Source: Burkholderia latens (GTDB lineage: Bacteria > Pseudomonadota > Gammaproteobacteria > Burkholderiales > Burkholderiaceae). Taken from it: a stretch of DNA of 64,000 nucleotides. The position numbers and the translations under genes were made by a program. Under the pieces are notes generated by a model. The model was given only the letters and a program-made list of their open reading frames with translations. It had not been told where the DNA came from and made no database searches. Shown one piece after another: positions 1-64,000 of this stretch (the first letter of the stretch is position 1; every line of letters starts with the position of its first letter). The stretch covers positions 124,001 to 188,000 of the forward strand of contig NZ_CP013438.1 in assembly GCF_001718795.1 (NCBI RefSeq), given 5' to 3'.

Positions 1-338
1 TCACACAAATCGGCGTGCACCTGCTCACGCTGATGCCCGGTCACGAATCGTCCGAATATCACCGGCACCTGTACGAAGAAGAATGTGTGTACGTGCTGTC
101 CGGCACCGGTACGGTCACGATCGGCGAACGTCGTCACGACGTCGGAGCCGGAGATTTTCTCGGCTTCGCACGCGGCGGCGAAGCGCATGTGCTCGAGAAT
201 ACGGGCGATGCACCGCTCGAATTGCTGATCATGGGGCAGCGCCTCGAACACGACGTGTGCGAATACCCGCGCATCGGCAAGCGGCTTCATATCGCCGGAC
301 AGCTCGAAGATTTCGTCGACCTGCCCAAACAACCGTAG
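1..338 (+). CDS. Cupin-domain protein, 5' end cut by window
   Basis: The reading frame is open from the first bases (the frame includes position 3) to a stop at 336-338, so the true start lies upstream. The readable part has about 110 residues and is a single cupin barrel: a first metal-type motif (EYHRHLYEEECVYVLSG) and a second motif with a Gly-rich turn (GAGDFLGF...HVLENTG). Small cupins of this type bind a metal or small ligand, but the substrate cannot be read from the sequence. The SDR gene starts 68 bp downstream on the same strand. A GTG at 15 could be taken for a start, but the frame continues upstream in coding style. Confidence 0.75.
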   Translation, partial: TQIGVHLLTLMPGHESSEYHRHLYEEECVYVLSGTGTVTIGERRHDVGAGDFLGFARGGEAHVLENTGDAPLELLIMGQRLEHDVCEYPRIGKRLHIAGQLEDFVDLPKQP

Positions 339-406
339 CGCGCGCGTATCCGCATCGATCGTCGTCGCCCTTATGATGCGGGAATGCCACCGACAGGATC
401 CCTGCC

Positions 407-1228
407 ATGGACGCACCGCACCCGCCGATGAATGCCCCCGTTTCCGACACGGAGCCGGAAACCGAAACCGCCGTAGAGCCGCGCGCGGCGCGCGTGCAGC
501 GGCCCGTCGCGCTCGTCACCGGCTCGACGTCGGGCATCGGCGCGGCGATCGCGCGGCGCCTGGCGGCGGACGGCTATGCGGTGATCCTGCATTCGCGCCA
601 GTCCGCCGCGGCCGGTCGTGCGATGGCGCGCGAACTTGGTGCGGCGTACGTTCAAGCCGATCTCGCCGACGACGCGCAGCGCGTGCGTCTGATTCGCGAT
701 GCGCTCGCGGTTCACGGGCGGCTCGACGTGCTGGTCAACAACGCAGGCGTGAGCCGCGTGATTCCGCACGACGATCTTGCCGCCGCGACGCCCGACGTAT
801 GGCGCGAGATGCATGAGATCAACGTGATCGCGCCGTTTCGGCTCGTCGCCGAAGCACAGCCGGCGCTGCTCGAAGCGGCGTCGGGCGGGCGCGCAGGCTG
901 CGTGATCAACGTCAGCTCGCATGCGGGCGTGCGGCCCAAAGGCGCGTCGATCCCGTATGCAGCGGCCAAGGCTGCGCTCAATCACACGACGCGCCTTCTC
1001 GCACGCACGCTCGCGCCCGCGATTCGCGTCAATGCGGTCGCGCCCGGGCTCGTCGATACGCCGCTGACCGCCGACTGGACCGAAGCGCAGCAACTGTGGC
1101 GCGAGCGCGCGCCGATGCGCCGCGCGGCGACTCCGGACGACGTCGCGCAGACGGTCGCGATGCTCGTCGCGTCGGATTATGTGACCGGCGAGGTTGTGAT
1201 GCTCGACGGTGGGATGAATCTCACCTGA
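407..1228 (+). CDS. Short-chain dehydrogenase/reductase (SDR)
   Basis: 273 residues, cytoplasmic NAD(P)(H)-dependent oxidoreductase of the classical SDR family. Visible motifs are the cofactor-binding TGSTSGIG near residue 45, the structural NNAG near 110, the catalytic YAAAK near 185 and the C-terminal GG of the last strand. The first about 35 residues are a low-complexity Pro/Glu/Ala leader uncommon in SDRs, so the real start could be the internal Met at codon 8 or later. The substrate is not predictable. It follows the cupin gene closely and converges on surE. Some fungal-type sugar and quinate SDRs carry similar tails, but no specific assignment is made. Confidence 0.85.
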   Translation: MDAPHPPMNAPVSDTEPETETAVEPRAARVQRPVALVTGSTSGIGAAIARRLAADGYAVILHSRQSAAAGRAMARELGAAYVQADLADDAQRVRLIRDALAVHGRLDVLVNNAGVSRVIPHDDLAAATPDVWREMHEINVIAPFRLVAEAQPALLEAASGGRAGCVINVSSHAGVRPKGASIPYAAAKAALNHTTRLLARTLAPAIRVNAVAPGLVDTPLTADWTEAQQLWRERAPMRRAATPDDVAQTVAMLVASDYVTGEVVMLDGGMNLT

Positions 1229-1377
1229 TCGAGGACCATTGGGGGCTTCCGGAGCTTCGGGGCATTAAGGCCCAAAGATGCGGTGGGGCGGGACGGCCCA
1301 CTGAGCCGCGCTGCAACGGTGCCATGTCCCGCCGCCAGAATCGCCTGGCGAGTCCATTCGATCGCCGCGTCTCGACG

Positions 1378-2157
1378 TCAGCCGAGGCGCGCCCGCAACC
1401 GCGCAAGCGCGTGATCGTGCGTGCGTTCGAACTTCAGCGGCGTGACCGCGATATGGCCTTCGCCGAGCGCCATCGTTTCCGAATCCGCATCGTCGTCACG
1501 CGGTGCGCGCGCCAGCTTCAGCCAGTGGTATTCAATGTCGCGCGGATCCCGCCCCGACACGATGTCGACGCCTTGCAGCGTGCCGGCGCCCTGGTTCGTC
1601 ACCTTCAGCCCGCGCACGTCATCAGCAGGCCGCGCCGGGAAATTCACGTTCAGACACGCGTCGCCGTCCCAGCCGGCCTCCGTGAGCCGGCGAATCACAT
1701 CCGGCGCGTGCGTGAGCGCCGTATTCCACGGCACCGCGTTGCGGTCGCTGAACGCCTGGCTTAGCGCGATCGCCGGCACGCCGACCAGCATGCTCGTCAT
1801 CGCGGCGCCGACCGTGCCCGAGAATACCGTCTCGGTGCCGAGGTTCGCGCCACGATTCACGCCGGACAGCACGATGTCGGGCCGAGCGCCCTTCATCAGG
1901 TGGCTGACCGCGATCGCGACGCAGTCTCCGGGCGTGCCGCGCACCGCGTAGCGCTGCTCGCCCTTGCGATGCACGCGCAACGGTTCGTGCAGGCTCAGCG
2001 AATGCGACGTGCCGCTCTGGTCTTCCGCCGGCGCGACGATCCAGACTTCGCGTGCCAGTTTTGTCGCGACCTGCTCGAGCACTTCAAGACCGGGGGCGTC
2101 GAATCCGTCGTCGTTGGTGAGCAGGACACGGTCGAATAGCGGGCGGGTTTCTTGCAT
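1378..2157 (-). CDS. surE: 5'/3'-nucleotidase SurE paralogue
   Basis: 259 residues, matching the SurE family length. SurE is a metal-dependent acid phosphatase that removes phosphate from 5' and 3' nucleoside monophosphates and is linked to stationary-phase survival. The family signature is clear: NDDG at residues 15-18, the loop EDQSGTSHS near 42, GTPGDC near 75 and SGVNRGANLG near 98. Classical surE sits with pcm/nlpD/rpoS on the main chromosome. This copy stands alone, so it is likely the second paralogue seen in Burkholderia. A five-copy AAAGC repeat lies about 100 bp upstream of its start. Confidence 0.9.
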   Translation of the reverse strand: MQETRPLFDRVLLTNDDGFDAPGLEVLEQVATKLAREVWIVAPAEDQSGTSHSLSLHEPLRVHRKGEQRYAVRGTPGDCVAIAVSHLMKGARPDIVLSGVNRGANLGTETVFSGTVGAAMTSMLVGVPAIALSQAFSDRNAVPWNTALTHAPDVIRRLTEAGWDGDACLNVNFPARPADDVRGLKVTNQGAGTLQGVDIVSGRDPRDIEYHWLKLARAPRDDDADSETMALGEGHIAVTPLKFERTHDHALARLRARLG

Positions 2158-2259
2158 CGGAACGATCCTCGCAGATGGGCGATGACACGGGAAGGCATCG
2201 CGCGTACACCCGCAAGGCTAGCATTCCGTCGCGATGCGTGTCGTCATGCCGAGCCGAGG

Positions 2260-2284
2260 AAAGCAAAGCAAAGCAAAGCAAAGC
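2260..2284. repeat. Pentanucleotide repeat, five AAAGC units
   Basis: Five uninterrupted AAAGC copies (GCTTT on the other strand) lie between the surE start and the azlCD terminator. Short tandem repeats of this kind can change length by slipped-strand mispairing. Here a change would alter the spacing in the surE 5' region, not a reading frame. The copy number is low, so activity is uncertain. Confidence 0.8.
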
Positions 2285-2293
2285 GCAGATGCG

Positions 2294-2317
2294 AAAACGG
2301 GCGCATCGCGCGCCCGT
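2294..2317 (-). terminator. Rho-independent terminator of azlCD
   Basis: On the minus strand an 8-bp GC-rich stem (ACGGGCGC / GCGCCCGT) with a 5-nt loop is followed directly by a run of T (TTTT including the stem end). It lies about 70 bp after the azlD stop codon and before the surE promoter region, so it separates the two leftward units. Confidence 0.75.
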
Positions 2318-2386
2318 TCCCGCCATCGGGAAAGCGACCATGCGGCGCATGCGAGCCGCATCGCCGCACAGTCAGTATCCCTGGCG

Positions 2387-2689
2387 TCAGCCGAGCAGAT
2401 GCCGCAGCAAGCCGGCCGACACGACGCCGACGATGACGGTCGGCAGGATCGACAGCCGCGTCGCCGCAACCAGCGTGACGGCGAGCGCGACCAGGTCGGC
2501 CGGACGCGTCGACACGAACGCCGGCGCGATCACCGAGATCAGTACGCAGCCCGGCACGTTCTCCATGACCGACGCCATCCGCGGGCTGAGCGTGCGGTTG
2601 CGCAGCAGCACGTAGCCGAGCACGCGCGACAGGTAGGTCGTCGAAGCCATCAGCACGATGGTCGCGACCGTCGCGAAATCAGGCAGCAT
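2387..2689 (-). CDS. azlD: AzlD-family branched-chain amino acid exporter subunit
   Basis: 100 residues, almost entirely hydrophobic, with about four predicted membrane helices, the usual size for AzlD/YgaH. This small subunit works with AzlC to export branched-chain amino acids such as valine across the inner membrane. It overlaps the end of azlC by 11 bp, indicating translational coupling, and is followed by a terminator hairpin. Sequence features of the family include the conserved YLSR near residue 20 and NVPGCVL near 43. Confidence 0.88.
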   Translation of the reverse strand: MLPDFATVATIVLMASTTYLSRVLGYVLLRNRTLSPRMASVMENVPGCVLISVIAPAFVSTRPADLVALAVTLVAATRLSILPTVIVGVVSAGLLRHLLG

Positions 2690-3416
2690 CGCGCGGCTCC
2701 CACAGCAGCGCGGCGGCCAATCCCGCGCACGCGCCGGCCGCGACGTACCACGCGCCGGGCACGGCCAGGTGCGTGGCCGCCGCGACGACGAGGCTCACGA
2801 ACCACGGCCGGCTCGCGCGCATGCCCTTCCACATTCCGCGCAGCAGCACCAGAAACACGGCCGTAAACGCCATGTCGAAGCCGTACTGCTCGACGTTGCC
2901 GATCGTTGGGCCGATTGCCGCGCCGAGCGTCGTCATCGAGATCCACGTGAGGTAAAGCCCGGCACAGACGCCTGCGTAATACGGGACGCTGATGTGCGAG
3001 GCGGAGCGCGCGCGCGCATCGCCGAGCGACATTGCCCAGCTTTCGTCGCACATGAAGAACAGCGCGGCGAATGCGCGGCGGCGCGGCAGGCGCCGCAGGT
3101 AGGGCGCGAAGGCCGCGCCCATCAGGATGTGGCGCGAATTCACTAGGAACGACATCGCGACGATCAGCGCGATGTGCGGCGGCGACGTCCACAGATGAAT
3201 CGCCGCGAACTCGGAGCCGCCGCCGAAGTTCAGCCCCGTCATCATCGGCACTTCGAACAGGCTCAGCCCCTTTTGCGCGGCCTGCGCGCCGAGCACCAGC
3301 GCGAACGGCACGAACCCCAGCATGACGGGCAGCGCCGCGCGCAATCCGCGGCCCATCTCGGCGACATAAACGGGCTTGTCGCGAAGCCCGGACGACGTTG
3401 AAACGCTACTGCTCAT
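2679..3416 (-). CDS. azlC: AzlC-family branched-chain amino acid permease
   Basis: 245 residues, large subunit of the AzlCD (YgaZH-type) exporter. Several membrane helices are visible, and the family-typical segments GFVPFALVLG near 34, NSRHILMGAAF near 93 and CDESWA near 123 are present. A strong Shine-Dalgarno (AAGGAGGAGT) lies just upstream of the ATG at 3416. It is divergent from an Lrp/AsnC regulator that shares the 124-bp intergenic region, a common arrangement in which the Lrp-type protein senses amino acids and switches the exporter. Confidence 0.9.
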   Translation of the reverse strand: MSSSVSTSSGLRDKPVYVAEMGRGLRAALPVMLGFVPFALVLGAQAAQKGLSLFEVPMMTGLNFGGGSEFAAIHLWTSPPHIALIVAMSFLVNSRHILMGAAFAPYLRRLPRRRAFAALFFMCDESWAMSLGDARARSASHISVPYYAGVCAGLYLTWISMTTLGAAIGPTIGNVEQYGFDMAFTAVFLVLLRGMWKGMRASRPWFVSLVVAAATHLAVPGAWYVAAGACAGLAAALLWEPRDAA

Positions 3417-3494
3417 TACTCCTCCTTCGGGGGTAGGATTGTCTGCTTTTTTGACTCGAATCGGATTGCGTTACGGACCAAGATTCCGCAGAAT

Positions 3495-3541
3495 TTGGCA
3501 TCCAACGAGTGATTTGGAAATTTTTTGGAATTTGATGCCAA
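3495..3541. promoter_or_regulatory. Candidate Lrp operator, 8-bp inverted repeat
   Basis: TTGGCATC (3495-3502) is repeated inverted as GATGCCAA (3534-3541) around an AT-rich 31-bp core. The right arm touches the start codon of the Lrp-type gene. The position and AT-rich centre fit autoregulation by the adjacent regulator and co-control of azlC. Function is inferred from symmetry and context only. Confidence 0.4.
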
Positions 3542-3999
3542 TGAAGCTTGATGCAATCGACCGGCGGATCCTCAACGCACTGCAGCGCGACGGCCGCATG
3601 CAGAACGTGGAACTCGCGCACGAGGTCGGGCTGTCGCCGTCGCCGTGCCTGCGCCGTGTGCGGCTGCTTGAGGAAGCCGGCGTGATCGAAAAATACGTGG
3701 CGGTGCTGAACCCGGCGAAGGTCGGCAAAGGGCTGACGATCTTCACGCGCGTGTGGCTGAAGGGGCAGGACGCGGAGTCGGTGAACCGCTTTGCCGAGGC
3801 CGTCCAGCAAATGCCGGAAGTGGTCGAGTGCCACCTGATGGCCGGCGATTGCGATTTCCTGTTGCGCGTGGTGGCCGCCGACATCGACGACTACCGGCGC
3901 TTCCAGATGGAGTACCTGACGCGCATCCCCGGCGTGCTGAGCGTGAAGACCGACATTCCGATGCAGAAGGTCAAACTCACGTCCGCGTTGCCGACGTAA
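3541..3999 (+). CDS. Lrp/AsnC-family transcriptional regulator
   Basis: 152 residues from the ATG at 3541. An alternative ATG at 3535 adds two residues. The N-terminal winged helix-turn-helix (LDAIDRRILNALQRDGR, then LSPSPCLRRVRLLE) and the C-terminal ligand-binding RAM domain have normal family length. Proteins of this family form octamer-like assemblies and respond to amino acids. Divergent placement next to azlCD makes control of branched-chain amino acid export the best guess. Longer upstream in-frame extensions run through the divergent promoter and are unlikely to be translated. Confidence 0.9.
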   Translation: MKLDAIDRRILNALQRDGRMQNVELAHEVGLSPSPCLRRVRLLEEAGVIEKYVAVLNPAKVGKGLTIFTRVWLKGQDAESVNRFAEAVQQMPEVVECHLMAGDCDFLLRVVAADIDDYRRFQMEYLTRIPGVLSVKTDIPMQKVKLTSALPT

Positions 4000-4212
4000 C
4001 GCGGGGCGACGCGAGGCGACGATCCGGCGCGTCGTCATCGGCCGGTGACGCTGCACCGATACACTGTCGGGGCTACCTGTTGCGCCGCATACCGTTGCAT
4101 CGCGTGCGATAGCGACGTGCTAGCAACTAACGGTCATCCACAACACCGTCGGCGAGCACGTGCGATGTTTGCCGCGATCTGTTGGCGGGGCGTCTTTCTT
4201 GTCGAGCGACTC

Positions 4213-4782
4213 ATGCAGCCATACAACAATCCGTGGAATTCGCTGGAAATCGTCAAGCTGGTGCTCGGCGTGCTCACGCCGTTGTCGGTCGCGGGTCTCG
4301 GCTGGCTCGTCGCGCGTCGGCTGAAGCGGCTCGAACTCGTGCAGTGGACCAACCAGCGGCTGATCGAGAAGCGGCTCATGCTGTACGACACGGTCGCGCC
4401 GCAGCTCAATGCGCTGCTGTGCTTCTACACATGGATCGGCTACTGGAAGGACATCTCGCCGGACGACGTGATCCGCGCGAAGCGCGACCTCGACCGCACG
4501 TTCCACATCTACCGCTATCTGTTCGACGACGACGTGTACGACGCATATCACGCGTTCATCCACGCGCTGTTCGAGGTGCATACGGGGCCCGGGCGCGATG
4601 CACGGATCCGTTCGCTGATCCAGTCGCCTGACGGCGACCGGAGCGTGCACGGCACGTATGAATGGAAGGCGGCGTGGGGCGACCGCTTTGCGACCGCGAA
4701 CGTCGCGGACAAAGCCGACGTACTGCGACACTACACGCGGCTGATGGAGCGGCTGCGCGTCGCGCTCGGCGCGAACCGCTGA
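4213..4782 (+). CDS. Hypothetical membrane-anchored protein
   Basis: 189 residues from the ATG at 4213, chosen because codon use becomes Burkholderia-like there and the upstream extension is Arg-rich and implausible. One membrane helix spans residues 14-38 (IVKLVLGVLTPLSVAGLGWL), followed by a charged segment and a soluble helical domain of about 145 residues. That domain is rich in Trp, Tyr, Asp and Arg. No enzyme motif is recognisable. The topology suggests an N-terminal anchor with a cytoplasmic helical domain. I do not recognise the family. Confidence 0.7.
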   Translation: MQPYNNPWNSLEIVKLVLGVLTPLSVAGLGWLVARRLKRLELVQWTNQRLIEKRLMLYDTVAPQLNALLCFYTWIGYWKDISPDDVIRAKRDLDRTFHIYRYLFDDDVYDAYHAFIHALFEVHTGPGRDARIRSLIQSPDGDRSVHGTYEWKAAWGDRFATANVADKADVLRHYTRLMERLRVALGANR

Positions 4783-5225
4783 AGGTGCAGCCGGGTTCGC
4801 CCTGCCGCCGCCAAGTCGTCTAACTCCATGTTGGGCAGATGCCTCCGCCGCTCCGGCCGCGCGTGGGCACACCGACCGCCGCACGATTCTCGCCGCGGCC
4901 TGCGTCATCGAGCCATTGCCCGCGCACGGTCGCGCGTGACGCGGCTTCTTCAGGACAGGCCGATGTGGCGGCCCGTTATCGCGTTCCCGCCGCGACACGC
5001 GTCATGCGGGCGCTGGCGTCGCGCTTGCGCGGGCCGCATGTCCGCGTGTCGGCGGGCGCCGCCCGGCGCAGCCACTGCGCGCGCAGCCCGCGAGCGCGCC
5101 GAACGTCACGAAGCCCGGCCGATAGCTCCCGGTGTTTTCCTTCGCGATGCCTCACCGGCACGCCGGTCTCGCCGATCGGCGCCTGCAGGCGTGTGCGGCG
5201 CTCCGGCGGTTTACCGGCGCGTCGC
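4783..5225. other. 443-bp intergenic region, no supported gene
   Basis: Very GC-rich DNA between convergent genes. Open frames exist on both strands but show Arg/Ala-rich shadow composition, no ribosome binding site and no family resemblance. No tRNA fold or strong terminator was seen. Confidence 0.6.
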
Positions 5226-5558
5226 TCAGTCCTTCACGATTACGTCGATGCGCAGCGCTTCGCCGCCTTCGACGATCGCGAGCAGCCGATCGACGTTAGG
5301 GTGCGCGCCCGGACGATTGCGTGCGTCGGCGGTGTGCTCGGCGAACACGGCAAGGCCGTGCTCGGCAGCTTTCGCATCGAGCATGCCGAACACTTGCTTC
5401 AGGTAGTTGTACACGGCAAGCGAGCCTTGCTTGCCCGGCTGGTTCTCGATGCTGGCGACCACGTCGCCGTTCGCGCCGGCGAGATCGATTCGTGCGATGC
5501 CGTCGATGGCCGGCAGTTGCGCAAGGTTGTCCTTGAATACTTGAGTCGGTTGAATCAC
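5226..5558 (-). CDS. DUF2322-family protein
   Basis: 110 residues, which matches the whole length of the DUF2322 family as I recall it. The segment NQPGKQGSLAVYNYLK and the C-terminal AEHTADARNRPGAHPNIDRL-type region (here with V in place of I) are characteristic. The protein is small, soluble and probably cytoplasmic, and its function is unknown. The gene stands alone with about 200 bp on its upstream side. Confidence 0.7.
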   Translation of the reverse strand: MIQPTQVFKDNLAQLPAIDGIARIDLAGANGDVVASIENQPGKQGSLAVYNYLKQVFGMLDAKAAEHGLAVFAEHTADARNRPGAHPNVDRLLAIVEGGEALRIDVIVKD

Positions 5559-5758
5559 TGAAACACTCCGTCGGTTCGGTCATAGGGCGAATCGGCCCGT
5601 ATCTTATCCGATCGCTATCCTCGCCGAGCCGAGCAGAGCTGCGCCGCAAGACACGTGCACCGGCGACCCGGACGATCCACACGTCGTTCGGTGCGACCGA
5701 GATGGCGGCGCGTGACATCGCGCGGATCATCGAGCCACGCGGGCCGCTCGGCGCCACG

Positions 5759-6463
5759 CTATCGGCGCGGATGTTCCATCGATATGCCCGCTTCGCGCGC
5801 GCGGTCGATGTCGGGGCTGCGATAGGCGCGTTCGGGAATCTCGGCGAGCCGCGACGGATGCACCTGCCGCGGCGCGAGGCCGTAGAACTTCTGGAAGCTC
5901 ATGATCAATGGCGACCACTTGTCGGGATCGACGCGGTCCGGATGGCCGTCCATCAGCAAATCCGGATGCACGTGCACACGCTGAATGCGCACTTCGAACA
6001 CGCGGATGCACCCGCGCAATTCTGCCGAGTCTTCGCCAAGGCCATGAGTGGCGGCGACGACCGCTTCCATATGCACCGGGCACTCGAGCGCCCGTGGCGG
6101 GGCGACCGTCTGCGATGCCGTTTCGGTGAGTCCGGCGGTGCCGAACTTGTCCGGCTCGTGAACATAGCCGCGCGCCCGCTTCGTCTCGGGCACCGGATCC
6201 GAACCGGTGGTGCGCGCGATCCGGTCGACCGCGTGCGCCTGCGTCGACGACGGCAGGTTCAGCACGCATTCGCCGGTGCGTATCAGATTGTGCGTAGTCC
6301 GGGAGCTGGCCGCGAGCCCGAGTACGCACCGCCAGCCGAGCCAGAATGCCGACGACATCGGCGCGAGATTGGCTGTGCCGTCCGGATTCAGCGTGCTGAT
6401 CAGCACAACGGGTGTGCCGAAATAGAGGATGTTCGGTTCGGTGATGCGATGCGGAGCGTTCAT
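5759..6463 (-). CDS. Flavin reductase-like (FMN-binding split-barrel) protein
   Basis: 234 residues. The N-terminal half has the flavin reductase/DIM6-NTAB split-barrel pattern: a beta strand ending in VVLISTLNPDGTANLAPMSS, which contacts the flavin phosphate, followed by GLAASSRTTHNLIRTGECVLN. The C-terminal tail, about 60 residues rich in Pro and Arg, is typical of the Burkholderia subgroup. It may be an FMN-dependent oxidoreductase or a reductase partner of a monooxygenase, but no partner is nearby. It is divergent from the thioredoxin gene. Confidence 0.8.
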   Translation of the reverse strand: MNAPHRITEPNILYFGTPVVLISTLNPDGTANLAPMSSAFWLGWRCVLGLAASSRTTHNLIRTGECVLNLPSSTQAHAVDRIARTTGSDPVPETKRARGYVHEPDKFGTAGLTETASQTVAPPRALECPVHMEAVVAATHGLGEDSAELRGCIRVFEVRIQRVHVHPDLLMDGHPDRVDPDKWSPLIMSFQKFYGLAPRQVHPSRLAEIPERAYRSPDIDRAREAGISMEHPRR

Positions 6464-6704
6464 GGTCGTCCTTCGTTGAAGGGATCGGTTCCCATGCTGA
6501 TCGCGTCGCGGCTGCGCGGCACTCCGAATCTTGTCGTGTCATTCGAATCGGGCGGAATCGAGCGCCGGTTCAGCGCTGCCCGCACACCGCGGCGGCGGCC
6601 GGCGTCCCGCCTGCTTTTCCGCTACAGTAGGAAATCACCGGTCGCCCGTATCGCGTACGCCGGCACGCGGCGGCCACGTTCCGAAATTGCACACGAGGGC
6701 TCCG

Positions 6705-7031
6705 ATGGACACTGAGCAACGTTACACCGCCAACGCGCCGACGCGCGCGGAAGTCGACGCACTGGCCGGTGCCACCGTCATCGAATTCGGCGCGAACTGG
6801 TGCGGGATCTGCGCGGGCGCGCAGCCGGCAATCGTCGCGTCGTTCTCCAAGCATCCGGCCGTGCGACACCTGAAGATCGAGGATGGCCCGGGCCGGCCGC
6901 TCGGCCGTTCGTTCGGCGTGAAGCTGTGGCCGACCCTGGTGTTCCTGCGCGACGGGATCGAGGTCGCACGCGTGGTGCGCCCAACCGATGCGAAGCAGAT
7001 CGAAACCGACGGCTTCGCCGCCCTTGCGTGA
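6705..7031 (+). CDS. Thioredoxin-like protein with CGIC active site
   Basis: 108 residues with a thioredoxin fold. The active site reads FGANWCGIC (Cys33, Cys36) instead of the standard WCGPC, and the cis-proline loop is present (LWPTLVF). There is no signal peptide, so it is cytoplasmic. Replacing Pro by Ile in the CxxC loop usually shifts the redox potential, which suggests a specialised reductant. It lies 10 bp before the yjbQ-type gene and probably forms a two-gene operon. A longer in-frame start at 6531 would add an Arg-rich segment and is rejected. Confidence 0.88.
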   Translation: MDTEQRYTANAPTRAEVDALAGATVIEFGANWCGICAGAQPAIVASFSKHPAVRHLKIEDGPGRPLGRSFGVKLWPTLVFLRDGIEVARVVRPTDAKQIETDGFAALA

Positions 7032-7041
7032 GGCGCCGACC

Positions 7042-7461
7042 ATGCAACAGGCCATCACGCACATCGCCGTCGAAACGCGCGGGAACGGCCTGGTCGAGTT
7101 CACGCCGCAGGTGCGCGCGTTCGTCGACCAGCAAGCGATCCGCACCGGGCTGCTGACCGTGTTCTGCCGCCACACGTCGGCGTCGCTGCTGATCCAGGAG
7201 AATGCCGATCCGTCGGTGCAGCGCGATCTCGAACGCTACTTCGCGACGCTCGCGCCCGAGGACGACGCACGCTACGAGCACGACACCGAAGGGCCCGACG
7301 ACATGCCCGCGCATCTGCGCACTGCGCTGACACAGGTGCAGCTGTCGATTCCGGTCGAGCATGCGCGCATGGTGCTCGGCACGTGGCAGGGCATCTACCT
7401 GTTCGAGCATCGTCGCGCGGCGCATCGGCGCGACATCGTCCTGCATCTGATCGGCGAGTAG
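7042..7461 (+). CDS. YjbQ/UPF0047 family protein
   Basis: 139 residues, the complete YjbQ fold. The conserved block FCRHTSASLLIQENADPSV near residue 43 and the C-terminal GTWQGIYLFEHR segment are diagnostic. Members show weak thiamine-phosphate synthase activity in some studies, but their real role is unsettled. The gene follows the thioredoxin-like gene after 10 bp with a GAGG ribosome-binding site, and converges on the histidine kinase downstream. Confidence 0.9.
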   Translation: MQQAITHIAVETRGNGLVEFTPQVRAFVDQQAIRTGLLTVFCRHTSASLLIQENADPSVQRDLERYFATLAPEDDARYEHDTEGPDDMPAHLRTALTQVQLSIPVEHARMVLGTWQGIYLFEHRRAAHRRDIVLHLIGE

Positions 7462-7510
7462 GCGGCGCGGGCGCTAGCGCGCACAGCCGCGCGGCGCATC
7501 GCTGCCGCGT

Positions 7511-9331
7511 TCAAGCGAGCAGCTTCTCGACGAGCGCGCCGAGTTCGCGCAGGTGAACGGGCTTCGGCAGGAATTCGTCGAACACGCGCGGGTTCTCGCG
7601 CAGCGCGGCCGATTCGTACGCGCTGACGCCGAGAATCGACGGAAACTTTCCGTCGCCGTTCGGCTGCGCGACCGCGCGAATGCGGCGCGCGACTTCGAAG
7701 CCGCTCAAGTCCGGCAGTTCGAGATCGAGCACGACGAGGTCGTAATGCGCGTCGTTGAAGCGCGTGACGCCGTCGTGCCCCGTGCTGCACAGATCGGTGT
7801 CCAGACCGAGCGCCGACAGCATCGCGCCGAGCGTTTCTCGCGCATTGTCGTTATCGTCGACCACGAGCGCGCGGCGGTTGTGATGAACGGCCGACGCGGG
7901 CCACGCGGGCGCGTCGGCGGCCGGGGCTCTGGCATCCGGCGCTTCGGCCGGCAGCGTGACGACGAACTCGCTGCCTTCGCCGACCGTACTGCGCACGTCC
8001 ACATGGCCGCGCAGCGTCGTCACGATCTCACGTACGACGGCGAGCCCCATGCCGATACCGTCGACGTGCAGGCCGACCGCGTCGTTCGCGCGATAGAACG
8101 GCTCGAAGATCTTCGTCAGATGCTGCTTCCCGATGCCGGTGCCGGTGTCGCGCACGACGAGTTTCAGTTGCCGGCCGGCCGGTGCGTCGACGAGCGCGAT
8201 CGATACGTCGATCGATCCGTCCACCGTGTACTTCACCGAATTCTCGATCAGGTTCGACAACACCTGTCGCAGCAGCTTGCGGTCCGAGCGGATCGCGAGG
8301 TCGTGCGGTTCGATCCGCTGCGCGACGTCGATTCGCTTCGCCGCGATCCTGTCGCGCAGCGGATCGAGCACTTCGGCGAGCAGCGACGCCATCCCGACCG
8401 TTTCGGCAACGGCGAGGCGCTTGGTCGAGCGCAACTTGATGTAGTCGGTAAGATCCTTGACCAGCGCTTCGAGCGACGATGCGGAATTCTGCAGCCGCCG
8501 GATCGTCTTCAGGTTCGCGTCGGATTGCGGCCGCGCGAGGAGGATCTCGATCGACCCGCAGATCGCCTGCAGCGGCGTGCGCAGTTCATGGCTGACCATC
8601 CCGAGGAACGCATTTTTCGCCTCGATCATTTCGAACGCACGATCCGATGCCTTGCGTTCCGCATCCAGCGCCGCATTCTGCCGTTCGAGCAGGTCGTCGC
8701 GCGTGCGCATCGTATAAAACAGCAGCAGGAACAGCGCGCACAGGATCACGCCGAGGATGATGCCGAGCACCACGATCGCCCGCTGCCGTTCCTTCAGCTG
8801 ATGGAACGTGAAGTCGCGCTGCGCCATCTCGATTGCGCGGAAGTAGTTCGCGAGGCCGTTGACCTTAGGCCAGTACGCATTGACTTCGTCGATCACACGC
8901 TGCGCGCCATCCGGTGCGTTGCGCAGCAACGGCACCTCATGCTTCAGCCGTGTCATGAATTCGCCGAGCGCCGCGATTTCGGCGCGGGCGCGCGGGATGC
9001 GCAGCCAGTATTCGGAAACCTCGGATGGCCGCTGCAGGAACCCGAACGACACCGACAGGCTGTCGAGCTGCATCTGCACGTGATTGAAGTCGCCGTCCAC
9101 GTGCGTCGCGTAGAGGATCAACTGGCGATCGAAGCGCGTGTAGACGTTCCGGTATTGCGATGCGGTCCAGAATACGCCCTCACGCGGGCCTTCGAGCACG
9201 CCCTCGTTGACCGACGTCGCAAGCAGGTCCCACAGCAGAAACGCCCACGCGGCGAATCCCAGGATCCACAGCGACCCCAGGACCACGATGATTTTTCTGT
9301 TCTTCCATCGCCCGCGCATGATGCCGCGCAC
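7511..9331 (-). CDS. Hybrid sensor histidine kinase with C-terminal receiver
   Basis: 606 residues from GTG at 9331, or 602 from ATG at 9319. Two membrane helices (about 13-36 and 185-207) frame a periplasmic sensor of about 150 residues with no recognised fold. Then come a HisKA domain with phospho-His248 in FLGMVSHELRTP, a HATPase domain (N box near 360-364, DTGTGI near 395, GIGMGL near 425) and a receiver with the acidic pair Asp492/Asp493, phospho-acceptor Asp536 and Lys590. Its start abuts the stop of the molybdopterin-type gene, so the three genes to 10758 form one operon. Its periplasmic partner may feed the signal. Confidence 0.92.
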   Translation of the reverse strand: MRGIMRGRWKNRKIIVVLGSLWILGFAAWAFLLWDLLATSVNEGVLEGPREGVFWTASQYRNVYTRFDRQLILYATHVDGDFNHVQMQLDSLSVSFGFLQRPSEVSEYWLRIPRARAEIAALGEFMTRLKHEVPLLRNAPDGAQRVIDEVNAYWPKVNGLANYFRAIEMAQRDFTFHQLKERQRAIVVLGIILGVILCALFLLLFYTMRTRDDLLERQNAALDAERKASDRAFEMIEAKNAFLGMVSHELRTPLQAICGSIEILLARPQSDANLKTIRRLQNSASSLEALVKDLTDYIKLRSTKRLAVAETVGMASLLAEVLDPLRDRIAAKRIDVAQRIEPHDLAIRSDRKLLRQVLSNLIENSVKYTVDGSIDVSIALVDAPAGRQLKLVVRDTGTGIGKQHLTKIFEPFYRANDAVGLHVDGIGMGLAVVREIVTTLRGHVDVRSTVGEGSEFVVTLPAEAPDARAPAADAPAWPASAVHHNRRALVVDDNDNARETLGAMLSALGLDTDLCSTGHDGVTRFNDAHYDLVVLDLELPDLSGFEVARRIRAVAQPNGDGKFPSILGVSAYESAALRENPRVFDEFLPKPVHLRELGALVEKLLA

Positions 9332-9832
9332 TTACTTCACGGTCAGGCCGATGATCTGCCACGCGAATTTCGCTTCGCCGAGCGGCGTCTTCAGCTCGTC
9401 CGGATACTGGTCGCGCGGATACATGATCCACAGCGGGCCGTAATTGTCGTTGCCGAGCACCTTGCCGTTCATCGTGCGCGCGAGGATCACGCCATACTTG
9501 TCCGCGTCCGACACCGGGATCGTGAACGTGTATTCGTCGATGCAGCGGAATTCGATCTGCGTGCCGTGCGCGTCGACGGTCTTCAGGACGTCCGACAGGC
9601 GCGGGCCGGTGAAGGTCGCCTTCGGCGTCCAGCTCGTCGACGTGACGATCGTGTGCTGCGGCAGCGCCATCAGCGCCTGCTCGGAAAAGACGAACGCGGT
9701 CTTGCCAGGCTGATTGCTGCGGCCGATCTTGCCGTCGACGGTAAACGTGAACGACGCCGCCCAGCTCGCGGCGGCGATGCCCAGCAGGCCCGCAGTCAGC
9801 AGACTCTTGATCCAGATGGTCGAAATTCGCAT
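9332..9832 (-). CDS. Exported molybdopterin-oxidoreductase-like domain protein
   Basis: 166 residues from the ATG at 9832. A Sec signal peptide ends around AASWA|AS (residue 26). The rest resembles the compact sulfite-oxidase-type molybdopterin-binding fold, with a Cys at 97 (EFRCIDEYTFTIPVSD) and the typical GPLWIMYPRDQYPDEL end. Small free-standing versions are usually periplasmic and may be ligand or redox sensors instead of enzymes. Placement between a response regulator and a hybrid kinase in one operon (44 bp after the regulator, 0 bp before the kinase) strongly suggests a role in signal input. Confidence 0.82.
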   Translation of the reverse strand: MRISTIWIKSLLTAGLLGIAAASWAASFTFTVDGKIGRSNQPGKTAFVFSEQALMALPQHTIVTSTSWTPKATFTGPRLSDVLKTVDAHGTQIEFRCIDEYTFTIPVSDADKYGVILARTMNGKVLGNDNYGPLWIMYPRDQYPDELKTPLGEAKFAWQIIGLTVK

Positions 9833-9876
9833 GTGGTCCCTTCGTTCGTGTGTGATGACGGGCTGCCGTGGCGGCC

Positions 9877-10758
9877 TCAAGTCGCGGCAGCGGTCGCGGC
9901 CGCTGCCGGCTGCGCGAGCTTCAGTTCGCGCGCGACTTCGGCGAACAGGATCGGCAGGCGAACCGGCTTCTCCTCGCAGCGCGCGTTGTAGTGGGACACG
10001 ATGTGCGCGATCTCGTCCTCGCTCGCTTCGCCGGTGGAGATTTTGCCGGTGAGCAGGAAAATCGGCGCACCGCTGTTTTCGCTCGACCGGATGCCACGCA
10101 CGAGTTCGGCCGCGGTCTGGTCGCCCAGCATCCAGTCGAGGATGTAGCCGTCGAAGTCCTCGACCTCGAGTGCCTTGCGGAACGACGCGCCGTCGTAGTA
10201 TGGAATTGCGTTCACGCCTTTCTCGAGGAAGTATTCGCATACGGTTTCGGCGACATCCCGCGAATCGTCGACGACCGCGATCCGCGCCGCATACACGTTC
10301 GGCTGGCTCGACCGCAGCTCGATGACGTCGACTGCGTAGGTGCGGCCTTCGCGCGCGTGCTGGCGTTCGGTCACGATCCATTCGCCCTGCCACTGCAGCG
10401 CGACGAAATCCGTGTCGATCTGGCTGCTGGCCTTCGCCGATATCGCGGCGCGGCAGCGAAAGCGGCGTGACTCGATCACGAGCGTCGCATCGATCATCTC
10501 GGCGGCCGCCGGTTGCGCGCCCTTGTCGTCGAGCAGGACCGCGGGCGGCACGCCGAAGTGCGTCGCGATGTCCTGCAATTGCGACAGGTTCCACGGGATC
10601 AGCCCTTTCATCTTGCGCGTGACGACCGAGAAACTGAGCCCCAGCACGTTGGCAATCGTCGTGTTGTGACTGCGCGGCGGAATGCCGTTGCGCGTCAGCA
10701 GATCGCGCACCTTGGTGGCGGTGATGAGGTCGGCGTTGGCCTGCTCGCTATTGGGCAT
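9877..10758 (-). CDS. Response regulator with N-terminal BetR-like HTH and C-terminal receiver
   Basis: 293 residues from ATG at 10758. The domain order is inverted relative to usual regulators: a helix-turn-helix region at 12-80 (TTIANVLGLSFSVVTRKMKG) resembling the BetR domain, a linker, then a receiver at about 160-270 starting RIAVVDDSRD with an acceptor Asp in DGYILDWMLGD and a Lys in CEEKPVRLP. It is the first gene of the leftward operon with the periplasmic protein and kinase, so it is the likely output of that kinase. The C terminus is an Ala-rich tail. A longer in-frame start upstream crosses the promoter area and is not preferred. Confidence 0.85.
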   Translation of the reverse strand: MPNSEQANADLITATKVRDLLTRNGIPPRSHNTTIANVLGLSFSVVTRKMKGLIPWNLSQLQDIATHFGVPPAVLLDDKGAQPAAAEMIDATLVIESRRFRCRAAISAKASSQIDTDFVALQWQGEWIVTERQHAREGRTYAVDVIELRSSQPNVYAARIAVVDDSRDVAETVCEYFLEKGVNAIPYYDGASFRKALEVEDFDGYILDWMLGDQTAAELVRGIRSSENSGAPIFLLTGKISTGEASEDEIAHIVSHYNARCEEKPVRLPILFAEVARELKLAQPAAAATAAAT

Positions 10759-10841
10759 CTCGAAGGGGTCTCCTGGGCTTGGGCGACGAAGAGCATATTC
10801 AAAAGTGACGCGTTGCGCAAACTTTGAAATCGCGATTGACC

Positions 10842-10869
10842 TTGACATGCCATATTTCTCGATTATTAT
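10842..10869 (+). promoter_or_regulatory. Sigma-70-type promoter for the Sel1 lipoprotein
   Basis: TTGACA (10842-10847) is followed after 16 bp by TATTAT (10864-10869), a close match to the vegetative consensus in otherwise GC-rich DNA. It points toward the lipoprotein gene at 11115 and would give a leader of roughly 240 nt. The intergenic region 10759-11114 also has to hold the promoter of the leftward signalling operon. Confidence 0.55.
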
Positions 10870-11114
10870 TGCTCACCACGTCACTATTGTTTGGCGCGTC
10901 ATGTTTTGAGGACAAGGTTGGCCGCAGTTGACCCGTACGAAACGACGCCGGCGAAGTGACCGAACGATTCAAAGAGAGAGCCTGAGAGAGCCTTGGATTG
11001 CGTGTCGGCGTGGGTGAATTGTATTCGCCTCGCCGCGCGCAAACCGGGTGCGCGCTCGCGGGGCGGGATAGCGCGACGCAGTACGGCGCAAATAAAAAAG
11101 TGGGGAAAGCACAA

Positions 11115-11702
11115 ATGGTTCGCCGTTTACTCGCACCCGGGTTGCTGCTGCTGCTGGCCGCGTGTGCGCAGGATCCGTCAATTACGAGCAAGACAGTGCG
11201 GATTTGCGACGACACGGGCTGTTCTGATCGCCCGAAAGATCAGGTCTCCTACCAAAAGAAGGACGATTCGGACGACCGTGACGATCCGCGCATCGTCGCG
11301 TTGAAGCAGGCCGCGAAAACCCAGCCGAAGGCCGCATACGATCTCGGCCTGCGCTATTTCCGCGGCGACGGCGTGCGTCAGGACAGCTACCAGGCGCTCA
11401 AGTGGATGCGCGATGCCGCCGAGCGCGGCGACCTGAACGCGCAGAAGGCCCTCGGCAGTTTCTACCTGTTCGGTCTCGAGGAGATGGGCTCCGATCCGCG
11501 CGAAGCGGACAAGTGGCTGTCGATAGCGGCCGCGCGCGGCGACAAGGAATCGAAAAAGCTGCTCGCGCTCGCGCGCAACGCGAAGAAAGAAGACGAAGAA
11601 GACTGGAAATGGCGCACGCAATGGCGTGACGTCTATTACGGCTACTGGTATTCGGGCTATCCGTACTACGGCGTCTGGAATCAGACGTACTGGTACTACT
11701 GA
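11115..11702 (+). CDS. Sel1-repeat lipoprotein with aromatic tail
   Basis: 195 residues from ATG at 11115. A lipoprotein signal ends in LLLLAAC, making Cys17 the lipidation site, with Ala-Gln following. Two Sel1/TPR-like repeats cover about 75-150 (AAYDLGLRYFRGDGV, then AEKALGSFYLFG-type). A basic/acidic stretch follows, and the last 25 or so residues are extraordinarily rich in Tyr and Trp. Sel1 proteins usually scaffold protein complexes. The aromatic tail may bind carbohydrate or peptidoglycan, which is inference. It precedes the CsgG-like gene by about 120 bp. Confidence 0.82.
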   Translation: MVRRLLAPGLLLLLAACAQDPSITSKTVRICDDTGCSDRPKDQVSYQKKDDSDDRDDPRIVALKQAAKTQPKAAYDLGLRYFRGDGVRQDSYQALKWMRDAAERGDLNAQKALGSFYLFGLEEMGSDPREADKWLSIAAARGDKESKKLLALARNAKKEDEEDWKWRTQWRDVYYGYWYSGYPYYGVWNQTYWYY

Positions 11703-11821
11703 CCGAACATGAAGCAACGGGGCAGCCGCGGGGAGACCACCATCGCGCGCCACGCCGGGGGGCTTATCGAAGTTCGCACGAACACATAAGCCGAACAACG
11801 ACTCTATCGATCGACAACGAC

Positions 11822-12649
11822 ATGAAGACCATTCTTTCCCAACGTCTCACTCGAGGTGCGCTGGCTGCGGCGCTTTGCGCGTCGCTGGCCGGCTGCGGCG
11901 GCATGGTGTCGCCCGGCGGCCAGAACGCCGGCGTGACCGGCGCCGCAGCGGGCGGCGCGAGCGCCGGCGCGGACGCGCAGCTGCAGCGCTGCGCGTCGCC
12001 GCTGGGCACGATCGCCGTCGACGACGGCCGCAACGCCGACTGGTGGGGCCCGTTCGGCAGCGCAACCAAGGTGACGAGCATCGATCCGCTGCTGCGCCTC
12101 GCCGTCCAGCAGTCGAACTGCTTCGTGATCACGTCGATCGGCAATCAGAAGACGGATTCGCGCCTGACGCGCATCACGCAGATGCAGCGCAATTCGGGCG
12201 AATATCGCGCGGGGTCCAAGCAGCAGAAGGGGCAGCGCGTGGCGGCGGACTACTACATGGAACCGCAGATCGTGATCAACGATTCGCCGATCGGCGGCAT
12301 CGGCAGCATGATCGGCGGCCTGATCGGCAACAGCGCGGTGGCCGCAGTGGCCGGGCACCTGCAGACGAAGGCTTCCGTGGTGACGCTCACGCTGTTCGAC
12401 GTGCGCTCGGCCGTGCAGATCGCGGCGGCCGAAGGCAGCTCGACGGCGACGAATTACGGCGCGGCGCTGGGCGGGCTCGGCGGCGGCGTGGGCGGCGGCC
12501 TTGCCGGCTTCTCGACGACGCCGGAAGGCAAGGCGACGGTCGTCGCATTCATCGACGCATGGAACAAGATGGTCGTTGCGCTGCGCAGCTACAAGGCACA
12601 GGACGTCAAGGGCGGCCTGGGCCGCGGCGGGCAGTTGCAGGTGAACTGA
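11822..12649 (+). CDS. CsgG/HfaB-like outer-membrane lipoprotein
   Basis: 275 residues. The lipoprotein signal ends SLAGC (Cys25), followed by a Gly/Ala/Ser-rich linker. The core resembles CsgG-type proteins: an LGTIAVDD strand, NCFVITSIG, the DYYMEPQIV strand, a Gly-rich membrane-interacting stretch (IGGIGSMIGGLIG) and an AAAEGSSTATNYG strand. CsgG forms an outer-membrane channel for curli, but no curli subunits are in this window. Many Burkholderia carry stand-alone CsgG-like lipoproteins of unknown role. A hairpin follows the stop codon. Confidence 0.78.
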   Translation: MKTILSQRLTRGALAAALCASLAGCGGMVSPGGQNAGVTGAAAGGASAGADAQLQRCASPLGTIAVDDGRNADWWGPFGSATKVTSIDPLLRLAVQQSNCFVITSIGNQKTDSRLTRITQMQRNSGEYRAGSKQQKGQRVAADYYMEPQIVINDSPIGGIGSMIGGLIGNSAVAAVAGHLQTKASVVTLTLFDVRSAVQIAAAEGSSTATNYGAALGGLGGGVGGGLAGFSTTPEGKATVVAFIDAWNKMVVALRSYKAQDVKGGLGRGGQLQVN

Positions 12650-12657
12650 CCCCGCCC

Positions 12658-12679
12658 TCCGGCGGCGCATGCCGCCGGA
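12658..12679 (+). terminator. Hairpin after CsgG-like gene
   Basis: A perfect 9-bp stem (TCCGGCGGC / GCCGCCGGA) with a GCAT loop starts 9 bp after the stop. There is no T run, so termination efficiency is uncertain. Confidence 0.5.
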
Positions 12680-13074
12680 CGCTTGCCACGAACGGCATCG
12701 CGCGGATCCTGCCGCTCCGGACGCCGCGCGTATCGAATCGCGTGCCTCAGGTGCGTCGCGTCCTCCGTCGACGCATCTTTTGCCGCCGGCGTGCTGGCGG
12801 CGCTTCTTCTCTTGTGCGGCCCCACGCGATTTCATGAAGCGACTGCACCGACCGGACCGCGCGCTGCACGCGATGTTGCCGAGAGGATTCGTTCTAGTTC
12901 AAAACAGTCGTCCGAACAAATGGGACGTGTACTAAAAGGATAATGCACGACTGATTTTTAGCGTGTCGTTTGGCATGATCGGGATACCACCCATCCCGAA
13001 TGATTCCATCGTGACGTCCGGCCCCGCAGTGAAATTGCCGCGTATCGGCAGTCAGGGCGCCGTCACGCCGAGCC
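12680..13074. other. Intergenic region with half-sites before the RcsC-like kinase
   Basis: No gene is supported. It contains GTTCTAG (12891-12897) and GTACTAA (12929-12935). These equal, or differ by one base from, the right arms of the two palindromes upstream of the fimbrial operon. The second has a partial left arm, ATGGGAC, at the same 2-bp spacing. This may be a weak autoregulatory site for the RcsB-like regulator. Confidence 0.35.
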
Positions 13075-16158
<3,084 letters not shown>

Positions 16159-16268
16159 GAAAAAGCGGCGTCAGGGTGACATAGATCACCTGCGTCAAAA
16201 CGGGGAAGGCAGACACGCAGCATCGCTTCGGTGCCGCGTGGTTTCGACTGAGAAGGAAGGGTAAGGCC

Positions 16269-16466
16269 GTGCGCTATACGGGAAAGGTGTTCGGGCTGCT
16301 GCTGGGGTTTGCGACGCTGCCGGAGAAGTCCAGACGGGATTTCCTCACGAAGCTGAACGAATTCATGATGATGTCGCCATCGCAGAAGCGGCGGGTCATT
16401 ACCGAGTGGCAGCACGCTGCGGATGAAGGATCGGGCGACCCCGACAAAACCGAGGTCAAAACTTAG
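16269..16466 (+). CDS. Small hypothetical protein
   Basis: 65 residues starting at GTG 16269 behind a good Shine-Dalgarno (GAAGGAAGGG). The sequence is mixed hydrophobic N-terminus then basic/acidic helix (SPSQKRRVITEWQ). No domain is recognised. It lies 110 bp after the kinase gene and before the RcsB-like regulator, so it may be cotranscribed. Codon use is coding-like. Confidence 0.5.
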   Translation: MRYTGKVFGLLLGFATLPEKSRRDFLTKLNEFMMMSPSQKRRVITEWQHAADEGSGDPDKTEVKT

Positions 16467-16803
16467 CCGGCGGCTCGGTCCGCCGTGCGGGACGCGATGG
16501 ATTGTCCGCGCTCAGGCACTGCCGATCCGCTGCTCGTGAGCGTCGGTCATCGCAGATTCATGCGGCCATGTCGTGCCGGGCGCATTGTCCTGCGCGTGGT
16601 GGTGCGTCGGAGCAGTGTGGGCGCAGGCGGCCGTGCCCCATCGGGCCGGCGCAGCACAGAACCCGTCTATTATCTTAAAATTGCGCTGCGCACCGCCCGG
16701 TTCGCCGAACGTGGCAGCGCAATCGTGCTGCGGGATCGGTTCGAATCACGGCACGTCGCACAACAGCGCACGTCAGGCCGCGTGTATCGGGAGAAGAACA
16801 GAG
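16467..16803. other. Intergenic, likely promoter of the RcsB-like gene
   Basis: No supported gene. A small AT-rich patch (TATTATCTTAAAATT near 16668-16682) stands out about 125 bp before the regulator start and may be a promoter core. A tRNA-like TTCGAATC at about 16740 was checked and is not part of a tRNA. Confidence 0.4.
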
Positions 16804-17463
16804 ATGGATGAATTTTTTGTGCGAGTGATGGTGGCGGACGATCATCCTTCGTCCGCGCTCGGGATGTCGCAGGCGCTCGCGGGCAGTAGCACGATCAAGC
16901 TACTCGGTACCGTCTCGAATTCGACCGATCTGGTGGCGATGCTCGACGAGCAGCAGAGCGACGTACTCGTCGTCGATTACGTGATGCCCGGCGGCAAGTA
17001 TGGCGACGGCCTGTCTTTGCTGTCCTTTCTCCAGCGTCGCTACCCGGCGCTGCGCCTCGTGACGATCACGATGATCGACAACCCGAGCGTGTTGCTCGCG
17101 ATCCAGAGGCAGGGTGTCGGATGCATTCTGAGCAAGTCGGATGCCATTTCGCACCTGGTCGGCGCGGTTCATGCGGCGTTCGTCGGCGCGAACTATCTGT
17201 CTCCGTTCGTCAAGAAGCTGCTGGAGGAGTGCCAGCCGTCCGCGGGTGTCCGCACGCTGACCGCGCGCGAAATCGAAGTCGTGCGGCTGTACGGGGCCGG
17301 CCTGACGGTCGGTCAGATCGCTGTCCAGCTACATCGCAGCAAGCAGACGATCAGTTCGCAGAAGTCCAGTGCGATGAAGAAGCTCGGCATCGTCCGCGAT
17401 GCCGATCTGATTCGCTACGCAGGCGAGGGCCGGTTGCCCGATTTGCCCTTGGGCGATGCATAG
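16804..17463 (+). CDS. RcsB/CblR-like response regulator (LuxR-type HTH)
   Basis: 219 residues from ATG at 16804. The receiver has Asp12/Asp13 and acceptor Asp58 in DYVMPGGKYGDG, very like the RcsB segment DLSMPGDKYGDG. The C-terminal LuxR/NarL-type helix-turn-helix (LTAREIEVVRLYGAG, then HRSKQTISSQKSSAMKKLG) also mirrors RcsB. It sits between two hybrid kinases and 3.9 kb before a fimbrial operon. It is the likely DNA-binding output of the phosphorelay and a good candidate to bind the 7-2-7 palindromes at 20942-20989. A 230-bp upstream in-frame extension lacks coding character. Confidence 0.92.
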   Translation: MDEFFVRVMVADDHPSSALGMSQALAGSSTIKLLGTVSNSTDLVAMLDEQQSDVLVVDYVMPGGKYGDGLSLLSFLQRRYPALRLVTITMIDNPSVLLAIQRQGVGCILSKSDAISHLVGAVHAAFVGANYLSPFVKKLLEECQPSAGVRTLTAREIEVVRLYGAGLTVGQIAVQLHRSKQTISSQKSSAMKKLGIVRDADLIRYAGEGRLPDLPLGDA

Positions 17464-17542
17464 ACGACCAAGTACCGACAGTGCCGGCTGCCGGTGCAGC
17501 GGATGATGCATACCGGGCGCCGATACGACCTCGACGACGCGC

Positions 17543-20500
17543 ATGCCCACTAAACTGAAAACGCTGATCGCGCATGCCGCGGCCGGGCGCCGCAAGCCGT
17601 TCGAGCCCGGGCGCGTCCGCCGTCAGCAGCAATGGCTGCTGTATGGAAGCGGTGTCGCGATCACGATGTTCGTGCTGGTCTGCACGGCACTCGTCGCGCG
17701 GCTCGATCTTCAGGATTCGGTCGTGCAGTTCCGATCGGAGTTCCTGGTTCGCAAGGCCGACCTGCTGGCGGAAATGGAAGTGGTCAGGGCACTCCAGAAC
17801 CGCTACCTCGAAAACATCGAGGTGATAGTGAGGCATGGCCCGGTCGCGTCGCCAGACGCCCGTTCGCGTTTCATCGACGATCGCGGCAGGCTGGTACGCT
17901 TCGGGCGGGCCGGGCGTGTGGTGTTCGCTGCATTCGCGGTTCCTTCATCGCTGCAACCGACGCCTCGTTACGCGCCCTTGCTCGGCAAGCTCCTGTCCCA
18001 AAGTGAGGTGACCGGCATCGTGCCGCCACAACAGCCCGGCGAGCCGGGAATGGGTAGCTATCTGGTCGACCCGGACGGCAATTTCGTCATCGTTACCGGC
18101 TATCCGCTGGTCACGCAGGCGCAGGCGTTGCCGCCCGGCTTCGACATCAAGGCGTTGGCTCGGCAATTGCAACCGGCGCGCGAATACGTGTCGGCGGCCG
18201 CCGCGCCGGATTACCGGAAGATCCTGCTCGAGCGGCGCGACGACCCGCTGCTCGGGCGCTCGGTGTTACGGTTCGTGCAGGCCGTGCGCGATGCACAGGG
18301 CAAACCGATCGCGTGGTTCATCACCGTCCCGCGCGCAGCGATCGACGAATCTCTTCGTTCATCTTCCGCCGGGAAGGATTACGCGCTGGTCAGCTCGGCC
18401 ACGAAGGTCTTGACGGGCCGCGAAGCCGATTCCGCGCTGACCGCGCGCGCACTCGACTTTGCGCGTGTCGCCCGCGGCGAGCGAGCGGCGGCCCATCGCG
18501 TCGGCATGAATATCGTGATCGGAGACCCGATGCCCGGGTACCGCGAGGTGCTGACCGCGACGATGTCGTGGCGCAGCCTGCTCGACGATGTGGCCGCCCC
18601 GCTGGGCACTGCGGTCGGTCTTGCACTGCTCGCGATCGGGACGGTGTGGCTTGCGATCGTCATGTTCGATCGGCGCGCACTGCGTCCGGCCAACCGTCGT
18701 GCGATCCGGTTGATCGAAAGCGAGGCGTTGAACCGGGCGTTGATTCGCACGGCGCCGGCCGGGCTCATGCTGCTGTCGCTCGCCAACGGCGAGACGCTGA
18801 TGCGCAATGACGCTGCGCGCAGACTGGGCGACGCCAGTACGGTTGCTGCGCTCGGCAAGCGGATCTGGCAGGCCTGTCACGGCCGTATCTCTGGCAGCCG
18901 CGCGCCGCGCGTCGTCACGCACGAGTTGCCGATCGGGCTTGCCGACGGCAGCGCGAGCTATGTCGCCGTGCAAGTCGCCCGCAGCCGCTATCGCGGCGTC
19001 GACGTGCTGCTCTGCACGCTGACCGACATCACCGCACGCAAGCAGATGGAGGACAAGCTGCGCGAGGCCCGCGAAGCCGCCGAGGACGCGAACAAGGCGA
19101 AGTCGACGTTCCTCGCGACGATGAGTCACGAGATTCGCACGCCGCTGAACGCGATCGTCGGCAATCTCGAATTGATGGAGCGTGCGCCGTTGCCGCCGGA
19201 CGAACGGCGGCGCCTTCACACGGTGATGTCGTCGTCGGATGCATTGCTGCGCGTGATCAACGACGTGCTCGACCTGTCGAAGGTCGAATCGAACCAGATG
19301 GTGCTCGAGGTCGTGCCGTTCGACTTGCGCGCGGTTGTGCGCGACGTCGCGGCGGTCTTTCATCCGCTCGCCGCGGCCAAGGATCTCACGCTCGAATGCA
19401 CGATCGATGCGCGGGTGGCGAACGGTTACGTTGGCGACCCGACCCGCCTGCGCCAGATCGTGTCGAACCTCGTCAGCAATGCAATCAAGTTCACCCAGCG
19501 CGGCAGCGTGACGATCGACGCGAGGCCGACTGGCACTGCCGGTCACGTGCATGGCGTCGAGATCGTGGTGCGCGACACCGGCATCGGCATTGCGCCGGAT
19601 GGGCTGCCGACGTTGTTCGACGTTTATGTGCAGACCGATGCGTCGATCTACCGCCGCTTCGGCGGCACCGGGCTCGGACTGCCGCTGTGCCGGCGCCTGG
19701 CGCGGCTGATGCAGGGCGACGTGACGGTCGAAACCGCGCCTGGCCGCGGCGCAGCATTCACTGTGTCGCTGCCGCTGCCGGCCGCCTCGCCCGAGGCGTG
19801 TGCCGCGTTCGACGAAATGCAAGCCGGCGTCATGCCGTCGACGGCACCCGCGCACCGCGACGCGCCGCTGCGCGTGCTCGTTGCCGAGGACCATCCGGCA
19901 AGCCGTGCTCTGCTGCGCGACCAGCTCGACGCGCTGCATTGCGACGCGACGCTCGTCGCGAACGGTGTCGAAGCGATGCGTGCGTATTTTGCGCATCCAT
20001 TCGACGTGGTGCTGACCGATCTCGGCATGCCCGAACTCGACGGTTTCGCGCTCGCGAATTTCCTTCGCGAGCAGGGCGCGACGGTGCCGGTGATCGCGAT
20101 GACCGCGCATGCGACCGAAGACGACCGACGGCGCTGCGCGCAGGTCGGCGCGGCGGAAGTCGTACTCAAGCCGCTGTCGATCGATGCGCTCGACGCCGTG
20201 TTGCGGCGGCATGCGGGGCGTGGTGCGGCTGTGCAGCCGGATCGCCGCCAATCGATCGCGGTGACCGACGAGATGCGTCAGAAGCTGCACAGTGCGACGT
20301 TGCGGTCGCTGGCCATCATCGATGCAGCGCTGGCGGGCGGCGACCTTCAGACGATTCGCGAGGAATTGCACTCGATGCGGGGCGGCTTCGCGCTCGTTGG
20401 CGACGCGGTGGCATCAGCCGCATGTGCGCAAATGGAAAAAATAGAAAAAGAAACCGATATCGCCGAATTGCGCATTCGCTGGCCTGCCTTTCAGGTTGAG

Positions 20501-20563
20501 ATTCAGCGCGCGCTCGCGCGATTGTGCGACACCATTAACCCGGACACCGACCGCACGTCATAA
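17543..20563 (+). CDS. Hybrid kinase with receiver and Hpt (CblT/BvgS-like)
   Basis: 1006 residues. Membrane helices lie at about 30-52 and 353-375 around a periplasmic sensor. A PAS-like segment is followed by HisKA with phospho-His529 (FLATMSHEIRTP), HATPase (about 630-750), a complete receiver (about 773-890, Asp826 in VVLTDLGMPELDG) and a C-terminal Hpt with His943 (ELHSMRGGFALVG). It can therefore run a full His-Asp-His relay to the RcsB-like protein 80 bp upstream. Its own relay parts could also substitute for those missing in the first kinase. A terminator follows. Confidence 0.92.
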   Translation: MPTKLKTLIAHAAAGRRKPFEPGRVRRQQQWLLYGSGVAITMFVLVCTALVARLDLQDSVVQFRSEFLVRKADLLAEMEVVRALQNRYLENIEVIVRHGPVASPDARSRFIDDRGRLVRFGRAGRVVFAAFAVPSSLQPTPRYAPLLGKLLSQSEVTGIVPPQQPGEPGMGSYLVDPDGNFVIVTGYPLVTQAQALPPGFDIKALARQLQPAREYVSAAAAPDYRKILLERRDDPLLGRSVLRFVQAVRDAQGKPIAWFITVPRAAIDESLRSSSAGKDYALVSSATKVLTGREADSALTARALDFARVARGERAAAHRVGMNIVIGDPMPGYREVLTATMSWRSLLDDVAAPLGTAVGLALLAIGTVWLAIVMFDRRALRPANRRAIRLIESEALNRALIRTAPAGLMLLSLANGETLMRNDAARRLGDASTVAALGKRIWQACHGRISGSRAPRVVTHELPIGLADGSASYVAVQVARSRYRGVDVLLCTLTDITARKQMEDKLREAREAAEDANKAKSTFLATMSHEIRTPLNAIVGNLELMERAPLPPDERRRLHTVMSSSDALLRVINDVLDLSKVESNQMVLEVVPFDLRAVVRDVAAVFHPLAAAKDLTLECTIDARVANGYVGDPTRLRQIVSNLVSNAIKFTQRGSVTIDARPTGTAGHVHGVEIVVRDTGIGIAPDGLPTLFDVYVQTDASIYRRFGGTGLGLPLCRRLARLMQGDVTVETAPGRGAAFTVSLPLPAASPEACAAFDEMQAGVMPSTAPAHRDAPLRVLVAEDHPASRALLRDQLDALHCDATLVANGVEAMRAYFAHPFDVVLTDLGMPELDGFALANFLREQGATVPVIAMTAHATEDDRRRCAQVGAAEVVLKPLSIDALDAVLRRHAGRGAAVQPDRRQSIAVTDEMRQKLHSATLRSLAIIDAALAGGDLQTIREELHSMRGGFALVGDAVASAACAQMEKIEKETDIAELRIRWPAFQVEIQRALARLCDTINPDTDRTS

Positions 20564-20577
20564 GGATCGTGTGGCAA

Positions 20578-20625
20578 CGCCTCCGAATGTCTTCCCGCAA
20601 GCGACTTCGGCGAGGCGGCTTTTTC
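20578..20625 (+). terminator. Rho-independent terminator after the phosphorelay
   Basis: CGCCTC..CGAA pairs with TTCG..GAGGCG in an imperfect long stem that is followed by GCTTTTT. It begins 15 bp after the second kinase stop and separates the signalling genes from the fimbrial promoter region. Confidence 0.65.
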
Positions 20626-21379
20626 TCGTTCCGTCATCACGCCGGATTTCGCCCGATCGAACGTGTTTTTATTGCGTGCCCCAACGTGCACTGCCGACGT
20701 GATCTGGAGCTTGCGCTGCGAACAGCCGCTGCCTTGTCGCGTTGAGCTTCGATCTGTATTTTCGAATCGCCGACTGCCGGCGCGGCATTCCGTCGTGCCC
20801 TCGCAATTGGGCTAATTAATATCGAATCGTTAAAAGTCGACGCGTAATCGCGCCGCGCGTCGTGAAATGCGGCCGCCGGATTTCATCGGTGCGATCCCCG
20901 CGGATGGTGCGCTGTCGCGGGAAGTGTGAGATTTTCTCGTTTTAGTACTCGTACTAATATTCGGTAAGTCCGTTTAGAACTCGTTCTAATGCTGATATTC
21001 GGGCGGGTAAGTAGAATTCAGTGGTCGCCTGCGGTTGTTGTGCTTTGCAAAAAACAGGCGGCAAGCGAATTTGGGTGGTTGCCTCGGTGCGTTACGATCC
21101 ATGGGGAACATTCGGATACTTGATCAGGTGTCCGGCATGAGACCAAAGGTGAGTGCATGGCCGGTATCCGTTCCGATTCGCCGGATATTTCAGCGTGATT
21201 CCATTTGATTCTCGGCATTTGCAGTTTCAGATCACCGGGGATTCTTCTGGTTGTGTGATTTTTCTTCTGCCGGGAGTGGAGCTGACTTTATTCAATATGT
21301 TTATGTGGTAATGCGGTGGAATGTCATGATTGAGTGATGCCGCTTTTAATTAATCGTTAATTTTTGGATTAACCTGAAA
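20626..21379. other. Long regulatory region upstream of fimbriae
   Basis: About 750 bp without a supported gene and clearly more AT-rich than its surroundings from about 20810 onward, reaching very AT-rich sequence just before the fimbrial subunit (TTAATTAATCGTTAATTTTTGG, split here across 21346-21367). It contains the tandem 7-2-7 palindromes. Length, base composition and the palindromes fit a complex, silenced-and-activated fimbrial promoter. Confidence 0.55.
20942..20989. promoter_or_regulatory. Tandem 7-2-7 inverted repeats, candidate regulator sites
   Basis: Site 1 is TTAGTAC-TC-GTACTAA (20942-20957). Site 2 is TTAGAAC-TC-GTTCTAA (20974-20989). Both have perfect 7-bp arms and the same 2-bp spacer, differ by one compensated base pair, and are spaced 32 bp centre to centre, near three helical turns. 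NarL/LuxR-type regulators bind such 7-2-7 sites as dimers. The RcsB-like regulator encoded 3.5 kb upstream is the obvious candidate. Direct binding is inference. Confidence 0.6.
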
Positions 21380-21964
21380 ATGAAAAAACTCGCGATGATG
21401 ATGTCGGCCGCAGGTCTCGCCCTCGTGGCCATGAACGCGGCGCATGCTTCGGACGGCACGATCACGTTCACCGGCTCCGTGGTCGCATCGACCTGCAAGA
21501 TCAACGGCGGCACGAACGATCTGACGGTCCCGCTGCCGAAGACGGCAACCAACCAGCTCGCGTCCGCGGGTGCGACCGCAGGCCGTACGCCGTTCAAGCT
21601 GTCGCTGTCGGGCTGTACGACCGACAAGACGGAAGACGGCAAGACCATCGAGGCCCCGGTGAAGAAGGTATCGGTGGCGTTCGAACCGGGGCCGAACGTA
21701 AACCTCGGGACGGGCCGCCTGAAGCTGACCGGCGCCGATGCAGCACAGAACGTCGAAATCGCGATCCTGAACGACAAGTACGAGCCGATCAAGATCGGTG
21801 CGGAAAGCTCGGCCCAGGGCGCGCAGACCGTCGACATCGACACCGCCGAAGGCGGCAGCGGCACGGCGACGCTTCAGTTTGCGGCTCAGTACGTCGCGAC
21901 GAGCGATAAGGTGTCGGGCGGTTCCGCGAACTCGTTCGTCACGTACTCGCTGGTCTATCCGTAA
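21380..21964 (+). CDS. Type 1-like major fimbrial subunit
   Basis: 194 residues. A Sec signal peptide ends at AHA|SDG (residue 23). The mature protein has the fimbrial subunit pattern: GTITFTGSVVASTCK with Cys39, a second Cys79 forming the usual disulfide, and an alternating C-terminal strand with the penultimate Tyr (SLVYP) used in donor-strand exchange. It is the first gene of a subunit-chaperone-usher operon. Its abundance probably requires the long AT-rich promoter region upstream. Confidence 0.93.
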   Translation: MKKLAMMMSAAGLALVAMNAAHASDGTITFTGSVVASTCKINGGTNDLTVPLPKTATNQLASAGATAGRTPFKLSLSGCTTDKTEDGKTIEAPVKKVSVAFEPGPNVNLGTGRLKLTGADAAQNVEIAILNDKYEPIKIGAESSAQGAQTVDIDTAEGGSGTATLQFAAQYVATSDKVSGGSANSFVTYSLVYP

Positions 21965-22080
21965 GCAGTCGATCGCGTGAGGAAGGCACCGGCTGCCGTC
22001 AGGCGGCCGGTGAGTGGAAAGGCCGGCGCATCGATGTTGGTCGGCCAGTTCGAACTACTAATCAAGGAGCTGTATCGAAG

Positions 22081-22821
22081 ATGATCGCGAATCGTCCCTA
22101 CGCAATCCTGCTGGTTCTGATGTCCATGCTGTTCTGCACGAGCGCGCAAGCGAGCGTAACGCTGTCCGGTACGCGCGTCATTTTCGACGGCGGCGAAAGG
22201 GAAGTCACGCTCCAGCTCACGAACGATGGGAAGTTGCCGGCGCTCGTACAGGCATGGCTCGACAAAGGCGACGAACGGGCGGCACCGGACACGATCGACG
22301 TGCCGTTCGTGATCACGCCGGCGGTCTTTCGCATCGAGCCGGGCAGGGGCCAGACGCTGCGGATCATCCATTCCGGCGAGGCGCTGCCGACAGACAAGGA
22401 ATCGCTGTTCTGGCTGAACGTGCTCGACGTACCGCCCAAGGCTTCGGCGGGCGACGACGTGAACCGCCTGCAGTTCGCGTTTCGCACGCGAGTCAAGTTG
22501 ATGTACCGGCCCGCCAAGTTGCCGGGCAATGCGGCCGACGCGCCCGCCCAGCTGAAGTGGAGCGTCGGCACCGACGACGCGCATCGGCCGGTGCTGAAGG
22601 TCACCAATCCGAGTGCGTACGTCGTGAATCTGGCCGGTATCGAATTGAGGGTCGCCGGCAAGTCTTTCGAAGTGGCGCTTGGCCATGTGCTTCCGGGCGA
22701 AACCGCTTCATTTCCGATCAAGAGCCCGCTCGGGGCGAACTTCTCCGGCGCGAAGGTGTTGTACAGCAGTGTCGACGATTGGGGCGCCAACCATGGTCAC
22801 GAGGCGACGGTCGGCCAATAA
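22081..22821 (+). CDS. Periplasmic fimbrial chaperone (PapD/FimC type)
   Basis: 246 residues with a signal peptide cleaved near AQA|SVT (residue 24). The two Ig-like domains of the family are visible: VTLSGTRVIFDGGEREVTLQ in the first, and the subunit-binding strand in FRIEPGRGQTLRIIHSG. The second domain begins near 150. It stabilises subunits and delivers them to the usher. A Shine-Dalgarno AAGGAG lies upstream. The gene is 116 bp after the major subunit and 91 bp before the usher. Confidence 0.92.
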   Translation: MIANRPYAILLVLMSMLFCTSAQASVTLSGTRVIFDGGEREVTLQLTNDGKLPALVQAWLDKGDERAAPDTIDVPFVITPAVFRIEPGRGQTLRIIHSGEALPTDKESLFWLNVLDVPPKASAGDDVNRLQFAFRTRVKLMYRPAKLPGNAADAPAQLKWSVGTDDAHRPVLKVTNPSAYVVNLAGIELRVAGKSFEVALGHVLPGETASFPIKSPLGANFSGAKVLYSSVDDWGANHGHEATVGQ

Positions 22822-22912
22822 GACTGCTTCAGCACACGCACGGGCTTCACCCAGGCAGCGAGCAATGGATTTCACGCTGTGAATTCCGCAAAACTACGGG
22901 AACCTATCAACG

Positions 22913-25582
22913 ATGGAAAAGCGAAACACAGGTGGGCTGGTGGAGAGCACGCCCAAGCTGAAGCCCATTTGCGCGTTGCTTTTCACGATCATAGCCGGAT
23001 GGCAGGAGGCGGCGCGGGCGACGCAAACCACCGACATCGCAGCGATGCAGACGGCAGACGCAGGGACGATGCAGATCGCGCAAACGGACTTTGCGCAGGT
23101 CGAGTTCGAAGGCGGCTTCCTGAACCACGGCGGCGGCGCGATCGACGTCACACGGTATCAACGCGGCAACGTGGTGCGTGCCGGCATGTACAACCCGGAC
23201 ATCTACGTAGATGGCAACTGGATCGGGCGCACGGAGGTGCAGTTCAAGTCGGCGCCGAACACGCCTGACGCGCAGCCGCATTTCGACAAGGCACTGCTCA
23301 ACCGGATCGGTGTCGATCTGAAACGTCTGCCGGCGGACGTGCGCGAGATGCTCGACCGGGAAGGCGCGAGTTTGCGTATCGGTCAGGTGATCCCGGAAGC
23401 GTCCGTCAGCTTCGACTTCAACGACCTTCGGCTCGACCTGAGCATTCCGCAGGTGTCGCTGCTGCGCAAGGCCCGTGGCTACGTGAGTCCGGACCAGTGG
23501 ACCGAAGGCGTGCCGGTGGCGATGCTCGGCTACAACGCGAACGTATACCACTCGCGCGCCAGCGGCGCGCAGGGCAGCACGCAAGGCTATGTCGGCGTCG
23601 ACGGCGGGTTCAATTACGGGCGCTGGCACTTCCGCCACAACGGCTCGCTCAACTGGGACGACCGCGGCCGTCGCAAATACGAAAACGCGGCGACCTACGT
23701 GCAGCGCGATCTGTCGGCGTGGTCGTCACAGCTCGTGGTTGGCGATACATACACCACCGGCGATCTGTTCGATTCGACGTCGTTCCGCGGCGTGCGCGTG
23801 TATTCGGACGACCGCATGCTGCCGGAATCGCAGCGTGGGTATGCGCCGGTCGTGCGCGGCGTCGCGAACACCAACGCGAAGGTCACGGTCTCGCAGAACG
23901 GCGTGAAGCTATACGAAACGACGGTCGCGCCCGGCGGCTTCGTGATCGACGACCTTTACCCGACCGGGTACGGCGGCGATCTGCGTGTGGTCGTCACGGA
24001 AGCGGACGGGTCCGAGCATTCTTTTTCGGTGCCGTACGCGGCCGTGCCGATGTCGTTGCGACCGGGGCAGCATCGCTACAGCTTCACCGCAGGCGCCGTG
24101 CGCAACCTGCCCAATACGACGCCGGTGTTTACGCAGGCGACCTGGCAGCACGGGCTGACGAACACGTTGACCGGCTATGGCGGCGCGACGATCGCGCAAG
24201 GCTATCTGTCGGCGATGGCCGGCGCGGTGCTGAACACGTCATGGGGCGCGTTCGGCGTCGACGTGACCCATGCGACGACGAAGATTCCGAACGAGCGGAC
24301 CTATTCGGGGCAGAGTTTTCGCGTCAGCTACGCGAAGACGGTCGCCGCGACCGGCACGAACGTCGCGATCGCCGCGTACCGCTATTCGACGAACGGCTTC
24401 TTTGGTTTGAACGATGCAATGGCGGCGCGCGATCAAGCGAAGGTCAACGTGTCGTCGGCCGCGATCTACCGCCAGCGCAACCGTGCGTCGCTGACGATGA
24501 GCCAGCAGCTCGGAGAAAAGGGCGGCAGCCTCAACGTCACCGCGTCGACGGCGACGTACTGGAACCGCAAGGGATCGGATACCGATTTCACGATCGGCTA
24601 CAGCAATTCATTTCGCAACGTGTCGTACAACGTGTCGGCGACGCGTCAGCGCGATGCGTGGGGCAGCGCGAGCACGCTCTTCTATGCCGGGTTGTCGATT
24701 CCGCTCGGGCGTACGCGGCCGGCGACGCTGTCGACCAACTTCAACCACGATTCGCGCGGCTCGACGCAGGTGCAGACGAGCCTCAGCGGTTCGCTCGGCG
24801 CCGACAACAACGTGTCGTATGGCGTCAACGTCAACCACAATGCCGCGTCGGGCAACGCGCAGACGAGCGGCGGTGCGAACATCATGTACCGCGGCGCGCT
24901 TGCAGAAGTTAACGGCAGCGTCGGCGCGAGCGCCGACTATCAGCAGTTCTCGTTCGGCGCGCGTGGTGCACTGGTCGCTCATCGCGGCGGCATCACGCTG
25001 TCGCAGCCTCTTTCGGAAACCTTCGCAATCGTGGAGGCGAAGCATGCGGAAGGCGCGCGCGTCACCAACGCGTCGGGTGTGCGGGTTGACGGCCGAGGTT
25101 ACGCAATCGTCCCGTACATGACGCCGTTCGCGATGAACGACGTGTCGCTCGATCCGAAGGGATTGTCGACCGACGTCGAACTGAAGGAAACGAGCCAGCG
25201 TGTCGCGCCGCTGGCGGGCGCTGTGCCGCTGCTGGTGTTCAAGACCGAGTACGGCCGTTCGGCGGTGATTCGTGCGCGGCAGGCGGATGGTGCGCCGGTG
25301 CCGTTCGGAGCGGTCGTTACGGATGCGGCCGGCAAGGACGTCGGCGTGATCGGTCAGGGCGGCAAGCTGCTGGCGCGTGGCCTCGAGGATCGGGGCGAGC
25401 TGAAGGTGCAGTGGGAAAAGGACGACGGCACGGCGGTCTGCAATCTGTCGTATTCGCTTCCGGTGCGCAAGCGTGCTAGCGGGTATCAGCCGTTGCAGAG
25501 CTTCGAATTGCCTTGTGTCGCGGGCGGCGTTGCGGCGCCCGTGCCCGCCGTATCGCGGCAGCACGCGCCGGCGGCCGGGTAA
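22913..25582 (+). CDS. Outer-membrane fimbrial usher (FimD/PapC type)
   Basis: 889 residues, a full-length usher. The long N-terminal signal region ends near AARA (about 36). The N-terminal chaperone-binding domain (VEFEGGFLNHGG), the 24-strand barrel with its plug region, and the C-terminal domains ending in a Cys pair (AVCNLSYSLP and ELPCVAGG) are present. It exports and polymerises the fimbrial subunits. It is the last intact gene of the operon, and no tip adhesin or minor subunit gene follows. Confidence 0.93.
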   Translation: MEKRNTGGLVESTPKLKPICALLFTIIAGWQEAARATQTTDIAAMQTADAGTMQIAQTDFAQVEFEGGFLNHGGGAIDVTRYQRGNVVRAGMYNPDIYVDGNWIGRTEVQFKSAPNTPDAQPHFDKALLNRIGVDLKRLPADVREMLDREGASLRIGQVIPEASVSFDFNDLRLDLSIPQVSLLRKARGYVSPDQWTEGVPVAMLGYNANVYHSRASGAQGSTQGYVGVDGGFNYGRWHFRHNGSLNWDDRGRRKYENAATYVQRDLSAWSSQLVVGDTYTTGDLFDSTSFRGVRVYSDDRMLPESQRGYAPVVRGVANTNAKVTVSQNGVKLYETTVAPGGFVIDDLYPTGYGGDLRVVVTEADGSEHSFSVPYAAVPMSLRPGQHRYSFTAGAVRNLPNTTPVFTQATWQHGLTNTLTGYGGATIAQGYLSAMAGAVLNTSWGAFGVDVTHATTKIPNERTYSGQSFRVSYAKTVAATGTNVAIAAYRYSTNGFFGLNDAMAARDQAKVNVSSAAIYRQRNRASLTMSQQLGEKGGSLNVTASTATYWNRKGSDTDFTIGYSNSFRNVSYNVSATRQRDAWGSASTLFYAGLSIPLGRTRPATLSTNFNHDSRGSTQVQTSLSGSLGADNNVSYGVNVNHNAASGNAQTSGGANIMYRGALAEVNGSVGASADYQQFSFGARGALVAHRGGITLSQPLSETFAIVEAKHAEGARVTNASGVRVDGRGYAIVPYMTPFAMNDVSLDPKGLSTDVELKETSQRVAPLAGAVPLLVFKTEYGRSAVIRARQADGAPVPFGAVVTDAAGKDVGVIGQGGKLLARGLEDRGELKVQWEKDDGTAVCNLSYSLPVRKRASGYQPLQSFELPCVAGGVAAPVPAVSRQHAPAAG

Positions 25583-25708
25583 TGCGTCGACGAACTCGCG
25601 GGCAGCGGCGCAAACGCCGGCGGGTCTCGACGATACACAACGCCGGTGCAGTCGAGTGCAGCGTCTGCGTCCAGGCAGTAGCCTCGCGAGCCTACAGGAT
25701 GCCGAGTA

Positions 25709-26060
25709 ATGCGCGGCGGGAAACATAAGCGGATCGACGATACGCGCGAGCGGGCGATGGATCATCGTTGTGCCGCATGGGGGAATGGAGCGCGTCGGCA
25801 TCGGCGCGTTGCCAGATCAGTCAATCGACGTCGAGCACGAAGGCGATACGCTGGCGTTCAGCGACTCCGCTTACGTCTGCGACGCACTGACCGGTACGAA
25901 GACGATCCACTATGCAAGAGCTGTAGCTTCAGGCTGCCGTGCGATCGGTCGGCGTACGAGAGCACGTTGACGGCGACGGTCATCGATTATCAAGTGCTGT
26001 ATCGCGGCACGCCGATCGCTTCAGGAGCCGATGCGTTCCTGCAGTGCACCCAAAATAGGT
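25709..26060 (+). pseudogene. Possible remnant of a gene after the usher
   Basis: Within the 690-bp gap after the usher, two short stretches have clear Burkholderia codon bias but in different frames: about 25800-25925 (reads SIDVEHEGDTLAFSDSAYV) and about 25940-26040 (reads LTATVIDYQVLYRGTPIASG). A frameshift between them, with stops upstream, would explain this. A tip adhesin would be expected here, but the fragments are too short to identify. This is a suggestion, not a firm call. Confidence 0.3.
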
Positions 26061-26253
26061 TTTTTGTCGGAACGCCAGTGCGACCACTGCCCGGTATTCC
26101 AACGTCGATGCGATACGTTCCTGCCGCCGGTGCGTTGGCCCCGGCGAGCGTAATCGGGCGCGCCACAATCGCTTGTTGGCTTGCGCACGGAGTAGCGCAC
26201 AGCGCGCCCGCATCGGTTCGCCGGTGGGCGAGCGCGAGCGGCGCCCGTGCATC

Positions 26254-26272
26254 GCAGGCGCTTGCCGCCTGC
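26254..26272 (-). terminator. Hairpin after acdS
   Basis: GCAGGCG and CGCCTGC form a 7-bp stem with a 5-nt loop, 3 bp past the acdS stop on the minus strand. There is no T run. It probably helps end the acdS transcript facing the fimbrial region. Confidence 0.45.
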
Positions 26273-26274
26273 AT

Positions 26275-27291
26275 TTACCCGTTGCGGAAGATTTCCGCAT
26301 ACGCGCTCAGCGCCGGCACGCCACCGAGATGTGCGTACAGCACTTTCGAGCCCGGTTCGAATTCTCCGAGTCGAACCTTGTCGATCATCGCGTGCATCGA
26401 TTTGCCTTCGTAGACGGGATCGGTGAGCACGCCTTCCAGCCGTGCGCACAGCCGGATCGCCTCCAGCGTGCCATCGCTGGGCAGACCGTATTCGGGGCCG
26501 CCGTAACGCGTGTCGAGCACGACGTCCCGATCGACGATATCGCGGCCAAGCCCAACCAGCTCGGCCGTACGCCGTGCGATGCGCGTGATCTGTTCGCGCG
26601 TCTGCTCCGGCTTCGCCGACGCATCGACGCCGATCACGCGATCCGCGCGCCCGTCGGCGGCGAAGCCGACGACCATCCCCGCCTGAGTGCTGCCCGTCAC
26701 CGAGCAGACCACGACGTAATCGAACTTGAAGCCAAGTTGCGCTTCCTGTTCACGCACTTCCTCCGCGAAGCCGACGAAGCCCAGTCCGCCGAGCGGATGC
26801 TCGGAACAGCCGGCCGGAATCGGATACGGCTTCCCGCCCGCCTGCCGCACGCTTTCCATCGCCTCTTCCCAACTGCGGCGAATGCCGATGTCGAAGCCGT
26901 CGGACACGAGCCGAACGTCGGCGCCCATCATCCGCGACAACTGGATGTTGCCGACTCGGTCGTACACGGGATCCTCGTAGTTGACCCAGTGCTCCTGCAC
27001 GAGCACGCATTTCATCCCGAGATGCGCGGCGACGGCGGCCACCTGGCGGGTCTGGTTCGACTGCACGCCGCCGATCGACACGAGCGTGTCGGCGCCTTTC
27101 TCCAGTGCGTCGGGGATCAGGTATTCGAGCTTGCGCGTCTTGTTGCCGCCGAAAGCGAGACCGCTGTTGCAGTCCTCACGCTTTGCATACAACTCGACCT
27201 TGCCGCCGAGATGCGCGGTGAGGCGTTTGAGCGGCTGAATGGGCGTCGGGCCGAAGGTCAGCGGATAACGGGGGAAGCGTTGCAGGTTCAT
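26275..27291 (-). CDS. acdS: 1-aminocyclopropane-1-carboxylate deaminase
   Basis: 338 residues from ATG at 27291, the standard AcdS length. This PLP enzyme cleaves the plant ethylene precursor ACC to 2-oxobutyrate and ammonia in the cytoplasm. The PLP lysine is Lys51 ([10 protein letters not shown]), and the nucleophile-supporting Ser78 lies in GGVQSNQ. Glu295 (in VYEGK) and Leu322 (in AHLGG), the residues that separate true ACC deaminases from D-cysteine desulfhydrases, are both present. It is divergent from acdR. The pair is typical of plant-associated Burkholderia. Confidence 0.96.
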
Positions 27292-27484
27292 CGGCAGGGC
27301 TCCGGAAGGGTCCAAACGGGTAAGGGGATCGTGCGCGCTCGACCGCCAAGCCGTGCGCCGATGAGCAAAATGATAGGCAGAAGCGCGGGAAATGAGCTTG
27401 CGAAATGAATTCGATTGACATACGTTACCGACGACAGCAACGAACTTTGAACAATTTTGATTTGCCCAATTGGAGTTAGACGCA
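27292..27484. promoter_or_regulatory. acdS/acdR divergent control region
   Basis: 193 bp between the two start codons. The acdR-proximal 90 bp are AT-rich, with runs such as GAACTTTGAACAATTTTGATTTG (27443-27465) that could hold the Lrp-type binding site and opposing promoters. In Pseudomonas UW4 an Lrp-like AcdR activates acdS from such a region. No exact box is claimed. Confidence 0.5.
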
Positions 27485-27985
27485 ATGAAATTAGGTGACA
27501 CCAATGCATCCCAGGCCGACGCCGCACCGGCGCTCGATCGTATCGACCGCGCGATCTTGCGGCAGCTGCAGCAGGACGCGTCGATCTCGAACGTCAGCCT
27601 CGCGGCGAAAGTGAAGCTGAGCGCGCCGGCGTGCCTGCGGCGCGTCGAGCGGCTGAAGGAAATGGGATTGATCCGCGGCATCGTCGCGTTGCTCGACCCG
27701 AAGCCGCTCGGTGCCGGGATGCTCGTCGTGATCGGCTTCGTGCTCGATCGTTCGACGCCGGAGGCGTTCGCCGAATTCGAGAAGGCCGCGCAGCGCGTGT
27801 CGGGGTGCGTCGAATGTCACGTGGTGACCGGCGAATTCGATTACTTCATGCTGGTCCGCACGCGCGACAACGAGAGCTTCAACCGCCTGCACGCCGAACA
27901 GCTGCTGTACCTGCCCGGTGTGCGGCAGGTACGTTCGTTCATGGTGCTCAAGGAAATTCTGTCCACGCATGCGCTGCCGGTGTAG
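27485..27985 (+). CDS. acdR: Lrp-family regulator of ACC deaminase
   Basis: 166 residues from ATG at 27485, with a TTG five codons upstream as a less likely start. The N-terminal Lrp helix-turn-helix ([32 protein letters not shown]) and the C-terminal RAM domain ([16 protein letters not shown]) are complete. Divergent placement to acdS is the hallmark of AcdR, which activates acdS in response to ACC in proteobacteria. It is distinct from the Lrp-type protein at 3541. Confidence 0.9.
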
Positions 27986-28254
27986 CGCGTCCGTGACGAA
28001 GTGGCTGTGCATGCAGCGCGAGCAGCGGGCACGACGCCACGCCGTGGTGCGAGCGCGGTCGAAGCGATGGGATCGCGCCGACGCTTGCACGGCGCTCCTG
28101 AAAGGGCCGGACCGTGGCGCAGCCGGCCGCACATCGCGTTCTTCATCGTCACGACGTCGTGCGACGCGATCGCGTATGCTCGTTCCGTCAGCGGCGACGG
28201 CGGCTGCCGTTGCCGATTCAATCGTGTGACGACGGATCAACGAGCGAGGGCATC

Positions 28255-29976
28255 ATGGCAAGACAGACGATGGCGGAATACCTGGCGAAGACGCTTGCGG
28301 CAGCGGGCGTCGAGCGCATCTGGGGCGTGACGGGCGACAGCCTGAACGGGTTGTCGTTCAGCCTGAGCCAGCTCGGCACGATCCGCTGGATGCATACGCG
28401 GCACGAGGAAAGCGCCGCGTTCGCGGCCGGCGCGGATGCCGCGTCGACCGGGCGGCTCGCCGTGTGCGCGGGCAGCTGCGGCCCCGGGAACCTCCACCTG
28501 ATCAACGGGCTGTACGACTGCCACCGCAATCACCAGCCGGTGCTCGCGATCGCCGCTCACATTCCGTCGACCGAGATCGGCCTCGGCTACTTCCAGGAAA
28601 CCCATCCGCAGGAACTCTTCCGCGAGTGCAGTCACTTCGCGGAGCTCGTAACCAACGCGTCGCAATTCCCGCGCGTGCTCGCGCGTGCGATGCGTACCGC
28701 GATCGACGAACGCGGTGTCGCGGTGATCGTGCTGCCGGGCGACGTCGCGCTCGGCGACGGGCCGGAAGAAGCGCCTGCGTGGAGCGAATCGGCGCCGCCG
28801 TCGATCGTGCCGGCGGATGCCGATCTCGACCGGCTCGCGGCGCTGCTCAACGGCTCGGACGCGGTCACGCTGCTGTGCGGCAGCGGCACGCAGGGCGCGC
28901 ACGACGAAGTCGTCGCGCTGGCGGATACGCTCGGCGCGCCGGTCGTGCATGCGCTGCGCGGCAAGCAGTTCGTCGAATGGGACAACCCGTTCGACGTCGG
29001 GATGACGGGGCTGATCGGTTTCAGCTCCGGCTATCACGCGATGGAATCGTGCGACACGCTGTTGATGCTCGGCACGGACTTCCCGTACCGGCCGTTTTAT
29101 CCGACTCACGCGAAGGTCGCGCAAATCGACTGGAAGGGCTCGCAGCTCGGGCACCGCGCGCCGCTTGCGTTGGGCCTCGTCGGCACCGTGAAGGAAACGA
29201 TCGCGGCGCTGCTGCCGCGCCTCACGCGCAAGACGCAGCGGCGCTTCCTCGAGAACGCGCTGAAGCACTACGCGGCCGCGCGCAAGGGCCTCGACGATCT
29301 CGCGGTGGCCGAGCCGCCGGGCCGCGCGATCCATCCGCAGTACCTGACGAAGATCGTCGACGAAGTCGCGGCCGACGACGCGATCTTCACGGCCGACGTC
29401 GGCACGCCGACGCTGTGGGCTGCGCGCTATCTGACGATGAACGGCAAACGCCAGCTGCACGGCTCGTTCAATCACGGCTCGATGGCGAACGCGATGCCGC
29501 AGGCGCTCGGCGCGCAGGGCGCGCATCCGGGGCGGCAGGTCGTATCGCTGTCGGGCGACGGCGGACTGTCGATGTTGCTCGGCGACCTGCTCACCGCACG
29601 CCAGCTGAAGTTGCCGATCAAGATCGTCGTGTACAACAACAGCCTGCTCGGCTTCGTGTCGATGGAGCTGAAGGCGGCCGGCTATCTCGACACGAACGTC
29701 GATTTGAGCCCGACCGACTTCGCGGCGATCGCGAAAGGCGCGGGGATCTTCAGCGTGCGCGTCGAACATTCGGAGAACGTCGAGCATGCGCTGCGCACCG
29801 CGTTCGCGCACGACGGGCCGGCAGTCGTCGACGTCGTCACGTCGAAGTACGAACTCGCGATGCCGCCGAAGATCGAGCTCGCGCATGCGAAGGGCTTCAG
29901 CCTGTTCATGCTGCGCGCGATCCTGAGCGGGCGCGGCGACGAGATCGTCGAACTCGCTCGGACCAACTTGCGGTGA
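28255..29976 (+). CDS. poxB: Pyruvate dehydrogenase (quinone)/pyruvate oxidase
   Basis: 573 residues from ATG at 28255, behind GAGCGAGGG. This ThDP/FAD enzyme oxidises pyruvate to acetate and CO2 and passes electrons to quinones at the inner membrane. The N-terminal Pyr domain has [12 protein letters not shown] and the catalytic Glu in [11 protein letters not shown]. The C-terminal PP domain carries the ThDP/Mg motif [16 protein letters not shown]...VYNN. The C-terminal amphipathic tail ([21 protein letters not shown]), which binds membranes in PoxB, is retained. Related oxalyl-CoA or acetolactate enzymes lack this tail. Confidence 0.9.
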
Positions 29977-30147
29977 CGTTGCCGGGCAGCGCGGCCGCTG
30001 GGCTCATGGCCGCAGTTTCGCCCGCCGCCCGGACATCCTGCACGCAACGCAATCCGTGACAATCTTCACGTCGCGTTAAGTTTGCATTTCCTAGAATCGA
30101 TTGATCGCCGCCTGCTGCGGCGCAATGGTTCGTCCAGGAGGATGCAC

Positions 30148-30237
30148 GTGAGAACACCCCGTGTCGTCGAAACGCCGTTCCCGTCAGTCGTTGGCACGCC
30201 GGAGCCGGACGCGAAAACGCGCAAGGGGGGCCGATGA
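30148..30237 (+). CDS. 29-residue ORF coupled to a methyltransferase gene
   Basis: GTG at 30148 lies 6 nt after a perfect AGGAGG (30136-30141). The reading frame (VRTPRVVETPFPSVVG...) ends in TGA at 30235-30237, overlapping the ATG of the next gene as ATGA. This looks like a translated leader or small protein that delivers ribosomes to the methyltransferase. The peptide is Pro/Thr-rich and has no recognisable motif. Confidence 0.5.
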   Translation: MRTPRVVETPFPSVVGTPEPDAKTRKGGR

Positions 30238-30824
30238 CCTGGCCGAATGCGGTGCGCGTGTCGGCATTGTTCGTACGCGAGTGGGTCGGCCGCCCGGCAG
30301 CGGTCGGGGCGTTGTGCCCGAGTTCGCGGCATCTGGCGCGCGCAATGGCCGAAGCGGTGCCTGACGGCGACGGCCTCGTCGTCGAACTGGGAGGCGGCAC
30401 GGGTGCGATCACCGCCGCGTTGCTCGAACGCGGCGTCGCGCCGCGGCGCCTGGTCGTGGTGGAACGCTCGCCCGCGTTCGTCCGGCATCTGCGCCGACGT
30501 TTTCCCGCCATCACGGTCTTGGCCGGGGACGCCCGACAACTCGCGCGATTGCTGCCGCCGGATGCGCGGGTCGATGCGATCGTGTCGTGCCTGCCGTTGC
30601 GCACGCTGCCGCGCGACGACGTGACGGCGATCGTCGATCAATGTCGTCGCGTGTTGTCGGCCGACGGCGTCATGATTCAGTTCACGTACGATTTGCGTCC
30701 GCCCGGACGTCGTCCGCTCGGTAATCCGGCATTTGCCGCCGCCGCCAGCCGCATCGTATGGGCAAATATTCCGCCTGCACGCATCGTCACGATGCACGCG
30801 GTCGCGATTGAAGAACCGGTGTGA
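30234..30824 (+). CDS. PmtA-like SAM-dependent (phospholipid) N-methyltransferase
   Basis: 196 residues. A Rossmann SAM-binding motif is clear (LVVELGGGTGAITAALLERG), followed by VVVERSPAFVRHLRRRFP and the DAIVSCLPLRTLP motif IV. Length and order match the small phosphatidylethanolamine N-methyltransferase group (PmtA/COG3963) related to KsgA-type enzymes. Membrane-peripheral action is expected. The ATG overlaps the stop of a 29-codon ORF, and AAGGGGGG lies 5 nt upstream. It converges with a second methyltransferase. Confidence 0.75.
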   Translation: MTWPNAVRVSALFVREWVGRPAAVGALCPSSRHLARAMAEAVPDGDGLVVELGGGTGAITAALLERGVAPRRLVVVERSPAFVRHLRRRFPAITVLAGDARQLARLLPPDARVDAIVSCLPLRTLPRDDVTAIVDQCRRVLSADGVMIQFTYDLRPPGRRPLGNPAFAAAASRIVWANIPPARIVTMHAVAIEEPV

Positions 30825-30869
30825 GCGGCCGCGCCGCGCTTTTGTCGCTCGACTGGGCGGGGCCGACCG

Positions 30870-31457
30870 CTATTTCGTCGCGAGCACGCATGCAAGAGGA
30901 TGCGACGGCGTTCCGTTGCGCTGCACGGCCACCGACACGAAACCGGCTTCGGTCATCAGCCGCGCGAGCTTTTCCGGCCGATGGGCATCGTAAGGCGCCC
31001 GATCGATGTCGCGGACGGTGATCGCGACGATCCCGTCGCGCCGGACGACGCGGCGCAATTCGGTCAGGCCGCGCATCGGAGCGCGCCAGAAATAGATGCA
31101 GTTGATCGAAAACGCCTTGTCGAAAGTACCGTCCGCGAACGGCAGCGCGTCGACGGAGCCGAGTGCGAGGCGCACGCGCCCCTGCTCGATGGTCGCCTGA
31201 TTCAGACGCTTTGCCGCGGCAAGCATGGTCAGCGAGTGGTCGACGCCGGCGATCCGGCATGACGGGGCCATGTCGGCGGCGAGCTTGATTGCGTCGCCGG
31301 GCCCGAAGCCGACTTCAAGGACCCGATCGCTGTCGCCGAGGGACAACAGCGATAACGTCCACACGTTGTCCAGCCGATTGTGCCGACGCATGATCCCGCC
31401 GGCGATACGCCCGGCCAGGCCGCGCGGCAGTCCGGATTGCCCGAGGTGAGTCGTCAT
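30870..31457 (-). CDS. Class I SAM-dependent methyltransferase
   Basis: 195 residues from ATG at 31457, the first start after which codon use is normal. The SAM motif VLEVGFGPGDAIKLAA lies near residue 46, with VDHSLTMLAAAKRLN and the UbiE-like ALGSVDALPFADGTFDKAFSIN block (about 98-118). The substrate is not predictable. The gene is convergent with the PmtA-like gene and separated from it by 45 bp, and has about 440 bp of apparently non-coding DNA upstream. Confidence 0.85.
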   Translation of the reverse strand: MTTHLGQSGLPRGLAGRIAGGIMRRHNRLDNVWTLSLLSLGDSDRVLEVGFGPGDAIKLAADMAPSCRIAGVDHSLTMLAAAKRLNQATIEQGRVRLALGSVDALPFADGTFDKAFSINCIYFWRAPMRGLTELRRVVRRDGIVAITVRDIDRAPYDAHRPEKLARLMTEAGFVSVAVQRNGTPSHPLACVLATK

Positions 31458-31895
31458 GGTCGTCCCCCTTTGCCGCGAATGGGGAGCAAGCGACGTGCCG
31501 CTTTCGGCAAGCGCCTGGAGCGGATCGCCGAATGGGCGCGCATCGCGCGCACCGTCGTGCAGGCGGCGACGTGACCGCGCGCGCCCGCGGAGCGACGCGG
31601 CATCCGCGTCCGGTTGGCGGCCGATCTTGTATCGCTCGGCGCGGCGACGGTCGGCGAGGCAGTGGCGACGGCGGCTTCGCGCATGCGCGCGACGTACGAT
31701 CCGCCACCTGCGCGTCGCCCGCCATCGTGCACGCTTGCAAGCAGCCGAATCGCCCGTTCGCGCGCCGCCGAACGACGGCCCTTGCATCGCATGCCGTTTT
31801 TTGCACCGCAACGCCGTTTTTTTGCACGGTATTTAGGGCGTGCTTTCTAAGCTGCCGGTGTGTCCAACAGCCGGGGAAGCCTTCCCTCCAGCACC
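31458..31895. other. 438-bp intergenic region with a T-rich direct repeat
   Basis: No supported gene. Near its right end a 16-17-bp element is repeated with a 20-bp period: GCCGTTTTTTGCACCG (31794-31809) and GCCGTTTTTTTGCACGG (31814-31830). The pair lies 66 bp before the next gene start and could be a regulatory or slippage-prone element. Confidence 0.5.
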
Positions 31896-32258
31896 ATGAC
31901 CGCAATGGATCCCGGACCCGCATCCGACGTCGCCGGCCGCCATGTGCCGGTCGGCGCCGGCCGCCTCGTCGTCCCGCTGCCGCGCCCGTCGCGCCTGCAG
32001 ATGTCCGTCACGCTGACCGCTGATGCCGGCCTGCGCGCGCCCGCCCGGCTGGCGGCGCTGCTGCATTCGCCGCTCGGTGTGTACGTCGCCTGTGCGCACG
32101 TCGTGCGCGATTCGGTCCACGTGCAATTCGACATCGCGCCGCAGGATCTCGGCTTCACGCTGCATACGCTGATCGCGCAACAGGCCGGTGCGTTGATCGG
32201 GCGGGTCGCGTGCGCGTCGGCGTCCGGCCCCCAACGCATCTCGGACGAGGCACGCTGA
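31896..32258 (+). CDS. Hypothetical protein
   Basis: 120 residues from ATG at 31896 (GTG at 31860 would give 132). The middle part reads as regular beta strands and a helix (LQMSVTLTADAGLRAPARLA, then YVACAHVVRDSVHVQFDIA). No known family is recognised and no signal peptide is present. Its partner may be the gene at 32372, which shares the same style of ACT-like or ferredoxin-like strands. The ribosome-binding site is weak. Codon bias supports coding. Confidence 0.5.
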   Translation: MTAMDPGPASDVAGRHVPVGAGRLVVPLPRPSRLQMSVTLTADAGLRAPARLAALLHSPLGVYVACAHVVRDSVHVQFDIAPQDLGFTLHTLIAQQAGALIGRVACASASGPQRISDEAR

Positions 32259-32371
32259 TTGCTCATACGATCCGCCGTCGCTTCACCGGCTGCCGCGCTG
32301 TCCGTCGGCCGGGGCGGCGGACGTTTGTGCGCCGCGTCGTACGCGGCGCTGGCCTTCGACAAGGAGGATCC

Positions 32372-32938
32372 ATGTACCTCACAGAAGAAGTACACACCGC
32401 GCGCCCCGCCAGCCGTCGCGTGCGCGTGGTGACGCTGCCGTCGAGCAGACAGCTTGCCCGGCAGTTGCTGGTGACGGTTCGCGCGGCGGACGTGCTGCTG
32501 CGCCAGGCGATCCGGTTGCCGGATCGTCATCAATGGTCGGTCGACATCGAACGTGTCGAGGCGGCCGGCGGCCCGCTGGCCGCGTGGGATTCGCACGTGA
32601 CGTTCCGCGTCGCGAAGGTGTTCGCGCCGACGGTCGACGAGAATGCGCGCGCCGGCGACACCGATCAGGTCGGAGTCGAGATCCGGCTGTTCCTGCCCGA
32701 GCAGGCGTATATGGGCGAGCAGCGCGTCGGCATCTTCGGCCGGCGGCACGGCAACCGGTTCGGCGCGACGCTGTCGGTGACGGCAGGCTCCGGTTGGGGC
32801 GGCCGCCGCAACGAATGCATTCCGGCCGCCGGGCGGCACGTGCACGGCGACACGCTGGAAGCGCTCGTCGACACGGTGGCGGGTATCGTCAACGCCGCGT
32901 TGCTGACGGCCGGCCGTTCGCAACCCGGTGGTTCGTGA
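32372..32938 (+). CDS. Hypothetical protein
   Basis: 188 residues from ATG at 32372 with an excellent Shine-Dalgarno (AAGGAGG). The protein is soluble with no signal peptide or membrane helix. A beta-rich middle (SHVTFRVAKVFAPT, VGVEIRLFLPEQ) precedes a C-terminal helix (ALVDTVAGIVNAALLTAG). I do not recognise the family. It lies about 110 bp after the previous hypothetical gene on the same strand and converges on the LysR gene. Confidence 0.65.
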   Translation: MYLTEEVHTARPASRRVRVVTLPSSRQLARQLLVTVRAADVLLRQAIRLPDRHQWSVDIERVEAAGGPLAAWDSHVTFRVAKVFAPTVDENARAGDTDQVGVEIRLFLPEQAYMGEQRVGIFGRRHGNRFGATLSVTAGSGWGGRRNECIPAAGRHVHGDTLEALVDTVAGIVNAALLTAGRSQPGGS

Positions 32939-32968
32939 CGACGCACGCGGCGCGTGCCCGAGCGCGGT

Positions 32969-33844
32969 TCACGCGTCGCTGGCCTGGCCGGTTTGCCGTT
33001 GCAGGTCTTCCATCAGTTGTTCCGCGAGAAAGTCGCACGGCGGGCGCTTCGATTTCGTGCTGCGCGCGAGGATCAGTTCGAGTGGCGGCAGATCGGGGAG
33101 CCCGTGCGAGCGGCCGAGCATCGACAACTGCGCGGGAATCGCGCAGCGTGCAAGCGGCGCGACGGCCAGGCCGGCCTCGACCATGCTGAGCAGCCCGAGC
33201 AGGCTCGGGCTTTCATACGAAGTCCGGAACGGCAGCTTCGCGCGTTCGAGGCTGCGGATCGCATTCTCGCGCGCGACGCTGCCCGGCATGAACACCGCGA
33301 TCGGCAACGGCCGTTCTTCCCACACGCGCGGGCCGTTCGTCATCGCGGCCCACGCCATCGGCTCGTGGCGGATGAAGTCGCCGGACAACCCCTTGATGCG
33401 CGTGCCGCACACGAGATCGACGGTGCCGTCCTTCAACAGCGGCGCGAGCGCGCTGCTCGGCAGCCCGATCACCTGGATCTCGACCTTCGGATAGGTCGCC
33501 GAAAACTTCTTCAGCACCGACGGCAGCAGCGACGACGCGTAGTCGTCCGGCACGCCGATGACCACCTTGCCGGTCACTTCCGGCCGCACGACGGCCGCCC
33601 ATGCTTCGTCGCGCAGTGCCAGCATTCGTCTGGCGAATCCCAACAGCACCTCGCCTTCGCGCGTCAGCACGATGCTGCGCGGCTTGCGCACGAACAGCGG
33701 GCGGCCGATCGCGTCCTCGAGGCTCTTGATCTGCATGCTCACGGCGGACTGCGAGCGGTTCACCGCCTCGGCGGCGCGGGTCATGTTGCCGGTTTCCGCG
33801 ACGGCGACGACGGTGGCCAGCACGTCGTGATCGAGCATCTTCAT
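32969..33844 (-). CDS. LysR-family transcriptional regulator
   Basis: 291 residues. The N-terminal winged HTH is standard (LATVVAVAETGNMTRAAEAV, SQSAVSMQIKSLE, IGRPLFVRKPR), followed by a periplasmic-binding-protein-like effector domain. It is divergent from the DUF3422 gene with a 162-bp shared region, so that gene is a possible target. The effector is unknown. Confidence 0.9.
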   Translation of the reverse strand: MKMLDHDVLATVVAVAETGNMTRAAEAVNRSQSAVSMQIKSLEDAIGRPLFVRKPRSIVLTREGEVLLGFARRMLALRDEAWAAVVRPEVTGKVVIGVPDDYASSLLPSVLKKFSATYPKVEIQVIGLPSSALAPLLKDGTVDLVCGTRIKGLSGDFIRHEPMAWAAMTNGPRVWEERPLPIAVFMPGSVARENAIRSLERAKLPFRTSYESPSLLGLLSMVEAGLAVAPLARCAIPAQLSMLGRSHGLPDLPPLELILARSTKSKRPPCDFLAEQLMEDLQRQTGQASDA

Positions 33845-34006
33845 CGGTATCAGGAAAACTGAATGTAACGATCAGCATTATGCGTTTTTATTGTCGCTGT
33901 GTGTCTGCCATAGTGGAATCAAGCCGGCCCGTATCGCTCGATGCGGCGCGGCAATCGCGCCGGCCTGCCAGGCGGGCAGCGTTGAACAGAGAAGAGTGGT
34001 GTACCG

Positions 34007-35335
34007 ATGATCGATCATCCGTTGCGCGCCGCGCTGGCCGCGGAATTGCATGCCAGGCCATTCCTGCGGATCGCCGAAGCCGTGTCGCTCACGCATTACG
34101 CGATCTACACGGACGGCCAACCTGACATCCATGAAACGCTGCTGCAAGCGCTGTGCCGCGACACCGGCATGGCCGCGCCGCACGAAGGGGCGACTCACTA
34201 CGCAGCGCAGTCGCCGTGCGGCTGGCACCTGAAGTGGGAGCGCCACACCGAATTCTCGACCTTCACGTTCGTTGCGCCGCGCCGCGACACCGGCTATTTC
34301 GACGATCTGGCGATCGAAGGGATTCCGGCCGCGTGGTTCGCGCGGCTCGCGGGCATTCGTTTCGTCGCGGTGCGGATGGAACTGTTGTCCGGCGACGCTG
34401 CACGGCTCGTGTGCGCAGACCTGCGCCGCTGGATCGACGGGCCCGCACTCGTCGGCAGCAACGTGCTCGGCGGCGGCAAGGTGTTCTGCGATTGGCACGT
34501 GCGCGACGACGGGTTCATGCGCTTTCTCGTGGTCGACGACGATTTTCGCGAGGAACAGGGCGGCCGTCTGCTGCAGCGTCTCCATGAGATCGAGACGTAC
34601 CGGATGATGGCGCTGCTCGCGCTGCCGGTCGCGCGGCAGATGAGCCGCGAACTCGACGAGATCCATGCGGCGCTGCACGCGCTGATGCAGAGGATGGACG
34701 CGAGCGGCGCCGACGGCGACGACGCGGCGTTGCTCGTGAAGCTCACGCATCTCGCGGTGCGGGTCGAGGCGTTGTCGGGCGCCGGCGGCCGCTTCAGCGC
34801 GTCGCGCGCATACGAGAAGCTGGTGCTGGCACGCATCCATGAGTTGCGCGAGGAGCGCATCGAAGGGATGCCGACGATTGCGGAATTCATGGAGCGGCGT
34901 TTCGCGCCGGCCATGGAAACGTGCCGCAGCGTGTGGGCGCGGCACGAGCAGATCGCCGCGCGAATCGCCCGCGCGGTCGACCTGCTGCGCACACGCGTGA
35001 ATCTCGCGCAGGAAAAGGACGTGACGCGGCTGCTGGCCGGCATGGAGCGCACCGCGCGCAATCAGCTCCATCTTCAGCACGCGGTCGAAGGGCTGTCGGT
35101 GGCGGCCATTTCGTACTACGTGCTGTCGCTCGCGACCGCGGCATTCAAGGCGCTGCACGTGATGAACCTGCCGGTCGATCCCGAACTGGCCGAAGGCCTG
35201 CTGATTGCGCCGGTGGTGTTCGCGGTGATTCACATCACGCGGCGCACGCGCGCGCAACTCGCGCACGCGGAAGCGGCGCATGAGCGCGCTTGCGCGCCGG
35301 CCGTGCACGCGGCGGCGATGAAGCAGGCAAGTTAG
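34007..35335 (+). CDS. DUF3422-family membrane-associated protein
   Basis: 442 residues, matching full-length DUF3422. The first 130 residues are the characteristic conserved block (HPLRAALAAELHARPFL, then HLKWERHTEFSTFTFV). A long helical middle probably forms coiled coils, and two C-terminal hydrophobic segments (about 365-383 and 396-412) suggest membrane anchoring. Function is unknown. The divergent LysR gene may control it. A small ORF follows after 30 bp. Confidence 0.85.
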   Translation: MIDHPLRAALAAELHARPFLRIAEAVSLTHYAIYTDGQPDIHETLLQALCRDTGMAAPHEGATHYAAQSPCGWHLKWERHTEFSTFTFVAPRRDTGYFDDLAIEGIPAAWFARLAGIRFVAVRMELLSGDAARLVCADLRRWIDGPALVGSNVLGGGKVFCDWHVRDDGFMRFLVVDDDFREEQGGRLLQRLHEIETYRMMALLALPVARQMSRELDEIHAALHALMQRMDASGADGDDAALLVKLTHLAVRVEALSGAGGRFSASRAYEKLVLARIHELREERIEGMPTIAEFMERRFAPAMETCRSVWARHEQIAARIARAVDLLRTRVNLAQEKDVTRLLAGMERTARNQLHLQHAVEGLSVAAISYYVLSLATAAFKALHVMNLPVDPELAEGLLIAPVVFAVIHITRRTRAQLAHAEAAHERACAPAVHAAAMKQAS

Positions 35336-35365
35336 AACATCAACGACATATCGAAAGGAGTGGAG

Positions 35366-35566
35366 ATGACTTTTTCGCCAGCACAAGCCGAGTTTTTCAC
35401 CGGCCTCGATGCATTCGATCAAACGGTTCGGGATGAATCCGGCGTGCCGGAAGAAGCGTACGTGACGTCGTATCAGGCGGTGCTGCAGGAGCCGATGACG
35501 TCGCTCGTCGGCGGGACGATGGATCGGCCGGAAGTCGCGGCGGTGGCGATTCTCGGGTACAACTGA
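35366..35566 (+). CDS. Small hypothetical protein
   Basis: 66 residues from ATG at 35366, 5 nt after AAAGGAG, a convincing ribosome-binding site. The peptide is acidic and soluble (SPAQAEFFTGLDAFDQTVRD, then EPMTSLVGGTMDRPE). No family is recognised. It lies 30 bp after the DUF3422 gene and is probably cotranscribed with it. Confidence 0.6.
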   Translation: MTFSPAQAEFFTGLDAFDQTVRDESGVPEEAYVTSYQAVLQEPMTSLVGGTMDRPEVAAVAILGYN

Positions 35567-35999
35567 CGCGCGTCGGCTGCACGGCGATTCAACATCGTGC
35601 GGTGCGCCGCGCGAGTCGCGTGCCGGGCGCCGGCGCAGCACGCATCGTGTCGGCGGTGTGGCCGGCCTGCGTTCTTTCGCTATCGGATGGTGTTCTGGTT
35701 GCGGCGCGATTGCCGCGCTGCGCGGCGGCGGCGCGCAGCGCGCCCGTTCGTGCCTGCGTTGCTGCGCTTGCACGATGCTTCCCCGGTGCGGCGACGTTCG
35801 GCGGCCGATTGTGCGGGATATCGGCGTCAATCCTCGCACGCATCGAGTACCGAGCCGGCCTGCGGTCACAACGAATGCCCGGCATTCGTTCGTCGCCGGC
35901 CACGTGCCGTCGTTCCAGCGCCTATCATGTATGAAGCCCGCCGCGCGCCGGGATGGTCGCGCGCGTGGCGAAACGCATGCGCGAACGAAGGGGGCAGTC
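35567..35999. other. 433-bp intergenic region, no supported gene
   Basis: GC-rich DNA with only Arg/Ala-rich shadow frames on both strands. No repeat, RNA fold or strong promoter was recognised. Confidence 0.55.
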
Positions 36000-36812
36000 A
36001 TGATCGATCGCGACAACGTATTCGCGGGCTCGATTCCGGCGTTCTATGACACGCTGATGGTCCCGCTGATCTTTGACGGGTATGCGGCCGACGTGGCCGC
36101 GCTCGTCGCCGGATTTGCGCCGCGCACGGTGCTCGAAACGGCGGCCGGCAGCGGCGCGGTCACGCGGTTGCTCGCGCCGCGGCTCGGCCCCGATGCACAC
36201 TACGTGGTGACCGACCTCAACCAGTCGATGCTCGACTACGCAGTCACCAGGCAAGCGCCCGACGGCCGTATCGAATGGCTGCAGGCGGACGCGCTCGCGC
36301 TGCCGTTCGACGATGCGTCGTTCGACGTCGTCTGCTGTCAGTTCGGCGCGATGTTCTTTCCCGACCGGGTGGCGGGCTACACCGAGGCGCGGCGCGTGCT
36401 GGCGCCGCACGGGCACTTCGTCTTCAGCGTCTGGGACCGCATCGACGAAAACGCGTTCGCCGACGAAATCACCGCGGCGATCGCCGCGCTGTTTCCGCAC
36501 GACCCGCCGCGATTCCTCGCCCGCACGCCGCACGGCTATCACGATGTCGTGCTGATCCGCGACGAGTTGCATCGCGCAGGTTTCATCGACGTCGATATCA
36601 CGACGCGCGAGAAAACGAGCCGGGCGCCATCCGCGCGCGATGCCGCAACCGCTTATTGTCGAGGCACGCCGCTATACGACGAAATCGTGTCGCGCGATCC
36701 CGCGCTGGTTCAGCTCGCGATGGATCGCGCGACGGAAGCGATTGCGGCGCGCCACGGCGACGGGCCGGTGGCCGGCAACATCCAGGCGCACGTGATCGTC
36801 GCGGCCGGATGA
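36000..36812 (+). CDS. UbiE-like SAM-dependent methyltransferase
   Basis: 270 residues from ATG at 36000. SAM motif I is TVLETAAGSGAVTRLLAP (about 44-61). VTDLNQSMLDYA and the UbiE-type block ALALPFDDASFDVVCCQFG follow. It belongs to the large methyltransferase-11 group with small-molecule substrates. The substrate is not predictable from this context. The gene converges on the aldehyde dehydrogenase across a hairpin. Confidence 0.85.
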   Translation: MIDRDNVFAGSIPAFYDTLMVPLIFDGYAADVAALVAGFAPRTVLETAAGSGAVTRLLAPRLGPDAHYVVTDLNQSMLDYAVTRQAPDGRIEWLQADALALPFDDASFDVVCCQFGAMFFPDRVAGYTEARRVLAPHGHFVFSVWDRIDENAFADEITAAIAALFPHDPPRFLARTPHGYHDVVLIRDELHRAGFIDVDITTREKTSRAPSARDAATAYCRGTPLYDEIVSRDPALVQLAMDRATEAIAARHGDGPVAGNIQAHVIVAAG

Positions 36813-36836
36813 CGGTGCGCCGGTTGCGGATGCCAA

Positions 36837-36863
36837 ATCCGCGCGACCGCATCGGTCGCGGAT
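36837..36863. terminator. Convergent hairpin between methyltransferase and aldehyde dehydrogenase genes
   Basis: An imperfect stem (ATCCGCG..CGACCG / CGGTCG..CGGAT) with a 3-nt loop sits between two convergent stop codons and could serve both. No T run is present. Confidence 0.45.
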
Positions 36864-36879
36864 CTAGCCAACCGCCCGG

Positions 36880-38361
36880 TCAATCGACCGAGCGCATTGC
36901 GTGACGCAGCTCCTGATAGCTGCGCAGGCCCGTCACACCGAGTTCGCGGCCGATTCCGCTGAGCCCGAAGCCGCCCCAGCACACATGCGGATAGATGAGT
37001 TGCGGCGCATTGATCCACACGAGTCCGGCACGCACGCGCACCTGGAACCGTTTCGCCGCCGCCGCATCGCGCGTGACGACGGTTGCGACGAGCCCATAGC
37101 GCGTGTCGTTCGCGAGCGAGATCGCTTCGTCATCGGTGCGGAACGACTTCACGCACGCGACCGGCCCGAACACTTCGTCCGTCCACAGCAGGTTGTCGGC
37201 TGCCGGTTCCGCGATCACGACGGGCGCCATGAAGAAGCCGTCGCCGCCGGCGTCGGCAACGCGGCCGCTGAACGCGACGCGCGCGCCCGCCGCGATCCCT
37301 TGCGCGACCATCGACTCGACGCGCGTGCGCTGCGCGGCCGAAATCATCGGCCCCATCGCAACCTGCTCGGTGGCGGGCGGCGCGACGACGAGCGCGCGCA
37401 CGGCCGTTTCGAATGCGGCCATGAAACTGCGGTACAGGCTGTCGTGGACGAGGATGCGCGCGGTCGCCGAACACATCTGGCCCGCGTTCGTGAACGCGCC
37501 GGCGACGGCGAGCGACACCGCGACGTCGAGATCGGCGTCGTCGCGCACGATCAGCGACGACTTGCCGCCGAGCTCGAGCGTCACACGCTTCATGTCGTCG
37601 GCCGCTGCCCGCATCACCTTGCGACCTGCGGCCGTGCTGCCGGTAAACGAAATCTTGTCGATCAGCGGATGCGCGGTCAGCGCCGCGCCGACCTCGGCGC
37701 CGCCATTGACGACGTTGACAACACCGGCGGGCACGCCGGCTTCGGCGATCAGGTCGAGCAGCGCGCGCTCGGCAGGCGACGTCAGTTCGGACGGCTTCAG
37801 CACGACCGTGCAGCCGGCGGCAAGCGCGGGCGCGAGCTTCCACGCGGTCGTGACCATCGGGAAGTTCCACGGCACGATCAGCGCGGCAACGCCGACCGCG
37901 TCGTGGAAGCGTTCGGCAGCGAACGCGTCGTTCGGCAGCGCGACCGGTTCGGCCGCGAACAGCGCGGCGTCTTCGCACAGCGTCGCGTAGTAAGCGAACG
38001 TCGCGGCAACGTCGCCGACGTCCGCATCGGCTTCGAACGGCGGCTTGCCGCTGACCTGCATCTGCAGCGCCGCGAGGTGCGTGCGATTGGCTTCGACGCG
38101 TTCGGCGATCTTCGCGAGCAGCCGGCCGCGCTCGGCAGGCGGCGTGTCGCGCCAGCCGGCACATGCGTCGCGCGCGGCGCGGACCGCGGCGTCGACGTGC
38201 GCGGCCGTCGCGAACTCCTGCCAGCCGATCGTCTCGCCGGTCGACGCGTTGAAGATGGGCGCGCGGGCCTCGTCCGAATGCGTGCGCACGGGTTTGCCGG
38301 CAATGTGTGCGGCGGGCAGCACGCGCGTCGCTGCGGAAGGTGAAAGCTCGGAAGCAGACAT
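36880..38361 (-). CDS. NAD-dependent aldehyde dehydrogenase, probably for guanidino/aminobutyraldehyde
   Basis: 493 residues, a full ALDH. The catalytic Cys297 (GQMCSAT), general-base Glu263 (VTLELGGKS) and the cofactor motif FTGSTAAG are present. The sequence is of the betaine aldehyde/gamma-aminobutyraldehyde dehydrogenase type. It starts 30 bp after the guanidinobutyrase gene on the same strand, so the likely step is oxidation of 4-guanidinobutyraldehyde (or 4-aminobutyraldehyde) to the acid that feeds the next enzyme. The role is inferred from context. Cytoplasmic. Confidence 0.85.
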   Translation of the reverse strand: MSASELSPSAATRVLPAAHIAGKPVRTHSDEARAPIFNASTGETIGWQEFATAAHVDAAVRAARDACAGWRDTPPAERGRLLAKIAERVEANRTHLAALQMQVSGKPPFEADADVGDVAATFAYYATLCEDAALFAAEPVALPNDAFAAERFHDAVGVAALIVPWNFPMVTTAWKLAPALAAGCTVVLKPSELTSPAERALLDLIAEAGVPAGVVNVVNGGAEVGAALTAHPLIDKISFTGSTAAGRKVMRAAADDMKRVTLELGGKSSLIVRDDADLDVAVSLAVAGAFTNAGQMCSATARILVHDSLYRSFMAAFETAVRALVVAPPATEQVAMGPMISAAQRTRVESMVAQGIAAGARVAFSGRVADAGGDGFFMAPVVIAEPAADNLLWTDEVFGPVACVKSFRTDDEAISLANDTRYGLVATVVTRDAAAAKRFQVRVRAGLVWINAPQLIYPHVCWGGFGLSGIGRELGVTGLRSYQELRHAMRSVD

Positions 38362-38391
38362 GACGATGTTCCTGTCGGACGAATGGAGGGT

Positions 38392-39342
38392 TCAGCGGTA
38401 CGCGACGCCGGGCATCACGCAGAGCATTTCGAAAGCGAGGTTCGCACCGACGAGCGCGGTGGTGCCGGTCGGATCGTACGGCGGCGATACTTCGACGAGA
38501 TCCGCGCCGACGATGTTCAGCCCTTTCATGCCGCGAATGATCTCGAGACCCTGCTGCACCGACAGCCCACCGATTTCCGGCGTGCCGGTGCCGGGCGCGA
38601 ACGACGGATCGAGGCCGTCGATGTCGAAGCTGAGATAGACGGGCGTGTCGCCGACGCGTTCGCGCACTTGCGCCATCAGCGGCGCGAGCGACGTGTTCCA
38701 GCATTGTTCGGCCTGTACGACCGTGAAGCCCTGCGCGCGGCACCAGTCGAAGTCGTCCGCGTGGTAGCCGGTGCCGCGCAGGCCGATCTGCGTGACCTTG
38801 TCACATTGCAGCAGCCCGTCCTCGACCGCGCGGCGGAACGGCGTGCCGTGCGCGATCTTCTCTCCGAACATCGTGTCGTTGACGTCCGCATGTGCGTCGA
38901 CGTGCACGACCGCGACCCTGCCGTACTTGCGGTGCAGCGCGCGCAGGATCGGCCACGCGATCGTGTGGTCGCCGCCGAGCGTGATCGGCCGGCAGCCGTT
39001 CGCGACGATCTCGTCGTACGCTTGCTCGATGCGGCGTACCGAATCCTTCAGATCGTACGGGTTGGTCGCGACGTCGCCGATATCGGCGACTTGCAGCGAA
39101 TCGAACGGTGCGGCGCGCGTCGCCATGTTGTAAGGGCGCAGCAGCACGGATTCGGTGCGGATCTGGCGCGGGCCGAAGCGGGCCCCGGAGCGGTTCGACG
39201 TGCCGAGGTCGAGCGGCACGCCGACGAAGCATACGTCGAGGCCGTCGGCCGTCGCGGCTTGCGGCAGCCGCATCATCGTGGCAATGCCGCCGAAGCGCGG
39301 CATCTCGTTGCCGCCCGTCGGCTGGTTCAATTCCCGGTGCAT
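38392..39342 (-). CDS. gbuA: 4-guanidinobutyrase (agmatinase family)
   Basis: 316 residues, ureohydrolase fold. Manganese ligands sit in GGDHTIAWP, HVDAHADVN and SFDIDGLDP. The N-terminal GGNEMPRFGGIATMMRLP and the C-terminal LAFEMLCVMPGV closely match GbuA of Pseudomonas as I remember it, more than SpeB agmatinase. The reaction hydrolyses 4-guanidinobutyrate to urea and 4-aminobutyrate in arginine and agmatine catabolism. It is the first gene of a two-gene leftward operon with the aldehyde dehydrogenase. The regulator gene upstream is on the same strand. Confidence 0.88.
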   Translation of the reverse strand: MHRELNQPTGGNEMPRFGGIATMMRLPQAATADGLDVCFVGVPLDLGTSNRSGARFGPRQIRTESVLLRPYNMATRAAPFDSLQVADIGDVATNPYDLKDSVRRIEQAYDEIVANGCRPITLGGDHTIAWPILRALHRKYGRVAVVHVDAHADVNDTMFGEKIAHGTPFRRAVEDGLLQCDKVTQIGLRGTGYHADDFDWCRAQGFTVVQAEQCWNTSLAPLMAQVRERVGDTPVYLSFDIDGLDPSFAPGTGTPEIGGLSVQQGLEIIRGMKGLNIVGADLVEVSPPYDPTGTTALVGANLAFEMLCVMPGVAYR

Positions 39343-39497
39343 GAGCCGTCTCCTCGTTGGCTGAAAAGCGATTGCCGATGGTAGTGGAGAAGGTGAGCGG
39401 GAAGATTTCGAAGTCGCAACGTTTACATCGACGAGGCTCGATGCGAGCGGCGTTGCCGCATCGGCGCGGTGCGCGCGTCAGCGGGCAACAAACGCGA

Positions 39498-40385
39498 TCA
39501 TCCGGCGATGGCGGGCGGCGCGCCCGCGGCATCGTGCGCCGCGTTGGCCTGAAATGCCGGCGCCGTCGAGCCCCATGCGGCGAGCTCGCGCTTCGTGCGC
39601 ACGCCGAGCTTCGCGAATGCGCGCTTCACGTATGACTCGGCCGTCGCCACGCGCACGCCGAGGATGGCGGCGGTTTCCGGCACGGTCTTGCCGGAGATCA
39701 GATGCTTGCAGGTTTCATATTCGCGCCTGGACAGCTTGATGTTGTCGGCCGCGATCCGCGCATCGAATTGCGCAAGCGGGTGCGCTTCGGGCGTGGGATG
39801 CGCGACGCGCCGCGCGGCGGTGGTCGACGCATGCAGTTCGAGCAGCGGGAACAGCACGTCGCTGATGCTGCGAAAGCGGTTCATTTCGGCGAGCGTGAAC
39901 GGCGGCCGGTCGCGGCCGCGTTCCAGCGCGATCGAGTGCTGCGCGTAGCGGGTGCCGCGCGCGAGCACGCATTCGTGGCCGATGCGCACGTCGTCGAATA
40001 TCCGCTGCCGGAATTCGCCGGGCGGGATCGCGGCGATGTCGCGCACGACGAGCATCGTGCCGGTCTTGCCGCGCAAGCCCGCGAACAGCGGATCGCTGTC
40101 GAGGAAGCGCTCGTAATAGAGCGTCATCACGTCGGAGATTTCGGCGGTCGCGGTGCCGATGCCGCTGCTGCCGATCCATTCGCAGCGATAGCCGGTCGGC
40201 ATCGAGCCGTCGACGCGCGAACGTTCGACGTGCGCGACGTCGAGCGGCACGACTTCGTTCAGCAATTGCGTGAGGCGCGGCACGAAGTGCGGCGTGCCGA
40301 CCGTCTCGATCAGTTCGCCGAGCGCCTTGAACGACACGTTGAAACGGTCGGCGTCGCGGTGGAAGGGGTTCACGTCGAGCAGCAT
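39498..40385 (-). CDS. LuxR-type HTH regulator of the catabolic cluster
   Basis: 295 residues. The C-terminal LuxR HTH is clear (LSRREYETCKHLISGKTVPE, then VRVATAESYVKRAFAKLGV). The about 200-residue N-terminal domain has no recognisable autoinducer-binding Trp/Tyr/Asp pattern, so quorum sensing is not indicated. It may sense a polyamine or guanidino compound. It is divergent from the cupin gene across a region with 19-nt direct repeats and lies upstream of gbuA on the same strand. Confidence 0.82.
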   Translation of the reverse strand: MLLDVNPFHRDADRFNVSFKALGELIETVGTPHFVPRLTQLLNEVVPLDVAHVERSRVDGSMPTGYRCEWIGSSGIGTATAEISDVMTLYYERFLDSDPLFAGLRGKTGTMLVVRDIAAIPPGEFRQRIFDDVRIGHECVLARGTRYAQHSIALERGRDRPPFTLAEMNRFRSISDVLFPLLELHASTTAARRVAHPTPEAHPLAQFDARIAADNIKLSRREYETCKHLISGKTVPETAAILGVRVATAESYVKRAFAKLGVRTKRELAAWGSTAPAFQANAAHDAAGAPPAIAG

Positions 40386-40442
40386 GCGGTTCCCCGGTGA
40401 AAATCGGGCGCGATTCTAGCGGGTGCGGCTTCGAACGTCAGT

Positions 40443-40529
40443 AGGGGGAAATACCGGCACGTCCGGCTCCAGCTCGATCGCGCCCGAAAAACGCGGTTTG
40501 TCCCCCCCGAAGGGGGGCATACCGGCGCA
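40443..40529. promoter_or_regulatory. Two 19-nt direct repeats, candidate operator
   Basis: AGGGGGAAATACCGGCACG (40443-40461) recurs as AGGGGGGCATACCGGCGCA (40511-40529), with 15 of 19 positions identical and starts 68 bp apart. They lie in the divergent region between the LuxR-type regulator and the cupin gene. A short C7/G6 inverted repeat (40502-40517) overlaps the second copy. The adjacent regulator is the natural candidate to bind them. Confidence 0.45.
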
Positions 40530-40545
40530 GTGTAAATCAGTAACT

Positions 40546-40575
40546 TTGTCTCTGCTTTCTTCAATCGAGAGACAA
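40546..40575 (+). promoter_or_regulatory. Leader hairpin before the cupin gene
   Basis: TTGTCTCT (40546-40553) pairs with AGAGACAA (40568-40575) across a 14-nt loop and ends 8 nt before the ATG. The stem could mask the start region or be a protein binding site. No T run follows. Confidence 0.4.
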
Positions 40576-40583
40576 CGATCCAG

Positions 40584-40928
40584 ATGACCAAACTGATCAA
40601 GGACATCCTGCCGCTCGGCGCAGGCATCGGCGAATTCACGAAGCTCGACTTCGGGATGGACGAGAGCGACTGGCGCGCGGCCGAAGGCAAGAGCGGCAAT
40701 TACGTCATCGGCTGGTGGGAAGGCAAGGCGGGCTCGGTGGAGTTCCCGGAAACTGCCGCGGACGAGGCGGTGTGGCTCGTAGAGGGACGTATCGCGCTGA
40801 CCGACGTCGAGGGCAATCGCAAGGAATTCACGCCGGGCCACGGCTATCTGCTGCCGGCCGGTTTCGCGGGCCGCTGGGAGACGATCGAGGACGCGAAGAA
40901 GTTCTACGTGCTGCTCGAGAAGTCGTGA
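40584..40928 (+). CDS. Cupin (DUF861-type) protein of the amine catabolic cluster
   Basis: 114 residues. The short beta barrel is of the cupin_3 type (YVIGWWEGKAGSVEFPE, EAVWLVEGRIALTD, HGYLLPAGFAG). Such small cupins regularly accompany FAD-dependent amine oxidoreductases in polyamine gene sets, where their exact role is unknown. The FAD gene begins 170 bp downstream on the same strand. It is divergent from the LuxR-type regulator. Confidence 0.8.
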   Translation: MTKLIKDILPLGAGIGEFTKLDFGMDESDWRAAEGKSGNYVIGWWEGKAGSVEFPETAADEAVWLVEGRIALTDVEGNRKEFTPGHGYLLPAGFAGRWETIEDAKKFYVLLEKS

Positions 40929-41097
40929 GCGAGGAGCTGCCGCGTGTGCGCCGTCGTCGGTTCGACGCGGCCAGTGCGCGGCGGCGGCCGCAGTTGCAGC
41001 GTCGATCGAGCGCAAGCGGCGTCGGCCGCGTTTCGGGGGACGCCACGCATCGCGGTGTGCGGTGCACGCGCGTCGATCATCGGAAAGGGCGGGGAAC

Positions 41098-42558
41098 ATG
41101 GAAATGGAAGTCAACGAAGCAACACGGGCCGCACCGGCTCACGCGCCGGCCACGCGCCGGGCGCCGGTTACGCTGAGTGCGGCCGACGCGCTCGCGAACA
41201 CGAAGCTGTTCCCGTACTGGCTCGACAACCCGGCCGCGCCGGCGGCGGAACCGGAACTCGTCGGCGACGTGACGGCCGACCTGCTGATCGTCGGCGGCGG
41301 CTTCACCGGACTGTGGGCGGCCGTGCAGGCGAAGGAACAGATGCCGCACCTGAACGTGGTGCTGATCGAGGCCGGCAAGGTGGCGCACGGCGCATCGGGC
41401 CGCGCGGGCGGGATCATCTCGACGTCGGTGATGCATGGGCTGCCGAACGCGGTGCGCGTGTTTCCGAACGACATCGCGCAACTCGAGGAATTCGGCCATC
41501 GCAACCTCGACGGTTTCGAGGACACGCTGAAGCGCTACGACATCGACGCCGACATCGAGTGGAACGGCGAGATGACGGTTGCGGTGGATCCCGAGCACGT
41601 CGCGCACCTGAAGGGCGACTACGACCTGCATCGCGAATACGGGCACGACGTCGTGCTGCTGAACCGCGAAGAAACGCTCGAGCAACTGAATTCGCCGCTG
41701 TTCGCGGGCGCGCTGTGGTCGCGCAACCGCAGCGGCATCGTGCATCCGGCGAAGCTCGCCTGGGGGCTCAAGCGGGCTGCGCTGCAACTCGGCGTGAAGC
41801 TGTACGAGAACACGCCGTTGACGACCGTGGCCGATGAAGGCAGCACCGTCTACGTGACGACGCCGAAGGGCAGCGTGCGCGCGCCGCGCGTCGTGTTCGG
41901 CAGCGGCACCGCGAAGGTCGGCATTGCCGACATCAATCGTCGCGTGATGCAGGTGCGCGACCACGTGCTCGCGACCGAGCCGCTCACCGACGAGCAGCTC
42001 GCGCGGATCGGCTGGCAGAACCGCCAGGGCGTGTACGACACGCGCACGCAGCTCAACTATTTCCGGCTGACGAAGCACAACAACATCATCTTCGGCGGGC
42101 TCGTCAGCTATCACTTCGACGGCGATCCGGAGCCGCATCAGGACGGCCGGCGCGAAACCTACTACCGGCTCGCGGAAGCGTTCTACCGCACGTTCCCGCA
42201 GTTGGGCGACGTGCGCTTCTCGCATGCGTGGGGCGGCCCGATCGACTATTGCTCGCGCGGCTCGGTGTTCGCGAAGCGCTATCTCGGCGGCAAGGCCGTG
42301 TTCGTCGCCGGCTATACGGGCTTCGGCGTCGCGGCGAGCCGGTTCGGCGCGTTCATGGGGCTGAACATCCTGTTCGATCGCGACAGTCCGGAGCGCAAGC
42401 TCGACATCGCGAACCAGAGCCCGAGCTACATCCCGCCCGAGCCGGTGCGCTGGGTCGCCGCGAAGATCACGTTCCACGCGTTCGACGGCGCGGATGCCGA
42501 AGGCGGCTGGAAGCGCGCGTGGATCAACGGGATCAAGGCGATGGGCTTCCCGATGTAA
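41098..42558 (+). CDS. FAD-dependent oxidoreductase (PuuB/OrdL-like amine oxidase)
   Basis: 486 residues from ATG at 41098 (a second ATG at 41104). The D-amino-acid oxidase family FAD motif DLLIVGGGFTGLWAAVQAKE lies at about 62-81, followed by IEAGKVAHGASGRAGG. The substrate-domain segments FGGLVSYH near 333 and the closing GYTGFGVAASRFGAF near 408 are typical. Best match by style is gamma-glutamylputrescine oxidoreductase or a related amine dehydrogenase. With the neighbouring ALDH and GbuA it would turn a guanidino-amine or polyamine into the aldehyde. The substrate is inferred. Confidence 0.82.
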   Translation: MEMEVNEATRAAPAHAPATRRAPVTLSAADALANTKLFPYWLDNPAAPAAEPELVGDVTADLLIVGGGFTGLWAAVQAKEQMPHLNVVLIEAGKVAHGASGRAGGIISTSVMHGLPNAVRVFPNDIAQLEEFGHRNLDGFEDTLKRYDIDADIEWNGEMTVAVDPEHVAHLKGDYDLHREYGHDVVLLNREETLEQLNSPLFAGALWSRNRSGIVHPAKLAWGLKRAALQLGVKLYENTPLTTVADEGSTVYVTTPKGSVRAPRVVFGSGTAKVGIADINRRVMQVRDHVLATEPLTDEQLARIGWQNRQGVYDTRTQLNYFRLTKHNNIIFGGLVSYHFDGDPEPHQDGRRETYYRLAEAFYRTFPQLGDVRFSHAWGGPIDYCSRGSVFAKRYLGGKAVFVAGYTGFGVAASRFGAFMGLNILFDRDSPERKLDIANQSPSYIPPEPVRWVAAKITFHAFDGADAEGGWKRAWINGIKAMGFPM

Positions 42559-42693
42559 GCGACGGTCGTCGGTGAACGACGAGTATGGCGTGTGCCGTTG
42601 CCGATGGCGGCGCGCGTCCGGTCCGGTCCATCGGCGAGCGCGGCCGGGTATCGCGCCGGCCCGACAACGCGCGCATGCGCAGCGGTTTGAAGC

Positions 42694-43614
42694 ATGTTCT
42701 CGAATACCACCGATCTCGACCTCCGGCTCATCCGGGTCTTTCTGGCCGTCGTCGACGCGCGCGGCATCACCGCCGCCGAAGCGTCGCTCGGCGTGCGGCA
42801 ATCGACGATCAGCACGCAGCTGTCCGCACTCGAAGCCCGCGTCGGCTTCAAACTGTGCGATCGCGGCCGCGGCGGCTTTCGGTTGACGTCGAAGGGCGAA
42901 CGGTTCGCGGCCACCGCGCGCACGCTGGTCGCCGCGACGTCCGAGTTCGTTGCACGCGTGCGCGACATCGACCGCAAGCTGGTCGGCACGCTGTCGATCG
43001 GCCTGATCGGCCAGGCGCCGCTGGTCGAGAACGCCCGCGTGGCCGACGCGATCGGCGCGTTCCGCAAGCGCGACCAGGCCGTCACGTTCGCGATGAAGGT
43101 TGCGTCGCCGCAGGAGCTGGAGGAAAGCCTCGTCAACAATCAGCTCGATCTCGCGATCGGCTACTTCTGGCATCGCGTGCCGGGCCTCGACTACACGCCG
43201 CTGTTTACCGAGGAGCAGGTGATCTACTGCGGCCGCGGGCATCCGCTTTTTCATGCGGCGCGCCCGGTGTCGGCGGACGACCTCCAGGCGCACGACTGGG
43301 TTTGGCGCACGTATCCGGTGCCGGAGGAGCAGTATCCGCTGCCGGAGCGGCGCGTGACCGCGAGCGCGGACAGCATCGAAGCCGCGACGATCCTGATCCT
43401 GTCGGGCGGGCATCTCGGCTACCTGCCCGCACACTACGCGGAGCCGTTCGAACAGCGCGGCCTCGTGAAGGCCGTCGGGCGCGACACGTTCAGTTTCGAC
43501 GTACCGCTGCATCTCGCGATGAAGCGCAGTACGAACGGCAAGCCGATCGTCGACGCGTTCCGCGAGGACCTGCTGCGCGCGTTCAACGTCAAGACGGCGG
43601 CGCTCGCCGCGTAG
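42694..43614 (+). CDS. LysR-family transcriptional regulator
   Basis: 306 residues. The HTH (RLIRVFLAVVDARGITAAEA, QSTISTQLSALE, VGFKLCDRGRG) is followed by a standard effector domain. It follows the FAD oxidoreductase on the same strand after 135 bp, so it may regulate the amine cluster in addition to the LuxR-type protein. The effector is unknown. Confidence 0.9.
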   Translation: MFSNTTDLDLRLIRVFLAVVDARGITAAEASLGVRQSTISTQLSALEARVGFKLCDRGRGGFRLTSKGERFAATARTLVAATSEFVARVRDIDRKLVGTLSIGLIGQAPLVENARVADAIGAFRKRDQAVTFAMKVASPQELEESLVNNQLDLAIGYFWHRVPGLDYTPLFTEEQVIYCGRGHPLFHAARPVSADDLQAHDWVWRTYPVPEEQYPLPERRVTASADSIEAATILILSGGHLGYLPAHYAEPFEQRGLVKAVGRDTFSFDVPLHLAMKRSTNGKPIVDAFREDLLRAFNVKTAALAA

Positions 43615-43697
43615 CGCGGCGCGGCGCACTGCGTTGCGACGCGCGGGCGGTGAGCGGTGAGCCATGCGCGGCGCTGTCGGTCTATCGGCCGCGCGGC

Positions 43698-44066
43698 TTA
43701 CACGGCTGTGCGTTCGTCGCGATATCCGTTCTTGCCGTCGAAGATCTCCTTCAGTGCGGCGCGCAGTACCACCGGATCGTGGTCGCCGGGTGCGAGATGG
43801 ATCACGTAACGCGTGTTGCCGTCGAGCCGCGCGGCGGTGCGTTCATCGAGTTCGACTTCGAGCGTGTTGCCCGTCAGCCGCACCGACAGATCCTGCACGT
43901 GCGCGGTGAGCTGGTCGCGCACCATCACCTCGATCGTCGAGTCGTCCGGAAAGCGCAGCAGCGAGAAGCAATAGTCTTGCTTTGGATCGTGGCAATAGAT
44001 GTTCGCGCAACTTTCGTCGTCGTCGACGTCGAACGTTGCAGCACCGACGGTCGCGTGTAGTTCCAT
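43698..44066 (-). CDS. Small protein resembling the Imm10 immunity family
   Basis: 122 residues, acidic and soluble, with no signal peptide. The C-terminal half (VRLTGNTLEVELDERTAARL, then LRAALKEIFDGKNGY) follows the pattern I recall for Imm10-type immunity proteins. No polymorphic toxin gene is adjacent, so if the assignment holds it is an orphan. It could instead be an unrelated conserved hypothetical protein. It converges on the LysR gene. Confidence 0.4.
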   Translation of the reverse strand: MELHATVGAATFDVDDDESCANIYCHDPKQDYCFSLLRFPDDSTIEVMVRDQLTAHVQDLSVRLTGNTLEVELDERTAARLDGNTRYVIHLAPGDHDPVVLRAALKEIFDGKNGYRDERTAV

Positions 44067-44240
44067 GATGTTTCTCTCGATGTGGGTTATCGGGGCGGCG
44101 CGGGCCCCGCTTCGACATGACGATGCGCGTCGCGCGCTGCGGACCCGGCCGAAACGCGCGCGCGACGCGGACGGCCCGCCGCAGCCGGTTGTCGCGCGCC
44201 GTGCGCGTTCGTCGCGTGCCCGACGCGCAGCTCGCGATTC

Positions 44241-45251
44241 TCAGCGCGTCAGCGTCACGAACAGATAACCGGCATACCCGGCGCCGTTCGCGAGCAGCGC
44301 CCAGATCGCCAGCCCGCGCGCACGCGCATTGACGCGCAGCCAGACCGCCGCGGCGAGCGTGATGACCACGCCGGTCAACACTTCCGGGCGCGGCTCCCAC
44401 GGCGTCAGCATGATGCCGATCGCCGGCAGCAGCGTGCCCTGGAATACCATCGCGCCGGTGATGTTGCCGAACGCGAGCGTGTCCTTCCGACGGCGGATCC
44501 ACAGCACGCTGTTGACCTTCTCCGGCAACTCCGTCGCGATCGGCACGATGATCAGCGACAGCAGCAGCGCCGAGATGCCGAGCAGATGCGACACGCCCTC
44601 GACGCCGTGAATGAAGCCCTTCGCACCGCCGACGAGCAGCGCGACGCCGATTGCGAGCTGCAGCGCAATGGTCGCAAGGTTCGTCGGCAGCCCGACGCGT
44701 GACAGGAACATCGCGTGCGGCGCTTCGGTGCCGTGCCCGGCATCGACGAGTTGCGTCGACGCGCGGAACGTCATCACGACGTACAGCGCGTAGATGCCGA
44801 CGAGCATCGCGGCGAGCAGCGCGCGGACGGCCCACACGTGATGCGGGACGAACATCGCGATCGTCGCGAGTGCGAACGCGGCGATGAAGTAGTTCAGGTC
44901 GCGCACGAAGCCGGTGCGCTCGGGCGCAATCGTACCGCCGAGCCCGCGCGAGCCGATCACCGCGAGCGTCATCAGGAAGGTGGTCAACGTCGCGAGCATC
45001 AGCGGCGCGCCGAGAATCGCGCCGACACCGATTTCCTCGTTCACGGCCGCGTTCGACGTGCCGCCCGCGAGCGCGAGCAGCGGCACCATCGTTTCGGGCA
45101 GCGCGGTGCCGACCGCCGCGAACAGCGAACCGGTCACGCCTTCGGAGATCTTCAGCCGTTCACCGAGATGTTCGAGCGCATTGGTGAAGAGTTCGGCGGC
45201 GACCAGGATGACGAGCAGCATGAACGCCAGTTCGACGAGCATCAACGTCAT
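44241..45251 (-). CDS. CaCA-superfamily cation exchanger, probably manganese exporter
   Basis: 336 residues with about ten membrane helices in two inverted halves. The alpha repeats are recognisable: GTALPETMVPLLAL with GAILGAP in the first half, and PIATELPEKVNSVLW with GNITGAMVFQGT in the second. The acidic residues bind the cation. YrbG-type exchangers move Ca2+ or related ions against H+ or Na+. A yybP-ykoY element directly upstream points to Mn2+ export. Its ATG overlaps the stop of a 25-codon leader ORF (ATGA), indicating translational coupling. Confidence 0.85.
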   Translation of the reverse strand: MTLMLVELAFMLLVILVAAELFTNALEHLGERLKISEGVTGSLFAAVGTALPETMVPLLALAGGTSNAAVNEEIGVGAILGAPLMLATLTTFLMTLAVIGSRGLGGTIAPERTGFVRDLNYFIAAFALATIAMFVPHHVWAVRALLAAMLVGIYALYVVMTFRASTQLVDAGHGTEAPHAMFLSRVGLPTNLATIALQLAIGVALLVGGAKGFIHGVEGVSHLLGISALLLSLIIVPIATELPEKVNSVLWIRRRKDTLAFGNITGAMVFQGTLLPAIGIMLTPWEPRPEVLTGVVITLAAAVWLRVNARARGLAIWALLANGAGYAGYLFVTLTR

Positions 45252-45325
45252 GCGGCACCTCCGCAGGCGCGTGCGCGGGCGATCGTGGAAGTCGCGAAAC
45301 GGGAAGGGAAGGCAACGGGATACAT
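45248..45325 (-). CDS. 25-residue leader ORF between riboswitch and exchanger
   Basis: ATG at 45325, preceded by GGAG with 5-nt spacing, encodes MYPVAFPSRFATSTIARAR and a short CGGAA tail. The TGA at 45250-45248 overlaps the exchanger's ATG. Translation of this ORF would load ribosomes onto the exchanger. It may be the direct target of the riboswitch because its ribosome-binding site follows the long hairpin by only a few bases. No homologues are known to me. Confidence 0.6.
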   Translation of the reverse strand: MYPVAFPSRFATSTIARARACGGAA

Positions 45326-45336
45326 GGGGACTCCGT

Positions 45337-45380
45337 GGTCGGACGTTGACGAACCATGACGCATCTGCCGACGTCCGACC
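45337..45380 (-). promoter_or_regulatory. 10-bp inverted repeat, likely riboswitch expression platform
   Basis: On the minus strand GGTCGGACGT (45380-45371) pairs perfectly with ACGTCCGACC (45346-45337) across a 24-nt loop. The 3' arm ends 3 nt before ACGGAG, the leader ORF's ribosome-binding site. There is no T run, so control of translation or of Rho access is more likely than intrinsic termination. Confidence 0.55.
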
Positions 45381-45390
45381 AGGAACGACG

Positions 45391-45502
45391 CGATGCGTCG
45401 ATGGTCTCGCCAGACCGATTCGGCCGAACGCGCCACGGCCGCAGGCCGAGTGTGTTGACGCGTTCGCTTTCCGGGGAAGGAAAGCAGGCTACTCCCCAAA
45501 GA
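45391..45502 (-). ncRNA. yybP-ykoY family riboswitch (manganese)
   Basis: The minus strand carries the family landmarks in order: GGGGAGTAGCC at 45497-45487, a 7-bp hairpin GCTTTCC/GGAAAGC (45485-45466), GCGTCAACA, a GC-rich hairpin, then GGTCTGGCGAGACC and ATCGACGC, whose GACGC can close the outer stem with GCGTC. In E. coli such elements sense Mn2+ upstream of mntP and alx. Here it precedes a CaCA exchanger. The recognition is from remembered consensus, and a covariance-model search would settle it. Confidence 0.8.
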
Positions 45503-45850
45503 CGAACGGCAGTCTAGCGGAGGCGGCTGCTTTCGGCAAGCCTGCGGGCGCGGCGGCCGGTGCGGCGGAGCAACCGGCGCGTCGGCGCTTCACGATGCGA
45601 TGCGGCGGCGGGCCGGCAGCGCGGCTGCCGAAGCGCGCGCCCGAACGCGCGCACCGGGGAGCGCATCGGGAGCGCACCGGGAGCGCACCGAAATACGCAC
45701 CGAAGAACGCACCGGACAGCGCACCGGCGAGCGCGAACGGCGGATCGCAAAAACGGCAGAGCAAATTACATACCCCTATCTTTTGGTTACTAACAACTGT
45801 CACCGAACGCCGTTAAGCTTTCGCCATCCTCACAACCGGGATTCCCCGTC
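45503..45850. other. Region upstream of riboswitch and exeM-like gene
   Basis: No supported gene. About 45650-45740 is a degenerate tandem run of GGGAGCGCACC-like units on the plus strand. AT-rich DNA at about 45765-45800 probably holds the promoter of the nuclease gene. CTGTCACC (45797-45804) equals one half of a Pho box, but the other half is poor. Confidence 0.45.
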
Positions 45851-47662
45851 ATGCGCTCGACAATCCGCCTGTTTGCCCCGCTATTGCTGCTGCCCATGCT
45901 GACCGATCCGGCCTTCGCCGCCACGGCCGCCCCCGTCAGCCCGAACTGCGGCGGCAGCACGACGCCGATCGCCGACATTCAGGGGCCGGGCGCGACGTCG
46001 CCGCTCGCCGGGCAGAACGTATCGATCGAAGCGGTCGTCACCGCCGACTTCGGCGGCACCGACGGCTTCGGCGGCTTCTTCGTCCAGCAGGCCGATGCGC
46101 AGCGCCGCAATCAGCCGGGCGTGTCCGAAGGGCTGTTCGTCTATGCGCCGAAAACGCGCGCGCAGGCCGGCGATCTCGTGCACGTGACGGGCAAGGTCGA
46201 GGAGAAATACGGGCAGACGCAGCTCACGCTGGCCGGCGCGATCGCGGTGTGCGCGAACGGGCAGACGGTCACGCCGGCGACGCTCACGCTGCCGGTCGAC
46301 AGCCCCGCCACGTTCGCCGCGTATGAGGGGATGCGAGTGCGCCTGCCGCAGACGCTGACCGTCACCGAGAACTACGAGCTCGGCCGCTACGGCAGCGTGA
46401 TGCTGAGCAACGGCCGCCTGCGCACACCGACGAGCGTGGCGCCGCCGTCGCAGGCGCAAGCGCAGATCGAAGCGAACGCACGCAACCGGCTGATCCTCGA
46501 CGACGGATCCAACAAGCAGAACCCGGCGAGCGTCCCGTATCCGGCGCCGGGACTGTCGGCTGCGAACACGCTGCGCTCGGGTTATACGGTGCGCGACGTC
46601 GAAGGCGTGCTCGAAGTGCGGTACGGCGCCTGGCGCGTGCAGCCGCTGCCGGGCGCGGCCGCGCCGGCGTTCGACACGCGTTCGAACCCGCGCACCAATG
46701 CGCCGGCGCGCGATCCGAAAGCGAATCTGCGCGTCGCATCGTTCAACGTGCTCAACTACTTCAACGGCAACGGGCTCGGCGGCGGCTTCGACGATCCGAA
46801 CAACCGCGGTGCGAAGAATTACCAGGAATTCCAGCGTCAGGAAGCAAAGATCGTCAGCGCGCTGAAGGGGTTGAACGCGGACGTGATCGGCCTGATGGAA
46901 ATCCAGAACAACGGCTACGGCGAACTCGGCGCGGTGCGTCAGCTCGCGGCAAAGCTGGGCAGTCATTGGCGCGTCGTCGATCCGGGCACGTCGCGGCTGG
47001 GCGGCGATGCGATCGCGGTCGCGATGATCTACGACAGCCGGACGGTCGAGCCGGTCGGCCGCGCGGCAACGCTCGCGATCGACGACAAGAACCGCCAGCC
47101 GCTCGCGCAATCGTTCCGCCGCATCGGCGGCAAGCAGGCGCTGACGATCGCGGTCAACCACCTCAAGTCGAAGAACTGCCCGGACGCGGCAAACGACGAT
47201 CTCGACCAGGGCGACGGCCAGGGCTGCTGGAACCCGACGCGCACGCGTGCGGCCGCGAAGCTGGCGGACTGGCTCGCGGTTGCGCCGACAGGCGTCGCGG
47301 GGCAGGGCACGCTGCTGATCGGCGATTTCAACAGCTACACGTTTGAAGACCCGATCCGCCTGCTCGAATCGCGCGGCTACCGCAATCTCGTCGCGCGCTG
47401 GATCGGCGCGAACGCGTACAGCTACGTGTACAACGGCGAAGCCGGCTATCTCGATCACGCGCTCGCATCGCTGCCGCTCGCGTCGCACGTGAAGGCCGTG
47501 CACGAATGGCACATCAACGCGGACGAACCGCTCGCGCTGCAGTACACGCTCGCGTACAAGTCGGCCGAGCAGCAGAAGACGTACTACGCGCCGGATGCGT
47601 ATCGGTCGTCGGATCACGATCCGGTGCTGATCGATATCGCGCTGCCGGGCGGCGGGCGCTGA
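45851..47662 (+). CDS. Secreted nuclease, ExeM/NucH-like endonuclease/exonuclease/phosphatase
   Basis: 603 residues. The signal peptide is cleaved near AFA|ATA (23). An OB-like beta domain (about 35-280) precedes the EEP catalytic domain (about 290-600), whose motifs are RVASFNVLNYFNG, DVIGLMEIQNNG, TIAVNHLKSK, LLIGDFNSYTFEDP and the final SSDHDPVLIDI. ExeM-type enzymes are extracellular, metal-dependent DNases used for DNA as a nutrient and for biofilm dispersal. A strong terminator follows. Confidence 0.9.
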   Translation: MRSTIRLFAPLLLLPMLTDPAFAATAAPVSPNCGGSTTPIADIQGPGATSPLAGQNVSIEAVVTADFGGTDGFGGFFVQQADAQRRNQPGVSEGLFVYAPKTRAQAGDLVHVTGKVEEKYGQTQLTLAGAIAVCANGQTVTPATLTLPVDSPATFAAYEGMRVRLPQTLTVTENYELGRYGSVMLSNGRLRTPTSVAPPSQAQAQIEANARNRLILDDGSNKQNPASVPYPAPGLSAANTLRSGYTVRDVEGVLEVRYGAWRVQPLPGAAAPAFDTRSNPRTNAPARDPKANLRVASFNVLNYFNGNGLGGGFDDPNNRGAKNYQEFQRQEAKIVSALKGLNADVIGLMEIQNNGYGELGAVRQLAAKLGSHWRVVDPGTSRLGGDAIAVAMIYDSRTVEPVGRAATLAIDDKNRQPLAQSFRRIGGKQALTIAVNHLKSKNCPDAANDDLDQGDGQGCWNPTRTRAAAKLADWLAVAPTGVAGQGTLLIGDFNSYTFEDPIRLLESRGYRNLVARWIGANAYSYVYNGEAGYLDHALASLPLASHVKAVHEWHINADEPLALQYTLAYKSAEQQKTYYAPDAYRSSDHDPVLIDIALPGGGR

Positions 47663-47717
47663 GCGCCGCAAGCTGGAGCCGTTGAAGTGCGGCGTGCGGC
47701 GTCAGCCGCATGTCGGC

Positions 47718-47757
47718 GCGTGAGCAGCGGCTTCGCCGCTCGCTCACGCGGCGTTTT
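47718..47757 (+). terminator. Rho-independent terminator after the nuclease gene
   Basis: GCGTGAGC-A-GCGGC and GCCGC-TC-GCTCACGC form a long stem around a TTC loop, followed by GGCGTTTTCC. It starts 56 bp after the stop codon. Confidence 0.75.
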
Positions 47758-48494
47758 CCGTTCTCTGCGCGAATAGCGATAGCGCGCCGATTCGCGATTG
47801 TCGCAATGCAGTCCGCACTGCGGGGTACGAATCGGCGCGTATTCATTGCGAATAACGGTGTAGTCGTCGTCAGTGCGCATTTGGCGCAGATAGCGTACCC
47901 ATTCCGGCGTTGTGTAAATAATTCCGCCGAGTATTGAGCGGCCCGTTTGAATCGGTATTTTATGGATCGTGCCGGCTTTATTCGACGATTCGCGCTAATC
48001 GATTCAGGATAATTAAAATGAAAGAAAAATCCTGTCGTTTTGAAGGGATTCTGCGCGCGAACTACCCGACTCCGTAAATCGCCACGCCATACGGTCTCAA
48101 GCGCCAGTCTCGGATACGAAACGGCCTGTGCCGCGCCGGCGATGCGCTCAATCTGATTGTCTTTCAGAATCCAGACACTGCGCCCCATTTGCATTATCGA
48201 AGATTTTTTAATACCGGAATGATCTTTGACAACGCGGCGCAGCACCGCCTATTTTTGTCATGTCGTAAATTTCCGTAATACAAAAGTCGTTGGAACTGCA
48301 AGGGGGCGGCGTTCTCGCATCATTCTCCGCCAGCAGTTTGCTGTGTTCTGTATCAAGTTCAGTCTCTCGAAGTAGTCCAATTCCCGATCGCCGTCTGCCG
48401 ACCGTGCAACGCGAGTGGCGGGTACGCCTGCGCGTTTTTCGGCGGTGGTGGCGGCCAGTGTGAAGCGGTATCCGACCCAACACGAAGGACAGAG
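47758..48494. other. 737-bp AT-rich intergenic region
   Basis: The DNA is clearly more AT-rich than the window average, especially about 47930-48280. No normal-size gene is supported on either strand. One tiny ORF with a plausible ribosome-binding site is listed separately. The region may hold long-range promoter elements for the peptidase gene or be a relic of transferred DNA. Confidence 0.5.
48018..48077 (+). CDS. Possible 19-residue ORF
   Basis: ATG at 48018, 8 nt after AGGA, encodes MKEKSCRFEGILRANYPTP, then TAA. The codons are AT-rich, unlike neighbouring genes, in line with the surrounding base composition. There is nothing beyond start, spacing and stop to prove translation. Confidence 0.2.
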   Translation: MKEKSCRFEGILRANYPTP

Positions 48495-50345
48495 ATGAAA
48501 CCAGACAGGAGCAGTGCCGGCATCCGCCGCGGGCGTCGCGGCCGGCTGACCGGGCTAGGCGCATTGACCGCGATGACACTCGCGCTCGCGGGCTGTGGCG
48601 GCGACGATTCGTCGTCGGTGGGCGCATCGAGCGTCGCGCAGGCCACCGCGAGCCAGCAGGCCAGCGCGCAACAGGCGGCCGCCAATCAGACGCCGGCGTC
48701 CAACCAGCCTTACGTCGACCCGGTCGCGTATTCGATGAACGCGACTGACGGCCTCGCGCCCGCGCAGGTATCCGAGAAGGCGGCGGTGATGCATTACCAG
48801 TGGAAGTCCGGCGGCACGACGGTCAACTACACGACGACCACCGGCCACCTGACCGCGCAGGACGCGAACGGCAACGCGGAAGCATCGATGTCCTACGTCG
48901 CGTACACCGCGCCGAGCACGAACGGCAAGCCGCGGCCCGTCACGTTCGTCTATAACGGCGGCCCCGGTTCGTCGTCGATCTGGTTGCGGCTCGGCTCGTT
49001 CGCGCCGACGCGCGTCGCGACGCCCGATCCGCTGTTCGGCAGCAACTGGCCGAACTATCCGCTCGTCGACAACGCGGAAAGCCTGATCGATACGACCGAT
49101 CTCGTGTTCATCGACCCGCCCGGCACCGGGCTGTCGGAAGCCGTGTTGCCGAACACGAACCAGAAGTACTGGAGTTCGGACGCGGACGTGAACATCATGC
49201 GCGACTTCATTCAGCGCTACCTGAACGTGAACGGCCGTGGGTCGTCGCCGATCTACCTGTACGGCGAATCGTACGGCACGCCGCGTACCGACATGCTCGC
49301 GCTCGCGCTCGAATCGGCCGGTGTGCACCTGACGGGGATCGTGCTGCAGTCCGCGATCCTTAACTACTTCGCGGATGCGGTGGAAGCGGTCGCGATCACG
49401 CAGTCGACCGAAGGGTTGCTGCTCGACACCGATACCGTGGCCGGCTATCTGCCGGGCTACGCGGCCGTCGCCGAGTACTTCAACCAGGTGTCGCCGGCGC
49501 CGGTCAACCCGTATCTGTACGCGCTGCAGACGGAACTGTTCACGACGCTGATCTACAACCAGCTGCAGCGATACTCGCAATCGTGGGTGCTGAGCCAGCT
49601 CGGCATTCCGGATGCGCTCGGCACGCCGGTGTTCCCGAGCGATGCGACGCTGAGGCTGTGGTCGGTGCCGTCGAGCCTGACGCTGCAGGCGCTGCGCGGC
49701 TACTTCAACGCGAATCCGTTCGGCACGAGCCTGCTGCCGGGCACCACGATCGGCCGTTACGACGGACGCGTGTCGTTGCCGAATTCGGACCCGCGGCTGC
49801 AGACGGACGGCGACCCGTCGGACATCCTGATCTCGCAGCCGTTCACGAACGCGCTTGCGACGCAGATGCCCGACTACCTCGGTTACACCGCGCCGAACGC
49901 GACCTACCTGCCATTGAACGACAACATCATCGAGGTGTGGGACTTCTCGCATGACGGCCAGCCGATGCCCGACACGATCCCCGATCTGCTCGGTGCGCTG
50001 CAGCTGAATCCGAAGCTCCACGTGCTCGCGGAGAACGGGCTGCACGACCTCGCGACGCCGTTCTTCAATACCGAGAAGCAGCTCGCGCGTCTGCAGACGG
50101 TGAAGGGGCTGAACCCGAAGCTGCAGGTGAACTTCTTCCAGGGCGGGCACATGACGTATCTGGATGACGTCGCCCGTCCGCAGATGAAGCGCGACCTGAC
50201 GCTGTTCTATCAGGGCGGGCGGATTCCGACCGCGCTGACGCTGCGCACGCTGCCGCCGCCGTGGCCGGACGAGAACCCGGCCGGCACGCCGACCGGCAGC
50301 ACGCCGGGCGGCACGGCCGCGACGACGCTGGCGGTCGCACCTTGA
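48495..50345 (+). CDS. S10 serine carboxypeptidase-like lipoprotein
   Basis: 616 residues. A lipoprotein signal ends LALAGC (Cys34), followed by a Ser/Ala/Gln-rich linker. The alpha/beta-hydrolase core has the S10 features: oxyanion segment VYNGGPGSSS near 156, nucleophile Ser259 in YLYGESYGTPR, acid Asp518 in GLHDLATPFFN and His552 in GGHMTYLD. It is thus probably an active carboxypeptidase or acyl-transferase-like hydrolase on the cell surface or in the periplasm. Bacterial S10 members are uncommon and of uncertain substrate. The EF-hand-like gene follows after 45 bp. Confidence 0.85.
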   Translation: MKPDRSSAGIRRGRRGRLTGLGALTAMTLALAGCGGDDSSSVGASSVAQATASQQASAQQAAANQTPASNQPYVDPVAYSMNATDGLAPAQVSEKAAVMHYQWKSGGTTVNYTTTTGHLTAQDANGNAEASMSYVAYTAPSTNGKPRPVTFVYNGGPGSSSIWLRLGSFAPTRVATPDPLFGSNWPNYPLVDNAESLIDTTDLVFIDPPGTGLSEAVLPNTNQKYWSSDADVNIMRDFIQRYLNVNGRGSSPIYLYGESYGTPRTDMLALALESAGVHLTGIVLQSAILNYFADAVEAVAITQSTEGLLLDTDTVAGYLPGYAAVAEYFNQVSPAPVNPYLYALQTELFTTLIYNQLQRYSQSWVLSQLGIPDALGTPVFPSDATLRLWSVPSSLTLQALRGYFNANPFGTSLLPGTTIGRYDGRVSLPNSDPRLQTDGDPSDILISQPFTNALATQMPDYLGYTAPNATYLPLNDNIIEVWDFSHDGQPMPDTIPDLLGALQLNPKLHVLAENGLHDLATPFFNTEKQLARLQTVKGLNPKLQVNFFQGGHMTYLDDVARPQMKRDLTLFYQGGRIPTALTLRTLPPPWPDENPAGTPTGSTPGGTAATTLAVAP

Positions 50346-50390
50346 GCAACGCACGCGTTGCGCCAAGGGAACCCTCTATTCATCCATTGA

Positions 50391-50828
50391 ATGCGAGCGA
50401 TCATGTCTCTACTCAACTTGATGCGGCATATGTCTTTGTCGATCGTCGTCGGTGCAGTGACGAGCAGCGCCTACGCGCTGCCGCCGCAGGCGGTCGCGCC
50501 GGTGAAGCTGCCGCACGGCGCGCACGGCGTCGACGGTCCGTTCTTTCCTTCGACCCGCGCGGCGCCGGTGCTGCCGTCGACCGGCGCGACGCTGCAGCAG
50601 CAGGCGCAAAAGCGGATCGATGCGCGGCTCGGCGGCAACACGGTGCTGAGCAACGGCGCGGCGGTGACGAAGGCGCAGGCGCAGAGCAGCGGGCTCGGGT
50701 TCGTCGCGAAGCACTTCGACGAGATCGATGCGAAACACACCGGTCGCGTAACGATGAGCGACGTGCGGCAGTTCATCCAGCAGCGGCAGGTGCAGGCGCA
50801 ACAGGAACAGCAGGACCAGCAGGAGTGA
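50391..50828 (+). CDS. Exported small protein with one EF-hand-like loop
   Basis: 145 residues (141 from the ATG at 50403). The N-terminal hydrophobic stretch (about 14-30, ending AYA|LPP) acts as a signal peptide. The mature protein is Pro/Gln-rich, with one calcium-binding-like loop, DEIDAKHTGRVTMSDVRQF, near residue 110 and a Gln-rich tail. Single EF-hand proteins of this kind are frequent in Burkholderia periplasm. The gene follows the S10 lipoprotein closely and may be cotranscribed. Confidence 0.7.
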   Translation: MRAIMSLLNLMRHMSLSIVVGAVTSSAYALPPQAVAPVKLPHGAHGVDGPFFPSTRAAPVLPSTGATLQQQAQKRIDARLGGNTVLSNGAAVTKAQAQSSGLGFVAKHFDEIDAKHTGRVTMSDVRQFIQQRQVQAQQEQQDQQE

Positions 50829-50858
50829 GGGTGTAGTGCGGTCGCATGCTGGCCGCCG

Positions 50859-50884
50859 GGACGGCGCCGAACGTGGCGCCGTCC
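50859..50884 (+). terminator. Hairpin after the EF-hand-like gene
   Basis: GGACGGCGCC and GGCGCCGTCC make a perfect 10-bp stem with a 6-nt loop 30 bp past the stop. The T run is absent. Confidence 0.5.
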
Positions 50885-51201
50885 GCCAGAATTGCCGAGC
50901 AGAACGGCATCGACACGGACGGCGCCCGGAAAGTCATCATGGATTCGCCCGGCGGCATTCCTCTTGGCCGGCCGTGCTTTCCGGGGAAGTGGCATAACCC
51001 ACCGGTCTCCTTGTCTCCGCACGGGGCCAGCGCCATCATCGGCGCCGAGTACGCCATCGACGGCCGAACCGTTCCAACGGCGTGATCCAAGCCGCTTGTC
51101 CGTGGGCGTTGGCGCGCTTCGACATAGGCGAAGCCCGTTTCTCGGATAGCTGTTCGCGGCGCTGCTTGAGGGTGCACGGCAAGCTCAGCCGCCGCGATTG
51201 C
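50885..51201. other. 317-bp region between convergent genes
   Basis: No gene is called. A plus-strand frame from 50846 to 51085 (79 codons) lacks a ribosome-binding site, runs through the hairpin, and has no recognisable family. A minus-strand frame in the same area is equally unsupported. Confidence 0.45.
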
Positions 51202-52197
51202 TTAGTTTTGCGTGAGCGGATTCAGCGTTGTGCACAGGAAACCCGTGCAGTTGCTGGCCTCGAAGTAGAAAGATGCCGTCGGCGACGGCATGCCGAGAGC
51301 GAGATCGCCTAAATACGCATTGCCCTGCGCACCGAACGTATTCAACTGCTGGACGAAGCTCGCGCCGGTCGCCTGGACCGCGGCCGACTGGTACGTGAAA
51401 GTCGCCGACTGAGTTTGGTCCTTCATGTAGATCCACGAGAGATTAATCGCGCCAGTCGGTTGCAAAGGGCCGAACTGCATCTTGCCCTTCGATCGATAGC
51501 CCTTCGCCCCCTCGCTGTTGGCCTGCGTGATGAAGTCCCCGACGGTCGACGTCGGTATCACTGCATCGTATGTGTAGGTCGCGTTCGACGCGTTGTTCTT
51601 CATGTACACGTTCGCCTGTTCCGATCCCGCGACCATCGGGCCCAGGAACCAGTAGCCCGACTGCCCCTCGGCGTTCGCCTGCGCGACGAACGCGTCCGGG
51701 TTCGTCGACAGGTCCGCTGTCGTGTATGAGTAGGTGGCCGACGAGCCGCTGTCCTTGCGATAGAGATAACCGTACGTGAGCGGCCCTTCGAACCGGTAGC
51801 CGCTCGTGCCTTGTGCGTTGGCCTGGCTGACAAAGCCCGTCATGGTGGTCGGCGTCGGCTGCAACTGGTAGGTGTATATCTGCGCGGCGCCGTCGTTTAC
51901 GAAGATCGATTGCGAGCCGCCATTGCCGGCGTCGTAGAAGGAGTCGCCGAGGTAGCGATAGCCCTTTGCGCCTTCGTTGTTGATCAGCGTCAGGAAGCTC
52001 GCCTGATCCGCCGCACTGGGCAGGGCATCGTAGCGCAGCGTCAGCGTACTGTTGCCGGAGCCGTCGCTACCTCCGATGCGCCCGGTGTTGGTGGACTCTG
52101 CTACGTTCCCGGGCTGCGCCGGGGAAGAGGAACTATCGTCGCCCCCGCAAGCGGTCAGTGCCAGACAGCTCAACACGATCAATGCAATGGTTCTCAC
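51202..52197 (-). CDS. Lipoprotein made of five repeats of about 60 residues
   Basis: 331 residues from GTG at 52197, chosen because AAGGTGA lies just upstream and the lipoprotein signal (LALTAC, Cys17) is then at the N-terminus. After a Ser/Gly linker the chain repeats a unit of about 55-65 residues: F..QAN.EG..GY...G, then a strand pair with YMKD..ATYTY (units start near 68, 118, 172, 228 and 285). The repeats suggest a beta-propeller-like or fibrous surface protein. I do not recognise a named family. It would be exported and lipid-anchored. Confidence 0.7.
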   Translation of the reverse strand: MRTIALIVLSCLALTACGGDDSSSSPAQPGNVAESTNTGRIGGSDGSGNSTLTLRYDALPSAADQASFLTLINNEGAKGYRYLGDSFYDAGNGGSQSIFVNDGAAQIYTYQLQPTPTTMTGFVSQANAQGTSGYRFEGPLTYGYLYRKDSGSSATYSYTTADLSTNPDAFVAQANAEGQSGYWFLGPMVAGSEQANVYMKNNASNATYTYDAVIPTSTVGDFITQANSEGAKGYRSKGKMQFGPLQPTGAINLSWIYMKDQTQSATFTYQSAAVQATGASFVQQLNTFGAQGNAYLGDLALGMPSPTASFYFEASNCTGFLCTTLNPLTQN

Positions 52198-52740
52198 GGG
52201 GATCACCTTTTTATGAACAGGGCGGCACCGGTGCGTGCGGCACAGCGATGCTTGCACTCGCAGCGCATGCGAAAGAGACGGCTTCACAAGGGTCGTGGGG
52301 CTGCAACTTTCGTTGCTCGCATAATCCAGGGCATTGAAGCGACCGAGACCGGGTAGTGCGCCACGCCGATCGCGGTTACGGCGTCCAACGACCTTTGCGA
52401 ATCGATCTCCAAGATTACAGCGACCGACCAGGCTGCGTGGTCAAAGACTGTTAGATGTCAGTGCCGAGTGAGGCTGATCTGGCCCCGCAGACCCATACAT
52501 TGCACGGAACCGTGGAGGCTGATGCCGTAGAGGAAAAAAACGGTCACGACTTCGGGAAAAGTCGTCAACTCGCGCACCGACCGGCTCGTCAGTGGAAGAC
52601 TCTGAACGATCCTGAAGCGGCCATCCGCAATCGCATGGCCGCTTCGCGGAGTATGGCGGCCCGCGAGTGCATTGGGCTTCGGTTGTCAAAGTTGTCCCCG
52701 TTAATGTCCCGATGTGACCGCGGAGCTGTCGGCCGGTGTT
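52198..52740. other. 543-bp intergenic region, no supported gene
   Basis: Frames on both strands lack ribosome-binding sites and coding bias. The segment is closer to average base composition than neighbouring genes. No RNA fold or repeat was recognised. Confidence 0.5.
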
Positions 52741-53532
52741 TTAAAAGGCGCTCTTTATAACGCCTCCATCGGCTCGCAACGCGGCTCCCGTCGTGGCCGA
52801 CGAAAGCGGACTGGCGATATAGGCCACGAGCGACGCAACCTCCTGCGGTGAGCCAAATCGCTTGATGAGCGATGTGGGGCGGACCTTCTCGAAGAACTCC
52901 CGTTCGAACGCTTCAAACGATTTGCCGTCGGCGCTTGCAAGCGCCTCCACGAACTCGCCCACGCCACGCGATTTCGTCGGCCCCGGCAGCACGCTATTGA
53001 CCGTAATGCCAGTGCCGGCAACGGCTTCCGCGAGCCCGCGCGATACGGCAATCTGCGCGGCTTTCGTCATCCCATAGTGGATCATTTCCGCTGGAATCTG
53101 CACGCCGCTTTCGCTCGAAATGAAGATGATGCGCCCCCAGTTGGCACGCTTCATCGCAGGCAGAAACAGGCGAGCGAGGCGTACGCCGCTCAACACGTTG
53201 ACGTCGAAGAAACGCGACCAGTCGGCATCGGCGATCTCCTCAAATGGCTTGGGCTCGAAGATACCCAGGTTGTTGACCAGGATTTCCACGTCCGGATAAC
53301 GCGTTGCGAGTTCATCGGCCGCCGCCGCGGTGGCGAGATCGCCCGCAAAACCCGTTACGTCGCTGCCCGTCTCGGCTTTCAGTTGCGCGACCACGTCATC
53401 CACTGATGACTGGGAGCGGCCATTCACGATCACGCGCGCGCCTTCCTGCGCCAACGTCCTGGCGATAGCGTAGCCAATGCCGGCGGTGCTGCCGCTGACC
53501 AATGCGAGCTTGCCTTGCAGATTCAGGTCCAT
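52741..53532 (-). CDS. SDR-family oxidoreductase
   Basis: 263 residues. The cofactor motif is SGSTAGIGYA (residues 13-22) and the catalytic YGMTK is near 160. The structural motif reads NNLG instead of NNAG, a variant common in one Burkholderia and Rhizobium SDR subgroup. The C terminus has the usual GGV. It lies 75 bp downstream of a second SDR on the same strand, and both are divergent from a LysR gene. The substrate is unknown. Confidence 0.85.
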   Translation of the reverse strand: MDLNLQGKLALVSGSTAGIGYAIARTLAQEGARVIVNGRSQSSVDDVVAQLKAETGSDVTGFAGDLATAAAADELATRYPDVEILVNNLGIFEPKPFEEIADADWSRFFDVNVLSGVRLARLFLPAMKRANWGRIIFISSESGVQIPAEMIHYGMTKAAQIAVSRGLAEAVAGTGITVNSVLPGPTKSRGVGEFVEALASADGKSFEAFEREFFEKVRPTSLIKRFGSPQEVASLVAYIASPLSSATTGAALRADGGVIKSAF

Positions 53533-53607
53533 GAGTCATTTCCTTTGCATGAGTGAGGTAGAACTGGCGGCATCGGCAGGTAGAAGCCGGATGCCGACAA
53601 AGAGCGA

Positions 53608-54372
53608 TCAGGTCCGGGTAATGGACGCGCCACCGTCAACAAGTGATGCCGTACCGGTCACGAATGACGAATCGTCGGAAGCGAGATACAGCACCGACCG
53701 GGCAAGCTCTTCCGGCTTTGCAACGCGCTTGAGCGCATGCAGCCCCGTGACGAACGCCTGGGATTCGTGGGTGTCGTTCATGCCGCGATACATGTCCGTG
53801 TCGACCGCGCCCGGCAATACCGCGTTCACGCGCACGCCTTGCGCGCCGTATTCGGCAGCCAGTGCCTGCGTCAAGCCGATCAGGCCGGCCTTGCTGGCCG
53901 CGTAGGCCGCGGTGCCCGGAAACGCGAACGAGTAACCGACGAACGTCGACGTGAAGATGATCGATCCCCCACCTTGCTTCACCATTTCCGGAATCTGATG
54001 TTTCGCGCCAAGGAAGGCGCTCGTCAGATTGGTCGACAGCGCAGCATTCCAGCCTGCTTCGGAAATACCGGTGCTCGGTCCCATCTCGCCGAGCGTACCG
54101 GCGTTGTTGTAGGCAATGTCCAGGCGGCCGAAGCGGCTCACCGCGAGCGCGACCAGCGCCTTCGCGAAGTCCTCCGATTGCACGTCACCCGCCAGATACG
54201 CGGCTTCGCCGCCTTCGCTGACGATCTCAGCGGCGAGTGTTTCGAGTTCTGTCGCGCGCCGCGCTGCGATGACCACCTTGGCGCCTTCCTTCGCGAAGAG
54301 CGTTGCCGTAGCACGCCCAATCCCTGCGCTGGCGCCCGTGACGATGGCGACTTTTCCTTTCAAGCGTTGCAT
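53608..54372 (-). CDS. SDR-family oxidoreductase
   Basis: 254 residues from ATG at 54372. Classical SDR motifs are all present: TGASAGIGRA (12-21), YNNAGTLGE near 86, catalytic YAASKAGL near 159 and the GG of the last strand. It is the promoter-proximal gene of the two-gene leftward unit. The divergent LysR-type regulator 139 bp away is its likely controller. Such LysR-SDR sets often respond to small aldehydes, quinones or other toxic carbonyls, which is inference. Confidence 0.88.
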   Translation of the reverse strand: MQRLKGKVAIVTGASAGIGRATATLFAKEGAKVVIAARRATELETLAAEIVSEGGEAAYLAGDVQSEDFAKALVALAVSRFGRLDIAYNNAGTLGEMGPSTGISEAGWNAALSTNLTSAFLGAKHQIPEMVKQGGGSIIFTSTFVGYSFAFPGTAAYAASKAGLIGLTQALAAEYGAQGVRVNAVLPGAVDTDMYRGMNDTHESQAFVTGLHALKRVAKPEELARSVLYLASDDSSFVTGTASLVDGGASITRT

Positions 54373-54479
54373 TTTCAATCTCCTGATGCACTTCGTCGGC
54401 CAGTGCCCCATGCATTGGCGCGTTGAAAGCAATATAGGCCTCAGTTTTGATTGTAGAAAGCGCTAAAATGTGCTTATAT

Positions 54480-54498
54480 CATTCAGCTTTTGTGAATG
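54480..54498. promoter_or_regulatory. Inverted repeat upstream of the LysR gene
   Basis: CATTCA (54480-54485) and TGAATG (54493-54498) are mirrored around a 7-nt spacer, 13 bp before the LysR start in the divergent region. The T-N11-A type spacing fits a LysR binding site. The whole intergenic region 54373-54511 is AT-rich. Confidence 0.4.
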
Positions 54499-54511
54499 AA
54501 TCGAGGTACTG

Positions 54512-55456
54512 ATGGATCGCCTGCGCGCCTTCGAGGTTTTCGTGACGGTGGTGAGCCGTGGGGGCTTCGCGCGCGCCGCGGATGCGCTCGGCACGTCTCC
54601 CGCCAATGTCACACGTTACGTAAATGAACTGGAGGCGTATCTGGGCACGCGCTTGCTGAATCGCTCGTCGCGTACGCTTTCTCTTACCGAGGGCGGCGAG
54701 ACGCTTTACGCCCGTTGCAAGTCGATCCTCGACGATGTCGCCGAGACAGAGGGGCTGGTCTCGTCGGCGTCGGTCGAGCCGCGCGGGCGGCTGCGCATCA
54801 ACGCCCCCGTGAGCTTCGGTATTTTGTATCTGGCACCGTTGTGGCCCGAGTTCATGCGGAAATACCCGGGAGTCGAACTCGACGTCGGACTGATTGACCG
54901 CGTCGTCGATATCGTGGACGAAGGCTACGATCTCGCCATTCGCATCTCACGCGCCGGTTCGACCAGTCATGCGGCCCGCAAGCTGGCGACGTCGCAAAAC
55001 ATTCTGTGTGCATCGCCGGCCTATCTGGCTCGCTTCGGCGTTCCGGCATCCCCGGCGGAGCTGGCCGGGCACCGCTGTATCGGCTACACGTATGCTGCTA
55101 CGGGCGACGACTGGCAACTGATCGACGCGCGCGGCAAGCTTCACTCGGTGAAGGTCGACTGTCACATGCATACCAACAACGGCGATACGGCACGCACAGC
55201 CGCCCTCGCCGGGCACGGCTTGATCTGGCAGCCCACTTTCCTGATCGGCAACGATCTCCGCGCTGGCCGGCTCGTTCATGTTATGCCCGAGTACCGCTTG
55301 CCGGATATCGACATACTCGCACTGTATCCGAGCCGTCGGCATCTGAGTGCCAGAGTGCGCGTCATGATCGATTACCTGGTCGATGCGTTCGGTGGCGTGC
55401 CTCCTTGGGACCGAGGTGACGGAAACTGGCCAGGCGCCGCATCGGTGACGAATTGA
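54512..55456 (+). CDS. LysR-family transcriptional regulator
   Basis: 314 residues. The HTH reads RLRAFEVFVTVVSRGGFARA, then SPANVTRYVNELEAYLG. The effector domain is of the CrgA/PecT group (GRLRINAPVSFGILYLAPL, FLIGNDLRAGRLV). It is divergent from the two SDR genes and probably controls them. The effector molecule cannot be deduced. Confidence 0.9.
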   Translation: MDRLRAFEVFVTVVSRGGFARAADALGTSPANVTRYVNELEAYLGTRLLNRSSRTLSLTEGGETLYARCKSILDDVAETEGLVSSASVEPRGRLRINAPVSFGILYLAPLWPEFMRKYPGVELDVGLIDRVVDIVDEGYDLAIRISRAGSTSHAARKLATSQNILCASPAYLARFGVPASPAELAGHRCIGYTYAATGDDWQLIDARGKLHSVKVDCHMHTNNGDTARTAALAGHGLIWQPTFLIGNDLRAGRLVHVMPEYRLPDIDILALYPSRRHLSARVRVMIDYLVDAFGGVPPWDRGDGNWPGAASVTN

Positions 55457-55907
55457 CGTTCATCAAGAACATGCGTCCGCCCTGTTCGCGCATTCAGGTT
55501 CGGTGAGAGCGCGATCCTTCCGCACCGTGGCGCACAAACATTCTGGTGACTGGGGCAAGCCGTTGACTCTGCCTGGGACCGATTTCGAAATGCCCACAGT
55601 ATCCGGATGCGGAGTTCGCGCGAAAGTCTGCCTTCTCGGCGCAGGCGAAGCTTGGATCCCTATGCGAGGGAACCGGCCGACTTCCGCAATTGGCCGACCG
55701 CCGACGTTCCTCCCCCGCCCCGTACGTCCACGAAGAACCATTTTGTTTGCCCATCCGCGGCGCGATGCGTCCTAGCGGAATGTCGTAATCCTTCTATCTG
55801 AACGAACCCGCGTCTGCTGGAATGGCAACGGCGAATAACCGTTCGGCCGGCATCGCGGGGCGGCATGGTTGTCGATGTCATCCATCACTCTCTTTCGATC
55901 AATCATC
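55457..55907. other. 451-bp region upstream of glyA, no gene called
   Basis: Several short frames overlap here without ribosome-binding sites. I looked for a glycine riboswitch and found neither its GC-rich paired cores nor conserved bulges. It should contain the glyA promoter. Confidence 0.5.
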
Positions 55908-57155
55908 ATGTTCAATCGCTCTACCAGCACCATCGCGAACGTCGATCCCGAACTCTTTGCAGCGATCGAGCAGGAAAACCGCCGCCAGGAAGATCACATC
56001 GAGCTGATCGCGTCGGAGAACTACACGAGCCCGGCCGTGATGGCCGCACAGGGCTCGCAGCTCACGAACAAGTACGCGGAAGGTTACCCGGGCAAGCGCT
56101 ACTACGGGGGCTGCGAATACGTCGACGTGGTCGAGCAGCTGGCGATCGACCGTGTGAAGCAGCTGTTCGGCGCGGAAGCGGCGAACGTGCAGCCGAACTC
56201 GGGTTCGCAGGCGAACCAGGGCGTGTTCTTCGCGATGCTCAAGCCGGGCGACACGATCATGGGCATGAGCCTCGCGCACGGCGGCCACCTGACGCACGGC
56301 TCGCCGGTGAACATGTCGGGCAAGTGGTTCAACGTCGTCAGCTACGGGCTGAACGAAAACGAAGACATCGACTACGACGCGGCCGAGAAGCTGGCGAACG
56401 AGCACAAGCCGAAGCTGATTGTCGCGGGCGCATCGGCGTTCGCGCTGAAGATCGATTTCGAGCGTCTGGCGAAGATTGCGAAGTCGGTGGGCGCGTACCT
56501 GATGGTCGACATGGCGCACTACGCGGGGCTGATCGCGGCGGGCGTGTATCCGAACCCGGTGCCGCACGCCGACTTCGTGACGACGACGACGCACAAGAGC
56601 CTGCGCGGCCCGCGCGGCGGCGTGATCCTGATGAAGGCGGAGTACGAGAAGCCGATCAATTCGGCGATCTTCCCGGGTATCCAGGGCGGCCCGCTGATGC
56701 ACGTGATCGCGGCGAAGGCCGTTGCGTTCAAGGAAGCGCTGTCGCCGGAGTTCAAGGCGTATCAGCAGAAGGTGGTCGAGAACGCACGCGTGCTGGCAGA
56801 AACGCTGGTCAAGCGCGGGCTGCGGATCGTGTCGGGCCGCACGGAAAGCCACGTGATGCTGGTCGACCTGCGCGCGAAGAACATCACGGGCAAGGCAGCG
56901 GAAGCGGCGCTCGGCGCCGCGCACATCACGGTGAACAAGAACGCGATCCCGAACGATCCGGAAAAGCCGTTCGTGACGAGCGGCATCCGCCTGGGTTCGC
57001 CGGCGATGACGACGCGCGGCTTCGGGCCGGCGGAAGCGGAGCAGGTCGGCAACCTGATTGCCGACGTGCTCGAGAACCCGGAAGACGCGGCGACGATCGA
57101 GCGCGTGCGCGCGCAGGTGGCCGAGCTGACCAAGCGTTTCCCGGTCTACGGTTAA
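55908..57155 (+). CDS. glyA: Serine hydroxymethyltransferase (second copy likely)
   Basis: 415 residues from ATG at 55908, the normal SHMT length. This PLP enzyme interconverts serine and glycine with tetrahydrofolate in the cytoplasm. Visible motifs are [19 protein letters not shown], the cofactor stretch [12 protein letters not shown] and the PLP lysine in [14 protein letters not shown]. In the window it stands alone, without gcv genes, as expected for the accessory glyA copy that Burkholderia keep on a second replicon. A terminator follows. Confidence 0.95.
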
Positions 57156-57224
57156 GGCGCGGCAAGCGAATTCGGTCGGATTCAGCCTCCTGCGCGGTTG
57201 AACCTTTTGAAATCCGAAGCGATG

Positions 57225-57268
57225 CAAACAAATCCGGCTCGCAAGGTTCGGCGAGCCGGACTGTTTGT
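57225..57268 (+). terminator. Terminator after glyA
   Basis: TCCGGCTCGC (57233-57242) and GCGAGCCGGA (57251-57260) form a perfect 10-bp stem with an 8-nt loop. Flanking CAAACA and TGTTTG can extend it. The T-rich CTGTTTGTGT follows the stem. Confidence 0.75.
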
Positions 57269-57523
57269 GTCGTCTCGCGGCGATATCGGATTTCGGCGGT
57301 GCGGTAAAACGGCGGATGCGTGCACCGTTCGGCGGCGCGCTTTGGCGGCTTGGGGTGTGCAACGAACGCCGAGGAGCCGGGAGGGCGCGACGCATGTCGA
57401 CATGCCCCGCGCCGCAGGGCAAGCGCGCTGCTGCGCGGCATCGGTCGTATCGCGACGCATAATGCCGGATCGATCGATGCGTGCAGCGAACGCGGGCGGT
57501 GTTGCGTTACGCGAGTGTCAGGT

Positions 57524-59008
57524 TCACACCGTCTCGGCGCGTCGCGCCGTCAGCCGGTTCCACAGCATTCCAGAGCGGCTGCCGCTTCGACAATATGCGA
57601 GCACCGGCTTCGGCAACGCGTCGACCAGTGCGCCGAACGCGTCGACTTGCTCGTCGCCGATCCCGTCGCGTTCGACCGGCAGATAGCGTGCGTCGAGGCC
57701 GAGTTCGCGCGCGGCCGCCGCGATCTCGTCGAATGACGGCTGATCGGCGCTTTCTCCGTCCGGCCGATTGCAGATCACCGCGCGAAAGCCTGCATTGCGA
57801 ATCGCTTTCAGCTCGGCCGGCGTAATCTGCCGCGACGCGGTGAATCCGGTGGCAGCCGACGCGCGGCATTGCTCGAGCGCGCGTTCGAAGCATGCAATCG
57901 CAAAATCGACGTCCTGCTCCGTCGTGAAGCGGCCGAAGCTCACGCGCACGGTGCGGCCGGCGGCTTCCGGATCGAGACCGATCGCGGTCAAAACGTGCGA
58001 CGGCGCACCGCTCGTCGAATTGCAGGCGGACGTCGACGATACGGCGAGCGAATCGCCGAGCATGAACGGGAAAAAGCCCGGCGCGTCGACCGTGACGCTC
58101 AGCGTGTGCGGAATGCGGCGTGCGGTTGCCGCGTTGTGGGTGATGCTGCCGAGCGCGAGCAGCGCGTCCGTCAGCCGCTTGCTGAGCGCCGCGATCCGCA
58201 CGGTTTCGCGCTCGAGCTTTTCGGCAGCGAGTTCGCACGCGGCGCCCATCCCGACGATCTGATGCGTCGCAAGCGTGCCCGAGCGCAGGCCGCGCTCGTG
58301 GCCGCCGCCGTGAATCTGCGGCGCGATCCGATCGGCAATTTCCCGGCGGACGAACAGCGCGCCGATGCCCTTGGGACCATAGACCTTGTGCGCGGACATC
58401 GACAGCAGGTCGATGCCGAGCGCGCGCACGTCGATCGGCGTCTTGCCGAGCGCCTGGGCGGCGTCGACGTGCAGCAGCGCGCCGGCCGCGTGCACGACGC
58501 GCGAGATCGCGCCGATGTCGGTCAGCGTACCGAGTTCGTTGTTGACGAGCATCAGCGATACGAGCCCCGTATCGGGGCGGATCGCCGCGGCTACCGCGTC
58601 GACGGTGATTTCGCCGTCGGCGGTGGGCGATACGAACGTCGTGGTCATCCCGCGCTTCGCGAGATGCGCCATCGTGTCGAGGATGGCCTTGTGTTCGATG
58701 CGGCTCGTGATCAGGTGACGCTTGTCGGTCGCCGTTTCCGCGTAGCCCTTGAGCGCGAGGTTGTTCGATTCGGTGGCGCCCGACGTCCAGACGATCTCGT
58801 CGGCATCCGCGCCGATCAGCGCGGCGACCTGCGCACGCGCGTGCTCGACCTTCTGCTTTGCGATCCGGCCCGCGGCGTGAGAACTGGAGGCGGGATTGCC
58901 GAAAATGCCATCGGCGCCGAGGCAGGCCGTCATCGCCTCGATCACGCCCGGGTCCGCCGGGGTCGTCGCTGCGTAGTCGAGGTAGTGCAGCGGGGTGGTA
59001 TCGCTCAT
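57524..59008 (-). CDS. Cysteine desulfurase fused to a rhodanese/phosphatase-like domain
   Basis: 494 residues, about 100 longer than a normal NifS/IscS. Residues 1-380 form the class V PLP enzyme: DYAATTP, SGATESNN near 76, the PLP Lys208 in SMSAHKVYGPKG, and the persulfide Cys329 in VSSTSACNS. Residues 390-490 are a DUF442/sulfurtransferase-phosphatase-like domain with Cys473 in AYCRSGSRSG. The product could pass sulfur from the desulfurase Cys to the second Cys, which is inference. No isc, suf or tRNA-thiolation genes are adjacent. Confidence 0.88.
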   Translation of the reverse strand: MSDTTPLHYLDYAATTPADPGVIEAMTACLGADGIFGNPASSSHAAGRIAKQKVEHARAQVAALIGADADEIVWTSGATESNNLALKGYAETATDKRHLITSRIEHKAILDTMAHLAKRGMTTTFVSPTADGEITVDAVAAAIRPDTGLVSLMLVNNELGTLTDIGAISRVVHAAGALLHVDAAQALGKTPIDVRALGIDLLSMSAHKVYGPKGIGALFVRREIADRIAPQIHGGGHERGLRSGTLATHQIVGMGAACELAAEKLERETVRIAALSKRLTDALLALGSITHNAATARRIPHTLSVTVDAPGFFPFMLGDSLAVSSTSACNSTSGAPSHVLTAIGLDPEAAGRTVRVSFGRFTTEQDVDFAIACFERALEQCRASAATGFTASRQITPAELKAIRNAGFRAVICNRPDGESADQPSFDEIAAAARELGLDARYLPVERDGIGDEQVDAFGALVDALPKPVLAYCRSGSRSGMLWNRLTARRAETV

Positions 59009-59240
59009 GTCCTTTCGTTGGCTCTTCTGTTCGTGACGGGGGAAATGATACGTGCAGAGGCGGGGAAAAAGGATCCAAAGTTGGCTGTGAAATTAGCTCG
59101 ATGTGGAATAACGTTTTATCGAATCCGCATATGGGGGAATCTGCTTCCTCATGATCTCGCCCGCGTAACGGGCTTTGGTCATACGGAAAGCGGGGTGGGC
59201 GGGAGGGTTCGGTGGGCGCCCTCCGGCGAGCCGGTCGCGG

Positions 59241-59567
59241 CTACGGGTTGCGATCGCGCCGATTCGACAAGCGATGTGCGTCCTCGACCCATGCGTGCAG
59301 CGCTTGTTCATACTGGGCAGGGATCGTGATCGTCACCGTCGTCAGGCGCGTGACGTTGCCCGGCAGTTCGAGATACCGCTGCCACGCCTTGCGAACGAGC
59401 TGCGACATTGCGGAGCGGTTGATGCCCAGTTTTGCGGCCAGCTCGCGCTGTGGGCGCCCCTTCACGAAAATCTCGTGCAGCGCCCACTGGTTCAGCGGCT
59501 TGATCCGCGTGTCGTGCAGCCGCAGCAGTCGGAATTGCTCGGCGGTCATGCGTCGCGTCTTCAGCAT
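59241..59567 (-). CDS. TrfB/KorA-like DNA-binding protein
   Basis: 108 residues. A helix-turn-helix is plain (QRELAAKLGINRSAMSQLVR) and the whole sequence resembles TrfB-type (KorA) repressors known from broad-host-range plasmids. It directly abuts the PAAR gene (no gap) and closes the T6SS cassette, suggesting regulation of that cassette or a mobile-element origin. It has no signal peptide, so it is not a periplasmic immunity protein. Confidence 0.7.
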   Translation of the reverse strand: MLKTRRMTAEQFRLLRLHDTRIKPLNQWALHEIFVKGRPQRELAAKLGINRSAMSQLVRKAWQRYLELPGNVTRLTTVTITIPAQYEQALHAWVEDAHRLSNRRDRNP

Positions 59568-59825
59568 TCAGCCTCGCACCGACGTCGGAAAGGATGAAAT
59601 CAGCGTCGCTCCGCATGACGTCTCGTGGCCGTCGAATGCGGCGGCCTGGCCTTCGACGTTGAAGGCCGCATCGCCTGCGACGATCGTGCATGTACCGTGG
59701 ATCGGGCACGAACACATGTCGCCGACGCGGGCGACCGCACGCCCCATGACCTTGCTGAGTTCGGCGCCGGACTCGACGCGGCCGCCGTGGGTGTGCCGGT
59801 CGCCTACCCGGATGATTCCTCGCAT
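59568..59825 (-). CDS. PAAR-domain T6SS spike-tip protein
   Basis: 85 residues from ATG at 59825. Pfam-type PAAR features are visible: IIRVGDRHTHGG at the start, VGDMCSCPIHG with its metal-binding Cys/His in the middle, and DGHETSCGATLIS at the end. PAAR proteins sharpen the VgrG spike and carry effectors. Same strand as tla3 (72-bp gap) and the TrfB-like gene. It has no extra effector domain. Confidence 0.85.
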   Translation of the reverse strand: MRGIIRVGDRHTHGGRVESGAELSKVMGRAVARVGDMCSCPIHGTCTIVAGDAAFNVEGQAAAFDGHETSCGATLISSFPTSVRG

Positions 59826-59897
59826 ATGACGTGTCCTCTCGAATGGTCGGCGCGGCGGCGGGTGTGTGTTTGCCACGTGCCGCCGCGCGGATTTGCT

Positions 59898-61379
59898 TCA
59901 CCACGAATAGCCCTGCATTCCGTAATCGACGTCGTATCGGCGGCCCCACCACGGCAAGTACGCGTTGTTGCCGCCGCGCGCGCGGAACCAGTCCTTGTCC
60001 GGGTCGATCGCCGTCAGCTTCGACGGTGGCCTGACGACAACCGCGACGGGGTGATCAGGGTCGGTGGTGCCGGCAACCAGCGCGTTGCCGCCGAAGTGAT
60101 TGATCCGGCCGATCGCGAGAGCGACGTTGGTCAATGCGCTGCCGGTGCCCATGTCGCCGAGCAGCGCAGCCGTGTTGAACGTCTGTTTGCGGTGGTCGTA
60201 TTCGGGGAGCGTTTCCGTCAGGGTCTGCGCGAGCGAGGCGAGCCGTGACGACGATGCGTCGCTGGGTGCACCCGCGTCGTGAACGATGTAATCGAGGTCC
60301 GTGACTGCGACTCCTCCGTTGCGTGCCGCTTCGTCGATCGTGGCTTTCCATGCCTGCACCGCGCGCGTCGTGCCCACTTTCCGCGAAAACGCCTGTGTAT
60401 TGCCGACGGCTGCCTTGCCGATCCACGCAAGGGGTTCGCGCTCGGTGTTGAAGTTCGGACCGGCGAGAAACAGCACGACGAGGTTCTCGTTGATCTGCGC
60501 GTCGGTCGGCGGGAAATTCGGTGCGTCCCAGTTCATCGCCCAGACGGACTTGTCAGGGTTCTGCTGCAAGTAGTCCAGTGCGTTGTTCAGCGACGTGAAA
60601 CCGGCATTGGCGCCGCCTTGAGTGATGTGGACGTCGGGGGGCGTGTCGCGGCTCCACAGTGACTTCGGGGACGGCGGCCCGATTTCGAAGCACTGGATAA
60701 ACTCGTTGACCAAATATGTCTTTGCTTCGACCGGATCGAGCCTCGGCGGTAACGCGAACTCGATACGCACCCCGGCAAGCTCGCGCCAATCCTTCGATTG
60801 CTTCGACGCGACGGTGTAAAAGTATTTCGGATTCGAAAAATAGCGAGAGCGCGGCAACACGATAAACTCGTTCACGTACTTGTGATAGAAGCCCTTGAAT
60901 GTTTCCTCTCCGTCGTTGCCGTATGCAATCCCCGCTACCGACTGCAGCGTAGTGAACGACTCCGGATCTGTACGCACCATATCGTCATTCTTGTTCGGCG
61001 CGGCAAGCCCTTGCGTCCACAGCAGTTGCCATTCGGTCGGATAGTCCTTGCGTTGCAACGGATTCATCCAGATAAGGCCGACAACTTGCGCGAAGAACGG
61101 CTTCGCCGGCTCCGCGACCGCCGATGCCGCGGTGGCCGCAGCGTCCCGGGTCGGTGCGGCGTGTGCCGGACGCGCGATCGCCGTGGCGAATGCAAACACC
61201 ATCAGCGCGGCCAGGCCGGGTACGACAAAAAATCGTTTCATCCAATCTCCTATTTCCAAATGTGCCGGGTCGGGTTGTTCGACGTGTGCCATCAATGAGG
61301 CCATCAGCACGGTTGTGATCAGCCATGCCGAAACGGCAATGGCGATACGGTGTGATCGTGTAGCGATCAGTGTTTTCAT
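59898..61379 (-). CDS. Type VI lipase adaptor Tla3-like protein (DUF2875)
   Basis: 493 residues. Two hydrophobic segments (about 12-33 and 50-72, the second ending ARPAHA) are followed by a long soluble domain with VNEFIVLPRSRYFSNPKYFY and a C-terminal GGNNAYLPWWGRR. It resembles DUF2875/Tla3, the adaptor that loads Tle3 onto VgrG in Pseudomonas. Its ATG overlaps the tle3 stop (ATGA), the arrangement expected for tle3-tla3. The assignment relies on remembered family features and order. Confidence 0.75.
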   Translation of the reverse strand: MKTLIATRSHRIAIAVSAWLITTVLMASLMAHVEQPDPAHLEIGDWMKRFFVVPGLAALMVFAFATAIARPAHAAPTRDAAATAASAVAEPAKPFFAQVVGLIWMNPLQRKDYPTEWQLLWTQGLAAPNKNDDMVRTDPESFTTLQSVAGIAYGNDGEETFKGFYHKYVNEFIVLPRSRYFSNPKYFYTVASKQSKDWRELAGVRIEFALPPRLDPVEAKTYLVNEFIQCFEIGPPSPKSLWSRDTPPDVHITQGGANAGFTSLNNALDYLQQNPDKSVWAMNWDAPNFPPTDAQINENLVVLFLAGPNFNTEREPLAWIGKAAVGNTQAFSRKVGTTRAVQAWKATIDEAARNGGVAVTDLDYIVHDAGAPSDASSSRLASLAQTLTETLPEYDHRKQTFNTAALLGDMGTGSALTNVALAIGRINHFGGNALVAGTTDPDHPVAVVVRPPSKLTAIDPDKDWFRARGGNNAYLPWWGRRYDVDYGMQGYSW

Positions 61380-63688
61380 ACGATTCCCCCGACCTTCAGA
61401 TAGAACTCGCCTTCACGTTCGTCGGTGATCGAGTCGGGAATGGCGCCTTCGCTGCCATCGGCATGGACCCATTCATGCATTGGCATCTGCTGGAGAATTC
61501 CGAATTCGAAGTACCGGAAGTACTTCTTGTTCGGGTTGGTATCCGGAATGCCGTTCCCCATTCGCCAGTCCGCCTCGATGCGCAGCAATTTGAGTTGCTT
61601 TTCAGTCAAATAGCACCGCCCTACGGCAACGTCATACGCAAGCGCCTTCTCCGCGTGCTCGGGATTGGTCATCGTCGTCGAATGATTCGTCGGACTGTTG
61701 GTCGCACTGCGATCGAGCCAGTCGACGATCTGCTTGTCGCGCCATTCCTTGTAGCCGTCGGGCATCGCGCTTTTGCCGTCCTCGCCGATCACGTGCCCCT
61801 CGCTGTCGAGCCATTCGGTATTGAGCGTGCGGCGCGCTTCCATGCGCATCAATGCACGATCCTCGTAACGCTGCCCGGCCTCGGTTGCAGCCGTGCCTCG
61901 AGCGACGCCGTCCTCGTTCTTCGGCTGGTACTGGTCGTATGGATCGTCGGCGCGCTTGTCGGAGTCGGCCTTGTTCGCGTCGCGCCACGCGGCTGGCGGA
62001 TCGTTGCCTTCGTTGAAGTCGCTCACGGCGTCGCCGTCGGTGGTTTCGATCGGCTTGCCGAATCGCAACGCCTTCGGCGTGAACGGTTCGTCGAGTGCCG
62101 GCGCATCGGCCATCACCGTCCAGCCTTTCGGCGGATCGGCGTTCACACGCAGCATGTTCAACGCCGAACTGATGCCCGTCACGACGAACATGAGCGGCGC
62201 GGTCACGAGCGTCGCCGCGACGCCCAGAACCGACTCGTTTCCCTTGATCGCACCGATCAGATTGAACTTCGCCGGCGGCGACTGCGGATACCAGAAGCCG
62301 GATGTCGTTCGTTGCTTGCCGTGCCGCCAGTCGTCTTCCCAATAGCGGTAGGGTTTCCGTACGCCAACCGGGAAGCCGGACGCAAACACGCGCTGCGTCA
62401 GGATGCCCGCCGCACCGATATCGTCGAGTTCATGCTTGCTGAACCCGCGCCAGCCGATGCCTTGAACCGTTACCGCAGAAATCACCTGATCGTGCGGACA
62501 GCAATACGCGGTGACGCGGCCATACGTCGACCCGTTCAGGCCGTGCCGCATGCGATCTGCTTGCGCGGCGTAAGAGCGGTTGCTCGTCGGCGATACGCGT
62601 TCGTTGGCCATGTCTTCGTCGACTTTGTCGGCGGGCTGTTCGTGTTCCTTTCGCGCGCCGACGATCGACAGGAATTTTCCGAACGTCTTCGTGCGCGATG
62701 CGTAGGTTTGCCGTCCCCGCTGACCCGATCCGTCTTTCGTCGCGCGTTGCGACCATGTGTCCATGAACGTGTCGGATTTATACGGACCGTCCGCGTTGGC
62801 GAGGCTATAAGGCGCGTTTGCGAGCACGTAGGCGTCCGCCACGCAATGGCCTTTGCGTCCCCACGGATCCTCGACATCGGGAAAGGCGTCGCCAAAGAAC
62901 GCCGCCGTAAGGCCGACGATGTTGCCCTGGCTGTGGCACACGACGGTAATTGGTACGTCGGCCTGCATGCTGCGAATCGACTCGATCAGTCTTGCGAGAC
63001 GCAATGCGGCGAGCACACCGTACGCGCGCGGCGGCGCACGATACAGCGGACGGTTGGTCGGGTTGATCCCTTGCACGGTCAGCCAGCCCATCGTCCGGTC
63101 ATCCAGGCCGCCGTGCCAGAGATCAGGCAGGCTTGAACAGCCATTCGTGAACGGACCGCCGCCCCAATAGTCCTTTTCGTTCAGGAAGATCTTGTCGCCG
63201 TATTCCTTCAGCTCCGCGGCGGTCGCGCGATATCCCCATCGGAAGTGAATGACGGGGGAGAACGACGGATCTGGCCTGACGTAGTTGCCGTACCAAAGCT
63301 TGGGATCGAGAAACCCGTCTGGCGTCACGCTCTCCGTGTACTTCGCGGGCGTCAGCTGTCCGGCATCGACCCCGTGATACATCATCTGATCGTCCAGCCG
63401 CCCGAGCCGCCGATTCAGCCCGCGGCACAGCCCTTCTTCCGACGCGTCGAACCACTCGCCTTCGGAATTCACGCCATGCACGAAGATCACGATGCCGGGC
63501 AACGGCAATTGCTTGATGCAGACGAGCGGCGTGTTCTTCGCGAACATCGTCACGCCTTCGCCGCGGCCGACGACGATCGGCGGCGGTGCAGGCCGCGACA
63601 CCGCTACGTCGGCAGCATCGGTTTTTGGCACGGGCTCGTCGCGCCGAGCAGCCGCCATCGGCGGCGGGTCGAGAAATGATTCGTTCAT
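61376..63688 (-). CDS. T6SS lipase effector Tle3
   Basis: 770 residues without a signal peptide. The alpha/beta-hydrolase part starts at VIFVHGVNSEGEWFD (about 67-81, oxyanion HGV). The nucleophile Ser253 lies in VVCHSQGNIVG, a CHSQG elbow where most lipases have GxSxG. The C-terminal half is the DUF3274-type region found in Tle3 phospholipases. It sits 18 bp after vgrG and overlaps tla3 by 4 bp. Delivery through the T6SS spike into the target periplasm is expected. No tli3 lies between it and vgrG. Confidence 0.85.
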   Translation of the reverse strand: MNESFLDPPPMAAARRDEPVPKTDAADVAVSRPAPPPIVVGRGEGVTMFAKNTPLVCIKQLPLPGIVIFVHGVNSEGEWFDASEEGLCRGLNRRLGRLDDQMMYHGVDAGQLTPAKYTESVTPDGFLDPKLWYGNYVRPDPSFSPVIHFRWGYRATAAELKEYGDKIFLNEKDYWGGGPFTNGCSSLPDLWHGGLDDRTMGWLTVQGINPTNRPLYRAPPRAYGVLAALRLARLIESIRSMQADVPITVVCHSQGNIVGLTAAFFGDAFPDVEDPWGRKGHCVADAYVLANAPYSLANADGPYKSDTFMDTWSQRATKDGSGQRGRQTYASRTKTFGKFLSIVGARKEHEQPADKVDEDMANERVSPTSNRSYAAQADRMRHGLNGSTYGRVTAYCCPHDQVISAVTVQGIGWRGFSKHELDDIGAAGILTQRVFASGFPVGVRKPYRYWEDDWRHGKQRTTSGFWYPQSPPAKFNLIGAIKGNESVLGVAATLVTAPLMFVVTGISSALNMLRVNADPPKGWTVMADAPALDEPFTPKALRFGKPIETTDGDAVSDFNEGNDPPAAWRDANKADSDKRADDPYDQYQPKNEDGVARGTAATEAGQRYEDRALMRMEARRTLNTEWLDSEGHVIGEDGKSAMPDGYKEWRDKQIVDWLDRSATNSPTNHSTTMTNPEHAEKALAYDVAVGRCYLTEKQLKLLRIEADWRMGNGIPDTNPNKKYFRYFEFGILQQMPMHEWVHADGSEGAIPDSITDEREGEFYLKVGGIV

Positions 63689-63706
63689 GCGGATGCTTGC
63701 GTGCTC

Positions 63707-64000
63707 CTATATTTTTTTCTTGATGAACTGCACGTCCAGTCTCTCGAACCGGTCGGCATCGATAGCCGGGAGTTCGCCGGCCGTATTGGTAGACAAGTCC
63801 GATAGCGGCCCGGACGGCTTCCTGACCTCACCATCGAATCCCGCGGCCGCGTTGCCGTCGGTGGGGCGGATCAGCGTCGGTATGCGTCCCAGCGTGTCGC
63901 GATCGAACTTCGGCATGTCCGCGTTCATGCTCGACGGGCCGCCCCACACATGACCCGCCGACTTCACCGTGAAGGTGCCCGGACATCCCAATTCGATATC
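63707..64000 (-). CDS. vgrG: VgrG C-terminus, cut by window end
   Basis: The minus-strand frame is open to the last base and gives about 97 residues. The readable part (CPGTFTVKSAGHVWGGPSSM, then MPKFDRD) matches the end of Burkholderia VgrG spike proteins, where the gp5-like beta-helix and DUF2345 region finish. The C-terminal tail (about 65 residues, PAIDADRFERLDVQFIKKK) may bind the Tla3/Tle3 cargo. The TTG at 63991 is an internal codon, not a start. Confidence 0.8.
   Translation of the reverse strand, partial: DIELGCPGTFTVKSAGHVWGGPSSMNADMPKFDRDTLGRIPTLIRPTDGNAAAGFDGEVRKPSGPLSDLSTNTAGELPAIDADRFERLDVQFIKKKI

Follow-up and report, generated by a model that had tools for sequence, protein, structure and literature searches.

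What does a manganese riboswitch control when a reading frame of 25 codons stands between it and an exchanger gene? The question is raised by a leader in Burkholderia latens, in a 64 kb stretch of DNA that is referred to here as the window and whose numbering is used throughout; all features described lie on its minus strand. Most likely this tiny gene passes the signal of the switch on to the exchanger, a probable manganese exporter. The switch itself seems to open the tiny gene's ribosome site, and the arrangement extends beyond the window to Burkholderia and its relatives.

The leader and its exchanger

A sequence-only reading of this DNA had assigned the leader to the yybP-ykoY class, and the covariance model bears this out: cmscan places RF00080 at 45373..45509 with 69.6 bits (E 3.7e-16), far above background and above the gathering cut-off of 45, as the sole match above that cut-off within the 64 kb. 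The predicted aptamer, which is expected to bind Mn2+, carries both loops, GGGGAGUAG and GCGUCAACA. Of the best 80 among 534 exchanger-encoding loci, 77 contain the exact GGGGAGTAG; when 20 of these 80 were run against Rfam, 19 matched RF00080, the exception being L080. Upstream lies a candidate promoter (45511..45539), read from the sequence as TTGCCG (45539-45534), a 17-nt spacer and TAGACT (45516-45511); it has 8 of 12 consensus bases, too few for the threshold of the promoter scanner, which called none at the leader. A hexamer resembling TAGACT, TAGAAT or TAAACT occurs at the same place in aligned leaders, and transcripts from the candidate promoter would start at the aptamer.

At the 3' end of the aptamer, a perfect 10-bp inverted repeat (GGTCGGACGT at 45380-45371, ACGTCCGACC at 45346-45337) is followed by GGAG (45334-45331), the Shine-Dalgarno sequence of a small upstream ORF (uORF). 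Its ATG lies 5 nt past the GGAG, and its 25 codons and TGA (45248..45325) translate as MYPVAFPSRFATSTIARARACGGAA before the stop. The TGA (45250-45248) overlaps the ATG of the exchanger (45251-45249) in an ATGA (45248..45251), just as the sequence-only reading had described. The exchanger also has a Shine-Dalgarno sequence of its own, a GGAGG inside the uORF (45258..45262) that is retained across Burkholderia leaders and is weaker elsewhere.

The exchanger gene (44241..45251) encodes a CaCA-superfamily protein of 336 aa, with PF01699 (Na_Ca_ex) found in two stretches at 92.2 bits against a cut-off of 24.9 (E 4.2e-26); the calcium/sodium antiporter model TIGR00367 stays below its cut-off (77.9 vs 179.65 bits). 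In the PDB it has six relatives by sequence (E 4e-6 to 1e-5): five NCX_Mj/MJ0091 sequences and a chain of the cation exchanger 4kpp, titled only 'putative uncharacterized protein'. As to substrate, PMC8546581 describes BP3410 of Bordetella pertussis, a 'calcium:cation antiporter' of CaCA type that lies behind a yybP-ykoY riboswitch, as here, and that is Mn-induced and exports Mn by ICP-MS. Mn export under the same riboswitch class makes it plausible that the window's exchanger exports manganese, as the earlier reading had supposed; by its riboswitch and by analogy with BP3410, the protein is likely an Mn2+ exporter, with Mn2+ as its presumed substrate. A term search of that paper returned no uORF terms; the uORF is missing from five of six leaders of a distant riboswitch-exchanger lineage (30-33% identity to the window protein).

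Selection on the frame of the small ORF

The conservation of the uORF was assessed in those best 80 exchanger loci of 534, from named genomes, together with five riboswitch-exchanger loci (L116, L136, L138, L095 and L151) that turned up when 300 genomes of this order were searched with Rfam. With the riboswitch-less L080 excluded and the window included, there are 84 close-type leaders, to which the distant L151 adds an 85th; the main clade, without L095 and L151, comprises 83. All 84 close-type leaders have a uORF that ends in TGA over the exchanger start, as does one of the six distant ones (L151), so that the conservation of the leader ORF holds for the close type and fails in most of the distant lineage. 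In the other five distant leaders (L137, L145, L146, L149 and L178), no such ORF was found and the hairpin directly precedes the exchanger start, which in this lineage is an estimate. Across the 85 uORFs there are 19 different lengths, from 17 to 62 codons; the start at Shine-Dalgarno distance behind the hairpin is ATG in 31 and GTG in 54, and the overlap is ATGA in 83 and GTGA in two.

The overlap alone is weak evidence. Riboswitch-less controls were drawn from a search in which 36 of 369 genomes had an exchanger gene at E <= 1e-40, giving 36 loci (35 genomes of the class besides G001), none of which contains RF00080. A stop codon lies one base inside the start in 18 of the 36, is absent from 17 and is ambiguous, through the start, in one; an ORF of 15-62 codons in the overlap frame occurs in three, one of them with a motif like a Shine-Dalgarno sequence. 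An overlapping stop is therefore common in this exchanger family without a leader ORF, and chance ORFs are few.

It is the kept frame, and not the overlap, that is the strong evidence for the uORF. When the first ATG or GTG past the hairpin arm was sought blind to frame, it fell in the same phase in 83 of 83 main-clade leaders, in L039 one codon further upstream and in frame. Mapped on the exchanger-protein tree of the main clade, the uORF has undergone at least 28 length changes and no phase change, and one third to the 28th power is 4e-14. The neighbouring segments behave otherwise, with 10 phase changes in 11 length changes between GGCGAGACC and the start codon (83 rows), and 14 in 17 between the aptamer core and GGCGAGACC (82 rows, the one row without an aptamer core being left out). 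Likewise, in 2156 codons the uORFs contain no in-frame stop, against 35 and 14 in the other two frames; the zero is partly built in, as an ORF was required, yet no leader failed the requirement.

The peptide presents a different picture. Differences per codon position in three groups of leaders, covering 79 of the 83, were 0.25/0.18/0.25, 0.20/0.17/0.13 and 0.24/0.25/0.21, with no third-position excess, and between genera the peptides compared by eye have little in common except for C-terminal residues that are dictated by the exchanger's Shine-Dalgarno sequence. Since phase is kept while the codon positions diverge alike, the uORF is under selection for its frame and not visibly for its peptide. 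Longer ORFs that start at GTG or TTG and extend back as far as the aptamer, with 62 and 83 codons in the window, were considered as the conserved unit and set aside, as the upstream segments shift phase and an in-frame stop separates the aptamer core from the uORF start in 41 of 85 leaders, with L040 lacking a measurable core.

Two exclusive helices and the gene they serve

The sequence-only reading had noted the perfect 10-bp repeat beside the GGAG. The repeat is there in the window; its tenth pair, at the loop end, is retained in only 20 of 71 leaders, so that the conserved stem is one of 9 bp plus an extension towards the Shine-Dalgarno sequence. This extension consists of a U-A pair, a bulged C and the pairing of UUCC with GGAG, by which the small ORF's ribosome site would be covered. 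In the alignment, the anti-Shine-Dalgarno arm UUCCUGGUCGGACGU (45371..45385) thus pairs with a 3' arm, ACGUCCGACCAcGGAG (45331..45346), that includes the GGAG. A second predicted helix, the antisequestor helix X, joins ACCAU(c)GACGCAUC (45392..45405), which overlaps the 3' end of the conserved GGCGAGACC, to GAUGCGUCAUGGU (45353..45365), which lies within the loop of the Shine-Dalgarno hairpin. Three points go beyond the earlier description: the hairpin reaches the Shine-Dalgarno sequence, a second helix excludes the hairpin, and the exchanger has its own GGAGG.

Both helices were tested in an alignment of 71 distinct leaders against 500 shuffles. Helix X has 13 pairs, paired in 98.5% of 921 cells, and 81 double-change cells against 29.2 in shuffled alignments; none of the 500 shuffles was as high in double changes, or on both these measures together. 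Pairing falls to 22-54% when the helix is slid out of register. Pairs changed on both sides (5 vs 4.4 shuffled, with 216 of 500 as high) and further pair types (13 vs 13.1) show no excess over the shuffles, which on the other measures kinship alone can beat. Of the 1044 cells of the Shine-Dalgarno hairpin, 93.1% are paired; double changes occur in 13 cells, compared with 3.5 in shuffles (none of 500 as high), and four pairs are changed on both sides, compared with 2.0 (3 of 500 as high). Six of its 15 pairs are invariant and thus uninformative, and most of the 15 show little variation within the clade. From the same alignment, RNAalifold predicts 12 of the 13 pairs of helix X and omits the hairpin, which is expected if a single state only can be drawn.

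The order of the strands (X, anti-Shine-Dalgarno arm, X', Shine-Dalgarno arm) makes the two helices mutually exclusive, and the linker from X' to the Shine-Dalgarno arm, at 6 nt, looks too short on geometric grounds to span 13 bp. By analogy with other proteobacterial Mn switches, helix X would represent the Mn-bound, open state. As predicted from the alignment, aptamer, Shine-Dalgarno hairpin and exclusive helix X together are a complete translational switch. A further pairing noticed by eye, GGGGA in an aptamer loop with UCCCC at the uORF start, was dropped, as Caballeronia leaders have no C-run before the start.

That the switch is built for the small ORF is indicated by other genes behind the same riboswitch. 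RF00080 was found in 113 of the 300 genomes of the order, in 83 of them above the cut-off, and 100 places were read, 32 lower-scoring ones and a second copy in G055 being left out. Fifteen precede an exchanger (nine close, six distant), 75 precede a UPF0016 (MneA/GDT1) gene and ten are unclassed; eight of the ten downstream genes in the last group fall in a cluster that was named MntP-like by eye. The UPF0016 leaders have the same order of hairpin, Shine-Dalgarno sequence and start codon at a similar distance from the aptamer; there the 3' arm and Shine-Dalgarno sequence adjoin the transporter's own start directly, whereas here they adjoin the small ORF. From the aptamer core, the median distance is 182 nt to the UPF0016 start (n=63, interquartile range 170-192; genes called by motif, starts heuristic) and 172 nt to the uORF start (n=83, 172-177). 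A stem of at least 7 bp ending within 22 nt of the start is present at 55 of 63 UPF0016 starts, 83 of 84 small ORFs and 46 of 84 exchangers, compared with 37%, 48% and 31% in shuffled sequence, a placement which argues that the platform is centred on the small ORF and not on the exchanger. Five of the 75 UPF0016 starts are themselves overlapped by a stop at -2, four of these with an upstream start that gives 4-15 codons; they are taken as chance.

Relay, rivals and origin

Based on these results, the leader is probably an Mn2+-ON translational riboswitch with a small relay ORF as its direct output, the exchanger being made by reinitiation after the uORF. Without Mn2+, UUCCUGGUCGGACGU would pair with ACGUCCGACCAcGGAG and hide the Shine-Dalgarno sequence of the uORF. 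With Mn2+, the closed aptamer would favour helix X, trapping the anti-Shine-Dalgarno arm in its loop and freeing the GGAG; ribosomes would then translate the uORF, terminate at the TGA that lies over the exchanger AUG and next to the internal GGAGG, and reinitiate to make the exporter. The Mn2+-ON direction is a presumption of this scheme, as is the exchanger's being made mainly by termination-reinitiation, with Rho perhaps involved. The earlier reading had held that the riboswitch acts on the tiny ORF and reaches the exchanger only through coupling. Its first half agrees with a switch that is centred on the ribosome site of the small ORF; coupling as the sole route is less secure, given the exchanger's own Shine-Dalgarno sequence and the folding of its surroundings. 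In 83 leaders, the mean probability that this sequence is unpaired was 0.20 in the uORF context and 0.19 with the uORF shuffled (natural lower in 44 of 83), so that a selected masking of it by the uORF is not supported, a shuffled uORF masking equally. When the ORF was cut back to its final 22 nt, the value was 0.33 (natural lower in 64 of 83), and in this folding model the freer state might be the one that a translating ribosome would produce. The strength of the exchanger's own Shine-Dalgarno sequence in Burkholderia and the lack of a uORF in five of six distant leaders also run against coupling.

Precedents for the architecture are mycobacterial. The B12 riboswitch of Mycobacterium tuberculosis ppe2 masks the Shine-Dalgarno sequence of a short uORF, uPPE2, and the stop of this uORF shares an AUGA with the next gene; the downstream gene is made mainly by termination-reinitiation, which was demonstrated at the overlap with reporters (PMC11260477) and is proposed to operate alike here. 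Two features of this type recur: the uORF's GGAG lies in the hairpin's 3' arm and is exclusive of helix X, and in close-type leaders a stop/start overlap goes with a frame under selection. The ppe2 switch differs in being a B12 OFF switch of an actinobacterium, in that ppe2 has no obvious Shine-Dalgarno sequence whereas the exchanger has GGAGG, and in that uPPE2 is called partially conserved whereas here the frame only is kept. The M-box of pe20 with the Rv1805A uORF, also in M. tuberculosis, is likewise a metal riboswitch with a translational platform on a uORF, there combined with Rho-dependent termination; according to PMC12810186 it is, however, an Mg2+ OFF switch with a highly conserved uORF that has homologs elsewhere. 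In Escherichia coli mntP (PMC11647493), the aptamer family, the translational ON switch and the Mn exporter are alike, and Rho is involved; there the exporter gene is switched directly, whereas here a small ORF lies in between and a CaCA exchanger takes the place of the probable exporter. The output that the sequence-only reading had thought unusual is so for the yybP-ykoY class, and is not for riboswitches in general, in view of the two M. tuberculosis cases. Among the literature matches listed, a scope lying mostly outside subscription journals, there is no report of a uORF in an Mn-riboswitch leader.

Other explanations assign the uORF a different part. C-rich, G-poor RNA is typical of Rho binding. 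It is conceivable, if somewhat unlikely, that the uORF acts as a transcription shield: when untranslated, its C-rich, G-poor RNA would be bound by Rho and transcription would terminate before the exchanger, and when opened by Mn2+ it would be covered by ribosomes, the exchanger then initiating at its own GGAGG. The uORFs have 40% C and 20% G, compared with 32% and 33% in the exchanger genes, and in 58 of 83 leaders their C-over-G excess is larger than in any window of equal length that was sampled over the first kilobase counted from the exchanger start, although composition is suggestive only. The scanner called no intrinsic terminator in 45200-45700, and a Rho role would account for frame and composition being kept and the peptide not. 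In addition, Rho controls E. coli mntP, which has a riboswitch of this class, and Mn lifts that control in part (PMC11647493); the authors of the B. pertussis work inferred that the exchanger leader transcript ends early without Mn (PMC8546581). Yet such a shield alone needs no stop at the exchanger start, and all 85 uORF-bearing leaders have one, as relatives often do too. Being compatible with coupling, action through Rho can be regarded as its main rival or as a second layer.

The absence of a terminator call and of a T-run makes it scarcely credible that the perfect, GC-rich hairpin 3' of the aptamer is itself an intrinsic terminator and the switch transcriptional; in exchanger and UPF0016 leaders both, its 3' arm ends in a Shine-Dalgarno sequence close to a start codon. 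It is also improbable that translation of the exchanger begins at its own Shine-Dalgarno sequence without regard to the uORF, the latter being a passive leftover. The GGAGG in Burkholderia, a uORF in L095 that resembles such a leftover and the five of six distant leaders that manage without a uORF would all fit, but a leftover's frame would not survive at least 28 length changes, and the riboswitch would be left without useful control except via transcription. That the uORF encodes a small protein with a function, or a leader peptide that senses through fixed codons, is very unlikely despite its conserved presence and the precedent of CruR, a copper-sensing uORF of Bordetella (PMC9426467), given lengths of 17 to 62 codons, the lack of a third-position excess and the little that peptides of different genera have in common by eye; a sensing peptide or attenuator was therefore rejected, the uORFs giving no sign of peptide conservation.

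As to how a relay ORF could arise, L095 is instructive. Its small ORF begins MEAFLISTDIVSLADIGNKT and is matched by a profile of 73 UPF0016 N-termini at E 3.5e-12; at the DNA level it aligns with the UPF0016 gene of L096 over 131 nt at 71%, with one gap (E 6e-12) and the start codons in register. On these matches, it is what decay has left of the N-terminus of a UPF0016 Mn transporter, and it stands before another probable Mn exporter. A UPF0016 ancestry for all uORFs was rejected, as L095 alone of the 85 shows a trace: the profile found nothing in the other 84, the window's included (next best E 0.27), and DNA comparison of the other uORFs with UPF0016 or MntP-like loci gave short matches at E 0.008 or worse. 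An exchanger tree of 64 rows, including 22 of the 85 riboswitch-uORF rows (the proteins of L181-L216 being the longest open frame, some probably wrong, with L205, L216 and L209 flagged), unites the Burkholderiaceae and Chitinibacteraceae riboswitch-plus-ORF loci in one clade (100/98). L095 falls outside it, beside the riboswitch-less L080 and L181, and L151 falls in the distant clade. Four genomes of G029's family were searched, and one of them contains the exchanger. The riboswitch-plus-uORF label needs three changes on this tree, so the uORF may have arisen up to three times, in the main clade, L095 and L151; separate origins for L095 and L151 are likely on this topology, a single gain with later losses being a possible alternative.

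Such a layout probably came about through an exchanger gene landing behind a riboswitch whose translational platform needed a reading frame. Tentatively, and with some doubt, the small ORF may be seen as an evolutionary adapter: when a new exporter was swapped in, the first codons of the displaced gene would have been kept as a translated relay to whatever gene follows, with selection on frame, stop position and Rho-sensitive composition and not on the peptide. That the tree does not force separate origins slightly reduces the odds of this interpretation.

For the biology of these bacteria, the relay reading would extend the short list of riboswitches whose direct target is a short, coupled ORF, both by a metal exporter and by a riboswitch class that is very common. 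It offers a leader ORF kept for its frame and apparently not for its peptide, whose length changes are numerous enough for selection to be measured, and it implies that reporter fusions at the exchanger start alone could misread the switch. It also lends circumstantial support to Mn2+ export as the role of some CaCA 'calcium' exchangers in these bacteria, and it suggests a route by which a translational riboswitch, normally bound to one start codon, may be re-used on a new gene.

Stop/start overlap in exchanger relatives

Among the 36 control loci (L181-L216), which carry relatives of the exchanger without a riboswitch, a stop codon lies one base inside the start codon in 18, and hence such start/stop overlap is common in the exchanger family even where there is no leader ORF.

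Copies and surroundings of the Mn riboswitch

Some genomes contain more than one Mn riboswitch (RF00080). At L086 and L091 (G002, contig C1, 1298694-1299161), two copies are arranged back to back on opposite strands with a spacing of 113 bp, one preceding a UPF0016 gene and the other an MntP-like gene. Contig C2 of G055 has copies at 152205-152377 and 172457-172629, which are 20 kb apart and score equally (112 bits each), and a third copy is located elsewhere in that genome. In the window, a degenerate 12-nt tandem repeat (GCGCACCGGAGA, 7.3 copies, 45649-45734) is flanked by a possible riboswitch promoter and a divergent ExeM/NucH-type nuclease gene. A guanidine-II riboswitch (41.7 bits) occurs at 134-188 (-) of L151, downstream of the Mn-riboswitch exchanger gene and on the same strand. 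In L092 and L105 (about 2250-3170), the riboswitch-controlled UPF0016 gene is followed by proteins resembling, by eye only, cation-diffusion-facilitator transporters. In L040 (1596-1760), a tRNA gene is directly upstream, and the aptamer's 5' strand (GGGGAGUAG) is substituted; the RF00080 score is nevertheless 72.5, and both the hairpin and the leader ORF (uORF) are intact.

ORFs behind Mn riboswitches in the genus of G029 and G159

G159 and G029 belong to one genus. In G159, L129 / L218 presents, in order, an Mn riboswitch, a hairpin, an SD-like GGGAG and a 34-codon ORF with a GTG start; inspection by eye of the 228 nt remaining to the contig end found no UPF0016 or exchanger start. In G029, a uORF precedes the exchanger at L095. 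This uORF represents a UPF0016 N-terminus, decayed and frameshifted, and the leader ORF of L095 is derived from a displaced Mn-transporter gene.
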